Below are positions 1 through 59,799 of a stretch of 59,799 bases of DNA, piece by piece. Origin of the DNA: a virus; IMG/VR virus record IMGVR_UViG_3300021964_000069, positions 1 to 59,799 of that record, one strand, 5' to 3'. The notes beneath the pieces are model-generated. The model saw only the letters and a program-made list of their open reading frames with translations. It was not told the DNA's origin and did no database searches. Position 1 is the stretch's first letter; every line of letters starts with the position of its first letter. Position numbers and translations under genes: made by a program.

Positions 1-516
1 ATCTGCCCATTTTCTTATTTTATCAAATATAATAATATCATTTATAATAATATCATTTGATTCTACATATTTTTGAAAAGCCCCAGCTTCTGACATAGCT
101 TTATTATAAATATAACAGGTTGAAGGTCCAAACTGACTAGTATAAGAATTACTAATAACCCAATCAATTTTATCTTGAGCATCAAGTTTGAATTTTCCAT
201 AAGGAGTGTCTATTTCTAAGTCTGCTAAAAATGCTCCATTTAAATCCGACTTAGGTATTTTAAACGTAGTGGTAGCATCTGATGATGTATGTTTTTTCAT
301 TTTCTTTTTAAATAAATTCTTATAAAGTTTTAAATCTTTTTTATATCCGTATTCTTCTTGCAATATAGACTCAGCATTTGACGCTTCATTTATATCTTCT
401 GTTTCAAGTAATACTTCATATTCATTTTCTTTATAACCTTGTTGCTCGGTAACTCTTCGTTGTAAATTTTTAGTACAACCAATTTTTCTTCCGGGTATAT
501 GATATATATAATACAT
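1..516 (-). CDS. GIY-YIG nuclease family protein (partial, 3' end outside window)
   Basis: The first 172 codons are visible and the C-terminus lies beyond the left edge. The N-terminus reads MYYIYHIPGRKIGCTKNLQRRV, matching the small GIY-YIG fold in which the YYIYHIPG and KIGCT segments correspond to the two halves of the name motif, followed by an arginine-bearing helix (LQRRV). A glutamate in ESILQEEYGYK could be the metal ligand. Such phage proteins are either homing-type or repair-type endonucleases, and the target here is unknown. The start codon overlaps the thymidylate synthase stop (TAATG), so the two are probably translationally coupled. Residues after about 90 do not match anything I recognise. 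Confidence 0.75.
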   Translation of the reverse strand, partial: MYYIYHIPGRKIGCTKNLQRRVTEQQGYKENEYEVLLETEDINEASNAESILQEEYGYKKDLKLYKNLFKKKMKKHTSSDATTTFKIPKSDLNGAFLADLEIDTPYGKFKLDAQDKIDWVISNSYTSQFGPSTCYIYNKAMSEAGAFQKYVESNDIIINDIIIFDKIRKWAD

Positions 517-1340
517 TATGTTGCTAGTGGTGCTTTTATTGGTTTTTGTGGGTTATAGTTAGTTAGCTCAATATCTTCATGAGTTGGTACCCATGCTACC
601 CTGCTTAACTTTTCATCAAGTGTAATACCTTTCTTTAATTTTAAAGTTGGTAGCTCACTATCTTCACGCGATAAATATTCTTTTACTTGATCTACGTGAT
701 TATTATAAATATGGCAATCGCCTAAAAAAGCAATTAAACTTCCTGGTTTATATCCAAATCCTTTAGCAAGCATTTCTAATAATAATCCATACATTGCAAT
801 ATCATATGGCAGTCCAAGAAACATATCAACCGATCTTTGATTCCAGCTTAAATCTAATTTACCGTTGTTAATATATATTTGAAAACCATAATGGCAGGGA
901 GGAAGTGCCATATCGCTGAGATCATTAGGGTTCCATAAGCTTGCCATAATGCGCCGCGAGCTTGGGTTGTTTTTAATTTGCTGGAGAACATTAAAGAACT
1001 GGTCCACACCATTAAAGCTCCTGAGCTGCTTACCATAAACAGGGCCCAAAGTTCCGTCTGTTCTACCTGATTGGTTATAATTATCATCCCAATAATTAAC
1101 ACCATGTTCGTGCAAGTAAGCAAGATCAGTACGTCCCGCAAGTATCCATAGTAATTCCGTAATTGCATGATTAAAATATATTTTTTTTGCTGTTAATAAT
1201 GGGAACCCCAAAGACATATCATGCCTAAATACTCTTCCAAAGACAGAGATTGTCCCAGTTCCTGTTCTATCTTCTTTTTGTTTTCCGCTATGGAGTGTTC
1301 CTGATAATAATCCTCTATATTCATCCAGTCCGTTTATCAT
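516..1340 (-). CDS. thyA: Thymidylate synthase (ThyA type)
   Basis: This folate-dependent enzyme makes dTMP from dUMP with methylenetetrahydrofolate and so supplies thymidine for phage DNA synthesis. At 274 residues it is close to the usual bacterial length of about 264. The catalytic cysteine sits in MALPPCHYGFQ (Cys149). The phosphate-binding arginine is in EDRTGTGT (Arg25) and the arginine pair in SSRRIMASLWNP. The dUMP/folate-binding WNQRSVDMFLGLPYDIA and LGDCHIYNNH blocks are intact. The usual threonine after PPCH is replaced by tyrosine, as in some phage enzymes. It overlaps the preceding small gene by about 20 bases and the following nuclease by one base, so it is part of one leftward operon. 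Confidence 0.96.
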   Translation of the reverse strand: MINGLDEYRGLLSGTLHSGKQKEDRTGTGTISVFGRVFRHDMSLGFPLLTAKKIYFNHAITELLWILAGRTDLAYLHEHGVNYWDDNYNQSGRTDGTLGPVYGKQLRSFNGVDQFFNVLQQIKNNPSSRRIMASLWNPNDLSDMALPPCHYGFQIYINNGKLDLSWNQRSVDMFLGLPYDIAMYGLLLEMLAKGFGYKPGSLIAFLGDCHIYNNHVDQVKEYLSREDSELPTLKLKKGITLDEKLSRVAWVPTHEDIELTNYNPQKPIKAPLAT

Positions 1341-1611
1341 AATAGTATTTCTTCATATTATATAATTCTTGCCATATATTATCTGATATATAAATATTAG
1401 GAGATAAATATGGTTTTTCTCCGCGTTTGTATGGCCCAACACTAATAGCAATACGCCATTCTTCTGGATACATTCCTTGTTGAGTAGGAACAGGGCTTAT
1501 ACGTATATTATTTTTTATACAGTAATCATCCCATTTTAGTTGCTCTTCATCTGCAACAAATCCTGTATTTAAGCCTTTATAATTAGATTTCCTTTTTAAC
1601 CCACTTCCCAT
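1321..1611 (-). CDS. Hypothetical protein, 96 aa
   Basis: I do not recognise this protein. It is small, basic and soluble-looking, with many tyrosines (YYYDKR at the C-terminus) and a central PTQQGMYPEEWRIAISVGP segment that looks like a compact alpha/beta domain. It overlaps the end of the primase-helicase by about 16 bases and the start of thyA by about 20 bases. Such tight packing supports a real, translated gene between two well-supported ones. A role in replication or nucleotide metabolism is only suggested by position. Confidence 0.7.
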   Translation of the reverse strand: MGSGLKRKSNYKGLNTGFVADEEQLKWDDYCIKNNIRISPVPTQQGMYPEEWRIAISVGPYKRGEKPYLSPNIYISDNIWQELYNMKKYYYDKRTG

Positions 1612-3305
1612 GGCATTGCATCTATTGTTGTTTCCGCTAATGGCATATAGTCACCACTTGTATGATCCCATTTAAAATGTGCTTCCGCTTGATTTTCACC
1701 TAAATTTTGAAACTTAACTTTTAGCACTTTTACTTTAACAGTTTTTTGTTCGTAATTACGGTGTACCAATAATCCGTGATAAGACGCATCATACCACTCA
1801 CCTCCACCTTTGATGCTATACATAGTCGGTTCATCAATCGTACCGTCATCTTTCTTATACATTTTAGTTGGGTGTGCAACTATTATTACAAGCACATCAT
1901 ATTTTTTAGCAAAAGCTTCAACTCTTGTTAAGTATTCCATAGTTGCGTCGGGTATACTCATTGCACTTGAACCATTCATTTTAACTTTATTGTAAGGATC
2001 TATAACTAGACATTTAATACCTTTACGTTTTACAAGCTCAGCACCTTTAGCTAAAACAGCATCAAGATCATATCTTTCATTCTCAATAAAATAAAAATTA
2101 TCATTAACTTTTGATATAACATTATTCCATTTATCTGTTCCAATATCATCTTTATTTGGCATCCAACCACCAATCTTTCTAATCAATTTATGAGTATGTA
2201 AAAAAGTTGGTTTGTTTTCAGGCGAAGCAAATGCAGTTTTCCAACCGTATTTTAAGTAGTATCCCACCACCATTCTATCAACAAAATCAGACTTCCCACT
2301 GCTAGGAACCCCTGTAACGGTGATGAACTGGCCTGTGTATGTAGAGAATATGTTATCAAAGTTATCAAGGCCGATTTGATACCCAGGTTTAAAGCCTTCG
2401 TAAATAAATTCTTCAAGTTCTTCATTTATATCTTTTAAAGTTACTACATTTTCTATTGGAACAGGCTTAGCTTTATTAATAACAGCAGCAAGCATACTAC
2501 CCCCGTGTTTAATAATAAACTCGTTAGCATCTTTACATGTATTGAACTCAACCGTAAAGCATTTCTCTGCTCCAAGTCTTCGAATAAGCTCTTGCTTAAG
2601 TGCAGATCCCGCCTCATCTTCATCAACTGCGAGTATGATTTTTTCTTTTGATTCAAAATAATCAATGCAGGAATCCAAGTAGTCAAGGTTAGTATTATTA
2701 ATAGTAGCTCCGTTTGGTACTGATACAACAGAGTCAATACCAGCTTCAACAAAAGAAAGAGCATCAATTTCGCCTTCCACCACAACCATATAGTCATGCC
2801 CAATAGTCCGATCAATATTGTAAAATACCTTTTCGGCTCCTTTAACCAGTTTAAAATTTTTCCTACCATCTCTATACTTTATGTTAATTAATTCGTTATT
2901 TATAAAGTAATTGAATTGAATTGTATTTTCATTTTTACCGGTTTGTGGCATAAACTCAACGCCTTCAGTTACTTTCATTTTAACTAAAGTGTTTTGACTT
3001 ATACCGCGGCTCTCAAACCATTTAATTACTCGATCACTTAGCTGAGTATTATTTTTCCATTCTGGTTTGGTATATTCTTTCAATTTATCAGATTTTCTTT
3101 TAAAAGTATGTAATTGAAAAACTTCATTACAATTCATACAAGTACCGAGACCACGTTCCCAATCATACATAGCACATTTAGCTTTTTGATTTTTGGGCTG
3201 CCTGGTGTGCGAGCAAAGAGGGCATACACCCTCTCGCTTGCCAACCTGCAGATCATATTGATTGAAATTATCAATTTCAAAACCGTTAATCTCTGTAGTA
3301 TTCAT
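1596..3305 (-). CDS. Primase-helicase (T7 gp4-like)
   Basis: This bifunctional replication protein makes primers and unwinds the fork. Domains in order: an N-terminal zinc-binding domain with CPLC (Cys28, Cys31) and CMNC (Cys56, Cys59); a TOPRIM primase core with VVVEGEIDALSF (Glu178) and LAVDEDEAG (Asp228/Asp230); then a DnaB/gp4-type RecA-like helicase. The helicase has Walker A GVPSSGKS (residues 332-339), Walker B CLVIDPYNKV (Asp436) and the VIIVAHPTK motif. The length of 569 matches T7 gp4 (566). It lies directly downstream of the SSB and a tiny gene and upstream of thyA, in the leftward replication operon. Only the exact substrate preferences are unknown. Confidence 0.95.
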   Translation of the reverse strand: MNTTEINGFEIDNFNQYDLQVGKREGVCPLCSHTRQPKNQKAKCAMYDWERGLGTCMNCNEVFQLHTFKRKSDKLKEYTKPEWKNNTQLSDRVIKWFESRGISQNTLVKMKVTEGVEFMPQTGKNENTIQFNYFINNELINIKYRDGRKNFKLVKGAEKVFYNIDRTIGHDYMVVVEGEIDALSFVEAGIDSVVSVPNGATINNTNLDYLDSCIDYFESKEKIILAVDEDEAGSALKQELIRRLGAEKCFTVEFNTCKDANEFIIKHGGSMLAAVINKAKPVPIENVVTLKDINEELEEFIYEGFKPGYQIGLDNFDNIFSTYTGQFITVTGVPSSGKSDFVDRMVVGYYLKYGWKTAFASPENKPTFLHTHKLIRKIGGWMPNKDDIGTDKWNNVISKVNDNFYFIENERYDLDAVLAKGAELVKRKGIKCLVIDPYNKVKMNGSSAMSIPDATMEYLTRVEAFAKKYDVLVIIVAHPTKMYKKDDGTIDEPTMYSIKGGGEWYDASYHGLLVHRNYEQKTVKVKVLKVKFQNLGENQAEAHFKWDHTSGDYMPLAETTIDAMPWEVG

Positions 3306-3306
3306 A

Positions 3307-3375
3307 TTAATCTTCGATTGTAATTAAATTACCGTCTTCGTCTTTGTGAATATAAATATAATCCTCGTCAATCAT
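3307..3375 (-). CDS. Small acidic peptide ORF, 22 aa
   Basis: This short reading frame (MIDEDYIYIHKDEDGNLITIED) fills the gap between the SSB and the primase-helicase. Its ATG overlaps the SSB stop in a TAATG junction, the same arrangement seen at several other junctions in this operon, and its stop is followed at once by the primase-helicase ATG. The placement argues for translation, but the length is too small to be sure. No function can be assigned. Confidence 0.45.
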   Translation of the reverse strand: MIDEDYIYIHKDEDGNLITIED

Positions 3376-3692
3376 TAGAATGGTAAATCTGGTTCAGATG
3401 ATATGCTTTGTAACATATCAACATTTGATTGTTGAGGTGCTTGCTTTTCTGCTGTATCAACATTCTGACCATTAGTCCATACAACCTTTACATTACCAAG
3501 ATATTGTTTTGCTGTTTTAGCATCACGTTCATCTTTAGTTTGCTCTGTCATAATATAACCCGAGTCACCATATTGACCGGGCTCATCATTTAACACAACA
3601 GTAACAGGATAATACTTACCCTTCTTACCTTCATAAATTTTGGCTTTATCAATTTTGGTTAAATCAATACTGCCTGAAATAATACTTGCCAT
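3375..3692 (-). CDS. Single-stranded DNA-binding protein (SSB-like)
   Basis: This is a short 105-residue protein with a beta-rich N-terminal region (GKYYPVTVVLNDEP, GYIMTEQT, LGNVKVVWTNG) consistent with an OB fold. A low-complexity glutamine/serine linker follows. It ends in an acidic-hydrophobic tip, SEPDLPF, closely resembling the DDIPF tip that SSB proteins use to recruit partner proteins. It sits immediately ahead of the primase-helicase and after the ERF/exonuclease genes, which is the expected neighbourhood. It probably coats single-stranded DNA during replication and ERF-mediated annealing. The assignment rests on tail, size and context rather than on a strong family match. Confidence 0.75.
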   Translation of the reverse strand: MASIISGSIDLTKIDKAKIYEGKKGKYYPVTVVLNDEPGQYGDSGYIMTEQTKDERDAKTAKQYLGNVKVVWTNGQNVDTAEKQAPQQSNVDMLQSISSEPDLPF

Positions 3693-3859
3693 TAATAAGT
3701 AGATATTTGATTAAACATTCTTCTTAATTGTTCTTTGTTAGCACCTGTTAGTCTACGCATGTTATCAACTGCTTTAACATGAGACTGATTGTTGTAGAAA
3801 TTTCTTTCACTAGTTGTAACTCCAGTTACATCACAGGTTCTTTTACGTGTTCTTGGCAT
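3692..3859 (-). CDS. Small basic hypothetical protein, 55 aa
   Basis: Starting at the ATG that gives MPRTRKRTCDVTG, this is a 55-residue basic protein; a longer reading would need a TTG start. The single cysteine near the N-terminus and the arginine-rich C-terminal half (MRRLTGANKEQLRRMF) suggest a nucleic-acid contact, but I do not recognise a family. Its stop overlaps the SSB start codon (TAATG), and it follows the nuclease gene by about 30 bases. Confidence 0.6.
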   Translation of the reverse strand: MPRTRKRTCDVTGVTTSERNFYNNQSHVKAVDNMRRLTGANKEQLRRMFNQISTY

Positions 3860-3887
3860 AATAATAAAAATTAAATTAAACAATAAA

Positions 3888-4619
3888 TTAAAGTGTTTTT
3901 GATATATAATATTGGCTTATATCAGCGCCATCATTAACAAAAAATTCATTATATATTTGAACTGCTTTAGCAACTTTATTTGCTCCTGATTGTATAAATC
4001 TATCTGAACAATCAAACAATCCAAGTTGATGAGTGTTTTTGTCAATTACTAAAAATATTAATTCATAACCAAACATTTTAGAATAAATATAAGCTTGGCT
4101 GTCGTAATTAAATTTGTAAGCTGAACTAGAAAATGCATTTATATTTCCTGTTGTTTTCAAATCAATAACTAATTGTTCTGAATGATTTACAATATCAGCT
4201 TTACCTTTCCACATCATATTCTCAAGCTCAACTATTCCGGGCTTCTCGTATTCAACATCGCCATCTTGTATTAATTGTTTAAATAAATCATTATCTAAAA
4301 CAATTTCACGCATGAGTTGTATTTCGTCTGCTTCTTTTTCAAGTAAACAAATATCGCCATCTGATAGTTCTTTATATTCTTTTGTATTACGAGTCTTAGA
4401 TTTAGAAATCTTAAATTTATCCAGCTTATGTGGCTCGAGAATACAAGTGTGAAAGTAACCGCCAACGACTAAAGCGGTTGTTTTTGGTTTTTGCTTCTTA
4501 AAATCAAGAGGATTATTCAATAGTGCGTATATATCAGAATTACTTAAGTATGTCCGACCGAACTCACCGTAATAATTCTCATCATCACGCAATTTTTCTA
4601 TAATCTCTTTATTATCCAT
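3888..4619 (-). CDS. PD-(D/E)XK exonuclease, RecE/Exo8-like
   Basis: This is a probable 5'-3' double-strand exonuclease that makes 3' single-stranded tails for the neighbouring ERF annealing protein. The nuclease core is visible as GKADIV (Asp142) followed by VIDLKTT (Asp153, Lys155), the D-(10)-DxK signature, and an NYDSQAYIYS helix that carries the usual Q-x-x-x-Y. The upstream GGYFHTCILEP segment matches the GxxxHxxxxxP motif of RecE-type nucleases. It overlaps the ERF gene by about 8 bases, so exonuclease and annealase form one recombination cassette. Confidence 0.85.
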   Translation of the reverse strand: MDNKEIIEKLRDDENYYGEFGRTYLSNSDIYALLNNPLDFKKQKPKTTALVVGGYFHTCILEPHKLDKFKISKSKTRNTKEYKELSDGDICLLEKEADEIQLMREIVLDNDLFKQLIQDGDVEYEKPGIVELENMMWKGKADIVNHSEQLVIDLKTTGNINAFSSSAYKFNYDSQAYIYSKMFGYELIFLVIDKNTHQLGLFDCSDRFIQSGANKVAKAVQIYNEFFVNDGADISQYYISKTL

Positions 4620-5178
4620 TCTTTAATTGTTCTAAAGCGTTAGCTTCAATGTTATATTTATCTTCTAGAGTTTTAAGCAAGCCTCCGTTTTTTAAAAACT
4701 TCTTAGCTTGATCAATATTTTTTGAATTAATTATAGGCTTTTTAGAAGCCATTATTTTATTTTCTAATGTATTTACCTTCTTAGCAAATCCGTGGTCATT
4801 AGTAGCATCTGAATCAGCTGTATCGTCAATCAATAATAAATTACCCAGCGCATATTTTTTACCATAAGAAGATGCTGAACCAAATTGCTGAGGTACTTGC
4901 ATACCCTTTTGATTTAAATCAACACCAACAATTGCAGTAGCGGTAATTTTTTGATCGCCATCGTGTATAGTAGCAACTGAATGTATAATTGGTAAGCCTG
5001 AAATCTCGCTTACTCTTTCTTCAATTGTAAAATACACTTTGTATTTTTCATTAATAGGTTTCAATGCTTCCAGTATGTCCTCAGCAGATCTGAAATTGTA
5101 TTTACCAAAAGAATTGTAACGGGACTTTTTAGCTTTAAATTCCTGTTGAATTAGACTTAATTTTTCTTGAATTGTCAT
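4612..5178 (-). CDS. ERF-family single-strand annealing protein
   Basis: This is a recombinase of the ERF superfamily, which anneals complementary single strands for recombination-dependent replication and repair. The N-terminus carries the IQEKLSLIQQEFKAKKSRYNSFGKYNFRS segment. The hallmark block is GSASSYGKKYALGNLLLIDDTADSDATND at about residues 100-128, whose SYGKKYAL helix and acidic loop are typical of the family. At 188 residues it is near the usual size. It precedes and overlaps the nuclease gene. A weak copy of the leftward promoter element lies about 90 bases upstream. Confidence 0.9.
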   Translation of the reverse strand: MTIQEKLSLIQQEFKAKKSRYNSFGKYNFRSAEDILEALKPINEKYKVYFTIEERVSEISGLPIIHSVATIHDGDQKITATAIVGVDLNQKGMQVPQQFGSASSYGKKYALGNLLLIDDTADSDATNDHGFAKKVNTLENKIMASKKPIINSKNIDQAKKFLKNGGLLKTLEDKYNIEANALEQLKNG

Positions 5179-5284
5179 TTGATATAAATTTATGTTTGTA
5201 ATATAATCCGTTTTTATAGTAAGTTATAATACCATCGCCAATAACATAACTTACTTTGTCATCTATATAATCACTTGTTTCCAT
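5135..5284 (-). CDS. Possible small protein, 49 aa
   Basis: This ATG-initiated frame (METSDYIDDKVSYVIGDGI...) fills the gap between the upstream hypothetical gene and the ERF gene and overlaps the ERF start by 44 bases. Tyrosine- and acid-rich sequence is followed by a lysine/asparagine tail. The start lies inside a promoter-like element, so this could equally be the untranslated leader of the ERF operon. No family is recognised. Confidence 0.35.
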   Translation of the reverse strand: METSDYIDDKVSYVIGDGIITYYKNGLYYKHKFISNDNSRKIKSNSTGI

Positions 5285-5301
5285 GATTTGTTGTGTACTT
5301 T
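5264..5301 (-). promoter_or_regulatory. Degenerate copy of the bipartite leftward promoter element
   Basis: Read on the minus strand, AAAGTACACAACAA is followed after 14 bases by GTGATTATAT. This matches the consensus AAAGTACACWACAA-N13-GTGATAATAT with one mismatch and a spacer one base longer. It lies ahead of the ERF/exonuclease/SSB/primase genes, so it could drive the replication operon. It is weaker than the five perfect-spacer copies further right. Confidence 0.45.
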
Positions 5302-5641
5302 AGTTTAATAAGTCGTAAATTATGTTATTTTTTTTAGTTAGCCTACGTTTATATGCTTTAGTTAATTTACCGTAGCCGGTATTTACATCATCATATCCGT
5401 TAATACAATCATATTCATTCCATATTTTATTTTTTAGATTAACGCCTTTACCAGTCAATCTATTTAAAGATAGATTAATATATTTAGATGAAGAAACAGC
5501 TTTAACATGATTAACAGAATAGTTTGCTTCTTTCATCTTTAAGTTTGAATCGATGCTAACAGCATCATTACTATGTTTAATATAAGGCATAACATCTATA
5601 TTGTTATTTATAAGCTTATATTGTGTTTTAAATTGTTTCAT
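5300..5641 (-). CDS. Hypothetical protein, 113 aa
   Basis: This basic, asparagine- and lysine-rich protein of 113 residues is not recognised. The central segment (NHVKAVSSSKYINLSLNRLTGKGVNLKNK) and C-terminal KLTKAYKRRLTKKNN are strongly positive, so nucleic-acid binding is possible. Its stop codon overlaps the 5' half of a promoter-like element that precedes the ERF operon, which would place it at the end of the upstream transcript. Confidence 0.6.
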   Translation of the reverse strand: MKQFKTQYKLINNNIDVMPYIKHSNDAVSIDSNLKMKEANYSVNHVKAVSSSKYINLSLNRLTGKGVNLKNKIWNEYDCINGYDDVNTGYGKLTKAYKRRLTKKNNIIYDLLN

Positions 5642-5681
5642 AGGTATATATAATATAGTGCAAAATTATTTTAATGGGACG

Positions 5682-6458
5682 CTAATCAGCATAAATTTTT
5701 AATTTTTTTTCAGCGTAGTCGTAAACCTGCGAAGAAGATTTAATACCTGTTGTTGCAACATAAAAAGCTAACTCATTAAGCGCCTGTTCGTTAGATCTTA
5801 ATCTTTTTAATAAACGTTGCTTTTGTTTTTTAACAGCCTCAGGTGTCATTCTAAATTTAATAGCAATATCAGAAATTGATTTTGCTTTTGAATAAACGTC
5901 GTCAATTCCGTATAGCATAAGCATCATCTCGCGGTATTTTGGTAAATGCTTATTTAGCCATCCGTCAAAAAACTCCGCAAGTTTTTCATACTCATAATCA
6001 TATACCTCATCTTCAATTAAAGTTAAAACATTAGTATCAAACCAGTGCGGAAATAATACTGTTAAAAAACCCATTGCATCTGTGCGACGCGTTTTTGTTT
6101 CATTATCCCAAATACCTTTAATAGGTTTTTTAGTGCCATCTAAATTTTTCTTTATTTCATCTTTAACTAAGCCAGTTACACTTTTTTTAATATATTTAGT
6201 AATGGCTTTTTTACGATCAAGTTCATTTTCAATTTCATTAATGTAATCCCATTTAATATTTTTCCAAGACTTAATTAATGCTAAAAAAGATTCTTGCATA
6301 AGATCATTAATATTCATAACGCCTATTGCAGCGTATTCTTTTGAAAAACTGTGCGCAATGTTAAATGCTAATTTAAAGTATTTTTTAGGTATGTCACTTT
6401 TAACTTTCTGTAAAGAAGATATGTTTAATGCATATATTTTCTTATTAAAGTTTTTCAT
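5682..6458 (-). CDS. Sigma-70-like RNA polymerase sigma factor
   Basis: This protein carries a region-2-like segment, NDLMQESFLALIKSWKNIKWD (about residues 52-72), resembling the DLIQEG helix that contacts core polymerase. It ends in a region-4 helix-turn-helix, SISDIAIKFRMTPEAVKKQKQRLLKRL (about residues 195-222). Between these is a phage-specific insert. It would redirect host RNA polymerase to phage promoters; no phage RNA polymerase was recognised in the window. The repeated bipartite promoter or the rightward late promoters could be its targets, which is inference. The length of 258 is short for a group 1 sigma factor and normal for a phage or alternative one. Confidence 0.8.
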   Translation of the reverse strand: MKNFNKKIYALNISSLQKVKSDIPKKYFKLAFNIAHSFSKEYAAIGVMNINDLMQESFLALIKSWKNIKWDYINEIENELDRKKAITKYIKKSVTGLVKDEIKKNLDGTKKPIKGIWDNETKTRRTDAMGFLTVLFPHWFDTNVLTLIEDEVYDYEYEKLAEFFDGWLNKHLPKYREMMLMLYGIDDVYSKAKSISDIAIKFRMTPEAVKKQKQRLLKRLRSNEQALNELAFYVATTGIKSSSQVYDYAEKKLKIYAD

Positions 6459-6530
6459 TTTTTGTTTTTATTCTTTCTTTGTTGATCAATTTTTGATTTA
6501 ATATTAAAAACATTTGTTTTTATAAGATGC

Positions 6531-7022
6531 TTATATATTTGGTATGCTTTCATATGCGTTTTCAGCTTTAGTTATAATTCGTTTTTTATCGTAAATATAA
6601 TAATTCCAGTATGCTTTAATACTGTTATTTTCAACCTTGTATTCATCTGGCATGCATTGAGGGGGCTCAGTGAAGTTTTGCATTGGTATATATTTAGGCA
6701 GCGTGTATAGCAAATCGCGGCAAGTCATAATTGTTTTATGAACTTTGCCGTAGCGACGAGTATACTCTTTGCCAAGAGCCATCATATATTGATAAGCCCA
6801 TACATAATTTTCAGCATTACTGCGAACCCATATAGATGAGGGGTGATTAACGTGTACTTTTTTATATGGTATATAAGAAGTATCATAATCATACTCTTCA
6901 CCTAATGCATGATGCGCCGTACAAAGCATTTGAGCAGCTTCTAAGGGCATTTTAACTACATGCCTATTATAATGGTAGCTTGCTGCTTTTTTAGGGTCGT
7001 TATGTAAATAAAATATATTCAT
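6531..7022 (-). CDS. Conserved phage protein with MNIF...HVVKM signature
   Basis: The ATG start giving MNIFYLHNDPKKAASYHYNRHVVKMPLEAAQMLCTAHH matches a family common in marine phages, whose usual signature is MNIF-LD-DP..AA..HCDKHVVKM..E..Q. Family members are sometimes annotated as pyrimidine-dimer glycosylase-like, but I consider the activity unproven. Here the usual HCDKH is HYNRH, so the cysteine is absent. Further conserved features are HPSSIWVRSNAENYVW and a C-terminal tyrosine-rich helix. An upstream TTG start would add four residues and is less likely. It overlaps the preceding small gene in an ATGA junction. Confidence 0.65.
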   Translation of the reverse strand: MNIFYLHNDPKKAASYHYNRHVVKMPLEAAQMLCTAHHALGEEYDYDTSYIPYKKVHVNHPSSIWVRSNAENYVWAYQYMMALGKEYTRRYGKVHKTIMTCRDLLYTLPKYIPMQNFTEPPQCMPDEYKVENNSIKAYWNYYIYDKKRIITKAENAYESIPNI

Positions 7023-7186
7023 ACGTAATTCCAAAATGAATCAACTTTTTCAATATAAGTTAAACCATTCTTTTTAAAATGCAAAGTTTTATTTTTATCA
7101 AAACTATTTGGTATATCACCAACAGCATAAGGTTTAAACTCGTGTACTTTGTTTGTTATAGTATTTCTTAATTTAATTGTTTTCAT
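7019..7186 (-). CDS. Small basic hypothetical protein, 55 aa
   Basis: This short gene (MKTIKLRNTITNKVHEFKPYAVGDIP...) is held between its neighbours by two ATGA overlaps: its start overlaps the stop of the double-psi-barrel gene and its stop overlaps the start of the next gene. The predicted protein has 55 residues, is basic and ends in FWNYV. The tight coupling supports it as a genuine gene. No family is recognised. Confidence 0.65.
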   Translation of the reverse strand: MKTIKLRNTITNKVHEFKPYAVGDIPNSFDKNKTLHFKKNGLTYIEKVDSFWNYV

Positions 7187-7521
7187 TTTAATAAACTTAT
7201 TTTTATATTATCCCATTTACAGCATTTACGATTTTTATTAACTAAAAGATCAATGCGCTTTTCCCACCTTTTATTCATACGGTCTTGTATTTCCCATTCA
7301 CCATCAAGCTCATCATTAATACCTTCAATTAATATTTTTTTACCAAATGTAAAACCATATTTTTCAAGATCACGTGACACAGCTACCCAGCGATGCTTTG
7401 CTGGATTTAGGCTATCAATAACAGAATTAGATGCTGTTATAAATGGAGTATCGTCGGTTTGCTTTGGGTCAGCATGGTATATTGTAACCGTTACCAATAA
7501 ACTTAATATTATTTCATTCAT
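7183..7521 (-). CDS. Double-psi beta-barrel (3D/RlpA-like) protein
   Basis: From the ATG giving MNEIILSLLVTVTIYHADPKQTDD, this is a 112-residue protein with a short hydrophobic N-terminus that could be a signal or anchor. The rest fits the 3D/double-psi beta-barrel fold seen in MltA- and RlpA-like wall-active proteins: AVSRDLEKYGFTFGKKILIEG and GEWEIQDRMNKRWEKRIDLLV. The aspartate in DRMNKRW is the usual conserved acid. The likely role is cell-wall binding or glycan remodelling, surprising among early replication genes. It overlaps the DNA ligase gene end by about 8 bases. Confidence 0.7.
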   Translation of the reverse strand: MNEIILSLLVTVTIYHADPKQTDDTPFITASNSVIDSLNPAKHRWVAVSRDLEKYGFTFGKKILIEGINDELDGEWEIQDRMNKRWEKRIDLLVNKNRKCCKWDNIKISLLK

Positions 7522-8359
7522 AATTACGAAATGCTTTTGCTCGAGGAAAACGATATGCACCACCGGGTGTACGTTCGAAATACTCGAACGTTAATTGCTT
7601 GCCAATCAAGCTTTTACGGATAGACCAGATACGTTTGCGTTCTGGAATTGTAAGTGAGGGCCAAGGTACTTCTACAGCGAGTCCATTATTATCGGTGCCG
7701 AGAAATTTACCGAGCCCGTTTTTAAATTTGCCTTGACCTTCAATATAGCCAGTGACCGTGATCTCGGTATCTGACCAGTCTTTAACTTTTTGTAGTGTGT
7801 AACTGCGTTTTTGTTCATAAGGTTTGTTTTGTCTAAGTATAGAGCCTTCATAGCCGTTTGCTTTGTTTTGTTTATGGAATTTATTTAAGTCAGCTTGTGA
7901 CCAGATAACTTTGGTTTCAACTTCGTGTAAAAATTTTAGTTTGTACTTGCTTTTAAGATTTGTAATTGCAAGAGTACGATCTATAAAATCAACATTAGAA
8001 AAGCCTGTTGCTTCAAATAAATCGTAGCAATGAAATTGTGAATAGCTAGCGGCTTCAAATTTGTCTTGCTGCGTAGGTTTTTGCTTACGAACAAGTGAAA
8101 TTATTTTGTTGAAATTATTTTTAAACTTATGGTTATAAAGCTCACCATCAAGAATGAGATAAGGATTATCAGCAAAAAGTGGTTTAAGCTCAGTGAGTAT
8201 ATGCTTACAATTGTGGAACCGTTTATTGTTTCGGCTAAATGCACCATCTTTTGTAATGTAGCAACGGACTCCGTCAAGCTTTGGTTGAACAAAGTGTGTT
8301 TCATTAAAGTCAATTGTTTTGGATACTGGGTGAGCCAGCATGGGTTTAAAGGTTGTCAT
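7514..8359 (-). CDS. ATP-dependent DNA ligase (T7-like)
   Basis: This enzyme seals nicks in replicating DNA using ATP. Motif I KLDGVR contains the adenylated lysine, followed by motif III LDGELY, motif IV YEGSILR and motif V LQKVKDW. A C-terminal OB-fold region (ITVTGYIEGQGKFKNGLGKFLG, FEYFERTPGGAYRFPR) completes a compact phage ligase. I chose the ATG giving MTTFKPMLAHPV; an in-frame ATG seven codons upstream is also possible. The start overlaps the previous gene by about 14 bases. It probably works with the leftward replication genes in processing Okazaki fragments and recombination intermediates. Confidence 0.92.
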   Translation of the reverse strand: MTTFKPMLAHPVSKTIDFNETHFVQPKLDGVRCYITKDGAFSRNNKRFHNCKHILTELKPLFADNPYLILDGELYNHKFKNNFNKIISLVRKQKPTQQDKFEAASYSQFHCYDLFEATGFSNVDFIDRTLAITNLKSKYKLKFLHEVETKVIWSQADLNKFHKQNKANGYEGSILRQNKPYEQKRSYTLQKVKDWSDTEITVTGYIEGQGKFKNGLGKFLGTDNNGLAVEVPWPSLTIPERKRIWSIRKSLIGKQLTFEYFERTPGGAYRFPRAKAFRNYE

Positions 8360-8648
8360 ATTCTTGTTTGATTTTGTCATATATTTCTTGTAATTCAATT
8401 AATAATTCGTATTTTTCTTCGTTAATAAGCTTTTGTCTTTGAGAATCAAGCTGCTGCAATTGTAATAATAATATATCTTTTTGAGAAGTATTTTTAATAT
8501 TACCAAAACCATCAACGTTTTGATGGAAAAATTGTTCAGGGGGCATAGGATCCCACACTTTAATTGTTTTATCAAAGTATTGAATTATATGCTCTAATAT
8601 AATTCTAGCCATTTTTTTGGCTATTTCGTCTATTTCTTCAGGCGTCAT
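8346..8648 (-). CDS. Hypothetical coiled-coil protein, 100 aa
   Basis: The N-terminal half is a helical segment (MTPEEIDEIAKKMARIILEHIIQYFDKT) and the C-terminal half is a long amphipathic helix (LLLQLQQLDSQRQKLINEEKYELLIELQEIYDKI). This helix resembles the short UVR-type helical hairpin used in protein-protein contacts, but the match is weak. It overlaps the ligase at its end and the next gene at its start, so it belongs to the same transcript. The function is unknown. Confidence 0.65.
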   Translation of the reverse strand: MTPEEIDEIAKKMARIILEHIIQYFDKTIKVWDPMPPEQFFHQNVDGFGNIKNTSQKDILLLQLQQLDSQRQKLINEEKYELLIELQEIYDKIKQEYDNL

Positions 8649-8919
8649 TTGTTAATTGTTTAGCTATATAAACTGAATAAGGTTCAATAGGTGTTTTGTA
8701 TTTAAGTTTATCAAAATGATGGTTATCAATAATTGAAGCTAAATATTGCCACATACGCAAATTACGTATATTGCCAGCAATTTCAGTGTATAGCAATTCG
8801 GGCCATTGCTCGTGGTGCCGTGCTCTAAACTTGTCGCGAATATCTAAACGCAGTGTAGCAACTTTAGATATAATCATTGCTTCAATGCGATCGTCATAAT
8901 ATTGTTTATTCATTTTCAT
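8638..8919 (-). CDS. Hypothetical protein, 93 aa
   Basis: I took the ATG giving MKMNKQYYDDRIEAMI; a second ATG two codons later is equally possible. The protein is helical, with a conserved-looking histidine/tryptophan patch (RARHHEQWPELLY, NLRMWQYLASIIDNHH). No family is recognised. It overlaps both neighbours by roughly ten bases in a tightly coupled operon. Confidence 0.6.
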   Translation of the reverse strand: MKMNKQYYDDRIEAMIISKVATLRLDIRDKFRARHHEQWPELLYTEIAGNIRNLRMWQYLASIIDNHHFDKLKYKTPIEPYSVYIAKQLTNDA

Positions 8920-9223
8920 ATCGTTCAATATAATCATTTACTTCATATTCCGGCAAACGACTTTCAATATCATCAACATATATTATAGCTTCACCACCAC
9001 CAATTGCGTCAGCAGTTTCTTTAATACGATCAATAATAGTATCAAAGTCTGGTTCATAATAATACGTGTCATATTCCCAATCAATATTTTTATGATCATT
9101 TGTCATAACGGTTAGCTCATAGCCATCAGCTGTATTCCAAGTGCTAATCTCAAGATCGGGATAGCCTCGATAGTCGTCAGTAATTTGTGCTACATTTAGT
9201 AGCTCAGCTAGTTTTTCAATCAT
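8906..9223 (-). CDS. Acidic hypothetical protein, 105 aa
   Basis: This very acidic protein (many Asp/Glu/Tyr, for example DWEYDTYYYEPDFDTIIDRI and the C-terminal YERYENE) has a predicted alpha/beta pattern. Strong negative charge is typical of DNA-mimic or inhibitor proteins encoded by phages, but that is only a suggestion. It is the first protein gene downstream of the tRNA pair on this strand. Confidence 0.6.
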   Translation of the reverse strand: MIEKLAELLNVAQITDDYRGYPDLEISTWNTADGYELTVMTNDHKNIDWEYDTYYYEPDFDTIIDRIKETADAIGGGEAIIYVDDIESRLPEYEVNDYIERYENE

Positions 9224-9245
9224 TATATTTAATTTAAAAAGTTAG

Positions 9246-9318
9246 TTGCGTGGGCAGGATTCGAACCTGCGACCTCAGGGTTATGAGCCCTGCGAGCTGG
9301 CCACTGCTCTACCACGCT
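9246..9318 (-). tRNA. Initiator tRNA-fMet (anticodon CAT)
   Basis: This 73-base tRNA folds canonically. The acceptor is AGCGTGG/CCACGCA with an unpaired A1-A72 end and discriminator A. The D stem is GAGC/GCTC, the anticodon stem CAGGG/CCCTG with loop CTCATAA, and the T stem GCAGG/CCTGC with loop TTCGAAT. The mismatched first pair, the three consecutive G-C pairs at the base of the anticodon stem and the A11-U24 pair are initiator hallmarks, and the body resembles bacterial tRNA-fMet. The anticodon is at 9283-9285. CCA is not encoded, so the host nucleotidyl transferase must add it. Confidence 0.93.
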
Positions 9319-9325
9319 AAAAAAT

Positions 9326-9568
9326 GCAAGTGCACAGACTGGTGGATTTTTATCTGTACTTTAGTCCAGTAATACTTGCTGAGTCTCACCATTGCTTTTC
9401 GTTCACCCTTGCAAGAGGTACGTCGGTTTTTTGACTCTATATAAGATACCGAGGGCGCAGCACATTACCTGTCTTTTTAACTAGTATTATTGCTCGTCAG
9501 CATTCCCTCGGTGTAATATTAATGCTTCTCTGAGTAATGCCTTACTACGCGGTTTTCACTAATATTAC
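9326..9568 (-). ncRNA. Candidate structured non-coding RNA between the two tRNA-type genes
   Basis: This stretch of about 243 bases lacks a credible ORF but contains a chain of perfect inverted repeats in tandem. They are 9326-9331 with 9374-9379, enclosing 9338-9342 with 9366-9370; 9381-9385 with 9433-9437; 9448-9455 with 9505-9512 (ACCGAGGG/CCCTCGGT); and 9513-9521 with 9560-9568 (GTAATATTA/TAATATTAC). Together they tile most of the interval as successive stem-loops. Strand is assumed from the flanking RNA genes. I recognise no RNase P, 6S, group I intron or tmRNA tag. It could be a functional RNA or a multi-hairpin processing spacer. Confidence 0.55.
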
Positions 9569-9573
9569 TTTTG

Positions 9574-9649
9574 TGGACGTGGGAGGAGTCGAACCTCCGT
9601 TTGCTGATAGTGTACTTTCGAACTTTGTCAGCACTTACCCGGCACGCCC
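9574..9649 (-). ncRNA. tRNA-like RNA with no anticodon arm
   Basis: The 5' GGGCGTG pairs with 3' CACGTCC (7 bp including G3-U70, the alanine identity pair), discriminator A. A perfect T arm (GGAGG/CCTCC around TTCGACT) is present. Where a D arm and anticodon arm should be, there is no D stem; instead a single helix TGCTGA/TCAGCA encloses a segment that can form GTTC-GAAA-GTAC, capped by a GNRA tetraloop. No 5-bp stem with a 7-base loop can be found, so no anticodon can be assigned. The layout recalls the tRNA-like domain of tmRNA with everything beyond the first helix removed. It begins one base after the upstream stop codon. Confidence 0.6.
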
Positions 9650-9650
9650 A

Positions 9651-9842
9651 TTATTTGCGTCGCCAAGATCGGTGCACTGCTGCACTTGTTGCTTGGTCAA
9701 CGACTTGTATTTCTAACACTTGTTTGCTACCGATTATAGGAACATAGCTATATAATTGTGTATCAGAACATTGCACACATTTATTATAACCTAAATCTAA
9801 TCTTGCTTGTGGCATTGTGTTGCCGCATCTACAGTATTTCAT
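9651..9842 (-). CDS. Small zinc-ribbon protein (DksA/TraR-like C4)
   Basis: This 63-residue protein starts MKYCRCGNTMPQARLDLG and continues NKCVQCSDTQLY, giving a CxC...CxxC zinc ribbon like that of DksA/TraR and many phage homologues. Such proteins may bind the RNA polymerase secondary channel or act as small zinc proteins in host takeover. An ATG three codons upstream is an alternative start. The start overlaps the preceding gene; the stop is followed after one base by the tRNA-like RNA, implying co-transcription and processing. Confidence 0.7.
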   Translation of the reverse strand: MKYCRCGNTMPQARLDLGYNKCVQCSDTQLYSYVPIIGSKQVLEIQVVDQATSAAVHRSWRRK

Positions 9843-10044
9843 ATTGAGCATTTATTTTTATATATTGATTATTTTCATTCCAAGCGTCTGCTGACATATA
9901 ACCTACGCGTTGATAAACATAATTATCAAGGTGTTGCATCATTTGTTTACGCTCACTTGTTAATTCAGGCTTTTTGCATTTTTTAATAAAGTGAATAACT
10001 CTTGCGCCGTTATCATTTTCGCCATAAAATACCCAGTTTTTCAT
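9829..10044 (-). CDS. Hypothetical protein, 71 aa
   Basis: This small basic protein (MKNWVFYGENDNGARVIHFIKKCKK...) has a beta-rich start and a helical middle (SERKQMMQHLDNYVYQRVGYMSADAW). It overlaps both neighbours by a few bases. No family is recognised; it is one of the early microgenes. Confidence 0.55.
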   Translation of the reverse strand: MKNWVFYGENDNGARVIHFIKKCKKPELTSERKQMMQHLDNYVYQRVGYMSADAWNENNQYIKINAQYEIL

Positions 10045-10187
10045 AATTGTTGGTTTAATATATAATTTATTACTTGCGATGGTGTACCAATTAATGTACG
10101 CTCTTCGTCATATAAATCTTGATAAACTAATTTATAGAACTTTGGCTTATGTATAGCAAATTGTGTATCAAACTTATTCCCGGCCAT
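10041..10187 (-). CDS. Hypothetical protein, 48 aa
   Basis: The ATG that gives MAGNKFDTQFAIHKPKFYKL lies just after the stop of the previous gene; a longer reading would use a non-ATG start inside that gene. The protein has 48 residues and ends in a short helix (SQVINYILNQQL). No function can be assigned. Confidence 0.5.
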   Translation of the reverse strand: MAGNKFDTQFAIHKPKFYKLVYQDLYDEERTLIGTPSQVINYILNQQL

Positions 10188-10188
10188 C

Positions 10189-10383
10189 TTACTCGTATTC
10201 AAATTCAATATAGTTACTAAGCTTTGCAGCAAAATATTCTACGATTTCGTCGTATTCAAAACCTTCTTCTAATAAAGGTATAAGCTTTTCAATTTGGTAA
10301 CGCACTGCGAATTCGTCAATACTTTCATCCATTTTTTTAAACTTTGCTTGATAGTTTAAATAGTTATTTAAATTACTGTTCAT
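10189..10383 (-). CDS. Acidic hypothetical protein, 64 aa
   Basis: Starting with MNSNLNNYLNYQAKFKKMDES, this is an acidic helical protein with a C-terminus rich in Glu (EGFEYDEIVEYFAAKLSNYIEFEYE). The ATG overlaps the stop of a 35-residue frame (ATGAACAGTAA). A perfect-spacer promoter element lies about 50 bases upstream of the start and probably drives it. A GTG start would extend it but would place it within the promoter region. Confidence 0.55.
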   Translation of the reverse strand: MNSNLNNYLNYQAKFKKMDESIDEFAVRYQIEKLIPLLEEGFEYDEIVEYFAAKLSNYIEFEYE

Positions 10384-10480
10384 AATCGTTAATTTGTAAT
10401 TGGTTAAACATTTCTTTAATTTCTTCACTTATATTATCACAATCAAAATTATTTTGTTGTGTACTTTTTAATAAATACAT
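10373..10480 (-). CDS. Possible small protein, 35 aa, spanning a promoter element
   Basis: This ATG frame (MYLLKSTQQNNFDCDNISEEIKEMF...) runs through the promoter-like repeat, which here reads in frame as KSTQQNNFDCDN. It overlaps the previous gene's stop and the next gene's start. The coding reading may be accidental: the DNA repeat is conserved at places where it is not translated. No family is recognised. Confidence 0.35.
   Translation of the reverse strand: MYLLKSTQQNNFDCDNISEEIKEMFNQLQINDYEQ
10431..10467 (-). promoter_or_regulatory. Leftward bipartite promoter element, copy 1
   Basis: Read on the minus strand this is AAAGTACACAACAA, 13 bases, GTGATAATAT. Both boxes match the shared consensus with identical spacing. 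GATAAT resembles a -10 hexamer and the first box would sit at about -35. It precedes the 64-residue acidic gene. Confidence 0.7.
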
Positions 10481-10659
10481 AAAATATTTTTTATTTTTTT
10501 TACAGCATTACGCTCACGAGTCTGATTCATTTCATACCAAGCTAAATGCGTTTCTTGTTCATTTAATGTTAATCCGCCTTTGTTAATACGATTTTCAATA
10601 ATACGCATTTTGTTTCTAGCGTCGTCAACAATTTTATTTAGTTCAGTTATTTGTTTCAT
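10468..10659 (-). CDS. Hypothetical helical protein, 63 aa
   Basis: The ATG giving MKQITELNKIVDDARNKMRIIENRINKGG follows the upstream stop directly; four more codons would need a TTG start. The protein is mostly one charged coiled-coil-like helical hairpin (TLNEQETHLAWYEMNQTRERNAVKKIKN). No family is recognised. Its stop abuts a promoter element. Confidence 0.55.
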   Translation of the reverse strand: MKQITELNKIVDDARNKMRIIENRINKGGLTLNEQETHLAWYEMNQTRERNAVKKIKNILCIY

Positions 10660-10660
10660 A

Positions 10661-10861
10661 TTAATATCCAAATTTTAAATAATGTTTAATTGTGTTAACG
10701 CTTGCTTTATTGAAAGCGTGTACTCTATCTCTATATTTTTGATCGGTACAATATTTTTTCATTGCATTTACATTAGTAATACCGTGGTCAACACCGTATT
10801 TTTCTTCAAATTTAGCTATTTGTTTTAGCTTAGCGTCCATCATTTCTTTAGTTATATTCAT
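10661..10861 (-). CDS. Hypothetical protein, 66 aa
   Basis: This helical, basic small protein starts MNITKEMMDAKLKQIAKFEEKYGVDHG and has a positively charged centre (KKYCTDQKYRDRVHAFNK). Its start overlaps the preceding gene's stop in an ATGA junction. It is an early microgene of unknown function. Confidence 0.55.
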   Translation of the reverse strand: MNITKEMMDAKLKQIAKFEEKYGVDHGITNVNAMKKYCTDQKYRDRVHAFNKASVNTIKHYLKFGY

Positions 10862-11025
10862 TTGTTTAATTGTTTTAATAATGCTTGAAACACTTCATTA
10901 TGAAATTTCATATATTCATCTCCATCCATTTCTTCAATTTCTTCGTCCATTTGCCAGTCAATTAAATTATATATTTCTTCTAATACAACTGGTTGTAATT
11001 TGTCGGCTAAATCTTCTGCTGTCAT
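10858..11025 (-). CDS. Acidic hypothetical protein, 55 aa
   Basis: This 55-residue, strongly acidic helical protein begins MTAEDLADKLQPVVLEEIYNLIDW and includes MDEEIEEMDGDEYM. It starts 15 bases after a perfect-spacer promoter element and couples to the next gene by an ATGA overlap. Both the promoter and the junction support it as real, despite its size. Acidic early phage proteins often inhibit host enzymes, but nothing specific can be claimed. Confidence 0.6.
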   Translation of the reverse strand: MTAEDLADKLQPVVLEEIYNLIDWQMDEEIEEMDGDEYMKFHNEVFQALLKQLNK

Positions 11026-11040
11026 TTTATTTATTTTATT

Positions 11041-11077
11041 ATATTATCACAGTATTATTAATTTTGTTGTGTACTTT
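11041..11077 (-). promoter_or_regulatory. Leftward bipartite promoter element, copy 2
   Basis: The minus strand reads AAAGTACACAACAA-N13-GTGATAATAT, both boxes perfect. The element begins at the stop codon of the upstream gene and ends 15 bases before the next ATG, so it fills the intergenic gap. Confidence 0.72.
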
Positions 11078-11394
11078 TATTCAGTTTCAAGTACTTTTTC
11101 CATTTCATACCAATTTACGGTATCGTCATGGTTATTTAATAAGTCATATAAGGCTGAATAGGCAGCTTGTTGCCAGTTATTAGCTCGACCAAATGTATCA
11201 TGATTTTGAAATACATCATAATCTAAATTGTCAATGATTAGTTTACATTCATAATTGTATATAACTTTATTGTCAAGCCATTCGTTTTGAAATGTATAGA
11301 AATCATCTTGATCGTTTATATCACCTTGGTGAAAAGCATACCAAGCATCATCACCAAATTCATGTACTAATTTATCTGCTTCAGTCCAGTTCAT
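11077..11394 (-). CDS. Acidic hypothetical protein, 105 aa
   Basis: This acidic, aromatic-rich protein has recognisable blocks (TFQNEWLDNKVIYNYECKLIIDNLDYDVFQNHDTFGRANNWQQAAYSALYDLL) that look like a conserved small phage family, although I cannot name it. Its helical pattern and many Asn/Asp/Tyr residues suggest a compact soluble domain. The stop codon is the first base pair of a promoter element. Confidence 0.6.
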   Translation of the reverse strand: MNWTEADKLVHEFGDDAWYAFHQGDINDQDDFYTFQNEWLDNKVIYNYECKLIIDNLDYDVFQNHDTFGRANNWQQAAYSALYDLLNNHDDTVNWYEMEKVLETE

Positions 11395-11399
11395 ATTAT

Positions 11400-11513
11400 T
11401 TATTTTAAAGTCATTGTTAGTAATTCAAATTCATCGTTTGTTATAATTCCTTCCATTAAAGCTAGGAATTCTTTTGAAACGTCTCGACCTGTGTATTTAT
11501 TTGTTATAATCAT
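11400..11513 (-). CDS. Possible small protein, 37 aa
   Basis: This ATG frame (MIITNKYTGRDVSKEFLALMEG...) overlaps the stop of the upstream gene in an ATGA junction, an arrangement repeated throughout this block. It fills the gap before the 105-residue gene. It has mixed charge and no recognised family. Confidence 0.45.
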   Translation of the reverse strand: MIITNKYTGRDVSKEFLALMEGIITNDEFELLTMTLK

Positions 11514-11710
11514 AATTTACTAAATATTTCTAAGATTTCTAATTCATTTTTGTAATCTACTTTTTGTAAGTCTGTTAATTCATACATAGAGTCTACGTCA
11601 GCTGTATGTTTTATAAAGTTTTTTGCTGTAAAATAGATTGTATCTATTTGTTGTTGAGTTAATTTAATTGCTTTCATATCATTTATTACATTTACAAAGT
11701 ATTGTTTCAT
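11510..11710 (-). CDS. Hypothetical protein, 66 aa
   Basis: This helical protein starts MKQYFVNVINDMKAIKLTQQQIDTIYF and ends in an acidic helix (KNELEILEIFSKL). Its stop overlaps the next small ORF's start. The function is unknown. Confidence 0.55.
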   Translation of the reverse strand: MKQYFVNVINDMKAIKLTQQQIDTIYFTAKNFIKHTADVDSMYELTDLQKVDYKNELEILEIFSKL

Positions 11711-11716
11711 ATTTAT

Positions 11717-11782
11717 TTATTTTTTGTCACACTCATTCAACAGTTTTTTATATGGTATCAGAAAATTGGTATAAACCTCCAT
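11717..11782 (-). CDS. Possible micro-ORF, 21 aa
   Basis: This very short frame (MEVYTNFLIPYKKLLNECDKK) fills the space between two microgenes. It is supported only by position and could be spacer. Confidence 0.25.
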   Translation of the reverse strand: MEVYTNFLIPYKKLLNECDKK

Positions 11783-11791
11783 ATTTTTATT

Positions 11792-11941
11792 TTATACTTC
11801 TTCTACTAAAAATATATTGTCACTTCCAAAATGTTTTATAACTTTTTCAATACTATCACTTTTCATATACTTAACGAACGGACGTACATTTCCATTTTTA
11901 TCTTTCCAACTTGTAGTTTTAATTACTTTAAACATTTTCAT
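11792..11941 (-). CDS. Small basic hypothetical protein, 49 aa
   Basis: This 49-residue frame (MKMFKVIKTTSWKDKNGNVRPFVKYMKSDS...VEEV) has an alternating beta pattern and a net positive charge. It reads as a compact beta-hairpin-helix domain. An internal ATG two codons downstream is an alternative start. No family is recognised. Confidence 0.5.
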   Translation of the reverse strand: MKMFKVIKTTSWKDKNGNVRPFVKYMKSDSIEKVIKHFGSDNIFLVEEV

Positions 11942-11954
11942 AATTTCTAATTTT

Positions 11955-12089
11955 TTATTTATTCATTTCAATAATTTCATTATATATTTCGTCTATTTCT
12001 TCTACACTAAATGTTAGTAAATCTTTAAGATCTTTTTCATTATGTGTGTTTTTAATATAATTTTTAATGAATTTTATTTTGTTTTTCAT
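11955..12089 (-). CDS. Small hypothetical protein, 44 aa
   Basis: This 44-residue helical frame (MKNKIKFIKNYIKNTHNEKDLKDLL...) starts 23 bases downstream of a perfect-spacer promoter element, the same geometry as its neighbours. This makes it likely to be expressed. The function is unknown. Confidence 0.5.
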   Translation of the reverse strand: MKNKIKFIKNYIKNTHNEKDLKDLLTFSVEEIDEIYNEIIEMNK

Positions 12090-12111
12090 GTTTACTATTT
12101 TATTTACATTA

Positions 12112-12148
12112 ATATTATCACTTTATTATAAATATTGTAGTGTACTTT
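12112..12148 (-). promoter_or_regulatory. Leftward bipartite promoter element, copy 3
   Basis: The minus strand is AAAGTACACTACAA-N13-GTGATAATAT. The first box overlaps the last codons of the upstream gene (read as KSTLQYL), and the second lies between genes. The next ATG is 23 bases downstream. Confidence 0.7.
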
Positions 12149-12347
12149 TTGGAATATTTTCAACATTAATAAAACTAAAACCTTTATTTGTAAATTCAAT
12201 TAAGTTATCTTCTTTTAAGTAGAATTTGAATTCTAGTAAATCATTTATTTTAAAACCTATATATTTGTTGTTATTAAATTTAAACTTTTTAGTATTTATA
12301 AGTTTTGATTTGTAGTGATTAGTTTTTAATTTTGCTAAATTTGACAT
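12126..12347 (-). CDS. Basic hypothetical protein, 73 aa
   Basis: This lysine- and asparagine-rich protein (MSNLAKLKTNHYKSKLINTKKFKFNNN...) has a beta-rich middle (YIGFKINDLLEFKFYLKEDNLIEF). Its C-terminal codons overlap a promoter element, and another element lies 24 bases upstream of its start. It is an early microgene with no recognised family. Confidence 0.55.
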   Translation of the reverse strand: MSNLAKLKTNHYKSKLINTKKFKFNNNKYIGFKINDLLEFKFYLKEDNLIEFTNKGFSFINVENIPKSTLQYL

Positions 12348-12370
12348 ATTGTTATTTTTTATTTACATTT

Positions 12371-12407
12371 ATATTATCACTTTGTTATAAAGTTTGTAGT
12401 GTACTTT
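12371..12407 (-). promoter_or_regulatory. Leftward bipartite promoter element, copy 4
   Basis: The minus strand is AAAGTACACTACAA-N13-GTGATAATAT, followed by an ATAAATGTAAATAAAA leader shared with the copy to its right. It starts at the stop codon of the upstream gene. Confidence 0.75.
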
Positions 12408-12602
12408 TTAGATTAATTCTAATTTATAAAAATATTCACATCTTTTATAAAACTCTTCTAAAGCTTCATTATATTCCATTTCTACTCCTAAATCTTTGAA
12501 AGCAAATCTTACTATTAAGTTTTCATTTTCTATTTGGTTTTTACTTCCATAATAGTTGATATTTTTTAATAACTTTAACTCTTTCCTAATAATTTCTAAC
12601 AT
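12408..12602 (-). CDS. Hypothetical protein, 64 aa (first leftward gene)
   Basis: This is the first gene of the leftward block, 25 bases downstream of the outermost promoter element, so it is probably among the earliest expressed. It encodes a mixed-charge helical protein (MLEIIRKELKLLKNINYYGSKNQ... LEEFYKRCEYFYKLELI). No family is recognised; host takeover is a guess from position. Confidence 0.58.
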   Translation of the reverse strand: MLEIIRKELKLLKNINYYGSKNQIENENLIVRFAFKDLGVEMEYNEALEEFYKRCEYFYKLELI

Positions 12603-12626
12603 TATTCTTATATTTTATTTACATTT

Positions 12627-12663
12627 ATATTATCACTTTATAATAATATTTGTTGTGTACTTT
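12627..12663 (-). promoter_or_regulatory. Leftward bipartite promoter element, copy 5
   Basis: The minus strand reads AAAGTACACAACAA-N13-GTGATAATAT with the ATAAATGTAAATAAAA leader. It is the outermost copy, with only non-coding sequence upstream, which argues that the repeat is a promoter rather than an intergenic RNA signal. Confidence 0.78.
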
Positions 12664-13151
12664 TTATTAATTAAATACAAAATGTCCCTTTTTGAAAATA
12701 TTGCACTATAATATAATGTATAACATTATATGTTTAAAGTATTTAAATAAACATTGTAAACTATTCAATACAACTATTAATTCATTGAATATAATGCAAT
12801 AACAAAAGTAAATACTATAAAACATTAATATAGAATTGTGTATAATACAGGTATAACACCGTTTGTATGTATATGTAACAATAAAATGTACAAATCATTG
12901 CAAAGTTTGCGACGAACTAGTACAATGATCGACATATTAACAATATAACTGTATATCAATGTGTTATGATTGCATTATTAGTGACAATTTATTGTAATTA
13001 CTGTAAATATTGTAACAAAATCATTGTAAAACTAACAATATAGGGGCTATTTATAATATGACTTTCCTAACAAGCTGGTTATCATATACATATGTATAAC
13101 ACAATACCTCTATATTTGTAACATATTTTAATTTAATTCACTATTATTTCA
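12664..13151. other. Divergent non-coding control region, possible origin
   Basis: About 490 AT-rich bases separate the leftward and rightward gene blocks and contain no convincing ORF. They hold scattered repeats of CATTGTAAA and related TTGTAA/TTACTGTAA words, several near-palindromes and runs without G. Opposed transcription starts and this composition fit a control region, possibly also a replication origin. No iteron array with regular spacing could be seen. Confidence 0.5.
13085..13118 (+). promoter_or_regulatory. Palindrome and TATATTTG box ahead of the first rightward gene
   Basis: A perfect 14-base palindrome, TATACATATGTATA (13085-13098), lies 12 bases ahead of TATATTTG (13111-13118). 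The latter matches the Bacteroidota primary sigma -7 consensus TAnnTTTG and sits 33 bases before the first rightward ATG. A clear -33 TTG box at the right spacing is not seen. The palindrome could be a dimeric operator. Confidence 0.35.
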
Positions 13152-13316
13152 ATGAGTAAAGAATATACCCACATTAAGGCTAATGGTATCCGAAACGAGC
13201 TTAAAGAGATACGTAAGTCTGTGGACAAACTAACTGACGCCATAAAGGCACACACAAACGCTTATGAAAACCTTAAATATAATGCTCGTCCTTCTGATAT
13301 TCTTAGCGGGATGTAG
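13152..13316 (+). CDS. Small helical protein, 54 aa
   Basis: This is the first rightward gene (MSKEYTHIKANGIRNELKEIRKSVDKLTDAIKAHTNAYENLKYN...). It is one amphipathic, coiled-coil-like helix with a short tail. A lipoprotein gene starts inside it in another frame. No family is recognised; it could be a cytoplasmic partner or regulator. Confidence 0.6.
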   Translation: MSKEYTHIKANGIRNELKEIRKSVDKLTDAIKAHTNAYENLKYNARPSDILSGM

Positions 13317-13443
13317 CGCAACGAGAGACCTTAAATATGCAACATACAAAGAGATTACTCAGGATGTTTGCATCGACAATGAACACGAAGTGCATTTAGC
13401 ACAACAACTATACCTATATATGCTAGGCCCGGGGCATAAATAA
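13264..13443 (+). CDS. Small lipoprotein, overlapping out of frame
   Basis: This 59-residue protein begins MKTLNIMLVLLIFLAGCSATRD: a lysine, a hydrophobic core and a lipobox LAGC, so cleavage and lipidation at Cys18 are predicted. The mature part is about 42 residues. It starts inside the preceding 54-residue gene in the +1 frame, an embedded arrangement known for Rz/Rz1 spanins. It could be an outer-membrane spanin subunit or a superinfection-exclusion lipoprotein; the usual proline-rich Rz1 tail is absent. Confidence 0.7.
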   Translation: MKTLNIMLVLLIFLAGCSATRDLKYATYKEITQDVCIDNEHEVHLAQQLYLYMLGPGHK

Positions 13444-13548
13444 TATCGGGCGTTCTGTACAGTATTTGATGCAGAATACTTAATATGTTGTTTTTTTGAA
13501 CTAAAAGTAATACGGGGCAACATATATAACCTATAAAACCAAAAACCT

Positions 13549-13845
13549 ATGACTTATTTTTATTACCAGGCATCTAGACAGGTGCAACCGAAAATTTCCA
13601 ACGAAACCATCGAACTGTGGAAACGCCATGCAGACAAGACTAACTGGCGGATCACTGAATTACCGAATGGGTACTACCAAGCGGAGTTCGATAATGCCGG
13701 GGAGTGGGCAGATATCACTCGCCGTGAAACCATTGAAGGTACAGAAAGAGCAATTGACTCCTCAATCGAGCATTACAAACGTAAGCTTAAATTAATAGAG
13801 GGGCCAGTTGTGGTAAAAACATTTAAAAAGAATGGCAAAAACTAG
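13549..13845 (+). CDS. Hypothetical protein, 98 aa
   Basis: This soluble-looking protein has aromatic/basic N-terminal sequence (MTYFYYQASRQVQPKISNETIELWKRHADKTNWRITELPNGYYQAEF) and a helical C-terminal half. A tandem of short beta strands around WRITELPNGYYQAEFDNAGEW suggests a small alpha/beta domain. Its last codons overlap the start of the next small basic gene. It is not recognised. Confidence 0.65.
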   Translation: MTYFYYQASRQVQPKISNETIELWKRHADKTNWRITELPNGYYQAEFDNAGEWADITRRETIEGTERAIDSSIEHYKRKLKLIEGPVVVKTFKKNGKN

Positions 13846-14005
13846 AAGAAGATCGAGTAGAAGGAGAGCTGGGAGTAACCTGGCTTCTCCTTTTCCTCTT
13901 AAAGATAGCTGCTACTACAGCGTAAAAGCAAGGTATGATGTATTTCCATCGGCTTATGCTTCTGGTGCAATAGCCAAATGTAGAAAAAATAAATCTAAAA
14001 AATAA
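13832..14005 (+). CDS. Small basic protein with SAYASGA..KCRK motif
   Basis: This 57-residue protein starts with an arginine-rich tail (MAKTRRRSSRRRAGS) and contains CYYSVKARYDVFPSAYASG followed by AIAKCRK. The motif recalls a short conserved family (KV-ARY-VWPSAYAS-ALVKCRK) found in many marine phages and large DNA viruses, of unknown function and thought to be virion-associated in some. The high charge suggests DNA contact. It overlaps the end of the 98-residue gene by 14 bases. Confidence 0.7.
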   Translation: MAKTRRRSSRRRAGSNLASPFPLKDSCYYSVKARYDVFPSAYASGAIAKCRKNKSKK

Positions 14006-14009
14006 AAAA

Positions 14010-14171
14010 ATGGGATTAGGACCACAAAATTTAGGGGCTAAAGGAATGAACCCAAAAAGCACACCTTGCGGGCATTCAAAATCACCCTTAGCTAAGCTTA
14101 CTGATCTGTCTGGTGATGGCAAGATTACACAAAAAGACGTATTAATTGGTAGAGGTGTAATTGAAAAGTAA
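14010..14171 (+). CDS. Small protein with EF-hand-like loop
   Basis: This 53-residue protein has a C-terminal DLSGDGKITQKDVLIGRG segment, a canonical 12-residue EF-hand/dockerin-type calcium loop with acids or serine at positions 1, 3, 5 and 12. The N-terminal part (MGLGPQNLGAKGMNPKSTPCGHSKSPLAKLTD) is extended and basic. It is coupled to the next gene by a TAATG junction. The role is unknown; calcium-dependent virion assembly is a speculation. Confidence 0.65.
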   Translation: MGLGPQNLGAKGMNPKSTPCGHSKSPLAKLTDLSGDGKITQKDVLIGRGVIEK

Positions 14172-14467
14172 TGGCTGTGCGCAAAACCAAAAAGGGATTA
14201 GCGCTCAAACGTTGGTTTAAAGAAAAATGGACTGACGAAAAGGGTAATCCTTGCGGTTCAACTAAAAATAAAAATACCAAAAAATGCCGACCATCGAAAC
14301 GGGTGTCCGGCAAAACGGTAAAAACCTGGGGTGAGATGTCACCTTCGGAAAAAAAGCGTGCGGTAGCTGAAAAGAAAAGAGTTGGTATGGGAAGAAAGAC
14401 TTCTCAAATAAGAAGAAAAACGACTAAAGCAAAAAAGAATGACACTACCAAAAAACGGCGTCGCTAA
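14171..14467 (+). CDS. Highly basic protein, WFKE.W/KCRPSKR motif
   Basis: This 98-residue protein has very high Lys/Arg content. Residues 7-50 read KKGLALKRWFKEKWTDEKGNPCGS and KCRPSKRVSGKTVKTWGEM, a motif I have seen in small conserved proteins of phages and large eukaryotic viruses (DUF5872-like; the family name is from memory). The C-terminus is a lysine-rich tail (KKRRR). It probably contacts nucleic acid or is packaged. It overlaps the next membrane-protein gene by 29 bases. Confidence 0.68.
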   Translation: MAVRKTKKGLALKRWFKEKWTDEKGNPCGSTKNKNTKKCRPSKRVSGKTVKTWGEMSPSEKKRAVAEKKRVGMGRKTSQIRRKTTKAKKNDTTKKRRR

Positions 14468-14855
14468 AGAGATTAGATCATATATAGGTTCTTTATTTAT
14501 ATTTTTATTTGTGGTGGGTATTATAATTACTTTACTGCAGTTTCCAGTATTGGAAGGAAATAAAGAGGTTGTTATGATCCTTATAGGTACTGTAGCTGCG
14601 TCTATACCTACTGTAATAAGTGCAATTACTGGAACCAAACCTGATGATATAAATGCTCTTAAAGGCGATATAGCTAAAAGAGACCACCAGATTGAATTAC
14701 TTATTAAGTCAAAAGATGACTTAGAAGGAATGGTAATTGAACTACAAAGAGAAATACTAAAAAATCAAGACGATATAATGGACAAGATAGTTCTTAAAGC
14801 TGCTCTTGATTTTGATGATAGAATTGCCGCTAAAGCAATATTAAATAAAAAGTAA
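14439..14855 (+). CDS. Membrane protein with coiled coil (holin-like?)
   Basis: The 138-residue protein has two hydrophobic spans (about residues 15-35, SLFIFLFVVGIIITLLQF, and 43-66, VVMILIGTVAASIPTVISAITG). A long charged helix follows (GDIAKRDHQIELLIKSKDDLEGMVIELQREILK). Two spans with a helical tail fit a holin-like or membrane-anchored scaffold protein. It lies away from the lysis genes, so I do not call it the main holin. Confidence 0.55.
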   Translation: MTLPKNGVAKEIRSYIGSLFIFLFVVGIIITLLQFPVLEGNKEVVMILIGTVAASIPTVISAITGTKPDDINALKGDIAKRDHQIELLIKSKDDLEGMVIELQREILKNQDDIMDKIVLKAALDFDDRIAAKAILNKK

Positions 14856-15175
14856 TGGCTAACATAGATATTGATGGTGACGGAAAAGCCGACTTTTCAA
14901 TAAATATAAGTCAGATAATTACCATAGGTGCATTGTTTGCATCTATAATAGGTTCTTATTACACTTTATCAGCTAAGATTGATTCAAATGCAACGGCTGT
15001 AAAGAAGTTAAAAGAAAATGAGCAGAAGTATACATGGCCTGCTCAGCGCAAGCTTGAAGAAGACGTGCAAAAAATGACAGTAGAATTTCAAGCAGCCATG
15101 AAAGATATCGAATACTCTATGCGCGACATAAGTAAGTTGCGCGAAGAGGTCGATAGTAAACGAGATAAAAAATGA
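14855..15175 (+). CDS. Single-span membrane/coiled-coil protein, i-spanin candidate
   Basis: This 106-residue protein begins MANIDIDGDGKADFS, an EF-hand-like acidic loop, then a hydrophobic span (about residues 18-37, SQIITIGALFASIIGSYYTL). A long charged coiled coil follows (DSNATAVKKLKENEQKY... KLEEDVQKMTVEFQAAMKDI... LREEVDSKRDKK). The topology matches an inner-membrane spanin, and the lipoprotein 1.5 kb upstream could be the outer partner. This is inference from topology only. Confidence 0.5.
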   Translation: MANIDIDGDGKADFSINISQIITIGALFASIIGSYYTLSAKIDSNATAVKKLKENEQKYTWPAQRKLEEDVQKMTVEFQAAMKDIEYSMRDISKLREEVDSKRDKK

Positions 15176-15426
15176 GTCAGAAGTTAACCCGAAAAGCCAG
15201 AGCGGCTAAAGCAAAAAGGGATTTGCGATATGCTAATGCGCGAGATCGTAAAGCAAAGCGTGCAGATAGCCAAAAGAAACGTAGAGCTGCTAAGAAGGCG
15301 GGTTTAAATCTGACTGGTAAAGACTACGATCATAAGGATAGTAAGTTTAAATCAATAAAGAAAAACCGTGGTAACGACGGTAAAGGAACAAAAAGAGAAA
15401 AAAGAAAACTAATAAAACGTAAATAA
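15172..15426 (+). CDS. Very basic small protein, 84 aa
   Basis: This lysine/arginine-rich protein includes GLNLTGKDYDHKDSKFKS and RGNDGKGTKREKRKL, a motif (DYDHKD...N/RG.DGKGTK) I associate with small conserved proteins of Bacteroidota and marine phages. The N-terminus is a nearly uninterrupted basic helix. Its start overlaps the preceding gene by 4 bases (ATGAG). Nucleic-acid binding or packaging is likely. Confidence 0.6.
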   Translation: MSQKLTRKARAAKAKRDLRYANARDRKAKRADSQKKRRAAKKAGLNLTGKDYDHKDSKFKSIKKNRGNDGKGTKREKRKLIKRK

Positions 15427-15430
15427 TATT

Positions 15431-15727
15431 ATGAAAGGTTCACCTTATTTTAAGATGGCCATGGGATCTAAAGAAAAAGACACCCCTGGAATCATGAGCG
15501 ATAAACAAACCGGATTATTAAAATCAGCACCTATGTATAAATACGCAGATGGCCCAATAATTAAGCCAGGCGATATGTATGCTAGCGAAGCTGCTAATGC
15601 AGAAGCTACTAAAGCAAGCTCTGGAGATAGCTACGAAAGTATGTCTTCATCTTTTGATAGTGGTAAATCAGCTGGAGAAAAATTTGTAGGCAAAAAAGAG
15701 AAAAAAGAAGAAGAAGGTAAAGAATAA
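15431..15727 (+). CDS. Disordered hypothetical protein, 98 aa
   Basis: This low-complexity protein is rich in Lys, Ser, Ala and Glu, with no clear hydrophobic core (MKGSPYFKMAMGSKEKDTPG... ASEAANAEATKASSGDSYESMSSSF... KKEKKEEEGKE). It is probably intrinsically disordered. It is coupled to the next gene by a TAATG junction. The function is unknown, possibly a virion or scaffold accessory. Confidence 0.5.
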   Translation: MKGSPYFKMAMGSKEKDTPGIMSDKQTGLLKSAPMYKYADGPIIKPGDMYASEAANAEATKASSGDSYESMSSSFDSGKSAGEKFVGKKEKKEEEGKE

Positions 15728-16035
15728 TGCCTGCTAAAAAAACTACTCGGCGAAAACCGCCTGCTCCATCAAAAAAGAAATCTTTAGGATATTACTCTAA
15801 AGTAAAAAAAGGAGGAGGTAGAGGAGCTAAAGCTGGTGGTGGTATGACTGCAAAAGGTGTTGCTAAATATCGTAAAGATAATCCAGGCAGCAAGCTTAAA
15901 ACCGCGGTAACCACTCCGCCTTCAAAGCTTAAAAAAGGTAGTAAAGCAGCAAAGCGTAGAAAATCATTCTGTGCGAGATCTAAAGGCTGGACTTCAGAAA
16001 GAGGTAGAGCTGCTAGGCGTAAATGGAACTGCTAA
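15727..16035 (+). CDS. Basic conserved protein, MTAKGVAKYR...KSFCARSKGW motif
   Basis: This 102-residue protein is basic throughout. Residues 40-102 contain MTAKGVAKYRKDNPGSKLK, then TPPSKLKKGSKAAKRRKSFCARS and RGRAARRKWNC, a strongly conserved pattern in marine phages and some large viruses (DUF6321-like, from memory). The two cysteines and basic residues suggest a small zinc or nucleic-acid-binding virion protein. A 28-base A/T leader separates it from the chaperonin gene. Confidence 0.68.
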   Translation: MPAKKTTRRKPPAPSKKKSLGYYSKVKKGGGRGAKAGGGMTAKGVAKYRKDNPGSKLKTAVTTPPSKLKKGSKAAKRRKSFCARSKGWTSERGRAARRKWNC

Positions 16036-16063
16036 TATAATAAATTAAATTAAATCTAATTAA

Positions 16064-17644
16064 ATGGCACAATTTGGTGGGCCTAAACTTGTCAAAAAAA
16101 TGTATTTTGATGGTGAGGCTAAGGAGAAACTAATTAATGGAATAAATAAAATAGCTAATGCCGTAGGCTCCACATTAGGAGCTAGCGGTAAAACTGTTAT
16201 TATAGAAGACGACTTCGGTGGTCCTCAAGTTACTAAAGATGGTGTAACCGTCGCTAACAGTATTTTATTACAGAGTCCGGTAGAAAACCTAGCGGTATCT
16301 ATGATGAAACAAGCTGCCCAAAAAACAGCTACTGTGGCCGGAGATGGTACAACAACATCTATAGTTTTAACAAAAGCTATTATTGAAAACTATTATTTTA
16401 AAAAGGGCGAAAAGCATTCTTTTAGGGATATTAAAGCCGGTATGGAAGCTTATAAAGACCATATCATTAATATACTTAATAAGAAAGCAATTCCTGTTAA
16501 AAATAAGCAATTAACTCAAGTTGCAACTATTTCTGCTAATAATGATGTAGAGCTAGGGGAAACCATAGCTAAAGCATTTACTGAAGCCGGTAATAATGGC
16601 GTGGTGGCAATGGAAACATCGCCAAGCAATGAAACTTATGTTACCTCTGTACAAGGAACTAAAATAGGTAGTACGGCTAAAAGTCCGCATTTTTATACTA
16701 ATGCCGAAAAAGAAATAACTGAACTTGAGAATCCTCTTGTATTTATTAGCGCATCGGATATACCAAATATGCGTAAAATCCAAGATATTCTGGAGTATGC
16801 GATAAAGTCCAATCGCTCTATACTCCTAGTTGCCCCATTAGAATCGCAGCCGCTAGCTGCACTGTCTATGAATAAAGTAAAGGGCAACATTAAAGTCAAC
16901 GTTGTAGATCCACCTAGTTTTGGACTTAAGAGAAAAGATATACTAGATGATCTTGCGTTGCTTGTCGGGGCTAAAGTTTTTGACGAAAGCCTGGGTGATT
17001 CAATTGATGCAATCACCCCTGACATGCTAGGAACAGCCGATAAGGCTATCTCAGATAAAGATGGTACTGTACTTATTGTTGAAAACAAGCCTGAAGAAGT
17101 GCAGGAAAGAATTAAGTATTTAAAATCTGTTCTTGAAAAAGAAGACCATCACGTTATGACTCGGCATTTAAATGACAGACTTGCATTATTATCAGGAGGT
17201 GTTTCTGTAATATATGTTGGTGCTGACACTGAAGTTGAGTTAAAAGAAAAACAAGACAGAGTAGATGATGCTATACACGCTGTACGTGCGGCTAAGAAAG
17301 AAGGCATTCTTCCTGGCGGCGGCAGTGCTTTAGCTTATGCTGCAGCAGCGGATTGGGAATTTAAAGGTACCGCCGGTTTTTTAACTGGCGTAGAAATACT
17401 CAGTAGAGCACTTGCAGCACCATTTACCAAAATACTTACAAATGCAGGCTTAGATCCTTCTGCTTATACACTAAACAAGTGGGGAGAAGGTATTGATGTT
17501 ACTTGCGGACAGAAAGAAGATATGATTAAAAAAGGTATTGTTGATCCATTAATGGTCACAAAAACCGCTTTAAATAATTCTGTATCTGTTGCTTCTACTA
17601 TATTATCGACCGATTGTGTAATCAGTAATATACGTGAAGAATGA
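16064..17644 (+). CDS. groL: GroEL-type chaperonin
   Basis: This is a complete 526-residue group I chaperonin. Diagnostic blocks are present: GSTLGASGKTVIIED, VTKDGVTVA (Asp60, equivalent to E. coli Asp52), VAGDGTTTSI (Asp94, equivalent to Asp87) and GILPGGGSALA. ATP hydrolysis should therefore be possible. The apical domain is intact, but the usual Gly-Gly-Met tail is missing and the protein ends in NIREE. It lies directly ahead of a GroES gene with a 4-base overlap, reproducing the cellular groES-groEL pair in reverse order. It probably folds phage structural proteins. Confidence 0.96.
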   Translation: MAQFGGPKLVKKMYFDGEAKEKLINGINKIANAVGSTLGASGKTVIIEDDFGGPQVTKDGVTVANSILLQSPVENLAVSMMKQAAQKTATVAGDGTTTSIVLTKAIIENYYFKKGEKHSFRDIKAGMEAYKDHIINILNKKAIPVKNKQLTQVATISANNDVELGETIAKAFTEAGNNGVVAMETSPSNETYVTSVQGTKIGSTAKSPHFYTNAEKEITELENPLVFISASDIPNMRKIQDILEYAIKSNRSILLVAPLESQPLAALSMNKVKGNIKVNVVDPPSFGLKRKDILDDLALLVGAKVFDESLGDSIDAITPDMLGTADKAISDKDGTVLIVENKPEEVQERIKYLKSVLEKEDHHVMTRHLNDRLALLSGGVSVIYVGADTEVELKEKQDRVDDAIHAVRAAKKEGILPGGGSALAYAAAADWEFKGTAGFLTGVEILSRALAAPFTKILTNAGLDPSAYTLNKWGEGIDVTCGQKEDMIKKGIVDPLMVTKTALNNSVSVASTILSTDCVISNIREE

Positions 17645-17895
17645 AAGCTGTAGGTAACTATTTGATAGTCAAAGAAATAGAAGAAAATATTACAAAAACT
17701 TCCGGCGGACTGGAGCTAGCTGAAAAGCATAGAGACGATCTACGATACAAAAAAGGTATCGTGGTGTCATCGGGCCCTGAAGCAATACAAAAAGATCAAG
17801 AAATACTTTACGATAAAATAGCTGGGCACAATGTTGAAAGCGCGGGAACAATATTTAAAGTTATCCAGCTTCGTGATGTTGTTGCTATTTTGTAA
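17641..17895 (+). CDS. groS: GroES-type co-chaperonin
   Basis: This 84-residue protein is shorter than the usual 95. It begins MKAVGNYLIVKEIEENITKTSGGLELAEKHRD; SGGLEL corresponds to the mobile loop that docks on GroEL, with leucine where cellular GroES usually has IVL. The barrel follows (KKGIVVSSGPEA... DKIAGHNVESAG... KVIQLRDVVAIL). The classic roof loop is reduced. It overlaps the GroEL gene, so the two are co-expressed and probably co-adapted. Confidence 0.88.
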   Translation: MKAVGNYLIVKEIEENITKTSGGLELAEKHRDDLRYKKGIVVSSGPEAIQKDQEILYDKIAGHNVESAGTIFKVIQLRDVVAIL

Positions 17896-18344
17896 TGGAC
17901 CGATCCGATTTTGTAGAAAGAGGTGAACTAAAAGTAGATTTTCTTAAAAACTATAGGCTTGTTTCTCGCTGGGCCTGTAAGAATAATGATTTAAGTGTAG
18001 CTGACTTAGAATTACTATTTTATTTAGATCCTATAATATATTTTACTATTGACGATTTTAAAGATGGTACTTTATATTATTCGTGGGATAAAACTAGATT
18101 TTATCGTTTACAAAAAGAAGGATGGGTAGATAAAGTGCATACAGGTAAGGGAAGAGTTGGTGATCATAATAAATATAAAATTAGTTATAAAGGTAAAATA
18201 TTAATTAATAGAATATATAAGATATTAATTGGTCAAGAAGATTTACCGGAGTCAACTAAGCGCAATGTAATCATGAAAAGAAATAGCTATATAGATAAAG
18301 TATATAGCCAAGCAATAAAAAAATTTAACAAACAAAAAAAATAA
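17895..18344 (+). CDS. Winged-helix-like hypothetical protein, 149 aa
   Basis: A 149-residue protein with a helical N-terminal half (NDLSVADLELLFYLDP, YYSWDKTRFYRLQKEGWVDKVHTGKGR) and a beta-hairpin (NKYKISYKGK) that fits a winged helix-turn-helix, followed by a basic C-terminal helix. It overlaps the GroES stop by one base. It could be a DNA-binding regulator of late genes or a structural accessory; I do not recognise the family. Confidence 0.55.
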   Translation: MDRSDFVERGELKVDFLKNYRLVSRWACKNNDLSVADLELLFYLDPIIYFTIDDFKDGTLYYSWDKTRFYRLQKEGWVDKVHTGKGRVGDHNKYKISYKGKILINRIYKILIGQEDLPESTKRNVIMKRNSYIDKVYSQAIKKFNKQKK

Positions 18345-18347
18345 AAA

Positions 18348-18704
18348 ATGGGATTTTTAGCTATAACTCCTTCAATTGATGCAAATACAGGTGAGGTTAC
18401 TTACTCTTCAGCTGTGCCTGCTAATGGCGTTAAAGTCATTGGCGTTGTATTAAGAGAATTTATGACAAACGGTCCTGCTAAACTATCTAACGGTTTATAT
18501 GATACAACCGTAGGTAATTTAGTTTACGACGTAAAAGTAAGACCAAATAGTGTTACAGCTACAATTACTGTAACTAGTGGCGGTAACGATTATTCTATAA
18601 TTGTATTTAAAACGCCTGAAGGTATAAAACAAGAATACAAATTTGCTACAGGCGATACTATTAAAGTGAATGGAGTTGTAGCAGCATTAATAACAGACGC
18701 ATAA
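18348..18704 (+). CDS. Hypothetical virion-associated protein, 118 aa
   Basis: This beta-rich protein of 118 residues (SIDANTGEVTYSSAVPANGVKVIGVVLREFM... YDVKVRPNSVTATITVTSGGND) resembles small structural proteins that precede tail fibre genes. No close family is recognised. It lies at the boundary between chaperonin and fibre genes. Confidence 0.55.
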   Translation: MGFLAITPSIDANTGEVTYSSAVPANGVKVIGVVLREFMTNGPAKLSNGLYDTTVGNLVYDVKVRPNSVTATITVTSGGNDYSIIVFKTPEGIKQEYKFATGDTIKVNGVVAALITDA

Positions 18705-18708
18705 GATC

Positions 18709-18843
18709 ATGAAAAATAAAAAAGTAAGCTTATTAGGAGATGGTAAAAATTTATGCGGTTGTTCTGGAAAATGCAGCTGTATGGATCCTATAACAAGAAA
18801 AGTAAAAAACAATAGTAACGGAACTTTATTAAAAAATAAATAA
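18709..18843 (+). CDS. Cysteine-rich small protein, 44 aa
   Basis: This 44-residue protein contains CGCSGKCSC, a CxC...CxC cluster that could bind a metal, flanked by basic residues (MKNKKVSLLGDGKNL; ITRKVKNNSNGTLLKNK). Its stop overlaps the start of the following fibre gene (TAATG). It is not recognised. Confidence 0.6.
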   Translation: MKNKKVSLLGDGKNLCGCSGKCSCMDPITRKVKNNSNGTLLKNK

Positions 18844-20963
18844 TGGCAAGAATCAGTACGTACACCATAGACTCTCTTGTAGAAGGTGGCGATAAGCTTT
18901 TAGGCACTGATGCCAACTCAAGTTCCGCATTAGCAACTAAAAATTATACGATAGATAGCCTTAAGGACTATATATTAAGTGATTCTACTGAAAGTAAAAT
19001 CACTGATGTAGTGCCCCTTGGCTTTTCTCTTTCTGTAAATAGAGAAGGCAATGCCTACGAAAAATCTTTAATAAGAACACTTTCAAGTTCTGTACTTACA
19101 AATGTTGTTTTAAAAGATGCAACAACTAATACAGGGTGTGATATATATCTTAACACACTTGGTACAGGTCAAGTATTTTTAGTTATTAGAGATTATAATG
19201 ACGGGCAATTTGCTTTAGATTATGACTTAGCTGATTTTGCAAATAATTCAGCAACGTTTACCGGTGTTCTTGGTGGGGTAACCTATACAGGCACCGTTAC
19301 TTCATTTAATGCACCTACATTTACTTCCGCTTCTGTAGAGCCTAATGTTACACAATATACTGTAAATGGCAACGCAAAGTATACGGATTGGTGCTTTAAT
19401 GTTACTTTAGATCAAGTATATTCTGGTGGCCAAGTGGCTTTTACTGAATTTACATTTTTAACCGGTGTGCAACAAATTGAAACTCAAGTAATTGGTGATT
19501 TAAAAATTACTAGAGATTTAATTATTGATTCGGGTGATGTAGTTATTGGTACTGATAATCCAAACAATGATCCAAGATCATTAACAGTGCACGGCCCTAT
19601 AAATGTAAAAGACAGCGAATCATCTATTGTATTTGGAGATACAGATCCTAATGTTACTTTAGCAACAGACGGATCAAACTTAACAATATCAGGTAATGGT
19701 AATACCATTGTATCTAATAATACTAGATTTACAAATGATATTGTTAGAGATTCAAATACAGACGCTGCTGACGGCAGAACAATAATGGGGCAAAATGAAT
19801 TCACCGCTATTGCTACAGATGGCACACGAGCTGTTTACGGCGCTTCTGGCGTATCTTTACAGAATTCATCAGGTATTGAAACTGGAGCACAAATAAAACC
19901 AATTGAGGGCAACCCAGCGAGTATTTCTGGTTTAACAGAACAAGGGCTTCTTTCTCAATTACAAATTGGTGATGATTACTTTAATCTTCCTGAGTTAGCT
20001 TCAGGTGTTGCGGCTGCACTGCCTGGGCTTTCAGAGCAATTAGCTGGACCTTCTGGTAGCATTACTGTTGGAAGATTATTTTATGGTATACGTCAAAGTA
20101 ATGGTGCTTTATTCCAGGCCGCAACTTCGCCGGCTACAATAGCAGGCATTAATATTACATCAGGTAATACTTCTGTTGTATTGTCTCAATCTGACTTTAC
20201 GACTATGGAAACTATATTTGATGCTACGCCTTCCACACAAGCTTTATACTTTGTGGAAGATACTTATGTAGCAGCTTTTCCATCTGTGAACGGATTAATA
20301 AACGATACGTCTGTAAATATATATCAAATAGTAGCTGTAAATGAATCTAATTTAACAGTTACATTTGGTAAGCAGGGCGATGGTATACTAACAATTAATA
20401 CTAGCGAAGTAAATATTAATTCCGAAGTATTAAAGTTAAATGATATACCGCAAGCTTCAAAATCAAGCTATTTGCAATTTGACCCCTCTACTAAAGAAGT
20501 GTCTCATAATGCACTGCAAATATTAGCCACGGCTAATGGCGCTACATATGATTATAATGCTTTAGTTGATGTTGCTGTAAATTCAATAAACTTTGATAAT
20601 TTACAAATTACAGCGCCAGCTAATGGGCAGGTTGTAATAAAGCAAGGCTATGCATATGGTGGAGCTTTAACTTCCAGCACTACAGCAGCTGTTTGGAATT
20701 TATACATATTAAGTAACATAACGTCAGATAGCACACTAACTTTACCAGCTGGTAATGAAGGTGATAGTATAAAAGTTACCAATATGTCAGCTTTTGATAG
20801 CAATGGCAATTATGCTGTGCCAACATATACTTGGACAATAAATCCTAACGGATCTGAAAAAATAATGAGAGCAAACACTTTAGTGCTCGATGAATCAACC
20901 TCATCTTTTGAATTGTATTATACTGATGCTGCAAACGGTTGGGTAATAAATGGAATTAGCTAA
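18843..20963 (+). CDS. Tail fibre / virion structural protein, 706 aa
   Basis: A large beta-rich protein. The first 45 residues (MARISTYTIDSLVEGGDKLLGTDANSSSALATKNYTIDSL) form a conserved N-terminal anchor shared with a gene at 24082. The middle reads like long fibre/collar sequence (DLKITRDLIIDSGDVVIGTDNP, ASISGLTEQGLLSQLQIGDDYFNLPELAS). The C-terminal part has a compact beta domain ending DAANGWVINGIS, similar to the end of the following protein. It probably projects from the tail and contacts the host. Its end overlaps the next gene by one base. Confidence 0.75.
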   Translation: MARISTYTIDSLVEGGDKLLGTDANSSSALATKNYTIDSLKDYILSDSTESKITDVVPLGFSLSVNREGNAYEKSLIRTLSSSVLTNVVLKDATTNTGCDIYLNTLGTGQVFLVIRDYNDGQFALDYDLADFANNSATFTGVLGGVTYTGTVTSFNAPTFTSASVEPNVTQYTVNGNAKYTDWCFNVTLDQVYSGGQVAFTEFTFLTGVQQIETQVIGDLKITRDLIIDSGDVVIGTDNPNNDPRSLTVHGPINVKDSESSIVFGDTDPNVTLATDGSNLTISGNGNTIVSNNTRFTNDIVRDSNTDAADGRTIMGQNEFTAIATDGTRAVYGASGVSLQNSSGIETGAQIKPIEGNPASISGLTEQGLLSQLQIGDDYFNLPELASGVAAALPGLSEQLAGPSGSITVGRLFYGIRQSNGALFQAATSPATIAGINITSGNTSVVLSQSDFTTMETIFDATPSTQALYFVEDTYVAAFPSVNGLINDTSVNIYQIVAVNESNLTVTFGKQGDGILTINTSEVNINSEVLKLNDIPQASKSSYLQFDPSTKEVSHNALQILATANGATYDYNALVDVAVNSINFDNLQITAPANGQVVIKQGYAYGGALTSSTTAAVWNLYILSNITSDSTLTLPAGNEGDSIKVTNMSAFDSNGNYAVPTYTWTINPNGSEKIMRANTLVLDESTSSFELYYTDAANGWVINGIS

Positions 20964-21277
20964 TGGGACTAACAATAGATTTACCAAGCGCTGGTCTTCT
21001 AGGAATTACCAACGCAACAGGAAACGTAATAAGTACGACAGCTACATTAAATGTTAACTCTGTTAATATTTTAGATGGTAGTGTTAATTATACTGTAACA
21101 TTGCCAAGCATAAGCTTAAATGCGGGTGATGAAGTTGTGCTTAAGAAAGTGGGAACCGCTACTGTAACAATTGCTTCAGCAACAATAGAAGGTGTAAGCC
21201 AATCGATAACAATTACAAATAATCAACCAATTAGATGTCTATATGTTAATGGAACATTTGGTTGGGCAATAACATAA
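20963..21277 (+). CDS. Small fibre-domain protein, 104 aa
   Basis: This protein is mainly one beta domain (VNSVNILDGSVNYTVTLPSISLNAGDEVVLKKVGTATVTIASATIEG) ending CLYVNGTFGWAIT. Its layout resembles the C-terminal segment of the preceding fibre (TLPAGNEGDSIKVTN...GWVINGIS). It may be a detached copy of that domain, a fibre tip or chaperone. It is translationally coupled to its neighbour. Confidence 0.6.
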   Translation: MGLTIDLPSAGLLGITNATGNVISTTATLNVNSVNILDGSVNYTVTLPSISLNAGDEVVLKKVGTATVTIASATIEGVSQSITITNNQPIRCLYVNGTFGWAIT

Positions 21278-21281
21278 AGCT

Positions 21282-21485
21282 ATGCCAGATATTTCAACAT
21301 TTTATCCGGGAGCATCTGCAGCAAACCCTATAAATAATTCTACAGATGCGGTAAATGCAACTACTGCTACAAATGTAGATGATCAAAATCAAACACAAAA
21401 CGCTCTTGTTTGGACCGGTACAGCTGCTGAATACGCCGCTATTGGTTCTAAAGATGCAAATACACTCTATTTCGTACTAGCATAA
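21282..21485 (+). CDS. Small tail-associated protein, WTGT..EY..I motif
   Basis: This 67-residue protein ends with LVWTGTAAEYAAIGSKDANTLYFVLA, a motif (W-x-G-T-x-x-x-Y...K-D-x-N-T-L-Y-F) frequent in small proteins near phage tail fibres. The N-terminus is disordered. It probably forms part of a fibre or its assembly apparatus. It is coupled to the next gene (TAATG). Confidence 0.62.
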   Translation: MPDISTFYPGASAANPINNSTDAVNATTATNVDDQNQTQNALVWTGTAAEYAAIGSKDANTLYFVLA

Positions 21486-22714
21486 TGCCATTATATAAAG
21501 GAACTAGCGAGATTACCGGGGGAAACTTATATAAAGGGACTACTGAGGTTGAAGATGGATACAAGGGTACAAATTTGTTTTATGAAAACCAAACAACCGT
21601 TTCATGGGGCACTCCTACAGGACAAGGATATACCTATTCAGTACCATCACCTCAAACTTCAACAGGAGATGCAGGAGCTTCTATACCTACAACTACTTTA
21701 ACAATAACATCCGCAGGATATAATTTACAAGGTACTGCAAGCGTTTCTGGATTACCACCTGGTATAACTGTATTAAGTCAAACAAATAGCGGAGGCGGAT
21801 TAAACAACACTATTACTATTACGTTAACTGGAACATATCCAGACAGTAGCTATACTAATGTTGTATTAAATATTACAGGTTTAACTGCTTCTACAAATTA
21901 TGACGCACATTTCTTAATGATAGGAGGTGGTGGAACCAATATTGGATCTGCTGCAGGAGGATTAAGAACCTCATGGGGATCTGCCTCAGGGGGAGGAAGT
22001 GCCGCAGAAAGTCAGCTTTCTTTGCAAGCAGGAACAACTTATACTATAAGTATAGCGGGACATACTGTTGTTGAATCTTATACGTGGAATACAGGTTCAG
22101 GAATAACATACTTTTCTAAAAAAGGTGGTAACGCTAGCATTGTTGGTGGGTCAATTAATAAATCTGTTGAAGGTGGTGCAAACGGTTGGACGGTTCACCC
22201 AGATCCCGGGCAAACTAATCAAAACTTACAGTACAGAGAAATGGACGGAGCCGACGGAGGCTGTGGAGGAGGTGCTAGAACATGGTCAACTAATCTAGAC
22301 TATCATTCCAAAGTTGGCGGTAATGGTAATGCTAATGAAGGTTTTGACGGTGGTTCGGTTAACAACGTTAGAAACGGACAGGCTCGTGCCGGTGGAGGAG
22401 GAACAGCTTCTGCGGGTGGAGATGTAGCTACTTGCAGTGGGTGCGGAACACTTACGGGAACTGCAGGAACGGCATTGGCTGTATCAATAACAGGATCTAC
22501 TTATTATTATGGATCTGGATTTGGTTCAGGCCAGCTGTACACTAATAATTATGGTTCTGCTCAAGGAGGCACGCAGGAATCAGGTAATGGAGGAACTGTT
22601 ATTTTAAGAGTACCAACTTCTAGTTTAGGAACTCCAACAGGCACTTATACGACTTCTACATCAGGTAGTGATACAATAATCCAGTGGACTGGAAGCGGAT
22701 CTTACACTGCATAA
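21485..22714 (+). CDS. Glycine-rich tail adhesin, 409 aa
   Basis: This protein has an N-terminal KGTSEITGGNLYKGTTEVEDGYKGTNLFY segment, an Ig-like beta domain (VSWGTPTGQGYTYSVPSPQTSTGDAG... GTASVSGLPPGITVLSQ), then a glycine-rich region with clusters such as GGGTNIGSAAGG and SGGGSAAES. The glycine-rich part fits polyglycine adhesin domains like that of phage S16 gp38, which forms the receptor-binding tip; similarity to that fold is inference. The Ig-like domain is repeated in the gene at 29259. Confidence 0.72.
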   Translation: MPLYKGTSEITGGNLYKGTTEVEDGYKGTNLFYENQTTVSWGTPTGQGYTYSVPSPQTSTGDAGASIPTTTLTITSAGYNLQGTASVSGLPPGITVLSQTNSGGGLNNTITITLTGTYPDSSYTNVVLNITGLTASTNYDAHFLMIGGGGTNIGSAAGGLRTSWGSASGGGSAAESQLSLQAGTTYTISIAGHTVVESYTWNTGSGITYFSKKGGNASIVGGSINKSVEGGANGWTVHPDPGQTNQNLQYREMDGADGGCGGGARTWSTNLDYHSKVGGNGNANEGFDGGSVNNVRNGQARAGGGGTASAGGDVATCSGCGTLTGTAGTALAVSITGSTYYYGSGFGSGQLYTNNYGSAQGGTQESGNGGTVILRVPTSSLGTPTGTYTTSTSGSDTIIQWTGSGSYTA

Positions 22715-22731
22715 TTTTAAAATTTAATTAA

Positions 22732-22941
22732 ATGAAATTATTTATAAAAAAAGGGCACGGGAATTGTGAAGCATTAAATACCAAAGGTATTAATGTAGAA
22801 ATAATAGACATAAGCGAACCTAGCTATGACGGAATTGTTTCAGTACAATTACCTTTATTGCAATTTGAAAACGGTATACAACTTATAGGAGATCCCGTAA
22901 TAGCCAATGTATTTGAACAAATAAGAAAACATCAAAAATAA
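22732..22941 (+). CDS. Glutaredoxin-like small protein
   Basis: This 69-residue protein begins MKLFIKKGHGNCEALN and continues GINVEIIDISEP, then LPLLQFENGIQLIGD. Strand-helix-strand order and a cis-proline-like PLLQ after the second strand fit a thioredoxin/glutaredoxin fold. Where CxxC is expected there is H-G-N-C, so the first cysteine is lost and catalysis is doubtful. It sits between two adhesin genes, an odd place for a redox protein. A short A/T leader precedes it. Confidence 0.6.
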   Translation: MKLFIKKGHGNCEALNTKGINVEIIDISEPSYDGIVSVQLPLLQFENGIQLIGDPVIANVFEQIRKHQK

Positions 22942-22944
22942 AAA

Positions 22945-23328
22945 ATGGCAAATTTAACAAACATAATAGGTGGCCAGCCATACTATGATGCAGCGAATGC
23001 TAATTCAGAATCTTTATTAAGCTTTTGGAAAGGTACACAGGCTCAATATGATGGCTTAAAACAAACCAGTGCAACAACAACTGGTAATCCATCAGCTGCT
23101 TCTTCTGTAACTTTTACCGTTACATCATCATCTATTTTTACAGTAAATGATGTTGTTCATGTTACAGGCACATCAGGAAATACAACAAGAACGCAAGGAA
23201 CTGTTTCTGCAGTGCCCGATGGGACTTCTGTTACAATAGATTTTACTCCTGCGTATACATCAGCTGCTTCTACAGGATATCAAATAGATCTTTATGACGC
23301 TAATACATTTTATATTATAATACCATAA
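22945..23328 (+). CDS. Small tail-associated protein with inserted beta domain, 127 aa
   Basis: Its N-terminus (SLLSFWKGTQAQYDGL) and C-terminus (YDANTFYIIIP) match the two halves of the short motif of the gene at 21282. Between them lies a roughly 65-residue insertion, SVTFTVTSSSIFTVNDVVHVTG...VTIDFTPAYTSAASTGYQIDL, a compact beta domain. It probably plays the same role as its short homologue with an added surface domain. Confidence 0.6.
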   Translation: MANLTNIIGGQPYYDAANANSESLLSFWKGTQAQYDGLKQTSATTTGNPSAASSVTFTVTSSSIFTVNDVVHVTGTSGNTTRTQGTVSAVPDGTSVTIDFTPAYTSAASTGYQIDLYDANTFYIIIP

Positions 23329-23329
23329 T

Positions 23330-24082
23330 ATGCCTTCTAATATACAACATGAAAATATATCCGATTTAAAATTAGGTATTGATACTGTTACCGGAGCATA
23401 TGTTGGGCATAATATTGTATATCCAAATCAAAGAGAAATAATAAGTGCTGCTTATACAGATACTTCTTTATTAGCAGCAAGTGGCGGAACTAGATATTTA
23501 AGAGTTACAGGTGAAATCGGTGCTACTTATGATTTAACAGGCGACGGTGCTGGTTCTTATATATTAGCTACGTCTCCTTATGACCAGCCTATAGTAATTA
23601 GTGCAAATGGTACGGCTCCTTGTTACACGGGTTCAAATAGAACAATTACAACAACATTAACGCCTACAAATTCTACAACAATACAAGGCGGAGCTTCTAA
23701 TATATCAGACGGATTTACTCAAGACGGTGGAACAGGTGTTGTTTCATTTACACCTTCTATAACAAAAAGCATTACAAATACAGTACGAGTAACAACTACT
23801 GTTAATGGTAATTTAAGATGGGCAACAGGAGCTGAATTTACAGTTTCTTTTACAGCTCCCTCAGATGCTACAAAAGTTGATTATTATTCAGCAGATGTTT
23901 ATGCTGTAGGCACTACATTTAGCTATTCAGGAACACAAACTGTAGCTAATACTGGAGGTAGCACATCATTTACAGCAACAATAACATCAGGAACTCCAGA
24001 TTATGTATATGCAAATATATACATATATGAGCAAAGCTGTTATTCTACATCAGATCAGGTTACAACTAATTTATATCCATAA
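23330..24082 (+). CDS. Beta-rich virion protein, 250 aa
   Basis: This protein opens with MPSNIQHENISDLKLGIDTVTGAYVGHNIVYPNQ, then Ig-like beta strands (RYLRVTGEIGATYDLTGDGAGSYI..., VSFTPSITKSITNTVRVTTTV). It is consistent with a fibre or decoration protein. It overlaps the next gene by one base. The exact role is unknown. Confidence 0.6.
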   Translation: MPSNIQHENISDLKLGIDTVTGAYVGHNIVYPNQREIISAAYTDTSLLAASGGTRYLRVTGEIGATYDLTGDGAGSYILATSPYDQPIVISANGTAPCYTGSNRTITTTLTPTNSTTIQGGASNISDGFTQDGGTGVVSFTPSITKSITNTVRVTTTVNGNLRWATGAEFTVSFTAPSDATKVDYYSADVYAVGTTFSYSGTQTVANTGGSTSFTATITSGTPDYVYANIYIYEQSCYSTSDQVTTNLYP

Positions 24083-24795
24083 TGGCTAGAATAAAACAGT
24101 ATCCTTTAGATACCACTATCACTGGTGGGGATAAACTAGTAGGAACAGATGTAGGCAATAACAACGCAACCCGCTCATATCAAATTGAAACCATAGGTCA
24201 GTACTTTTCTAAAACAGGAAGTGCAGATGGTTCAAAGCTAGGGTTCCAATATAATTATGCGGGTGTTTATAACAATAATGCAATATCATCAGGTAATTTT
24301 AGATACAAAGTTGATCCTACAGCTCCAACTCAATATGGGTGGGCTAATATTACGGGTATTGCTATTTCAAGATATAATGTAAATCTTACTGATATAGCGC
24401 CTATAGTAGACTTATTTCAAAATCAAGTTATTAAAATAACTGATATAAGTGAGTCAGCGGCTACCAGCTATGGAGCGTATGAAATAACAGCAATAACAGC
24501 ATTATCAAATGCTTATTTATTTACATTATTACATAAAGGAAGCTCAGGTGATCCAACAGGATCATCAATAACAATAGCTAATACAGGTCTAGTAACTGCA
24601 GATAGATTTTTTACTTTTACACAATCAAGCGCTTCTGCTACTTGGACAATACAACATAACTTAGAAAAATATCCAAGCGTTACGGTAATTGATAGCGCTA
24701 ATGATGTAGTATACGGAAATACTACATATACAGACGAAAATAACTTAACAATAAATTTTTCCGCACCTTTTTCTGGAAAGGCTTACTTAAACTAA
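24082..24795 (+). CDS. Tail fibre-like protein, 237 aa
   Basis: The N-terminus (MARIKQYPLDTTITGGDKLVGTDVGNNNATRSYQIETIGQYF) matches the anchor of the 706-residue fibre at 18843. The rest differs: a central beta domain and a C-terminal TWTIQHNLEKYPSVTVIDSANDVVYG motif often seen at phage fibre tips. It may be an alternative or shorter fibre using the same attachment site. Confidence 0.65.
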   Translation: MARIKQYPLDTTITGGDKLVGTDVGNNNATRSYQIETIGQYFSKTGSADGSKLGFQYNYAGVYNNNAISSGNFRYKVDPTAPTQYGWANITGIAISRYNVNLTDIAPIVDLFQNQVIKITDISESAATSYGAYEITAITALSNAYLFTLLHKGSSGDPTGSSITIANTGLVTADRFFTFTQSSASATWTIQHNLEKYPSVTVIDSANDVVYGNTTYTDENNLTINFSAPFSGKAYLN

Positions 24796-24801
24796 AAAAA
24801 A

Positions 24802-25761
24802 ATGGCAATAAAATATTTAAATAATGTAGACCTGTCTAAAAATCAGTTACAAAACGCTGTAATACAGGTATTAGCTTCAGATCCATCAGGTGCAGTAGCT
24901 GGTCAGATATATTATAATTCAACAGATAATGTTCTTAAGTATTATAATGGTACGGATTGGTTATCTGCAGGGGGAGATATAACAGAAATTACAACAGCTA
25001 CAGCAGATCAATTAACAATTACCAACGGAAGTGGTCCTATACCTAATGTTGATATAGTCACAGGAGCGGTAACTAATGCTGGAGTTGAATTAGCTACGGG
25101 TGATCAGATTTATGATTTTGTAACCACAGGTGTTAATGCTCGTATTCAAAATATTACAGATCCAACCGATGCTCAGGATGTAGCAACTAAAAACTACGTA
25201 GATACAATCGCTACTGGTTTATTAGAATACAAAGGTGGCTACGACGCCAGCACTAACACGCCTGATTTAGATACTGCTTCTAATATTGAAATTGCTAAAG
25301 GTGATACTTATACAGTAACCGCCGATGGAACCTTTTTTACAGAGCAAGTTCGTATTGGTGATGTTATTATTGCTGAAACAGCAATTGCAGCATCAACTGG
25401 TGGTACACTAGCAGACTTTACAATTGTACAGTCTAATGTTGATTTAGCTACTGCAGCCGCAACTTCAGGCGCAGCAGTAAAAGGTATTGCTGGATATGAC
25501 TCAGCAGATTTTGATGTTACATCTGGGTTTGTATCACTTGCAACAAAAACATATAAAGCTTTAATAGGTAATGGTTCATTGACCACTGTGCCTGTAACAC
25601 ATGGTTTAAATAGCCAAGATTTAATAATACAATTATTTGATGCTTCTACTAATGAAACCGTTTATGCGGATGTAGTAAGAACAAGCACATCTCAAGTTGA
25701 TGTAATTTTTTCAACAGCACCCGCAACCAACTCAATAAAAATATTAATTCAGAAAATATAA
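24802..25761 (+). CDS. Tail fibre protein, 319 aa
   Basis: The N-terminus contains AIKYLNNVDLSKNQLQNAVIQVLASDPSGAVAGQIYYNSTDNVLKYYNGTDWLS, then DPTDAQDVATKNYVDTIATG, the D..DV.TKNYVD motif common in cyanophage and other marine fibres. The C-terminal half (TVPVTHGLNSQDLIIQLFDASTNETVYADVVRTSTSQVDVIFSTAP) is a beta-sandwich tip-like domain. It probably contributes to host recognition. Confidence 0.75.
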   Translation: MAIKYLNNVDLSKNQLQNAVIQVLASDPSGAVAGQIYYNSTDNVLKYYNGTDWLSAGGDITEITTATADQLTITNGSGPIPNVDIVTGAVTNAGVELATGDQIYDFVTTGVNARIQNITDPTDAQDVATKNYVDTIATGLLEYKGGYDASTNTPDLDTASNIEIAKGDTYTVTADGTFFTEQVRIGDVIIAETAIAASTGGTLADFTIVQSNVDLATAAATSGAAVKGIAGYDSADFDVTSGFVSLATKTYKALIGNGSLTTVPVTHGLNSQDLIIQLFDASTNETVYADVVRTSTSQVDVIFSTAPATNSIKILIQKI

Positions 25762-25764
25762 CTT

Positions 25765-28700
25765 ATGGGCATTAAATTCAAATCGCCACTAGCGCTTTCG
25801 GCACACAGGGCTATAGCACATAGCGATGATGCCCAAACGCTAGAAGTAACAGTTGTAACAAAAACAGCTGCGCACCCTGAATTTGGTAATGGCAGTACAA
25901 ATGGGTATTCCATAGATGGCGTAGAAGGCCCTTATTTGGAATTTACTCCTGGTAATACATATAAGTTTGATCAGTCAGATAGCTCTAATACAGGGCATCC
26001 TTTGGCTTTTTATGAGGACGCGGCAAAAACTACATCATATACATCTGGCGTAACAACAGTTGGAACACCTGGATCATCAGGAGCTTATACTCAAATAATA
26101 CCAACAGCTTCAACGCCTCCTATACTTTATTACCAATGTACTGCTCATTCTTTAATGGGTAGCTATACCAAATTTGGTACAGGTTCTCAGGGGGATACTT
26201 ATACGTTTAGTGCCTCACAAGATGGTGATAATGTTGATTTATTATTGGATGCTGGTTCTGGAACAGATTCTACTGTTCAATTAACAGCAGGTACAAATGT
26301 TACTTTAACTAGAAATAGTGCTTCTGAAGTAACTATTGATGCTTCAGGAGAAGCGGAATCTGCACTTAAAATACTTTTAACTGTTAAGAATGTATCCGGA
26401 GGATCGCTTAGTCCCGGAACGCTTGTAAGGGTAGCCCCAACAGCAACTCCCCCTTCTGGAAATGTTTTAGAAGTAGACGTAGCTGATAATAGTGCTTCGT
26501 CCACAATGCCTGCTATAGGTATACTAATAGATACTATAGCTGATCAAGCAGAAGGAAACTGTGTTGCTTTTGGTAGAGCTGCTGGATTTTCTACGTCAGG
26601 TTATACTGAAGGAGACCCTATATGGGTTGGTAGTAGTGGTGCATTTACAGGTACAAAACCAACGGGAACAGCCTTAATACAAAGGGTTGGTCAGATTATT
26701 AAAGTACATAGTTCTAACGGTAGTATTGAAGTGTTTGGTGCAGGAAGATCTAATGATGTTCCAAATATTCCTCAAGATCAATTATGGTTAGGTAATTCAA
26801 GTGGTGTTGCTACAGCTACAAGTCATACCGTAGAGAACATATCTAATGTAACTACATCATCTAAAATAGATGGTCAATCATTAGTTTGGGATGCTACAAA
26901 TAATTATTGGAAAAACGCAACCGTTTCTGGAGGCGGAGGCGGTACAGTAACAGAGGCGTTTAAAACTTTTGCAGTATCAGGACAAAGTGATATTGTAGCC
27001 GATGGCCCTACTGATACATTAAATGTAGCGGCAGGTAGCAATATTACTTTAACTACAGATGCTACAACAGATACCCTTACGATTGCATCTACTGGCGCAG
27101 GTGGCGGCAATGAGCTTTCCATTGAAACAAATGAATTTACTGCAACTGCTAATCAAACAGCTTTTGTAATATCTTCTGAGATAACATCAAGCTCTAGCAC
27201 ACAAGTTTATATTGACGGAGTATATCAATCAAAAGATAATTATACAACGTCTGGATCAACTGTAACTTTTAGTACAGGTGTTCCTGTTAATTCAAAAGTA
27301 GAAATAGTACATTTTATTTCTGTATTATCAAAAGTATATACTGATGACTTTACAGGTGACGGCTCTACAGTTGCTTTTACAGCTTCTAATGACGTTACAG
27401 ATGAAAATGTTACACAAATATACATAGACGGAGTTTATCAGTCTAAAGACAATTATTCAACTTCTGGCACGACCATTACATTCTCCACCGCACCACCTAA
27501 TGGGAGTGCCATTGAAGTTGTTCATTTTGTACCAGCAACTTATTCAACTTTAAATAGTAATCAGTTTACAGGTACAGGATCACAAACAGATTTTACACTA
27601 ACTCAATCAGTTGAAGAAGATTCATCTTTTGTTTTTTTACAAGGTGTATATCAAGAGAAAAGCACGTATAGCATAAGCGGAACAACACTTACTTTTACAA
27701 CAGCACCGCAAAGTGGATATTCAGTAGAGGTAATAACTGTTGGGCAAGTTTCAATGCGCCCTGATACTATAGATATTGACAACTTTAGTGGCACTGGTTC
27801 ACAAGTAGATTATACTTTAACATCTACCCCTAGCAATGAAAATGCAATTGATGTCTATATAAATGGTTTATATCAACAAAAAGATACGTTTAGCTTATCT
27901 GGCAAAACTTTAACGTTTTCTACCGCTCCACCAAACAACTCAACAATTGAAGTTAAACATCAATTTATAGCCAGTGTAGGTTCAGGTTCAGTAGATTTAA
28001 CAGCTGGTACTGGTATTGGCATTACAGAAAATTCAACAAATAATTTTACTATTTCTTCATCTGTTGAAGCAGGTGTTGATTGGCAATCATCAATTAAAAC
28101 TGCAGATTTTACAGCAGTTGCTGGCAAAGGATATTTTGTTAATACAACTAGCTCAGCGGTAACAGTCACACTTCCTAGTTCACCTAGTTTAGGAAATGAA
28201 GTGCATATAGTTGATTATGCTGGTACAGCTGATACAAATAAAATAACAATTACCTCTAGTGATAACATTAATAGTGCAGGTGGTGATGTATTTATAGATT
28301 ACGAAAGAGGTAGTGTTGCTATAGTTTATATTGACGCTACTCAAGGTTGGGTGGCTTACAATGCCGCGAATGAATCTAGCAATGCGCTAGCTCCTGATTT
28401 ACCTTTAACAGTAGACTATTTAGTAGCTGCTGGTGGAGGTGGCGGCGGCGGCGGCGCGTTTACTAATGCTAATGGCGGGGGTGGTGGTGGTGCTGGCGGC
28501 TTAAGAACTTCTTATGGTTCAACAACTGGTGGGGGTGGCTCTTCAGAAAACAGTTTATCTCTTGCTGTGGCAACAAATTACACAGTTACAATAGGAGCTG
28601 GAGGTAATGGTGGTCCCACTACTTCTGGGGCTACCAGCGGTAGTAATGGTTCTAATTCTGTGTTTTCTACAATAACTTCAACTGGAGGTGGTGGAGCTGG

Positions 28701-29256
28701 AGGAGAAACAGACGCTAATGGAAAAGATGGTGGTTCTGGTGGGGGAGCATCTTCTAGTGGCACTGGTGGATCAGCTGTAACTTCTCCTGTAGTTCAAGGT
28801 TATAATTCAGGAACATCAGTTGGCCAAGGAGCTGGTGGCGGGGGTGCTGCAGCTTTAGGATCAAATTCATCTACATCTGATGTTGGTGGTGATGGTGGTG
28901 CTGGTTTAACTACGTCAATAACTGGAGTATCTGAATCTTTTGCTGGCGGTGGCGGCGGTGGAGGTTATAATGGTGTTGGCGGCTCTGGTGGTATAGGCGG
29001 CGGAGGAGATGGTGGTCAAGCAGCTCCAGAAGTAGGTAGTGATGGAACAAATAATACCGGTGGTGGTGGTGGTGGTTCTAGAAGTAGAAATGCAGCTAGG
29101 GCTGGCGGCGCAGGAGGTAGTGGAGTAGTTATACTACGCTATCCAAATTCATATACTATAACAATAGGTAGCGGTTTAACAGGAACTACTCAAACAACTG
29201 GAACAGATAAAGTTACAACTTTTACAGCTGGAACTGGAAATATAACATTTAGTTAA
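25765..29256 (+). CDS. Multidomain adhesin with cupredoxin-like, repeat and glycine-rich domains
   Basis: At 1,163 residues this is the largest fibre gene. In order: a cupredoxin-like domain (about 20-140) with H78 and C125-x2-H128-x2-M131, resembling type 1 copper ligands; a structural region with TPGTLVRVAPTATPP; four tandem beta repeats of about 70 residues (about 453-733); a module (about 772-870) duplicated in the gene at 30479; a glycine-rich region with many Gly runs; and a C-terminal IGSGLTGTTQ...FTAGTGNITF cap shared with the gene at 29259. It is likely the main receptor-binding or fibre-tip component. Copper binding is unproven. Confidence 0.75.
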   Translation: MGIKFKSPLALSAHRAIAHSDDAQTLEVTVVTKTAAHPEFGNGSTNGYSIDGVEGPYLEFTPGNTYKFDQSDSSNTGHPLAFYEDAAKTTSYTSGVTTVGTPGSSGAYTQIIPTASTPPILYYQCTAHSLMGSYTKFGTGSQGDTYTFSASQDGDNVDLLLDAGSGTDSTVQLTAGTNVTLTRNSASEVTIDASGEAESALKILLTVKNVSGGSLSPGTLVRVAPTATPPSGNVLEVDVADNSASSTMPAIGILIDTIADQAEGNCVAFGRAAGFSTSGYTEGDPIWVGSSGAFTGTKPTGTALIQRVGQIIKVHSSNGSIEVFGAGRSNDVPNIPQDQLWLGNSSGVATATSHTVENISNVTTSSKIDGQSLVWDATNNYWKNATVSGGGGGTVTEAFKTFAVSGQSDIVADGPTDTLNVAAGSNITLTTDATTDTLTIASTGAGGGNELSIETNEFTATANQTAFVISSEITSSSSTQVYIDGVYQSKDNYTTSGSTVTFSTGVPVNSKVEIVHFISVLSKVYTDDFTGDGSTVAFTASNDVTDENVTQIYIDGVYQSKDNYSTSGTTITFSTAPPNGSAIEVVHFVPATYSTLNSNQFTGTGSQTDFTLTQSVEEDSSFVFLQGVYQEKSTYSISGTTLTFTTAPQSGYSVEVITVGQVSMRPDTIDIDNFSGTGSQVDYTLTSTPSNENAIDVYINGLYQQKDTFSLSGKTLTFSTAPPNNSTIEVKHQFIASVGSGSVDLTAGTGIGITENSTNNFTISSSVEAGVDWQSSIKTADFTAVAGKGYFVNTTSSAVTVTLPSSPSLGNEVHIVDYAGTADTNKITITSSDNINSAGGDVFIDYERGSVAIVYIDATQGWVAYNAANESSNALAPDLPLTVDYLVAAGGGGGGGGAFTNANGGGGGGAGGLRTSYGSTTGGGGSSENSLSLAVATNYTVTIGAGGNGGPTTSGATSGSNGSNSVFSTITSTGGGGAGGETDANGKDGGSGGGASSSGTGGSAVTSPVVQGYNSGTSVGQGAGGGGAAALGSNSSTSDVGGDGGAGLTTSITGVSESFAGGGGGGGYNGVGGSGGIGGGGDGGQAAPEVGSDGTNNTGGGGGGSRSRNAARAGGAGGSGVVILRYPNSYTITIGSGLTGTTQTTGTDKVTTFTAGTGNITFS
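27121..27966 (+). repeat. Four tandem ~210-base coding repeats
   Basis: These begin near 27121, 27331, 27541 and 27754, each encoding about 70 residues of the pattern FTGDGS...YIDGVYQSKDNY...TFSTAPPN...IEVVHF. The second and first are the most similar, the third and fourth more divergent. They probably make tandem beta-sandwich blocks in the fibre shaft and can expand by recombination. Confidence 0.7.
28078..28374 (+). repeat. Duplicated module, copy A
   Basis: This 297-base segment encodes DWQSSIKTADFTAVAGKGYFVNTTS... and matches copy B at 30530-30826 over its entire length. Stretches such as GATTATGCTGGTACAGCTG are identical at DNA level. It marks recombination between adjacent fibre genes. 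Confidence 0.7.
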
Positions 29257-29258
29257 TC

Positions 29259-30476
29259 ATGGCACAAACAAAACCTAAAGCAGCACAATTTTATGGAGTA
29301 ACCGGGGACGGTACTGCAGGTCAAGTTTTAGTTAGTGACGGAAACGGGGGGATGTCATGGGGAAGTAATACAGAGGAATTTACTGTTTCATGGAATACTC
29401 CAACAGGACAAAGTCTTACATATACACAACCCTCACCTCAAAGTTCACAAGGAGCAGCCGGAACTGCGTTTCCAACAACAACATTTACAGCAACTAAATC
29501 TGGCGAAATAATTAGTGGCACAGCTACTATAGCGGGTCTACCCACTGGAATAACAGCAACCCAAAGTCTTAGTGGATCTGGAGCTGATAATGTATTAACA
29601 GTCACATTATCCGGTGTATTTCCAAGCCAAGATTCTTTAAATACTGATTTAACTTTATCTGGATTAACAGTTAATACTCCATTAACAATAGATTACCTAA
29701 TAGTTGCTGGTGGCGGCGGAATGGGTAGGTCTGATATATATTACGGCGGTGGCGGCGGCGGTGGTGGCTTTAGAACATCTATATCATCCGATGGAAATGG
29801 AGGAGGAGCTTCATCTGAAACCGCTTTAGAAGTTAATGACAATGGTGTAGATACTTATACAATTACAGTAGGAGCTGGTGGACCGGCTGCAGGTGATAAT
29901 TCATCTAATGGAAGCACGGGGTCAAACTCTGTTTTTTCAACGGTAACTTCTACCGGTGGGGGTGGAGGCGGTAAAGCTGATACAGACGGATTAGATGGCG
30001 GCTCTGGTGGTGGAGGCGGTGGTAATGATGCAGCTAATTCAGGCGGAGCTGCTGTTAGTCCAACTCAAGGATATGCTGGAGGAGGAACTAATAGTGGCAG
30101 CGGACTAGGTGGTGGAGGCGGCGGCGGCGCAGGCTCAATAGGATCAACCGCTACAGCAGGAGGTGCCGCTGGAGGTGATGCTAAAGCATCAACTATTACA
30201 GGATCAAGCGTATATTTTTCTGCCGGTGGCGGTGGTAAACGGGGTTATTCTTTAGCCTCAAATGGCGCGTCTGGCTCTAATTGGCGACAAACTAATTCTG
30301 GTTGTGGTGGTACTGCAACGTCTCCAAAATCTGGTCAAAGTGGTATTGTAATAATTAAGTATCCAAATACTAAAACAGTAACAATAGGATCTGGATTAAC
30401 AGGAAGCACAACTACATCGGGATCAGATAAAATAACCACATTTACAGCTGGAACTGGAACAATAACATTTAGCTAA
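29259..30476 (+). CDS. Glycine-rich tail adhesin, 405 aa
   Basis: An N-terminal beta domain (VSWNTPTGQSLTYTQPSPQSSQGAAG... GTATIAGLPTGITATQSLSGSG) parallels that of the gene at 21485. A glycine-rich region follows (GGGGMGRSDIYYGGGGGGG, GGSGGGGGGND...) and the IGSGLTGSTTTSG...TAGTGTITF cap shared with the preceding gene. It seems assembled from modules of its neighbours and probably forms a polyglycine-type receptor-binding domain. Confidence 0.7.
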   Translation: MAQTKPKAAQFYGVTGDGTAGQVLVSDGNGGMSWGSNTEEFTVSWNTPTGQSLTYTQPSPQSSQGAAGTAFPTTTFTATKSGEIISGTATIAGLPTGITATQSLSGSGADNVLTVTLSGVFPSQDSLNTDLTLSGLTVNTPLTIDYLIVAGGGGMGRSDIYYGGGGGGGGFRTSISSDGNGGGASSETALEVNDNGVDTYTITVGAGGPAAGDNSSNGSTGSNSVFSTVTSTGGGGGGKADTDGLDGGSGGGGGGNDAANSGGAAVSPTQGYAGGGTNSGSGLGGGGGGGAGSIGSTATAGGAAGGDAKASTITGSSVYFSAGGGGKRGYSLASNGASGSNWRQTNSGCGGTATSPKSGQSGIVIIKYPNTKTVTIGSGLTGSTTTSGSDKITTFTAGTGTITFS

Positions 30477-30478
30477 TT

Positions 30479-31753
30479 ATGGCATTAACAAAATTAATAA
30501 CAGACTTAATTGATGGGTCTTTAGGTACTAACTGGCAAGCTACGCCTAAAACTGCTGCATTTACAGCAGTTGCTGGAGAGGGTTACTTTGTAAATACTAC
30601 AAGTGCTGCAATTACAGTTACGCTGCCTAGTTCGCCTAGTGCTGGTGATGAAATTATCATTGTTGATTATGCTGGTACAGCTGATACAAATAACATAACT
30701 ATAACATCTTCTGATGACATCAATGGCTCTACAAATGATGTTAAAATAAATTACGAAAGAGGTAGTGTATCTATGGTCTATGTAGATTCCACTCAGGGAT
30801 GGATAGCTTACAATGCTAATAATGAAACCGCTGACTCCTTAATTGAAATTGTACCTAATATTGATATTGAAGTTTTAATTGTTGGTGGTGGTGGTGGAAG
30901 TTCAAGAGGTGCTGGAAGTGGTGGAGGTGGTGCTGGAGGTGTGCAAACTGGAACACTTTCTTTAGATCCAGTTACAGCTACTGTACTAACTACTACTGTT
31001 GGTGGTGGTGGAGGTAAAGCTACTGGCGGATATCCATCTTTAGGAACGAGCGGTTCTTTATCAAAAATAGTTTTAACAGGCGGAACTTCTGGAACTTATA
31101 CAGCCGATGGTGGAGGTTATGGTGGAACACATCAAAGCGGCAACGATGCCGCAAATGGTGGCTCTGGTGGTGGCGGGGGTGGTTATACTGGAAATAACAC
31201 TGATACTAGTGGTGGAACATCTACACAAACAAGCACATCACCTTTAACTGGATATGGAAACGCTGGTGCTGATGGAGGTACTGGCTCTGGATATATTGGA
31301 GGGGGTGGAGGAGGAGCTGGAGCGGCTGGTACGCTTGCATCTGGCTCAGTAGCTGGTAGCGGAGGTGCTGGTATAACTACAAACATAATTTCAACTAGCA
31401 TTGCTACTGCGCAATCTATTGGAGAGGTAGCATCATCATCAGTATATTTTGCTGGAGGTGGTGGAGGTGGAGTAGAAAGTGGATCAAACACACCAGGAAC
31501 TGGTGGTTATGGAGGGGGTGGTGATGGAACTAACAACGCAAATCCAACTAATTCACCCAGTAATACTGGTGGTGGAGCTGGCGGAGGTGGAACTAGTACT
31601 GCTGGTGGAGCAAATGGAGGCTCTGGTTTGGTTATCTTAAAAATGCTTACTTCAGATTATAATTCATCTGGAAATTCAGGAGGAACAGTAGTTACAGATG
31701 GATCAAATACAATATTAATATTTAAATCAGGTGGTAGTTATACAACTATATAA
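30479..31753 (+). CDS. Glycine-rich tail adhesin, 424 aa
   Basis: After a short N-terminal segment, residues about 17-116 are copy B of the duplicated module (NWQATPKTAAFTAVAGEGYFVNTTS). A long glycine-rich region follows (GGGGGSSRGAGSGGGGAGG, GGYTGNNTDTSGGTSTQ...), ending with VILKMLTSDYNSSGNSGG...ILIFKSGGSYTT, an end similar to the gene at 33056. It probably is an alternative receptor-binding tip. Confidence 0.7.
   Translation: MALTKLITDLIDGSLGTNWQATPKTAAFTAVAGEGYFVNTTSAAITVTLPSSPSAGDEIIIVDYAGTADTNNITITSSDDINGSTNDVKINYERGSVSMVYVDSTQGWIAYNANNETADSLIEIVPNIDIEVLIVGGGGGSSRGAGSGGGGAGGVQTGTLSLDPVTATVLTTTVGGGGGKATGGYPSLGTSGSLSKIVLTGGTSGTYTADGGGYGGTHQSGNDAANGGSGGGGGGYTGNNTDTSGGTSTQTSTSPLTGYGNAGADGGTGSGYIGGGGGGAGAAGTLASGSVAGSGGAGITTNIISTSIATAQSIGEVASSSVYFAGGGGGGVESGSNTPGTGGYGGGGDGTNNANPTNSPSNTGGGAGGGGTSTAGGANGGSGLVILKMLTSDYNSSGNSGGTVVTDGSNTILIFKSGGSYTTI
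30530..30826 (+). repeat. Duplicated module, copy B
   Basis: Same length (297 bases) and reading frame as copy A at 28078-28374, with many identical stretches at DNA level. This indicates a fairly recent duplication or gene-to-gene conversion. Confidence 0.7.
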
Positions 31754-31765
31754 AATAAAATAAAC

Positions 31766-32137
31766 ATGGCACATTACGCATTTTTAAATATGCAAAACGT
31801 AGTTACTGAAGTGATAGTAGGTAAAGAAGAAACGGATGGACCAACAAATTGGGAAATTCACTACGGAAATATTAGAGAACAAGTTTGTAAAAGAACTTCT
31901 TATAATACATATGGTGGAGTACATTCTGGTGGTGGCGTTGCCTTTAGAAAAAACTACGCTGGTATAGGATATACGTACGATGAAACTCGTGATGCATTTA
32001 TTCCACCAAAACCATACGATAGCTGGATGCTAAACGAAACTACTTGTTTATGGGAAGCACCCACTGCATATCCAACAGACGGACAACAATATGTTTGGAA
32101 TGAATCTACTACAAGCTGGGATTTAATAGCTGAATAA
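31766..32137 (+). CDS. Conserved fibre-associated protein, 123 aa (copy 1)
   Basis: A small protein with FRKNYAGIGYTYDETRDAFIPPKP, then SWMLNETTCLWEAPTAYPTDG and a closing WNESTTSWDLIAE, a motif combination widespread in cyanophages and other marine phages near tail fibres. The role is not established; a fibre accessory or tip is likely. It forms a tandem pair with the next gene. Confidence 0.75.
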   Translation: MAHYAFLNMQNVVTEVIVGKEETDGPTNWEIHYGNIREQVCKRTSYNTYGGVHSGGGVAFRKNYAGIGYTYDETRDAFIPPKPYDSWMLNETTCLWEAPTAYPTDGQQYVWNESTTSWDLIAE

Positions 32138-32139
32138 AT

Positions 32140-32511
32140 ATGGCGAATTACGCAAAAATAAACCAAGGAAAAGTAGTTAAAGTAATTGTAGCAGAAGCAT
32201 CATTTTTTGATAATTTTGTTGATGATTCACCGGGCACATGGATTAAAACATCTTATAATACTCATGGAGGAGTTCATTATACAAATGGAATTGCATCAGC
32301 TGATCAATCAAAAGCACTTAGAAAAAACTATGCGGGCATAGGTTACTCTTATGATGAAGGTAGAGATGCATTTATTCCACCAAAATTTTATGCTAGCTGG
32401 GTATTGAACGAAACTAGTTGCTTATGGGAAGCGCCAGTATCTTATCCAGATGACGGGCAACAATATACTTGGAATGAAGAAACGACAAGTTGGGATTTAA
32501 TAACAGATTAA
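32140..32511 (+). CDS. Conserved fibre-associated protein, 123 aa (copy 2)
   Basis: This paralogue of the preceding gene is the same length and shares KNYAGIGYSYDEGRDAFIPPK, ASWVLNETSCLWEAP and YPDDGQQYTWNEETTSWDLI. The N-terminal 50 residues differ more, suggesting divergence of partner or receptor contact after a tandem duplication. Confidence 0.75.
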   Translation: MANYAKINQGKVVKVIVAEASFFDNFVDDSPGTWIKTSYNTHGGVHYTNGIASADQSKALRKNYAGIGYSYDEGRDAFIPPKFYASWVLNETSCLWEAPVSYPDDGQQYTWNEETTSWDLITD

Positions 32512-32521
32512 AAAATAAAAA

Positions 32522-33052
32522 ATGGCATTAACTAGAGTAACCGCGGCAGTATTAAGCGATGGAGCAGTAGACTCTACAAAGTTGGCTGATGGCGCGGTGG
32601 ACAGTACACAGTTAGCGGATGGATCAATAGACACTACGCAGCTTGCTGCAAATTCAGTAGACGGTACAAAAATAGCCGCCAATGCAGTTGGTCACACAAA
32701 TTTAGAAGCTAGATATACGGCACAAGCGTCAATCACAACATTAACAGGAACAGTTTCTTTTGATTGTTCAACTGCTAGTAGCTTTAAATTAAGTGGCGAT
32801 TTAACTGGTGCATATACAATTGATTTGTCAAATTATAAAAAGGGCCAAGTTGTTTCGATATATCCATTGAAAGCACAATCAGTTACATTAGATGCACAAG
32901 GTAGTTCAACAAACACTTTTAACAAAATTGGCGCTATTGACTACGATAACACTATATCTAGTATTTTGCAAATTGAGTGTGTGGATGATTCTGCAACAGA
33001 TCCTGTTTTCTTTTATTCAATTGCTACATTTGCGAGTGACTCAACTATTTAA
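32522..33052 (+). CDS. Fibre protein with short tandem repeats, 176 aa
   Basis: The N-terminus carries four or five copies of a short repeat, (V/I)DSTKLADGA-type, for example DGAVDSTKLADGAVDSTQLADGS and IDTTQLAANSVDGTKIAANAVG. A beta domain follows (VSFDCSTASSFKLSGDLTGAYTIDL). Repeats of this kind are common in phage fibre shafts and probably form a trimeric coiled or beta-helical stalk. Confidence 0.68.
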   Translation: MALTRVTAAVLSDGAVDSTKLADGAVDSTQLADGSIDTTQLAANSVDGTKIAANAVGHTNLEARYTAQASITTLTGTVSFDCSTASSFKLSGDLTGAYTIDLSNYKKGQVVSIYPLKAQSVTLDAQGSSTNTFNKIGAIDYDNTISSILQIECVDDSATDPVFFYSIATFASDSTI

Positions 33053-33055
33053 ACT

Positions 33056-33970
33056 ATGGGATTAGGTAGAAGATTTTTAACAACAGGAGGGATTACACTA
33101 GTTCAATTTGATTTGCAATTTTTAGTTCAAGCTGGCGGAGCAGGCGGAGGACAAACAGGTGGGGCTGGAAGATATTCAGGAGGCGGTGGCGCAGGCGGCT
33201 TTAGATCTTCTGTAGACAATTCGGGTGGCGGCACAGCTGCAGAGTCCGCAATAACCGCGTCAAGTAATGACGTTTTAACTATAACAGTAGGTTCTGGTGG
33301 GACTGTAAATTCTAATGGTAACGATTCTTCTATAACTTCTGCTAATTCTAACTTTACTGCGGTAACCTGTACAGGAGGAGGTAAAGGTGGTGGAGGTGGT
33401 AGTGGATCTCCTGGAAATGGAGGCTGTGGAGGTGGCTATCATACAGCCTCTGTTGGATTAGGAACAGCAGGTCAAGGGCGCAACGGGGGTCCTGGAGATA
33501 ACACAGGCAACGCCAGCTATCAGATGGGTGGTGGTGGAGGTGGAACCGCTTTTGCTGGTAATTCATTAGGACCCGGTAGTGGTGGTAATGGTACTATATC
33601 TTCTATTATATCTACATCAAATGCAAATGCTCAAAGTGTTGGAGAAGTAAGCGGAGGAAATGTTTATTACGGTGGTGGTGGTGGAGGCTACGATCAAGTT
33701 AGTAATAGTTCTGTATTTATTGGTTTAGGCGGGGGAGCGTCTTTACATGGGAGTGGCATAGCGAGAGATTCTTTAATAAATTCAGGAGGAGCAGGCGCAG
33801 CTTCAGATCAATTAACTAGTCGAACCAAAACCTATGGGTCAAGTGGGGTGGTAATACTTAAAATGCCTACCTCAGTTTATACAGGAACAACAACAGGAAG
33901 CCCTGTGGTTTTAACCGACGGTACTGACACAGTTTTAATTTTTAAATCTTCAGGAACATATACAACTTAA
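33056..33970 (+). CDS. Glycine-rich tail adhesin, 304 aa
   Basis: It opens with MGLGRRFLTTGGITLVQFDLQFLVQAGGAGGG, then glycine-rich clusters (GGGGAGGFRSSVDNSGGG, GGGGGSGSPGNGGCGGGY) interleaved with Asn/Ser-rich strands, and ends VILKMPTSVYTGTTTGSP...LIFKSSGTYTT, like the adhesin at 30479. It is the fourth glycine-rich paralogue. It probably sits at the fibre tip and contacts a host receptor. Confidence 0.7.
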   Translation: MGLGRRFLTTGGITLVQFDLQFLVQAGGAGGGQTGGAGRYSGGGGAGGFRSSVDNSGGGTAAESAITASSNDVLTITVGSGGTVNSNGNDSSITSANSNFTAVTCTGGGKGGGGGSGSPGNGGCGGGYHTASVGLGTAGQGRNGGPGDNTGNASYQMGGGGGGTAFAGNSLGPGSGGNGTISSIISTSNANAQSVGEVSGGNVYYGGGGGGYDQVSNSSVFIGLGGGASLHGSGIARDSLINSGGAGAASDQLTSRTKTYGSSGVVILKMPTSVYTGTTTGSPVVLTDGTDTVLIFKSSGTYTT

Positions 33971-33971
33971 A

Positions 33972-34388
33972 ATGGAGAAAAAGAAATTTAAAGACACCAC
34001 GGTTGGCAAATTTTTACTAAACAAAATACCATCCGTGGTGGGTGCAATAGCAGAAGATACACCGGTTGGAAGTGTTATTCAAGCGATTATTGGTGGCTCT
34101 GAAATGTCAGATGCTGACAAGCAATTAGCACTTAAAAAACTAGAATTAGAAAGAACAGAAATTGACGGCATAACAAAACGTTGGGTAGCTGACGCAAGAT
34201 CAGGATCTTGGTTGGCTGCAAATGTAAGACCATTAACATTAGTATTTTTAACAGTAGCTTTTGTTATTGGATGGTATATGCAAATAGAGCAATTAGATAC
34301 AGTAAAAGAATTGATGACAATTGTATTCATAGGATATTTTGGATCTCGCGGCGCTGAAAAGATTATGGGTAATAACAGACACAAATGA
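33972..34388 (+). CDS. Holin (3TM-type)
   Basis: This 138-residue protein has an N-terminal amphipathic region (KFKDTTVGKFLLNKIPSVVGAIAEDTPVG), a charged middle with KRWVADARSGSWLAANVRPLTLV, then two hydrophobic spans (LVFLTVAFVIGWYM, ELMTIVFIGYFGSRGAEKI). The RW..DA.SGSW.A..VRP block matches the 3TM phage holin family. It starts the lysis group and overlaps a small membrane gene by 4 bases. It would set the time of lysis. Confidence 0.82.
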   Translation: MEKKKFKDTTVGKFLLNKIPSVVGAIAEDTPVGSVIQAIIGGSEMSDADKQLALKKLELERTEIDGITKRWVADARSGSWLAANVRPLTLVFLTVAFVIGWYMQIEQLDTVKELMTIVFIGYFGSRGAEKIMGNNRHK

Positions 34389-34537
34389 CAGATTTAAAAA
34401 TATACGGTATAAATATAACAGCATTATTAGCAAGCTCGCCGTTGGCAGAAGGTTTAAATCCCGCGCTACAAACAGGGGTTTTATTATTAACAATTGTTTA
34501 TACTTTAATTAACATACATAGTAAACTTAAAAAGTAA
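34385..34537 (+). CDS. Small membrane protein, possible holin accessory, 50 aa
   Basis: This 50-residue protein has one hydrophobic span (LQTGVLLLTIVYTLIN) with a short basic tail (SKLKK). It starts inside the holin stop (ATGA) and precedes the endolysin. That position and topology suit a second holin, antiholin or spanin-like protein. It is too small to assign further. Confidence 0.62.
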   Translation: MTDLKIYGINITALLASSPLAEGLNPALQTGVLLLTIVYTLINIHSKLKK

Positions 34538-34541
34538 TATA

Positions 34542-34886
34542 ATGAAATACTTTAATGAATCTGAATTTAATGAATTCAATAAAATGAATCCAAAGCTTTT
34601 AGAAATGCTTGATAATCTAAGAGAAGCTTATGGTTTTCCAATTAAATTAACCTCTACTTATAGAAGCCCAGATCATCCTATTGAAGCTAAAAAAGCAAAA
34701 CCCGGCGAACACGCTCACGGAGCGGCCGTGGATATTGCATGTGTGGGTGGCGAAGCCACCTTTAAATTAGTTAAAGCCGCTATAGAGGTAGGTTTTAAAA
34801 GAATAGGCATATCAAGAAAAAACAACTTTGTGCATGTGGGTATAGGTTATCCAGGGGCACCTGATACAACAATTTGGACTTACTAA
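34542..34886 (+). CDS. Endolysin, M15 peptidase
   Basis: At 114 residues this is a minimal Zn-dependent M15 peptidase that cleaves peptide cross-links of murein. The zinc/active-site motif is visible: TSTYRSPDHPIEAKKA, then GEHAHGAAVDIACVG (first His and Asp ligands) and a later NFVHVGIGYPG (HxG with the third His). It is much shorter than host enzymes and lacks a signal peptide, so release depends on the holin just upstream. Confidence 0.88.
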   Translation: MKYFNESEFNEFNKMNPKLLEMLDNLREAYGFPIKLTSTYRSPDHPIEAKKAKPGEHAHGAAVDIACVGGEATFKLVKAAIEVGFKRIGISRKNNFVHVGIGYPGAPDTTIWTY

Positions 34887-34887
34887 A

Positions 34888-35106
34888 ATGAAGTTAATTA
34901 GAAAAATATCAATTGGCCAAGATTATAAGAATGAAGCAATGCATTATGCGGTTGGTCAAGAAGTTTACGGAGGACATACAATATCTGATATTATAGAAGA
35001 AGAAGGTTCTTATAATATCTTTATTAAGAAATCAGATGAAGTGCTGCCCTGGAAACATTTTAATAAAAATATGGCTGTATCAGTTGAATACAATCTAGAT
35101 TACTAA
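34888..35106 (+). CDS. Conserved small phage protein, 72 aa
   Basis: It begins MKLIRKISIGQDYKNEAMHYAVGQEVYGGHTISDIIEEEG and ends NKNMAVSVEYNLDY. I recognise this as a conserved type of small protein that sits next to packaging genes in marine phages, but no function is known. It overlaps the next gene by one base. Confidence 0.6.
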   Translation: MKLIRKISIGQDYKNEAMHYAVGQEVYGGHTISDIIEEEGSYNIFIKKSDEVLPWKHFNKNMAVSVEYNLDY

Positions 35107-35684
35107 TGCGCTCAATTTACAATTTTATTATTTACTCTAATCAAAGATATAATAACTCTACAGACGTAGAAGGACAAAAGCTGATCTTAAATACTGAAAT
35201 AACAGAAAGAGATTATATGTTCACAAATAGAGTAGGTCGTGTTATGGCAACGCCACTAATGGTGCCTACACCTATTCAAAAAGGCGATGAAGTAATTTTA
35301 CATCACAATGTATTTAGAAGATGGATTGATATACGCGGTAACGAAAAAAATTCATCAAGCTATTTAAATGACCGAGAATATATGGTTTCGCCGGAACAAA
35401 TATATGCCTATAAAAGAAATGATGAATGGCTATGTTTAGATGATTATTGTTTTGTAGCGCCATTACAAGAAGATTCACAATGGGCTGTTGAGCTTGAGCA
35501 AAAATTAGTTGGGAAGCTTGTGTATAGCAACAAGCATTTGGACGCGTTAGGATTTGCTATTGGAGACGTAGTGGGGTTTACACCTGATTCAGAATACGAG
35601 TTTAATATAGAAGATCAAAAATTATATAGAGTTTTATCAAATCATATAACAATTAAATATGGATCGACACAAAAAAGTAATTGA
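35106..35684 (+). CDS. Possible tandem GroES-like barrel protein, 192 aa
   Basis: The sequence can be read as two successive small barrels. The first runs NRVGRVMATPLMVPTPIQKGDEVILHHNVFRRW... YMVSPEQIYAYKRND. The second is shorter, VGKLVYSNKHLDALGFAIGDVVGFTPDSEYEFNIEDQKLYRVLSNHI. Both show GroES-type spacing: a G-x-V turn, a GD-V-(V/I) strand and an acidic/hydrophobic closing strand. If right, it would be a second co-chaperonin-like protein besides the one at 17641. The assignment is tentative, based on pattern alone. It overlaps the next small gene by 26 bases. Confidence 0.45.
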   Translation: MRSIYNFIIYSNQRYNNSTDVEGQKLILNTEITERDYMFTNRVGRVMATPLMVPTPIQKGDEVILHHNVFRRWIDIRGNEKNSSSYLNDREYMVSPEQIYAYKRNDEWLCLDDYCFVAPLQEDSQWAVELEQKLVGKLVYSNKHLDALGFAIGDVVGFTPDSEYEFNIEDQKLYRVLSNHITIKYGSTQKSN

Positions 35685-35910
35685 AGCGGCTGAAGTTGCA
35701 TTAAAAGAACTTGACAAGGTTATACGCCAAAGAATAGATTTGACTGAATTAGAACCTGAAAAAGCAAAAATAGCTGCTCAAGCAAAATGGGCAGCAATTG
35801 AAGATTCATTTAAAATAATTGAAAAAATAGAAGACCTTAGCGAAGAAAACCAAAAAGAATCAAAAAAAGAGTCTGTAAAATTTTTAGGTGTAGAAGATAG
35901 AATAAAATAA
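35659..35910 (+). CDS. Possible small terminase subunit, 83 aa
   Basis: This small helical protein (MDRHKKVIEAAEVALKELDKVIRQRIDLTELEPEKAKIAAQAKWAAIEDSFKII...) directly precedes and overlaps the large terminase gene. Its two-helix charged pattern and position fit a small terminase, but no helix-turn-helix is obvious and homologues are not recognised. A packaging accessory is the alternative. Confidence 0.5.
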   Translation: MDRHKKVIEAAEVALKELDKVIRQRIDLTELEPEKAKIAAQAKWAAIEDSFKIIEKIEDLSEENQKESKKESVKFLGVEDRIK

Positions 35911-38138
35911 TGTATAAGCAAACACTCTACAATATAATTATAGACCACGTTGACACCAAAGAGGTTAAAAAAAATAATAAAGGCAAAAAGTACAAATACG
36001 GTTATAACGAAGATCTTGATTGTGTTATAATAAGTAAAGACGGTACAATTGGTGAGATATATGAGATTCAAGGTCTTAAGGTAGCAATACCTCAAACCCC
36101 TGAAAAAATAGATGGTCAAAATTTAAAAAAAGCAGATCAGGTATTTAAAAGAAGGGAAAGACCAGAATCATTAAGAAAAATTAAATCTGTACACGATTTT
36201 AAACATCAGCCAGAAGAAGTTAAAGAAAACTACTACCAGTATATTGATACTGAGTTTAATAGGCGCAATGATGGCTATTGGTTTATGTGTAATGGCGAAC
36301 CCTGCTATATTACAGGGTCACATTATATGTACCTCAATTGGACAAAGATTGATGTTGGAGCACCAGACTTTAGACAAGCAAACAAGATATTTTATTACTT
36401 CTGGGAAGCATGTAAAGCAGACGATAGATGTTACGGAATGTGCTACCTCAAAAATAGACGGTCTGGCTTTAGCTTCATGGCATCGTCAGAAACAGTTAAT
36501 CTTGCAACAACCTCAAGAGATTCAAGATTTGGTATTTTATCAAAGACAGGAGGCGACGCAAAAAAAATGTTTACCGATAAAGTAGTTCCAATATCTATTA
36601 ATTATCCTTTCTTTTTTAAGCCAATACAAGATGGTATGGAGCGGCCTAAAACAGAATTGTCATATAAGGTTCCATCAAGAAGACTTACTAGAAATTCATT
36701 TAAAGAAAATGATGACGAACTAGTGGGTCAGGGACTTGATACTACAATAGACTGGAAAAATACTGGAGATAATAGTTATGATGGGGAAAAATTAATTTTA
36801 TTAGTACATGATGAATCCGGCAAATGGGAACGACCAGATAATATATTAAATAACTGGCGAGTAACTAAAACGTGTTTACGTTTAGGTGCAAGAGTTGTTG
36901 GCAAATGTATGATGGGCTCTACGTCTAACGCTTTAGACAAAGGTGGCGATAACTTTAAAAAACTTTATTATGGCTCAGATGTTAGAGAACGAAATAAAAA
37001 TGGCCAGACTACAAGTGGATTATACGCTTTGTTCATACCTATGGAATGGGGATACGAAGGATTCATTGATAAGTATGGCTACCCTGTCTTCAATACACCA
37101 CAAAAAGCGGTTGAAGGAATTAGCGGGGGTACTATCACTACAGGAGTTATTGAACACTGGGAAAATGAAGTTGAAGGATTAAAAAATGATGCAGATGCTT
37201 TAAATGAATATTACAGACAATTTCCAAGAAGCGAAAAGCATGCATTTAGAGATGAAACTTTAAATTCATTATTTAATTTAACAAAAATATACGAACAGAT
37301 TGACCATAATGAAGAAATGGCAATGAATGGTTATGTTGTTCGCGGAAGTTTTTCTTGGAAAAACGGTATAAAAGATTCAGAAGTTATTTGGACACCAAAT
37401 AGAAATGGAAGATTTTTAGTAAGCTGGTTACCAAAAGCTGAATTAAGAAATAATGTAATTGAAAAAAATGGAATAAAATATCCAGGCAATGAAGGCTTTG
37501 GTTATTTTGGATGCGACTCATACGATATATCAGGTACAGTTGGGGGAGGCGGTTCTAATGGAGCATTGCACGGCTTAACAACGTTTTCAATGAATCCAGA
37601 TTTTCCGTCAAGCAAATTCTTTTTAGAATATATTGCTAGGCCTCAAACAGCTGAAATATTTTTTGAAGATGTATTAATGGCTACGGCATTTTATGGCATG
37701 GCAATACTTGCAGAAAATAACAAGCCTAGATTACTATATCATTTTAAAAGAAGAGGTTATAGAGGGTTTTCTATGAACCGACCAGATAAATTGCGGGCCA
37801 CATTGTCAAAAACAGAAGCTGAACTTGGGGGTATACCAAATACATCGGAGGATATACGACAAGCGCATGCTGCTGCTATTGAATCCTATATAGAAGAAAA
37901 TGTTGGCAATCTTGGTGACAATTATGGAAATATGTATTTTCAAAGAACATTAGAAGATTGGGCTAAATTTGATATATCAAAACGAACAGCGCATGATGCG
38001 TCAATTAGTAGCGGCCTTGCAATAATGGCTTGCAGAAAACATTTATATAGACCAAGACAAGAGAAATCAACAAAAAAACTTAATTTTTCATTCTCAAGAT
38101 ATAAGAATGAAGGAAATAAAAGTGTGTTAATTAAATAA
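35910..38138 (+). CDS. Terminase large subunit
   Basis: This 742-residue packaging motor has an N-terminal ATPase with an atypical Walker A, LKNRRSGFSF (about 180-189), and Walker B LILLVHDE (Asp301-Glu302). A C-terminal RNase H-like nuclease shows an acidic FGYFGCDSYD (Asp537) and a later helix-rich region. The long N-terminal 110 residues are unusual. Length and KNRRSGFS-type P-loop recall crAss-like and related phage terminases; relationship needs a tree. It drives DNA into the head and cuts the genome. Confidence 0.88.
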   Translation: MYKQTLYNIIIDHVDTKEVKKNNKGKKYKYGYNEDLDCVIISKDGTIGEIYEIQGLKVAIPQTPEKIDGQNLKKADQVFKRRERPESLRKIKSVHDFKHQPEEVKENYYQYIDTEFNRRNDGYWFMCNGEPCYITGSHYMYLNWTKIDVGAPDFRQANKIFYYFWEACKADDRCYGMCYLKNRRSGFSFMASSETVNLATTSRDSRFGILSKTGGDAKKMFTDKVVPISINYPFFFKPIQDGMERPKTELSYKVPSRRLTRNSFKENDDELVGQGLDTTIDWKNTGDNSYDGEKLILLVHDESGKWERPDNILNNWRVTKTCLRLGARVVGKCMMGSTSNALDKGGDNFKKLYYGSDVRERNKNGQTTSGLYALFIPMEWGYEGFIDKYGYPVFNTPQKAVEGISGGTITTGVIEHWENEVEGLKNDADALNEYYRQFPRSEKHAFRDETLNSLFNLTKIYEQIDHNEEMAMNGYVVRGSFSWKNGIKDSEVIWTPNRNGRFLVSWLPKAELRNNVIEKNGIKYPGNEGFGYFGCDSYDISGTVGGGGSNGALHGLTTFSMNPDFPSSKFFLEYIARPQTAEIFFEDVLMATAFYGMAILAENNKPRLLYHFKRRGYRGFSMNRPDKLRATLSKTEAELGGIPNTSEDIRQAHAAAIESYIEENVGNLGDNYGNMYFQRTLEDWAKFDISKRTAHDASISSGLAIMACRKHLYRPRQEKSTKKLNFSFSRYKNEGNKSVLIK

Positions 38139-38140
38139 AT

Positions 38141-40549
38141 ATGGCATATAACACCAAAACAAATATTGAATTTCCTAGCCAAGCGGTGCTTGACATAGAG
38201 AAACAATCAATAGAATACGGTACAAAAGTAGCTAAGGCAATTGAGCGCGATTGGTTCAATAAAGACGGCTCTTCTGGAAAATTTTATCAGTCAAGAGACG
38301 AATATCATAGGCTAAGGCTATACGCTAGAGGTGAACAATCTATAAGAAAATATAAAGATGAATTTGCTATTAATGGAGATTTATCATATCTTAATTTAGA
38401 TTGGAAACCAGTGCCTATTATTCCTAAGTTTGTTGATATAGTCGTAAACGGAATGCAAGATCGGCTTTTTTCAATAAAAGCGTTTGCACAAGATCCTATA
38501 TCAACAGGTAGAAGAACGCAATTTGTAAATTCTATACAAAGGGATATTAACGCAAGAAGCTTAATAGACAATATTAAAAATACGTTAGGTGTAGATGTTA
38601 GAAACGTACCTGATGATGAAGCCCCTCAAAATACAGAGGAGCTTGAGCTTTACATGCAACTTCAATACAAACAAAGCATTGAGATAGCTCAGGAACAGGC
38701 TATACAAAATATATTTCTTAGCAATAAATATAAGGAAATAAAAAAACGTATAGACTACGATATAGCGGTAATTGGTATTGGAGTAGCAAAACATTCATTT
38801 AATAATACAGATGGCATTAAACTGGATTATGTTGATCCAGCTAATTTAGTTTGGTCTTATACAGAAGATCCAAATTTTCAAGACTGTTATTATTTTGGAG
38901 AAATTAAAAGAGTAAAAATAAATGAATTAAAGAAAGAGTTTCCTGATTTAACTATGGAAGCTTTGGAAAAAATAAGACAAAAAGGAAATTCCTATAATTC
39001 TTATTCAAATTCTTTAAGCAATAGTGGGGAAGATGAAGATAATAATACTGTAACATTATTATATTTTAATTGGAAAACTTTTGAAAATAATGTTTACAAA
39101 ATAAAAGAAACAACTTTTGGCGGAGCACGAGCAATAGAAAAGCCAGACTCATTTAATCCTCCAAAAGATAAAAGAACAAGGTTTGAAAGAGTAGCTCAAT
39201 CAAGAGAAGTAATATATGAAGGAGTTTATGTTTTAGGTAATGAAACTTTATTAAAGTGGGAAAAAGCGACTAATATGATTCGTCCTTATTCTAATACGAA
39301 TAAAGTTTTAATGAATTATATAGTTTCTGCTCCTAGAATATATAAAGGAAAAATTGACTCTCTTGTTGCTAAAATGGCTCCCTATGCTGATTTAATTCAG
39401 CTAACCCATTTAAAAATGCAGCAAGCTATTCAAAGGATGACTCCATCGGGGGTATATATTGATGCTGATGGCTTAGCAGAAATTGATTTAGGTAATGGGA
39501 CTAGCTATAATCCTCAAGAAGCATTAAATATGTATTTTCAAACGGGATCTATTATTGGCAGATCATTAACCGTTGAAGGCGACCCTAACCCTGGAAAAGT
39601 TCCAATTCAAGAATTACCCGGGGGAGGTGGAAATCAAGTTCAATTGCTTATTGGAGCTTATAACCAGTATTTACAAATGATACGTGATATTACTGGATTG
39701 AACGAGGCTCGTGATGGATCAGATCCAGATCCTAAAGCTTTAGTGGGCGTTCAAAAATTAGCAGCCGCTAATAGCAACGTTGCTACTAGACATATATTAG
39801 ATAGTAGTATGTTTATAACAAATACTTTAGCAGAAGCAATTTCATTAAGATTTAAGGATATGCTAGAGTTCCATCCTACTAAAGAAGCTTTTATAAGTGC
39901 GTTAGGGCAATTCACAGTAGGTGCATTAGAAGAAATGAATAATTTGCATATTCACGATTTTGGTATATTTTTAGAATTAGAACCAGATCAGCAAGAAAAG
40001 CAATTATTAGAAACTAATATACAAATGGCTCTTTCTCAACAAGGAATAAATCTTGAGGACGCAATAGATATTAGAGAAATTAAAAATATAAAGTTAGCAA
40101 ATCAACTATTAAAAGTTAGAAGACAAAGAAAAGAAATTGCTGACCAACAAAAAGCTCAAGCAGCTTCAGTTGCTCAAGCTGAAGCGCAGGGACAAGCCCA
40201 AATACAAATTGAACAAGCAAAAGCTCAATCCGCTCAAATAAAAGCTGAATCTACAATTCAAATTTCTAGTGCAGAAAATGAAATGGATATTAAAAAGCTT
40301 GAAATTGAAGCTAAAACAAAAAAAGAGCTAATGTATTATGAATATGAGCTTAATGTTAAATTAAAAGAGCTAGAACTACAAGCTCAAAAAGAATTAGCAG
40401 ATAAACAAGCAAGAACGCAGGAAAAAATTGCAGACAAAAAAGCATCAATAACTGGGCCACCAAAAACGGAAAAACCCAAAAAATCTTTTGAATCAAAAGG
40501 CAATGATGTATTAGGAGGTTTTGATCTTTCAAGATTTGAGCCAAAATAA
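38141..40549 (+). CDS. Portal protein
   Basis: This 802-residue protein follows the terminase and forms the dodecameric ring for DNA entry. Supporting features: an alpha/beta body with LYARGEQSIRKYKDEF and PKFVDIVVNGMQDRLFSI, the helical wing with IRDITGLNEARDGSDPDPKALVGVQKLAAANSN and the C-terminal long glutamine/alanine/lysine helix (about 640-760), typical of a barrel or crown. It is larger than many portals (about 500-600), mainly by this C-terminal helix, similar to crAss-like portals. Confidence 0.85.
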   Translation: MAYNTKTNIEFPSQAVLDIEKQSIEYGTKVAKAIERDWFNKDGSSGKFYQSRDEYHRLRLYARGEQSIRKYKDEFAINGDLSYLNLDWKPVPIIPKFVDIVVNGMQDRLFSIKAFAQDPISTGRRTQFVNSIQRDINARSLIDNIKNTLGVDVRNVPDDEAPQNTEELELYMQLQYKQSIEIAQEQAIQNIFLSNKYKEIKKRIDYDIAVIGIGVAKHSFNNTDGIKLDYVDPANLVWSYTEDPNFQDCYYFGEIKRVKINELKKEFPDLTMEALEKIRQKGNSYNSYSNSLSNSGEDEDNNTVTLLYFNWKTFENNVYKIKETTFGGARAIEKPDSFNPPKDKRTRFERVAQSREVIYEGVYVLGNETLLKWEKATNMIRPYSNTNKVLMNYIVSAPRIYKGKIDSLVAKMAPYADLIQLTHLKMQQAIQRMTPSGVYIDADGLAEIDLGNGTSYNPQEALNMYFQTGSIIGRSLTVEGDPNPGKVPIQELPGGGGNQVQLLIGAYNQYLQMIRDITGLNEARDGSDPDPKALVGVQKLAAANSNVATRHILDSSMFITNTLAEAISLRFKDMLEFHPTKEAFISALGQFTVGALEEMNNLHIHDFGIFLELEPDQQEKQLLETNIQMALSQQGINLEDAIDIREIKNIKLANQLLKVRRQRKEIADQQKAQAASVAQAEAQGQAQIQIEQAKAQSAQIKAESTIQISSAENEMDIKKLEIEAKTKKELMYYEYELNVKLKELELQAQKELADKQARTQEKIADKKASITGPPKTEKPKKSFESKGNDVLGGFDLSRFEPK

Positions 40550-40577
40550 AAAATAAATTATTATATTATATTATATT

Positions 40578-41810
40578 ATGGAAGAACAAGTTGAAGTAAA
40601 AAGTGTTGAAAGTACAGAAAATGTTTCAACACAAGAAAAAGAAGCTGCTATTTTGCAAGAAGCTATTGATGGTGGCGAAGTAGATTCTAATTATGGGTTT
40701 CAAGACGATGGCGTTTACCGCGTAAATGTTGATGCCCCACCAAAACAACAAGAAGATGCCATTCAAGAGCAAGAAGCAGAGAGCATATCTGTGGATGAAA
40801 CATCCGGAGATAGCGAAAAAGTGGACGAACAAGTACGGGTCGAAAATACAGAAGACCAAGAAGAAGAAAAGGTAGCTGTATTAGAAAAAATAATTGATGA
40901 AAGTACAGAAGAGGCTGCTATTGAAAAAATAGAAAATCAAAAGCCGCCAGAAGAAGTAGTCCAAGATAATAAACAACTAGCTGTAGAATATCCGGAAGAT
41001 ATTCAAAAATTAGTTAGCTTTATGGAAGAAACAGGAGGGTCTTTAGAAGATTATGTAAGTCTTAATAGAGATTACTCAAATATGAATAGTTCTTCTTTAA
41101 TATACGAATATTTAAAAAACACAAAACCTCATTTAGATAATGAAGATATAAACTTTTTAATGCAAAAAGAGTTTGCTTATGATGAAGAAACAGCTGAACC
41201 TTCTGAAATTAAAGCGAAACAATTAGCATTTAAAGAAAAAATGTATGAAGCTCAAAAGTATTTCAATGATTCAAAGGAAAAATACTACGCTGATCTTAAG
41301 TTAAGAAAGCAAACTAGTATTCCTGACGAATACAAAGAAGCTATTGAGTTTTATAATGAAAACCAAGAAGCTTTAAAGCAGAATGAACAATTAAGAGAAG
41401 ATTTTGGTCTTAAAACAAATAAAGTTTTTAACGAAGAATTTAAAGGTTTTGAATTCAAGGTAGGTGAAGACAAATATAGATTTAAGATTGAAAATCCGCT
41501 AAAAGTAAAAGAAGTGCAAAGTGATTTTAGAAATTTTGCAGAGCTTTTTATGGACAAAGAAAAAACTTTTATTGATAAACCGTTGGAATATCATAAAGCT
41601 CTATATGTTGGCGCAAATGCCGACAAAGTAGCTACACATTTTTATGAGCAAGGCCGTGCTGATGCTATAAAAGAAGCTGCTAGAAAAGCAAAAAATATAG
41701 ATATGCAACCAAGATCGGATAATTCAAGCATCAGTACACCTACTGGTCAAAAAATAAAAGTTATTTCAGGGAATTCTTCGGATAAGCTTCGAATAAAATG
41801 GAACAAATAA
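40578..41810 (+). CDS. Scaffolding-like protein, 410 aa
   Basis: A very acidic N-terminal half (EVESTENVSTQEKEAAIL... ESISVDETSGDSEKVDEQV) is followed by helical coils and a basic C-terminal end (GQKIKVISGNSSDKLRIKWNK). Position between portal and major capsid genes and charge layout fit a head scaffolding protein. It has an ATTATATTATATTATATT leader repeated before the gene at 43430. No protease domain is seen. Confidence 0.7.
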   Translation: MEEQVEVKSVESTENVSTQEKEAAILQEAIDGGEVDSNYGFQDDGVYRVNVDAPPKQQEDAIQEQEAESISVDETSGDSEKVDEQVRVENTEDQEEEKVAVLEKIIDESTEEAAIEKIENQKPPEEVVQDNKQLAVEYPEDIQKLVSFMEETGGSLEDYVSLNRDYSNMNSSSLIYEYLKNTKPHLDNEDINFLMQKEFAYDEETAEPSEIKAKQLAFKEKMYEAQKYFNDSKEKYYADLKLRKQTSIPDEYKEAIEFYNENQEALKQNEQLREDFGLKTNKVFNEEFKGFEFKVGEDKYRFKIENPLKVKEVQSDFRNFAELFMDKEKTFIDKPLEYHKALYVGANADKVATHFYEQGRADAIKEAARKAKNIDMQPRSDNSSISTPTGQKIKVISGNSSDKLRIKWNK

Positions 41811-41833
41811 CTTAATTTTAAAAACATTTAACA

Positions 41834-43360
41834 ATGGCTTTTACAAGTGGAGTACCAGCAGCTTTGCAACCAACTCAAAGCAAAGCTCTTTATACTGGTA
41901 ACTATATTGATTTTACAGACAGCTCATTTAATCAGTGGGCACAACAATTTTTACCTGATGTATACGAACAAGAAGTAGAGCGTTACGGAAATCGTTCTAT
42001 CGGATCTTTCCTTCGTATGGTATCAGCAGAAATGCCTTCATCTTCAGACCAGATTATTTGGACTGAGCAAGGCAGATTGCATACTCGTTATGCTAATATT
42101 ATTTACTTAAGCTCAGCAGCTACTATGCCTACTTCAGGAACTACTGCTGGAACAGCTACTTTATCTGCTTCTGGTGGACAAGTCATGAACTTTACTGTTC
42201 CTACCTCTCAGCCAACAAGCTTAGGTATTACAACTCAAGGAACTACAGCTGTTAACTTCCGTAAAGGACAAACAGTTATGATCCAAGCACAATCATCCGC
42301 TACTTCTGGAATTGGAGGCACTGGATCTGTTGTTAAAGGTATCGTAACTAATGTATCTGGACAATACTTCCAAGTTAAAACTTTAACTGGAACTCCAGCT
42401 ATTCTTAATACTGAAAGATTTACAGCTCTTGCTTACGGATCTGAATTTGCAAAAGGATCTTCTAACTTTACTGAAAAGCTAGATCCTAGCTATGCTACAT
42501 TTAATAACAGCCCTGTTATTCTTAAGGAGCATTATTCTATCAACGGTTCTGACACTGCTCAAATCGGATGGATTGAAGTTACTTCCGAAAACGGAGCTTC
42601 TGGATACTTATGGTATTTAAAATCTGAGCACGAAAATAGATTACGTTGGGAAGATTATTTAGAAATGGCAATGGTTGAAGGTGTTGAGCAAAATGGTACT
42701 GGAGCTACTCTAGACTTTTACGATTCAAACATTACAGCTACTGCTAAAGGTTCTGAAGGATTCTTTGCTGCTATTGAAGCTCGTGGTAATGTATACTCTG
42801 ACTTTGGGGCTCAAGCTTCTGGAGGTGCATTAACTGATTTTGATGCTGTTCTTAAGCAATTAGATAAGCAAGGAGCAATCGAAGAAAATATGCTTTTCTT
42901 AGGTCGTGATCTTTCTTTAGAAATTGATGACATCCTAGCACAACAAAATGGTGGATACTCAGGAGGTACTTCTTTCGGTGTATTCAACAACAGCGAGGAT
43001 ATGGCTCTTAACTTAGGATTTACTGGATACCGTAGAGGTTCTTATGATTTCTATAAAACTGACTGGAAATACTTAAATGATTTCTCTACTCGTGGAGGTT
43101 TCAAAGATATTGAAGGTGTATTAGTACCTGCTGGTACTTCTACAGTTTATGATCAAGTACTTGGTAAAAACATCAAGAGACCATTCTTGCATGTACGTTA
43201 CCGTGCTTCTGAAACAGAAAACAGAAAAAACAAATCTTGGGTTACAGGATCTGTTGGAGGTGCTTCTAACTCACCAATTGATGAGATGAGAATGCATTAT
43301 CTATCTGAAAGATGTTTAATTGTACAAGGAGCTAACAATTTCGTATTGTTTAAAGCTTAA
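41834..43360 (+). CDS. Major capsid protein
   Basis: This 508-residue protein (MAFTSGVPAALQPTQSKALYTGNYIDFTDSSFNQWAQQFLPDV...) follows scaffold and portal genes. The HK97 fold is inferred from size, position and pattern: an N-terminal arm, a long helix region (LKSEHENRLRWEDYLEMAMVEG) and beta-rich P-domain. It is coded with a noticeably different codon mix from its neighbours (many ctt, act and tct), which suits a very highly expressed gene. A hairpin follows the stop. Confidence 0.85.
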   Translation: MAFTSGVPAALQPTQSKALYTGNYIDFTDSSFNQWAQQFLPDVYEQEVERYGNRSIGSFLRMVSAEMPSSSDQIIWTEQGRLHTRYANIIYLSSAATMPTSGTTAGTATLSASGGQVMNFTVPTSQPTSLGITTQGTTAVNFRKGQTVMIQAQSSATSGIGGTGSVVKGIVTNVSGQYFQVKTLTGTPAILNTERFTALAYGSEFAKGSSNFTEKLDPSYATFNNSPVILKEHYSINGSDTAQIGWIEVTSENGASGYLWYLKSEHENRLRWEDYLEMAMVEGVEQNGTGATLDFYDSNITATAKGSEGFFAAIEARGNVYSDFGAQASGGALTDFDAVLKQLDKQGAIEENMLFLGRDLSLEIDDILAQQNGGYSGGTSFGVFNNSEDMALNLGFTGYRRGSYDFYKTDWKYLNDFSTRGGFKDIEGVLVPAGTSTVYDQVLGKNIKRPFLHVRYRASETENRKNKSWVTGSVGGASNSPIDEMRMHYLSERCLIVQGANNFVLFKA

Positions 43361-43368
43361 TATTTATT

Positions 43369-43404
43369 AGAGGACGGGGTGGCATAAGCTGCCCCATATC
43401 CTCT
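43369..43404 (+). terminator. Hairpin after major capsid gene
   Basis: A near-perfect inverted repeat, AGAGGA-c-GGGG...CCCC-ata-TCCTCT, with the inner GGC/GCT loop, begins 9 bases after the capsid stop codon. No U-run follows, so it may be a transcription attenuator, an mRNA stabiliser or an RNase processing site that keeps capsid mRNA abundant. Confidence 0.65.
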
Positions 43405-43429
43405 ATATTTAATCTTATTATATTATATT

Positions 43430-44203
43430 ATGGAAGCTACAAAAAAAGCCCCAGCACACAAAATTGAAAAAGGCTGGGAAATCAAAGATCGAATATATGT
43501 TTTAGCTGGCGGTAAAGCTCCAATTAGCTGGACCGTTCAATCAAAGCATACAATTAGAAAACCACTTTTTTGGTTTGATGAAGAAAACGGAGAAAATAAA
43601 GAAATACGTTATGCAACAAATCAAAAATCATTATTTGTTGATGAACAAACTGGATACGCTACTCTAGGTCACGTTATTTTTTATGATGGCGTTTTAGAAG
43701 TGCCAAGACAACAACAAAATTTACAAAAATTAATGTCTTTATATCATCCACAAGCAAACATGCTTTGGACAGAGATTGATGAAGTAAAAGAAGCTACTGA
43801 CGAAGTTGAATCATTAGAGCTAGAACTAGAAGCATTAAATCTTGTTAGAACTTTAGATATTGAACACTTAGAAGCAATTATGAGAACTGAACTTGGTTCT
43901 GCTGTTGCTGGAATGTCTTCTAAAGAATTAAAAAGAGATGCTTATAGGTTTGCTCAAGATGACCCGGAGCTATTTATTGAACTATCTCAAGATGAAGATA
44001 TAAAACTTAGAAACCTAGCTAATAGAGCGGTTGAAATTGGTTTATTAAATTTAACTGATGACGGCACTGTATTTAAATTAGCAAATGGTAAAAAGGTAAT
44101 GACTGTACCTTTTGATCAACATCCTTATGGAGCATTAGCTGCATACTTTAAAACAGATGAAGGTGTTGATTTAATGAAGTCTATTATGAAAAAAATTTCA
44201 TAA
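43430..44203 (+). CDS. Hypothetical head-associated protein, 257 aa
   Basis: A mixed alpha/beta protein with a compact N-terminal beta domain (KGWEIKDRIYVLAGGKAPISWTVQSKHTIRKPLFWFD... ATNQKSLFVDEQTGYATLGHVIFYDGVLEVP), then a helical region (LELELEALNLVRTLDIEHLEAIMRTELGS). It lies between the capsid and connector genes, so it could be a head decoration or adaptor protein. No family is recognised. Confidence 0.62.
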   Translation: MEATKKAPAHKIEKGWEIKDRIYVLAGGKAPISWTVQSKHTIRKPLFWFDEENGENKEIRYATNQKSLFVDEQTGYATLGHVIFYDGVLEVPRQQQNLQKLMSLYHPQANMLWTEIDEVKEATDEVESLELELEALNLVRTLDIEHLEAIMRTELGSAVAGMSSKELKRDAYRFAQDDPELFIELSQDEDIKLRNLANRAVEIGLLNLTDDGTVFKLANGKKVMTVPFDQHPYGALAAYFKTDEGVDLMKSIMKKIS

Positions 44204-44209
44204 GATACA

Positions 44210-44240
44210 GGGTATAAAGCGAGAAATTAGCTTTATATCC
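44210..44240 (+). terminator. Hairpin between head genes
   Basis: GGGTATAAAGC and GCTTTATATCC form an 11-bp stem with one G-U pair and a 9-base loop (GAGAAATTA). It begins 6 bases after the upstream stop. No U-tract follows; as with the capsid hairpin, partial termination or mRNA stabilisation is likely. Confidence 0.6.
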
Positions 44241-44259
44241 ACTAATTAATAATCTACGC

Positions 44260-45003
44260 ATGGTAAATATAAACGAAGTATATAATATTGTACTTACTAT
44301 TACTAATAAAGATAATAGAGGTTATATAACTCCCGAAGAGTTTAATAACTTAGCTGATCAAGCACAAAATGAAATATTTGAAAGCTATTTTAATAAACAA
44401 TTAATGTATGAATCAAATATAGCTATTAATACTGATTTTTCTGATCCAGAGCTATTAACTTCTGAAAAAATAAATATATTTTATAATTCATCTACATTAA
44501 CTTTATCAAATCAACTTTGGAGTTTACCTGATGATTTATATAAAATAGGTGTGGTATCTGTAAATAGCGTTGATGCCGACTTAGCTTCACATAAAGATTT
44601 AAAATATATTAATTTATCACCATTAACAGCTCCAGTTGCTGATCAGCCGGTGTATACTATAAATGGTAATGCTATAAAAATATATCCATCAAGCGTAACA
44701 ACTGGCGTTTTATTAGAATATTTAAAAAAGCCAAATAAGCCTAAATGGGGTTATTTAATGCCTACAGCTTCTCAAATAGCTTCTGGTGTTCCAAATAAGC
44801 CTATATATGATTCAACTGTTTTTGATCCAACTACGGACGATTATGGGACTACTAGCAAGTCATTAAACTTTGAGTTACACTCTTCTGAAAAAAATGAATT
44901 AGTTTATAAAATATTAACTCTTGCCGGTGTAATTATAAAACAAGCAGATGTAGCTGGTTTTGGACAACAAAAAGAACAACAATTACAAGTAACTGAACAA
45001 TAA
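44260..45003 (+). CDS. Head-tail connector-like protein, 247 aa
   Basis: It begins MVNINEVYNIVLTITNKDNRGYITPEEFNNLADQAQNEIFESYFNKQL, a helical connector-like start I associate with ring or stopper proteins of Bacteroidota phages, then beta strands (NGNAIKIYPSSVTTGVLLEYLKKPNKPKWGY). It is followed at once by another connector-like gene. The assignment is by pattern and position. Confidence 0.6.
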   Translation: MVNINEVYNIVLTITNKDNRGYITPEEFNNLADQAQNEIFESYFNKQLMYESNIAINTDFSDPELLTSEKINIFYNSSTLTLSNQLWSLPDDLYKIGVVSVNSVDADLASHKDLKYINLSPLTAPVADQPVYTINGNAIKIYPSSVTTGVLLEYLKKPNKPKWGYLMPTASQIASGVPNKPIYDSTVFDPTTDDYGTTSKSLNFELHSSEKNELVYKILTLAGVIIKQADVAGFGQQKEQQLQVTEQ

Positions 45004-45926
45004 TGGCAATATCAAGAAAACCTTTAGACGTAGATAATTACTCAGCAGCAGAAGGAGGAACAGGCACTGCGATTCCTGGATACTATAGTAGAGTTCATCT
45101 AAACGATATTATAAATAATTTTATAATTGCTTATATTGGGGATGGTAAAGTTCTTACTAAAGTACCAAGATATGAAGTTGCGTTTTGGGCACAGCGTTCT
45201 GTTCAAGAATTTAGCTATGATATATTCCATGCAGAAAAAAATATTGAAATTGAATTAAGTTCTACGCTACAGCTATCATTGCCTTCTGACTACGTTAATT
45301 ATGTTAAAATTGCGTATGTAGACGCAAACGGGAATCATCGTCCAATACAAAATGCTAAATACGTAAAACCAACAAAAGCTGTTTCTCAGGATCAAGATTA
45401 TAAATATTTGTATGATCAAGAAGGGAATTTAACATTTAATGAAATGTCAGAAACAGCGGAACGTTTCCAGTCTTCTGAAAGATTTCTTACTACAAAAGAT
45501 TTTCAAAATTATTATGATGGGTACCACGATCACGAGGACCTTTCGGCTTACGGAAGAAGATTTGGTTCTGAACCCGAAAGACAAAATATAAATGGTAGCT
45601 ATGTGTTAGATTTAGAAGCTGGTAAAATATATTTTGATTCATTTTTTAGCGAGGGCGATTTAATATCAATACAATATATATCTGATGGCCTTGGCGACAA
45701 TGGTAATTTTGAAAATGTATTAGTTCCTAAACTAGCAGAAGATGCTGTTTATGCTAATATGCTTTATAATTTGTCTAAATTGCGACCCTCAGGAGGACCT
45801 GCTGCAGCTTTATATAAAAAAGAAGCAGCCGCTAAAATGAGAAATGCTAAGCTAAGATTAAATAATCTTAAGTTAGAAGAATTAACACAAGTATTAAGAG
45901 GTAAGTCTAAGTGGATTAAACACTAA
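45003..45926 (+). CDS. Head-tail adaptor / tail tubular protein A-like, 307 aa
   Basis: The segment HLNDIINNFIIAYIGDGKVLTKVPRYEVAFWAQRSVQEFSYDIFHAEKNIEIELSSTLQLSLPSDYVN matches the helix-then-beta arrangement of adaptor/ring proteins in podoviruses and crAss-like phages. The C-terminus has helices and a basic end (RGKSKWIKH). It probably links the portal to the tail tube. It shares its start with the stop of the preceding gene. Confidence 0.65.
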   Translation: MAISRKPLDVDNYSAAEGGTGTAIPGYYSRVHLNDIINNFIIAYIGDGKVLTKVPRYEVAFWAQRSVQEFSYDIFHAEKNIEIELSSTLQLSLPSDYVNYVKIAYVDANGNHRPIQNAKYVKPTKAVSQDQDYKYLYDQEGNLTFNEMSETAERFQSSERFLTTKDFQNYYDGYHDHEDLSAYGRRFGSEPERQNINGSYVLDLEAGKIYFDSFFSEGDLISIQYISDGLGDNGNFENVLVPKLAEDAVYANMLYNLSKLRPSGGPAAALYKKEAAAKMRNAKLRLNNLKLEELTQVLRGKSKWIKH

Positions 45927-45929
45927 AAT

Positions 45930-48900
45930 ATGCCAGAAATTAAAAGACTCTTTAACGCGAGTCGAATGAATCGCGATTTAGATGAAAAAATGCTTAAGCC
46001 CGGTGAATATCGAGAAGCATTAAATATAAATGTTAGCAAGTCAGAAAGCTCAGATATAGGTTCAGTTGAAAATATATTAGGAAATAAGCTTATTGTTGAC
46101 ACAGCAATATCTAATGCCAAAACAATTGGGCAATATAGAGACAACGGTGATGAAAAAATATATTATTTTATTACCAACAATAATTCGTATAACCATATTA
46201 ATTCTGGTTCTCACCAAATAATTGAATACGATCAGAAAGCAAATAAATCAACTATAATAGTAAACAGTGCGGCTTTAAACTTTCATCAAGATTATCCAAT
46301 AACAGGAATTAATTTAGTAGATAAATTATTGTTTTGGACAGATGATCGCAATCCGCCAAGAAAAATAAACGTAGAAACTGCAAAAAACAACGCAAACTAT
46401 TATAATCTATCGTCGGATATTGATAATTTAATATCAGTAGCTAAATATGCCCCTTATAATGCGGCAACAATTGTTGGTGTATCCGACGTTGATGAAAATG
46501 GTGATCCTATTACATCAAACTTTTTAGAAAATAAATTAATTAGGTTTTCTTATAGATACCAATTTGAAGATGGTGAATATAGTATATTGGCTCCTTTTAC
46601 GCCCGTATGCTTTTCAAGATTAGATAATATTGATACGATAGCATCAGATATAAATGATTTTGGTGAAATTGAAACATTTGTTAATGCTATTAAATCTGTA
46701 CAACTTTCTGTACCAACTCCATCAAATTATGGTATTCAAAAGGTTGAATTAATATATAAAGAAACAGGATCCGGAGCTCTTTATGTTGTTGAAAAAAAGA
46801 TTGTAACAACAGAAACATCTGTTAACTTCTTTTACAAATCTCAAGACCCATTTAAAACTTTACCTAGCGATCAGCTAACACGTGTATATGACTCAGTACC
46901 ACGTAAAGCTAAATCACAAGAGCTAGCTGGCGGAAGATTAATATACGGTAATTATTTACAAAACTATAATATTCCAACATTATCTTTTACAGTAACAAGA
47001 ACTGGGGAAACTTCTTCTAGGTATGCCGCTTTAGACGAATCTATGTCTGTAAAATCACGTAGAACATACCAGGTCGGCGTAGTTTTAGCTGATAAATTTG
47101 GCAGGCAAACTCCTGTGCTTTTATCCGAAACAGGCGGTGATACAGTATTTATTGATGCGTCTACTGGGGAGGCTGATAGCACTACTGCTTTCAATTCGTT
47201 GCGTATAGCATTTTCTCAAGCTTCAATCAATGCTTTGCAGGCTTTAGATTGGTGTTATTCATATAGAATAGTAGTAAAACAAAGAGAACAAGAATACTAC
47301 AATTGGATTTCTAGTATTACCTCTTTAAATACAGTTGTGCGTTTAGGGGATAGTATAAATAAAATACCTAGAGATCAAACAGCTGTTATACCGCCAAGTA
47401 CAGGAACAAGTATATCTCCATGCGATGTATCTGTATATCCTAAAATTTTAAACGGCGTAAACAAAACAACCTCTAGCTTAACAAAAATACAATCTATTGC
47501 AAACCCTTCTGGAAATGCAACCGTACCTACAGACGGTGTTACTAGCGGTATTTGTGTTTTTGAAACTGAGCCAGTTATTTCTGACTTAGATATATTTTAT
47601 GAAACATCTACCGGCGGACTAATATCAGGGCTAACAACTACAGCTATAGATATTCAGTTTTATAATTGTTATTTATTAACATTTAGTTCTGGTGCTCATA
47701 TTGAAATAAATAGATTACGTGCTGGCTATAATGAAAAAGCATTTGATGTTGGCGTAAGAGCATATTTAGTAAAAGAAAACTTTGCTGAAGAAAGAAGATT
47801 TAATACTTTAATTCATTCAAGTGGTTTATTTAATTCAAGAACAAATATAAATTATATAAATCAATTTAATGAATCTGAAGGCGGTCTTACTATTTCTTTG
47901 GACCCTCAGGATGGGTCAATACAAAAGCTATTTGCTGATGATACACAAGTAGTTGTATTCCAGGAAGATAAAGTTTCAAGATCACCTGTAAATAAAGATT
48001 TTATATATTCTGCAGAGGGTGGAGCTATTCCTGTTACTACAAGTTCTCAATTTTTAGGAACAATAGCGCCTTATGCTGGTGAATTTGGTATTTCAAAAGA
48101 AGCAAAATCTTTTGCTTATTATGGTTATGCTAAATATTTTACAGATAAAAACCGAGGATCTGTAATGCGTTTATCACAAAATGGATTAGTTGAAATATCT
48201 AGAAATGGTATGAGCGACTTTTTTAGGGATGCGCTAAAAAAATCAACAGATATTATTGGTTCATATGACGAATACCAAGGACTGTATCATTTAACAATTA
48301 TAGGTGAAGGGTTCAGCGGATTTAAAGATACAAATGTAGCAACTGCTTCTGATAATTATTTTACAATATCATTTGATGAAGGCTCACAAGGTTGGACTAG
48401 TTTTAAATCTTTTGAACAAGAAGGTGGCATTAGCTTAAATAATATTTATTATAGTTTTAAAAATGGTAAATTATGGAAGCATAACGATGACACCGTAAAC
48501 AGAAACACCTTTTATGGTGGAACTTCTAATGAATCATATATTGAACCTATATTAAATGACAACCCCTCGACAATTAAAACTTTTAATAACATAAGTTACG
48601 AAGGAACTGATGGGTGGGAATTAGATTTTTTAGAAACTGATTTAGGATCTGTTGGTGACGCTCCAGCTTTAGATAATTATAATTTAATATCATTACAATT
48701 ATCAGGAGCCGCTGATAATAGCGTTATTGTAGGGGAAAGGTCTATATATGCAAAAGAAAATGATGTAATCCAATGGACCATTACTGCAAAACCTAAAAAT
48801 GCAGATTATTCATTTGATACAATTACTGATGTTATTTTAACAGGTAGTGGGCTAACAATACAAAGTCCGTCAGCAATTACAGATGGCAATTTGGTGTTTT

Positions 48901-50261
48901 TAATAAGCTATACTGCTGGAACTATTGATGAAACAAAAACAGTAACTATTTCTGGCACTGGTGCTGATCTTATTTATGAAGTAAATCTTTTAACAATAAG
49001 TGTTGGGGATTCCGTTTCAAACGCAGCTGTAAGTCCTGCTTTAGCTACATTTACCAATGCAGGTGATACAGATTTAGATATATTAGTAACGCCATTAAGT
49101 ACACATTATATAGATCCAGGTAATATTATAGCAAACACATCGTCGTTTGGTTCATATAATGTTTCAGGTATATCTGGTACAGAAACTAAAACAGTTATTG
49201 TTAGAAATTACGGTAGCAATGCTTTTGCTATTGATGATTTAAAGCAACCAACTGTGCCACTTACTAAAGGTAAAACCTATATATTTGATCAAAGTGATAG
49301 CTCAAATACCAATCATCCCTTAAGATTTAGTACAACTTCTAATGGTACACATAATAGCGGAGCTGAATATACTACAGGGGTAACAACTAATGGAACACCT
49401 GGAAGTGCTGGAGCATATACACAAATTGTAGTTACCTCTACAACACCTACTTTATATTATTACTGTAGTAATCATAGTAATATGGGTGGAAGTGTAAATA
49501 TAGTTCCGTTCAACATAACTATATCAAATACTGGGCTTACTGCAAGCTTTCCGGTTACAGTACCAACGGTTGCAACAAACAATTCAATTGGAATTAGTGG
49601 GACTGCAATTGTTAAACCTACTTTAACTTGGGCAACGCCTGCTAGTGGTACATTAACAACACCAAGCTCTACTACCATTAATGTTGCTTATGATGCAACG
49701 CCTTATGATACTGTGGATAGAAGAACCGCTGCAATTAAATGGACGGCTTCAGATACAACTAAAGTATTCTTACCGGATGGGCATGGGTTAAGCTATGACG
49801 TTGTTGGTAATGATATTACTACTACTCTTGAAAGCTCTACGCAAGAATATTTAGAAAAAACAATTGTTTTACCTAAAATATTTGAAGATACCGTAGCTAC
49901 TGCTACAATAACAGGAACAGGTGAAGTTACAGCGTCTGTAGGTACTTATGTGACTTCAATTACATTTGCAGCCTCTGGAGATCCTGATACTTCTATAACT
50001 AACTCTAACGGAGCAACCGTGCCAATACAAATATCCGCTAATCAAAACTGGGTGTTAATAAATGGCTCTCCGGGTACAAAAGTAGTAGATCCTGATGGCA
50101 TTAACTTTTTAGGGTCAAACTATCCATTTACAATTAATGTATCTGATAATACAACTGGATCGCAAAGAACTGCTACTATTACAATTAGTAAATATAATAA
50201 TAGCCGTGTAACAGGTTCTGCGGTAGCGGACCAAACAATTAGTATAACACAAAATGCATAA
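45930..50261 (+). CDS. Large tail (nozzle-like) protein with Ig-like and cupredoxin-like domains, 1,443 aa
   Basis: The N-terminal two thirds (PEIKRLFNASRMNRDLDEKMLKPGEYREALNINVS..., TGINLVDKLLFWTDDRNPPRKINVETA) is a beta-rich, propeller-like region fitting a tail tube or nozzle protein such as tail tubular protein B. The C-terminal third has Ig-like segments and a cupredoxin-like domain with H1129 and C1179-x2-H1182-x2-M1185, the same ligand pattern as the adhesin at 25765. It likely forms the distal tail with surface-exposed C-terminal domains. Confidence 0.72.
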   Translation: MPEIKRLFNASRMNRDLDEKMLKPGEYREALNINVSKSESSDIGSVENILGNKLIVDTAISNAKTIGQYRDNGDEKIYYFITNNNSYNHINSGSHQIIEYDQKANKSTIIVNSAALNFHQDYPITGINLVDKLLFWTDDRNPPRKINVETAKNNANYYNLSSDIDNLISVAKYAPYNAATIVGVSDVDENGDPITSNFLENKLIRFSYRYQFEDGEYSILAPFTPVCFSRLDNIDTIASDINDFGEIETFVNAIKSVQLSVPTPSNYGIQKVELIYKETGSGALYVVEKKIVTTETSVNFFYKSQDPFKTLPSDQLTRVYDSVPRKAKSQELAGGRLIYGNYLQNYNIPTLSFTVTRTGETSSRYAALDESMSVKSRRTYQVGVVLADKFGRQTPVLLSETGGDTVFIDASTGEADSTTAFNSLRIAFSQASINALQALDWCYSYRIVVKQREQEYYNWISSITSLNTVVRLGDSINKIPRDQTAVIPPSTGTSISPCDVSVYPKILNGVNKTTSSLTKIQSIANPSGNATVPTDGVTSGICVFETEPVISDLDIFYETSTGGLISGLTTTAIDIQFYNCYLLTFSSGAHIEINRLRAGYNEKAFDVGVRAYLVKENFAEERRFNTLIHSSGLFNSRTNINYINQFNESEGGLTISLDPQDGSIQKLFADDTQVVVFQEDKVSRSPVNKDFIYSAEGGAIPVTTSSQFLGTIAPYAGEFGISKEAKSFAYYGYAKYFTDKNRGSVMRLSQNGLVEISRNGMSDFFRDALKKSTDIIGSYDEYQGLYHLTIIGEGFSGFKDTNVATASDNYFTISFDEGSQGWTSFKSFEQEGGISLNNIYYSFKNGKLWKHNDDTVNRNTFYGGTSNESYIEPILNDNPSTIKTFNNISYEGTDGWELDFLETDLGSVGDAPALDNYNLISLQLSGAADNSVIVGERSIYAKENDVIQWTITAKPKNADYSFDTITDVILTGSGLTIQSPSAITDGNLVFLISYTAGTIDETKTVTISGTGADLIYEVNLLTISVGDSVSNAAVSPALATFTNAGDTDLDILVTPLSTHYIDPGNIIANTSSFGSYNVSGISGTETKTVIVRNYGSNAFAIDDLKQPTVPLTKGKTYIFDQSDSSNTNHPLRFSTTSNGTHNSGAEYTTGVTTNGTPGSAGAYTQIVVTSTTPTLYYYCSNHSNMGGSVNIVPFNITISNTGLTASFPVTVPTVATNNSIGISGTAIVKPTLTWATPASGTLTTPSSTTINVAYDATPYDTVDRRTAAIKWTASDTTKVFLPDGHGLSYDVVGNDITTTLESSTQEYLEKTIVLPKIFEDTVATATITGTGEVTASVGTYVTSITFAASGDPDTSITNSNGATVPIQISANQNWVLINGSPGTKVVDPDGINFLGSNYPFTINVSDNTTGSQRTATITISKYNNSRVTGSAVADQTISITQNA

Positions 50262-50500
50262 TGAGTACAATAATTAAATTTCCTTTTGAGGCAAAAGAAG
50301 GTAAGTATTTTGCACCAATAGTTTCAGAAGAAACAACGTATAAGGTTTCTAATGGAGCTGTTGTAGCAGATGCCACTAAACTTGTTTCTGGTACAAAAGG
50401 TACATTTATGCGAACGCGCATTAAATTACCAATAGATAAATCAATTAATAAAGCCGAATTATTTGCTTTAAATTCAGAAGCTGTATATTCGTCAAACTAA
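50261..50500 (+). CDS. Small hypothetical virion protein, 79 aa
   Basis: A compact beta protein (KFPFEAKEGKYFAPIVSEETTYKVSNGAVVADATKLVSGTKGTFMRTRIKL). It overlaps the tail protein stop by one base. It may be a tail or head accessory. No family is recognised. Confidence 0.58.
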   Translation: MSTIIKFPFEAKEGKYFAPIVSEETTYKVSNGAVVADATKLVSGTKGTFMRTRIKLPIDKSINKAELFALNSEAVYSSN

Positions 50501-50502
50501 AT

Positions 50503-50904
50503 ATGCAATTTAATATAAATAAAATTCAAGATTCCGATTGGGAATTTTTACCATCTTGGTGGGTAAAATACAAACAAGATCCACCACCTAGAGATTTTTT
50601 ACCAGATAATGGTTTAAGCGGATTTATTATAAAAAAAGATGTCCCTATAGCCGCAATGTGGCTATACCAGACAAATAGTAAAACTGCAATTCCAGCTGTA
50701 ATGGTTAGTGATAAAGATTATAAACAACCAGACAGAAGTGACGCATTGCAACTTTTATTAGAATTTACTACAGATACAGCACATTCATTGGGATTTAAGT
50801 ATTCTTTTGCATGGGCAAAATCTGGTGTATTGTTAGAAAAATATGAAAATTTGGGGTTTAAAAAAGATACAAGCCCTTCTTATGAATTAATATTAAAATA
50901 CTAA
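50503..50904 (+). CDS. GNAT-like acetyltransferase-fold protein, 133 aa
   Basis: The sequence has the layout of a GNAT domain: N-terminal beta strands, GFIIKKDVPIAAMWLYQT, a middle helix LQLLLEFTTDTAHSLGFKYSFAW, then KSGVLLEKYENLGFKKDTSPSYELILKY, where EKYENLGFKK resembles the usual Y...GF end of GNAT proteins. The acetyl-CoA loop is not clear. It lies among virion genes, so it might be a structural copy or a modifier of phage proteins. Confidence 0.65.
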   Translation: MQFNINKIQDSDWEFLPSWWVKYKQDPPPRDFLPDNGLSGFIIKKDVPIAAMWLYQTNSKTAIPAVMVSDKDYKQPDRSDALQLLLEFTTDTAHSLGFKYSFAWAKSGVLLEKYENLGFKKDTSPSYELILKY

Positions 50905-52073
50905 TGGGAGCAATAGTAGGAGGCGTTGCTTCTCTCTTTGGGGGAAGAGCAAGAAGACGCGAACAAAAAGCAGCAAATCAAGAATTTAATAGAGCTAGAC
51001 AAAGCATACAGCAATATCAATTTAAAGACGTTGGACAGGGCTTAAATGCAACTGGGTATGATGCGGCCACTGGTCAAGCCCCAACTTTAGAAAGCTTAGG
51101 GCTTGGAGGAGCAGCTCAAGCACAAGGAGGTCAGCTTGGTCCAGCACAAGGTTATGAAAGTCAAGGATACGAATCTCAAGGTTATAGTGCTACTGGTTTT
51201 GATGCAGCACAAACAAATGTTGCTGGCCTGCAAAGAGGAGCAGCGGCTGGTTTAACTAATACCATGAATAACCTCCAGGTTTCAACCGCAGCGGCAGAAA
51301 TGGCGGCTCAAGAAGCAGATCAATCCTTAGCAGCTTCTCAAGACTTAGCGGCACAAGCAGGTACAGGAGCGGGCGGAGCTACTGCTTTAGCGGCGGCAGC
51401 TGCTAAATCAAAAGCAGGAATAACAGCTGATATAGATAAAGATATTAAGCGAAATGAAATGATTAGGGCTCAAGCTGAGGGACAACTACAAAAAGATATG
51501 CTAGCCCAAGAAAATTTAGCTTCAAAATTTGATTTTGGTCAACAACAATTCAATGTTGGTCAAACAAATACGTCTAGGCAATTTACGGCAGCAGCTGAAA
51601 ATCAGGCTGCACAATTTGGAGCCCAAGCGGCAAATCAAGCGGCTCAGTTTGGAGCACAGGCAGCAAATCAAGCTGCACAATTTGGCGCACAGGCTCAAAA
51701 TCAATTTGCTTTATCGCAATTTGATGCTACAAATAAAATGAATATGTTTAACGTAGGTCAACAACAAGATCTATTAAGAGATCAGTATAGAGCTGCAACT
51801 CAATTTGGAATGCAAAATTTATCTGCCCAAAATAGAGCAGCTGAATTTGGAGCTTCTTCAACAAATCAGTTTGCTCTGCAGCAAGCTAAATTTGCACAAG
51901 ACCAACAAATGGCACAATATGGCCAAATGCAAGATGTATATGGAATGGGATCAAGTCGAAAGGCTTCAGCTGATCAAGCGAGACAAAGCGCAACAAATGC
52001 ATTGGTAAAAGGAATTGGCGGTGTAATTGGCGCTGCTAGCGGGCCAATTGGAGCATTATTAGGAGGAAATTAA
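50904..52073 (+). CDS. Gln/Ala-rich internal virion protein, 389 aa
   Basis: The protein has an N-terminal glycine-rich segment (GAIVGGVASLFGGRARRREQ), then long glutamine/alanine-rich helices with repeats of NQAAQFGAQAA (about 232-265) and ESQGYESQGY. The C-terminus (GIGGVIGAASGPIGALLGGN) is a hydrophobic glycine-rich tail that could insert in membranes. The layout recalls podovirus ejection proteins. Confidence 0.65.
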   Translation: MGAIVGGVASLFGGRARRREQKAANQEFNRARQSIQQYQFKDVGQGLNATGYDAATGQAPTLESLGLGGAAQAQGGQLGPAQGYESQGYESQGYSATGFDAAQTNVAGLQRGAAAGLTNTMNNLQVSTAAAEMAAQEADQSLAASQDLAAQAGTGAGGATALAAAAAKSKAGITADIDKDIKRNEMIRAQAEGQLQKDMLAQENLASKFDFGQQQFNVGQTNTSRQFTAAAENQAAQFGAQAANQAAQFGAQAANQAAQFGAQAQNQFALSQFDATNKMNMFNVGQQQDLLRDQYRAATQFGMQNLSAQNRAAEFGASSTNQFALQQAKFAQDQQMAQYGQMQDVYGMGSSRKASADQARQSATNALVKGIGGVIGAASGPIGALLGGN

Positions 52074-52075
52074 TT

Positions 52076-53635
52076 ATGAGCAGTCCATTAAAAAGACCGG
52101 GAGATTTAGCTAGGCTAGCAACCCAACTTGATACACGCCCAATAGACTATACAGCAGTCTCAAGCGGAATTGACGCTGATATGCGTAATTTTGAGGCTAG
52201 ACAAAGAAGTTTTAAAGAGCAAAGAAGACAAGAAAAGCTTGATAAAATGAGAGATTATCGCGTTGGAATGATTAAAGCAGACCAACTAAGCTCATTAAAA
52301 ATAGATTCTAATTCAGGATATTCTTCTGTTGATAATTATTTTAGACAAGCCGGTAATGCATTAGCAGATGAAGCTTCAAATTTAATGATTTCATATGGAA
52401 ATAGCGAAATAACATCAGACGAATTTGCTAATAAATATAGTAACATACAAAGCCAAGTTGAGCAATTAAAACCTTTTGCAACAGGCATACAAACTATGAT
52501 GCAAAATTATCAATCTGATTTAGCAAATGGTACATTAAGTGCTGCTAATAAAGGTATGTATGAAGACTTTTATCAAGCAATATCTGAAGACAAAGGAAAT
52601 TTATTTTTAGATGAAAACGGAATTTTAACTTACCAAGGTAAAACAGATGGACCTGATGGTTCTGAAGAATTTAGCATTCCAATAAATCAGTTACAAAAAG
52701 TACCTCAGCCAATTAAAAAAGTGGATTCTTTTGAGTCTTTAACAAAAGATACAGCAAAAATTTTAAGCACACCTGTAGAAAGGTTTGATCCAGCTACAGG
52801 GCGTACCACAATGGAATCCCCCACGCCTAACCTTAATAATCAGGAATATAACACGGGGATAAGAACTGCTTTTGATGAATTTTTAAAGCAGCAGGGTAAT
52901 AATGGGTTGAGATCTTTAGCAGTAGACCATTTAGGTATGGATATTGATGAAATGGAAGGAAAAATAAATGGTGGTGCTTTTGTACCACGTGATGAAGATT
53001 TTTCTCAAGAAGAAATTGCTAACGGATTCGGTGATATGATAGGTGAGCGTTTTTCAAGTCAATTAGAATTTGAAATGGAAAAGCAGTTTATTAAAACCGG
53101 AATGCAACAATCTCAATATACTCAGTTGCAAAATAAACTGCAAGCAGAGCTAGATTTGAAACGCAGACAACTTGATATACAAGCACAAAATGCAGCTAGG
53201 CAGCAAGCAAAAGCAGCAAGTGGTACATCACAAGAAAGAATGATGGCAAGTAATCAAAGATTTTTTCAATCAAACGTAAAAGCATTAGGACAAAACTTTG
53301 ATCCAACTGAAGAAGAAAGTATTGCAATACTAAATCAAGATACTAATGCTAACGTTAATTTTGAAATGCGAGACGGAAAGCTTTATGCTGTTGGTAGAAA
53401 TTCAAAAACAAATGAGGAGCAAGCGGAGCCTATAAATAACATGTACGACTTCTACCTATATTATGGAGCAGGGCACGGGTTAACCCCAGCAATGCTTAAT
53501 GATATGGGCTTGGATAAACAAAAATTAAGAACAATTCCATTAAATTATAATAAAACCCCAAAAAACAATACCACAAAAAATAGTGGATCTGGCAGCTGGT
53601 GGAATTTTGCAAGTAAATTTAATTTAGGAAATTAA
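52076..53635 (+). CDS. Internal virion protein, 519 aa
   Basis: A mainly helical protein starting MSSPLKRPGDLARLATQLDTRPIDYTAVSSG with glutamine-rich coils (EFEMEKQFIKTGMQQSQYTQLQNKLQAELDLKRRQLD). It lies between the Gln/Ala-rich protein and the giant virion protein, so it is probably ejected with them. No enzymatic motif is visible. Confidence 0.6.
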   Translation: MSSPLKRPGDLARLATQLDTRPIDYTAVSSGIDADMRNFEARQRSFKEQRRQEKLDKMRDYRVGMIKADQLSSLKIDSNSGYSSVDNYFRQAGNALADEASNLMISYGNSEITSDEFANKYSNIQSQVEQLKPFATGIQTMMQNYQSDLANGTLSAANKGMYEDFYQAISEDKGNLFLDENGILTYQGKTDGPDGSEEFSIPINQLQKVPQPIKKVDSFESLTKDTAKILSTPVERFDPATGRTTMESPTPNLNNQEYNTGIRTAFDEFLKQQGNNGLRSLAVDHLGMDIDEMEGKINGGAFVPRDEDFSQEEIANGFGDMIGERFSSQLEFEMEKQFIKTGMQQSQYTQLQNKLQAELDLKRRQLDIQAQNAARQQAKAASGTSQERMMASNQRFFQSNVKALGQNFDPTEEESIAILNQDTNANVNFEMRDGKLYAVGRNSKTNEEQAEPINNMYDFYLYYGAGHGLTPAMLNDMGLDKQKLRTIPLNYNKTPKNNTTKNSGSGSWWNFASKFNLGN

Positions 53636-53640
53636 TATAC

Positions 53641-56600
53641 ATGGATAACAATTATAATCCTTTTGGTACAGAATACAATCCTTTTGATCCTGAGCAGGAA
53701 CAACAAGAGCCTGAGCAAGGTTTTTTCGAAGGATTGATGTCTTCTATAGACCAATATTATACTTTGGGTAGATCAAGTGAAGAAATACTTGATTTGTTAG
53801 ATGGTGAAATTGATGATACCAATCTTGAAAAAGCAATTGAAAGATTAAATAAAATCAATGAGACCGGCCAACCCACTCAATCTATGCTGGATTACCAGAA
53901 AGCTGTGGAAGAAAACGGCGGAGGTTTTTTGGGAAATTTAAAAGCTATAATATCAAACCCTTTAGATTTTGGAGGAGCTGCAGCACAGCAAATTTTTGGA
54001 AGTTTAGCAGGCGTAGCTGGAGTTGGGCAGGAAGCTTTGCTTTCTGGAGTTCTTGATGACCAAAGACGCGGGGATACAACAGCAAACCTCTTAACAGCAG
54101 GTACTGCTGTTGGCGCTGGTATTGGAGCTGGTGCCACAGCTGCGGCAGGAACTATAGCTGGCCCTGCGGGAACTTTTATAGGCGGTTTTGCAGGTGGTAT
54201 TGCGGGAGGCGCTAAAGGAGCTTTTTCTACAGCATCTGGAATTATGGAAAGCGTAGGTAAAGTTGCTGAGCTCTTAAATGAATATACGGAAGGTGATCTT
54301 ACTAAAGAAAAAATTAGAGCTGTACTAAATGATCCGGAAAAACTTAATGACATAAGATCAAAGGCTATTGGTAGAGGTGTTGCTATTGGAGCAACAGACT
54401 TTGTTTTAATGGGCGTTGGCAAAGGTATTGGCACTACTTATAAAGCACCTAGACTTGGAGAAGCAATAGGGGAGGTTGCAGGAGGAGCTGGTGGTGAAGC
54501 TATTGCTCAACAAGTGGCTGACGAAGAATTTGATCCAACATCAATAGTAATGGAAGCTGCAGGGGTTACTCAATCTTTACCTGGCGCAATTAAAAGAGGC
54601 GCTGAAAAAGCTATAAATTCATATAACTTAAACAAGCAAAATTTAGCTAAGCAAGATTTTTTAGAGGTAATAAAAAATGCTAATGACGAAGATGTTGCAG
54701 CCGCGGAAATATTTGTAGAAGGGGATGACAAAGAGATAGCTAATATTGTAAATGAAAAAAGAAAAAAAGCTATTGAAGAAAAAAAGGTTGATTTATTTAA
54801 ACAACTTATTCCTAGTTATATTGAACAAAAAAGAAATAGCAAATTAAAAGAAATAATTGAGTTAACTAATACAAAAAAAGAATTAGAAACTCAAAAAGCA
54901 AGTCCAGCTGAAATAAACGCAGTAACAGAAGAAATAAATGATATAAATAGTTCTCTTGCTGAAAATGAAAATGTACTTAGAAGCAATATAAATAATTTAT
55001 CAACTGAAGATAAAATAAATATATTAAATGAAAAGGCTAAGTATAATTTTTATGATAAAAAAAGTAAAAGCTATAAGTCTACTGAAAAGCAAAAAGAAAT
55101 TGCTGAAAAACAAAAAAATAAGGCAGAAGCTATTATATTAACTTTATTTACAAATCCTATTCAACAAGAAGTACAGCAAAGCTCTATTGAAAGATCTGAA
55201 AAAACGCAAGATATTTTTGAAAAAGCTTTAGCTAATGAAAAAATAAAAAGAGTTGTTGACGAAGGTAATGGCAAAACGTATAATCAAATAGATGGTAATA
55301 CGTTTAATGAAATATTAGAACAACAAGCACCTCTGATAAATAAAGTTGCAAAAGATAATTACTCTAAAATACCAGCAGATTTACGAATTGGTAGTTTTGA
55401 AGATTACAAAATGAATTTGCAAGCTGAGATGTTTAAGTTATTAAGAACTTATAATCCTGAAACAGGAGTACCTTTAGCGGCATATTTAAATAATCCTAGA
55501 ACAGGTTTACCGGTAAGAGCAATGAGTAAAGATGCTTTTGAAAATATTGCAGCTCAAGAATACACTAGAGACGTAGAAGATTTGCAAGTAGCTGAATCTG
55601 AACCGGCACAACAATCTATTGAAGAACAAATAGATATAGAATCTTTTGACAAAGAAATTAATGCTACCAGCATTGCTGATCAATTAAACTTAGATGACTC
55701 TGTTAAAAATGAAATAACAAGAGCAAGTAAGTTAGCATTAGCAACAACAAAACAAAAGGTTGATTCATTAAAATTTACAACCGATATTGCTAATAGTTTA
55801 AAAAATGAATTGTATCCCATATTAAAAGAAACATTGGGAAAAAATACAAAAAATAATAGACAATTTAGCAATTTAATAAATAACAATCCAAAATTGTTAT
55901 ATGATTCTCTACGCCCTGAATCTATGGTAAAAGCTAGAGATGCTAAATTAAATCCTTTTGAAGAGGCTGGAATGCTTAAGGATAATAAAAAAGTTGCTTT
56001 TGAACAAGTGGGGTTAGAAAAATTTAAAAATTATTTTGACAATCCTGAATTAGCTAAAAACAATAAAACAAAAGCTAATAATCGTAGAATGGCTATTCTA
56101 AATTCATTAGCAGAATCATTAGGAGCAACGGAAGCTGAAAATTTGTTAGCCAATAATGTTGATGGGATTAAAGATATATTTATTGAAAAGCAGAAAGCAT
56201 TAAATGTTATAAATGAAAAATTTAATGTTTTTCAACAAACTTTTGAAAAATCTAAAAATGAATTTGCGGATTACGATAGACCATGGAAAGATATTGCTAC
56301 AGAATATGGATTTGAAGATTATAATTTAGATGATCCAGCTCAAAGAGAAACTTGGTTAAATCAAATTAAAACTTCGGGTTTAATTAATAAATTACCAAAA
56401 AGTTTTTTTAGAAATTTTAATGGTGTAAGTGATCGTGCAATTTTTAATGGTGAATATGTAAAAACTTTAGATGGTAAATTAATTTTAGAAAAAGACTATA
56501 AAAAGCTATCTAAAGAAAAAAGACCTAAAATAGAACGAGTTCGTTCTAGAGGTGTATTTTTTATTAATATTAAAGAAGCAGATGCTTGGATCAATCAAGC

Positions 56601-59600
56601 TGAAAAAGAAGGGTACACTTTTGCGGAAGAAAAGGATACTTATTCATGGATTAGTAAGCAAAAAACACCTTATACAAAAATAGTAAATGGTAAACAACAA
56701 ATAAGATTACAAGAGGATTTTAAAAACAAAGAATGGATTAAAAATGAAAACAATAAATTAGTTGGATTAGAAGAAATATTTACCATTTTTGAAAATTTTA
56801 TGTTTCAAAACGGTGAATTAAATTTGGCTAATGCAGCTATTGTTGCTCCATTATTAAAATCTACTTCCTCTTGGCAGGGACATTTTATTAGAAAAGCTTC
56901 TCCCGTAGGATTTGCATCAATTGGTCAAATGTTTGATAAAAATGGCAAAAGACTTTTTGATGAAGAGCATACATTGCCTGCTTCGGCTGTAGCAAAGTAT
57001 CTATTTGAAGCAGCAGCTAATGGAGCTATAAAAAGTAATTTTAAATATGTAAAGAAAAATTATTTTCAAGGGCCATTATTAAAAGCTGATGATAATAAAT
57101 TATCTGGAATAACAATAAACGGAACAAGATTTAGTTATAAATCAAAAACTCCCGAAGGCTTTAGAATTAATAAAGACAATATATGGTCTAGATATTTTAA
57201 TCCAAATGTTAATAATACTAATGGAGGAATTGATCCTAGCTTTATATTGTTAAGGAATGGCAAAACAGTTGCTGAACAATTTAATGTCACATCGGCTGGT
57301 AAAACTGCTGATATTAAAAACGCTCAACAAGATGCAATAAATGAAGAATCTATTGATAATTTTGAGCTATTAATAGAAAGAGCAATACAAGCTATTAGAA
57401 CGCTACAAGGCGATCCAGGTTCTTTACAAACTAATATTGCGGCTATACCGTCGTTTTTATTAATAAACTCATTAAGAACTGTTAAATTAGCCTATAGAGG
57501 AGGTAAAACATTAGCTAAAGCTATTGAAGCTGGATACAATGTTGTTAAAGATTACTTGACTAAGCAAGAATACCAAGATTTTGTACAACAATCTGTATAC
57601 GCTTCAGATGCTAAAACAGGATCTGCAAGAAAACAATTGGCTATACTAAATGAAAAAGGTGTAGCTGAAGTACAAGAACAAGCAAGACAAAAGAATAAAC
57701 AAGACCTTGAAAGTTTCGGTGTTGAAGCCCAAGATTTGTCAACTAATGAAATAATTGATAAATTAAATGTTTTAAAACAAGCAAAAATTGCTGCTTTAAA
57801 TAAAAAAGCTCCTGTTAAAAAAGCAAGAGTATTTGACTTTGATGATACGCTTGCGCAGAGCAAATCTAATGTACTTTATACGCTTCCGGACGGAACCAGC
57901 GGTAAATTAAGTGCTACTGAATTTGCAACGCGTTCTGGGGAACTTACAGAGGCTGGGGCTGAATTTGATTTTTCTGAATTTTCTAAAGTTATAGACGGTC
58001 AGAAAGGCCCATTAGCTTTGTTAGCGAAAAAATTAGTTGAGGCAAAAGGTGATCGTGATGTTTTTGTATTAACAGCAAGACCCGCAGAAGCTGCTCAAGC
58101 TATAAAAGAGTTTTTAAGAGCTGGTTTGGGAATAAGTATACCTATTGAAAACATAACAGGTTTAGCTGATGGTAAACCAGGAGCTAAAGCTTTTTGGATG
58201 GCCAACAAGGTTGCTGAAGGATATAATGATATTTTCTTTGCAGATGATGCGCCTCAAAATGTTGCGGCTGTGAATAAAATGTTAAATAATCTTGGTGTTA
58301 AAAATAAAACACAAATAGCAAAAGAACCTGTTAAAGCTTCTTTAGAAGATGAAATGGACAACATTTTGCGAAGTAAGGCTCCAACAAAGGGGTCTTTATT
58401 AAGAAAATTTAATGTTTATGTACCGCCAGGAGCGGATGATTTTGTAGGATTGCTATACACTTTCCTAGGCAAAGGTAATATTGGTGAAGCTCAAATGAAG
58501 TTTTTCCAAGATAATATTATGACACCTTTTGCTAAAGGCATATCAGCTTATGAATCCGCTAAAGTTTCATTAGCTAAAGATTATAAAGAGCTTTCAAAAA
58601 GATACAAAAATAAAGGTCTTTTAAAAGAAACTATTTTAGATGGTTTATATACGAAAGAGCAAGCTATTAGAGCTTACAATTATGATAAAGCTGGCCAAGA
58701 TTTAGGCATTAATGAAACTGACAAAAACGAGCTACTATTAGCTGTAATGGAAGATGAAAATCTTTTAGCTTTTGCTAATGAGCTTTCTAAAATAACAAAA
58801 ATAAAAGAGGGCTATCCGCAAATAACAGAAGACTGGTTAGGTGGTAATATTCAAACTGATTTAGCTAATGTTTCCAATAAAGCTCAAAGAGCAGAATTTT
58901 TACAAGAATTTTTAAATAATAAAGACCAAGTTTTTTCATCACAAAACATGAAGCTTATAAAGCAACTGCATGGCAACGATTTTACTGATGCTTTGCAAAA
59001 TGTTTTGGAAAGAATGTCAACAGGTATAAACCGCAAAAAAGGTAAAGACAAAGAATTTAATGCCGCAATGAATTGGCTTAATCAATCTGTTGCAAACGTT
59101 ATGGCTGTTAATATAAGATCCGCAGTATTACAGCAGTTATCAATAGTTAACTTCATGAATTGGGACTTTAATAACCCCTTTATGTTTGCTAAAGCTATTG
59201 GTAATACCTCACAGTTTAGTGCTGACTTTATAGAATTAATAAATTCAGACTTTTTAACAGATAGACGTGGTGGGCAAAAAATAGAAATTAATACAGCTGA
59301 TTTAGCAAATTCCGAACCTGGTAATTATTTTTTAAGAATGAATAAAAAGTTACTAGAGTATGGATTTAAGCCAACACAATGGGGCGATAGCTTTGCAATT
59401 GCTTTTGGAGGAGCTACTTGGTATCGTAATAAAATAAACCAGCTTATTGATGGGGGTATGAATGAAGCTGACGCTAAGTCTCAGGCTATGCTAGAGTTAC
59501 AAGAAATTGCCGAAGAAACGCAACAGTCTTCAAGACCAGATAGAATATCAAGACAGCAAGCTTCGGATATTGGAAGATTAATTTTAGCTTTTGCTAATAC

Positions 59601-59799
59601 ACCTTTACAATACGCCCGATTAACAAAAAAAGCTACACTTGATTTAATTAATAGAAGAGGAGACTGGCGAGCGAACGCATCAAAAATAGTTTACTATGGT
59701 GTTGCTCAAAATTTATTTTTCTCAGCAATGCAAAGCGCTTTATTTAGTATGCTATTTGATGAGACATCAGATGAAGAAGATGAAAAAAAATTAAGCTAC
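53641..59799 (+). CDS. Giant internal virion protein with HAD-like domain (partial, C-terminus outside window)
   Basis: A continuous frame of 2,053 codons runs to the right edge without a stop. Regions: acidic N-terminus; a Gly/Ala-rich, potentially membrane-active stretch (about 110-210, with AGTAVGAGIGAGATAAAG); long helical regions; then a HAD-like domain (about 1395-1560) with DFDDT (1399-1403), LTAR (1477-1480) and FADDAPQN (Asp1535-Asp1536), all four HAD motifs plausible. The rest is helical, typical of the enzyme/channel proteins that podoviruses inject. The HAD role (phosphatase, nucleotidase or kinase phosphatase) is unknown. Confidence 0.8.
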   Translation, partial: MDNNYNPFGTEYNPFDPEQEQQEPEQGFFEGLMSSIDQYYTLGRSSEEILDLLDGEIDDTNLEKAIERLNKINETGQPTQSMLDYQKAVEENGGGFLGNLKAIISNPLDFGGAAAQQIFGSLAGVAGVGQEALLSGVLDDQRRGDTTANLLTAGTAVGAGIGAGATAAAGTIAGPAGTFIGGFAGGIAGGAKGAFSTASGIMESVGKVAELLNEYTEGDLTKEKIRAVLNDPEKLNDIRSKAIGRGVAIGATDFVLMGVGKGIGTTYKAPRLGEAIGEVAGGAGGEAIAQQVADEEFDPTSIVMEAAGVTQSLPGAIKRGAEKAINSYNLNKQNLAKQDFLEVIKNANDEDVAAAEIFVEGDDKEIANIVNEKRKKAIEEKKVDLFKQLIPSYIEQKRNSKLKEIIELTNTKKELETQKASPAEINAVTEEINDINSSLAENENVLRSNINNLSTEDKINILNEKAKYNFYDKKSKSYKSTEKQKEIAEKQKNKAEAIILTLFTNPIQQEVQQSSIERSEKTQDIFEKALANEKIKRVVDEGNGKTYNQIDGNTFNEILEQQAPLINKVAKDNYSKIPADLRIGSFEDYKMNLQAEMFKLLRTYNPETGVPLAAYLNNPRTGLPVRAMSKDAFENIAAQEYTRDVEDLQVAESEPAQQSIEEQIDIESFDKEINATSIADQLNLDDSVKNEITRASKLALATTKQKVDSLKFTTDIANSLKNELYPILKETLGKNTKNNRQFSNLINNNPKLLYDSLRPESMVKARDAKLNPFEEAGMLKDNKKVAFEQVGLEKFKNYFDNPELAKNNKTKANNRRMAILNSLAESLGATEAENLLANNVDGIKDIFIEKQKALNVINEKFNVFQQTFEKSKNEFADYDRPWKDIATEYGFEDYNLDDPAQRETWLNQIKTSGLINKLPKSFFRNFNGVSDRAIFNGEYVKTLDGKLILEKDYKKLSKEKRPKIERVRSRGVFFINIKEADAWINQAEKEGYTFAEEKDTYSWISKQKTPYTKIVNGKQQIRLQEDFKNKEWIKNENNKLVGLEEIFTIFENFMFQNGELNLANAAIVAPLLKSTSSWQGHFIRKASPVGFASIGQMFDKNGKRLFDEEHTLPASAVAKYLFEAAANGAIKSNFKYVKKNYFQGPLLKADDNKLSGITINGTRFSYKSKTPEGFRINKDNIWSRYFNPNVNNTNGGIDPSFILLRNGKTVAEQFNVTSAGKTADIKNAQQDAINEESIDNFELLIERAIQAIRTLQGDPGSLQTNIAAIPSFLLINSLRTVKLAYRGGKTLAKAIEAGYNVVKDYLTKQEYQDFVQQSVYASDAKTGSARKQLAILNEKGVAEVQEQARQKNKQDLESFGVEAQDLSTNEIIDKLNVLKQAKIAALNKKAPVKKARVFDFDDTLAQSKSNVLYTLPDGTSGKLSATEFATRSGELTEAGAEFDFSEFSKVIDGQKGPLALLAKKLVEAKGDRDVFVLTARPAEAAQAIKEFLRAGLGISIPIENITGLADGKPGAKAFWMANKVAEGYNDIFFADDAPQNVAAVNKMLNNLGVKNKTQIAKEPVKASLEDEMDNILRSKAPTKGSLLRKFNVYVPPGADDFVGLLYTFLGKGNIGEAQMKFFQDNIMTPFAKGISAYESAKVSLAKDYKELSKRYKNKGLLKETILDGLYTKEQAIRAYNYDKAGQDLGINETDKNELLLAVMEDENLLAFANELSKITKIKEGYPQITEDWLGGNIQTDLANVSNKAQRAEFLQEFLNNKDQVFSSQNMKLIKQLHGNDFTDALQNVLERMSTGINRKKGKDKEFNAAMNWLNQSVANVMAVNIRSAVLQQLSIVNFMNWDFNNPFMFAKAIGNTSQFSADFIELINSDFLTDRRGGQKIEINTADLANSEPGNYFLRMNKKLLEYGFKPTQWGDSFAIAFGGATWYRNKINQLIDGGMNEADAKSQAMLELQEIAEETQQSSRPDRISRQQASDIGRLILAFANTPLQYARLTKKATLDLINRRGDWRANASKIVYYGVAQNLFFSAMQSALFSMLFDETSDEEDEKKLSY

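Follow-up and report, generated by a model that had tools for sequence, protein, structure and literature searches.

The RNA encoded on the minus strand at positions 9574–9649 of the window (the whole stretch of DNA analysed, a 59.8-kb viral record) appears to be the tRNA-like domain (TLD) of tmRNA standing alone, with a short hairpin in place of the body. On balance, we favour the interpretation that it is a message-less phage tmRNA that acts as a competitor, blocking or blunting trans-translation in the host. The same layout recurs in many viral sequences. It seems to us an even call whether these constitute a large, previously unrecognised family of TLD-only viral RNAs with swappable hairpins, carried by unrelated tailed phages as a common device against ribosome rescue.

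The 76-nt RNA runs from its 5′ end at position 9649 to the discriminator A73 at 9574. It opens with the acceptor strand GGGCGTG (9643–9649), which includes G3 and pairs over seven positions with CACGTCC (9575–9581), which includes U70; this pairing is supported by covariation. The D-loop equivalent, CCGGGTAAG (9634–9642), keeps the conserved GG but has no D stem. A central, P2-like helix, formed by TGCTGA (9628–9633) and TCAGCA (9602–9607) and supported by both folding and covariation, encloses the apical element CAAAGTTCGAAAGTACACTA (9608–9627), a weak inner hairpin around GAAA that replaces the tmRNA body. There follow the linker AAC (9599–9601), its C at the position of tmRNA C48, and the T arm GGAGG-TTCGACT-CCTCC (9582–9598), with a perfect stem and a TTCRANY loop. 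The encoded 3′ tail is CAA, not CCA. The initial annotation, which left the strand unstated, had described a 7-bp acceptor with G3-U70, a perfect T arm and a discriminator A, all of which are present on the minus strand. It had also noted that a 6-bp helix with a GAAA-capped inner hairpin occupies the place of the D stem and anticodon arm, as is indeed seen here.

Folding energy sets the RNA only slightly apart from shuffled sequences (z −2.16; 4 of 200 shuffles equal it), and hence structure prediction alone would not settle the case. The plus strand folds about equally (−24.4 versus −24.8 kcal/mol for the minus strand), but a plus-strand reading was rejected because both the T-loop consensus and every homologue place the RNA on the minus strand. 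Scans for promoters and terminators yielded no excess over shuffles. The case for this RNA, being made from sequence alone, rests on homologues rather than on folding energy.

To collect homologues, IMG/VR was scanned with a pattern comprising the acceptor and T arm separated by 40–70 free bases. This returned at least 120 stretches, and those among the matches listed were mostly not tRNAs and showed the same layout around a variable hairpin. A second pattern placed no constraint on four of the T-stem pairs or on acceptor positions 4 and 5. It matched at least 120 viral stretches and, across 257 billion bases of genome sequence from bacteria and archaea, a further 65; a control scan of reversed sequences gave 0 hits. 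Once tRNAs and one full-length tmRNA had been removed, the distinct set held at least 208 sequences, at least 189 of them from at least 212 viral loci; 20 genome loci and a single cultured phage supplied the others. The genome hit L265 was discarded because it is the 3′ portion of a complete tmRNA. A third scan, exhaustive for a single exact geometry (78 nt), identified 57 contigs, of which about ten overlap the viral stretches of the second pattern; from this small overlap we infer that the second pattern by itself would probably match several hundred contigs in all.

A model built from 19 trimmed sequences, with the window sequence excluded (R1), detects the window RNA with a score of 57.8 bits (E 4.5e-11), and it also recovers members with a different D-loop that little resemble its seeds. 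When R1 was applied to six bacterial genomes, tRNA-Ala-sized matches scored at most 33.6 bits and full tmRNAs 38–43. In a BLAST search of the locus against named phages, the matches listed cover the neighbouring tRNA-Met and leave the RNA unmatched, and 26 concatenated diverse members returned no match by BLAST at 1e-6.

The positions left free by the searches are consistently paired. Among the matches listed for the second pattern, 88 of the 89 distinct viral hits form both of the acceptor pairs 4-69 and 5-68 (shuffled control: mean 25.7, maximum 37 of 89), and 86 form the free T-stem pairs (shuffled mean 6.8, maximum 16). By comparison, the acceptor is paired in only 19 of 58 hits from the genome collection, which indicates that real members are concentrated in viral contigs. 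In an alignment of 96 members, 97.6% of cells across the whole structure are paired, versus 39.8–52.6% with the partners slid, although this figure is favoured by the alignment having been fitted to the model. The central helix, which lay outside every search pattern, is paired in 90.6% of cells, with changes on both sides in all five pairs. Homologues failing to conserve the acceptor and T-arm pairs would have refuted the initial annotation; instead, the acceptor, the T arm and the central helix all covary.

The alanine identity element could be assessed in the same manner. When positions 3 and 70 were left free, G3·U70 was observed in 40 of 40 distinct hits, all of which also form 4-69 and 5-68. 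A G-C pair would serve the structure equally well, so a wobble retained without exception points to recognition by AlaRS. The earlier proposal that G3-U70 marks the RNA for alanine is thus strongly supported.

Comparison with tmRNAs and with homologues bears out the further suggestion of a TLD whose body has given way to a minimal hairpin. The body of a tmRNA is roughly 300 nt. Standard tmRNA (RF00023) shares with the viral RNAs the 7-bp acceptor with G3-U70, A73, a stem-less D-arm with GG and a canonical T arm. The elements also follow the same order (non-U8, GG, TTCGAC, P2, a linker ending in C48, T arm), as illustrated by a bacterial full-length example, GGGGATG-ATCGG-TTTCGAC-P2 ... P2-GGAC-T arm-CATCTCC-A. 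What the viral RNAs lack is the mRNA-like domain with its resume codon, tag and pseudoknots: standard tmRNA is about 360 nt, whereas the 209 sequences examined measure 67–122 nt, and none contains an Ala-Ala-stop tag. Among the matches listed for the distinct set, GG is present in the D-loop of 207 of 208, C48 in 181 and A73 in all. tRNAs carry U8; position 8 is A in 189 of these 208 members and C in the window RNA. Many relatives, termed class B, have the tmRNA hallmark TTCGA(C) after the GG. The window RNA belongs to class A, in which TTCGAC is absent and GG is followed by GTAAG, as here (GGGTAAG), or the motif reads GGTTAG.

Scores against the tmRNA family are graded. At 5 of 20 loci scanned with Rfam, members pass the RF00023 gathering threshold (L154 68.9, L155 65, L181 56.3, L019 52.5 and L141 47.3 bits); these carry a TTCGAC-type D-loop, though they are body-less. 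The remaining members grade down to about 25 bits. The window RNA itself scores 28.4 bits, below the gathering value of 47, and 13.9 bits against the permuted tmRNA model RF04321. Because RF00023 also gives 28–40 bits to 76-nt tRNA-Ala-like matches, scores in this range are not diagnostic, and the window score is uninformative alone. Homology to the tmRNA TLD, as judged from these alignments, is well supported, but it is carried by the family and not by the window match alone.

A TLD-only tmRNA in a phage is already known from the Mycobacterium phage DS6A. Hudson et al. 2014 class DS6A as 'TLD only' and, with reference to Mao et al. 2009, report that a DS6A-like molecule, chargeable or not, strongly inhibits tmRNA, perhaps via SmpB titration (PMC4131195). 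According to the 2025 tmRNA database article, endogenous tmRNA in E. coli is inhibited by the DS6A form (PMC11915505). The likeness drawn here rests on that published description, without direct sequence comparison. DS6A is a single reported example, whereas the present set comprises at least 189 distinct viral sequences whose central hairpins are of several kinds, and the database holds only 9 'standard, no CDS' entries among 97,179 sequences (PMC11915505). The literature searched, a scope that excluded most subscription papers and preprints, contained no report of such a family. What this analysis adds is the size and diversity of the family, its occurrence across unrelated phages, many of them in culture, and a measure of how strictly G3·U70 is kept. 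CDS-less tmRNAs of plastids (about 65 bp, Mallomonadaceae) and mitochondria also lack the tag frame (PMC11915505), but these are organellar, and 'permuted, no CDS' forms differ in gene order. The permuted two-piece tmRNA (RF04321) found in some marine phages, such as Melnitz, is another phage-borne relative. In its gene the T arm and 3′ acceptor lie ahead of the 5′ acceptor, whereas the window RNA begins with its 5′ acceptor strand and carries both strands on a single short molecule. The tmRNA of Stenotrophomonas phage Marzo was considered and rejected as a TLD-only form, given its annotated length of 375 nt.

We examined the genomic context of the RNA. In the window, its 5′ end lies 1 nt from the stop codon of an ORF for a 66-aa zinc-ribbon protein (9651–9851, minus strand), whose homologue in Flavobacterium phage immuto is annotated as a DnaK suppressor (DksA-like). 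Pfam and PHROGs gave no match for this protein, yet members of its cluster are found upstream of the RNA in at least 48 loci. A canonical tRNA-Met(CAT), called by ARAGORN and Rfam, lies 255 nt downstream in the same orientation (9246–9318, minus strand). Other members adjoin genes for head proteins or head proteases, an exonuclease or a ParB-like/methyltransferase protein, or sit in tRNA clusters; a tRNA occurs within 1 kb in 48 of 236 instances among the matches listed. In one viral contig (L185, 1467–1882), a GOLLD RNA (168 bits) is located about 540 nt downstream of the TLD-only RNA.

The window terminase is 62% identical to that of the environmental podovirus MW202828 and 44% identical to those of Flavobacterium elemo phages, with Cellulophaga phages also among its hits, from which we infer that a Bacteroidota host is likely. 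The window additionally encodes, by reading of the sequence, a GroEL-like chaperonin of 526 aa (16064–17644), and a related elemo phage is annotated with GroES. No model match was found with R1 in the closest named phages by terminase (an elemo phage and MW202828) or in immuto, suggesting that the RNA is not essential to this group.

The apical element ACAAAGTTCGAAAGTACACTAT also occurs as a separate hairpin right after the DksA-like gene in contigs that carry TLDs (L024, L059, L077, L319, L320 and L323, by 19-mer matches; the protein ends in VHRSWRRK). Its presence both inside and outside TLDs suggests a mobile hairpin module. At five further loci (L298, L304, L313, L306 and L317), the apical hairpin is closed by an acceptor-like GGCGTG/CACGCC stem and the T arm is absent; these are possibly a still smaller derivative.

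Cultured phages carry the RNA as well. BLAST with one Microbacterium copy returned 29 records, representing about two dozen distinct Microbacterium phages cultured on Microbacterium foliorum or testaceum. The copies lie near the right end and, among the matches listed, are unannotated except in phage BAjuniper (L331), where the TLD-only RNA at 401–488 is misannotated in the public record as tRNA-Pro(agg). All ten copies that were read have G3-U70; their T stem and central helix vary with pairing kept, and in phage Vitas acceptor pair 6-67 changes from U-A to A-U. TLD-only RNAs were also seen on archaeal-binned contigs (L249/L356, from a Nitrosotalea MAG, and L264, from an archaeon MAG), which we infer are likely misbinned phage contigs. 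An Acholeplasmataceae MAG (G019; L286, L346, L359) contains two full-length tmRNAs, with a TLD-only RNA on a third contig.

How such an RNA might act can be outlined by analogy. Expression is itself an inference; the RNA would be excised from a phage transcript, with RNase P generating the 5′ end and CCA being added, and host AlaRS would charge it with alanine via G3-U70. In tmRNA, pair 3 is always G-U and is a determinant for AlaRS, and the deformed, stem-less D-arm contacts SmpB extensively (PMC3985003). Together with SmpB, the TLD mimics tRNA-Ala in the A site, and its affinity for EF-Tu is about that of tRNA (PMC8012679). The viral RNA may thus be bound by EF-Tu and, through its own stem-less D-arm, by host SmpB. 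None of 39 viral records carrying the RNA contains an SmpB gene, implying that the host protein would be used. With no resume codon and no tag frame, the RNA would compete with host tmRNA for AlaRS, EF-Tu, SmpB and stalled ribosomes, and trans-translation and tagging would be blocked or blunted during infection. This function is inferred from the DS6A precedent, which is also what makes a decoy the most likely of the roles proposed in the initial annotation. Since the alanine pair is so strictly kept, charging seems to matter, and the RNA may thus enter ribosomes instead of merely sequestering SmpB.

Ribosome entry could also serve a different end. The RNA and SmpB might form a tag-less ribosome handling factor that accepts the nascent chain and clears or holds stalled ribosomes, leaving phage proteins undegraded. 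Tag-less mitochondrial tmRNAs are retained together with SmpB, presumably to help deal with incomplete mRNAs (PMC11915505), and the viral RNAs keep all aminoacyl-acceptor features, beyond the needs of pure SmpB titration. We nevertheless regard this as unlikely, since without a resume codon or stop there is no known route to termination and recycling, and since the effect reported for a TLD-only RNA is inhibition of tmRNA. Doubtful, too, is that the molecule is an alanyl-RNA or tRNA mimic aimed at another target, whether as a decoy for defences that cut or sense tRNAs or as a non-ribosomal alanine donor. It offers no anticodon to cleave, retains alanine identity and sometimes adjoins tRNA genes (the minority of instances given above), but from such a role one would expect neither a D-loop, P2 and C48 arrangement of tmRNA type nor scores that shade gradually into those of RF00023.

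Other viruses use tRNA-like structures as primers, packaging signals or processing guides, and the occurrence of the apical element outside TLDs could be accommodated by such a use. The varied genomic contexts and the strict G3-U70 would remain unexplained, however, and our analysis gave no support to a processing guide or primer, the other roles raised initially, so we consider this explanation very improbable. An attachment-site remnant of a prophage, or a decaying tRNA or tmRNA gene, scarcely merits consideration: tmRNA genes are common integration sites, but a fragment would keep one end, whereas both halves are kept and covary in the distinct viral sequences, and the reversed-sequence control was empty. 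An ordinary tRNA whose anticodon arm is unusual or split can be set aside with similar assurance. The only indications of one are the tRNA-Pro label in BAjuniper and a relaxed ARAGORN call of tRNA-Val(gac), in which the acceptor is broken and a 12-nt intron is assumed. U8 and the D stem are absent, and both the length and the sequence of the central region differ freely from one homologue to the next, with no conserved anticodon loop among them. tRNA-Ala does share G3-U70, A73 and the T arm, but the U8, D stem and anticodon arm of a tRNA are all missing from the window RNA. A standard tRNA fold would have contradicted the initial annotation, and no covariance model or default ARAGORN run calls one: ARAGORN (default, mitochondrial, intron and relaxed) found no credible tRNA or tmRNA at the window RNA, and no Rfam family reaches its cut-off there, the neighbouring tRNA-Met being the only gathering-level match.

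Trans-translation is nearly universal in bacteria, and the spread of the TLD-only RNA suggests that phages widely interfere with the rescue of stalled ribosomes in their hosts. If phages do commonly carry a message-less tmRNA, then blocking or steering rescue would amount to a general strategy of infection, with RNA and not protein as the agent. Current annotation misses or misnames these RNAs. Their presence in cultured Microbacterium phages makes the question testable now, and comparison across members can reveal which TLD positions are needed by SmpB and AlaRS.
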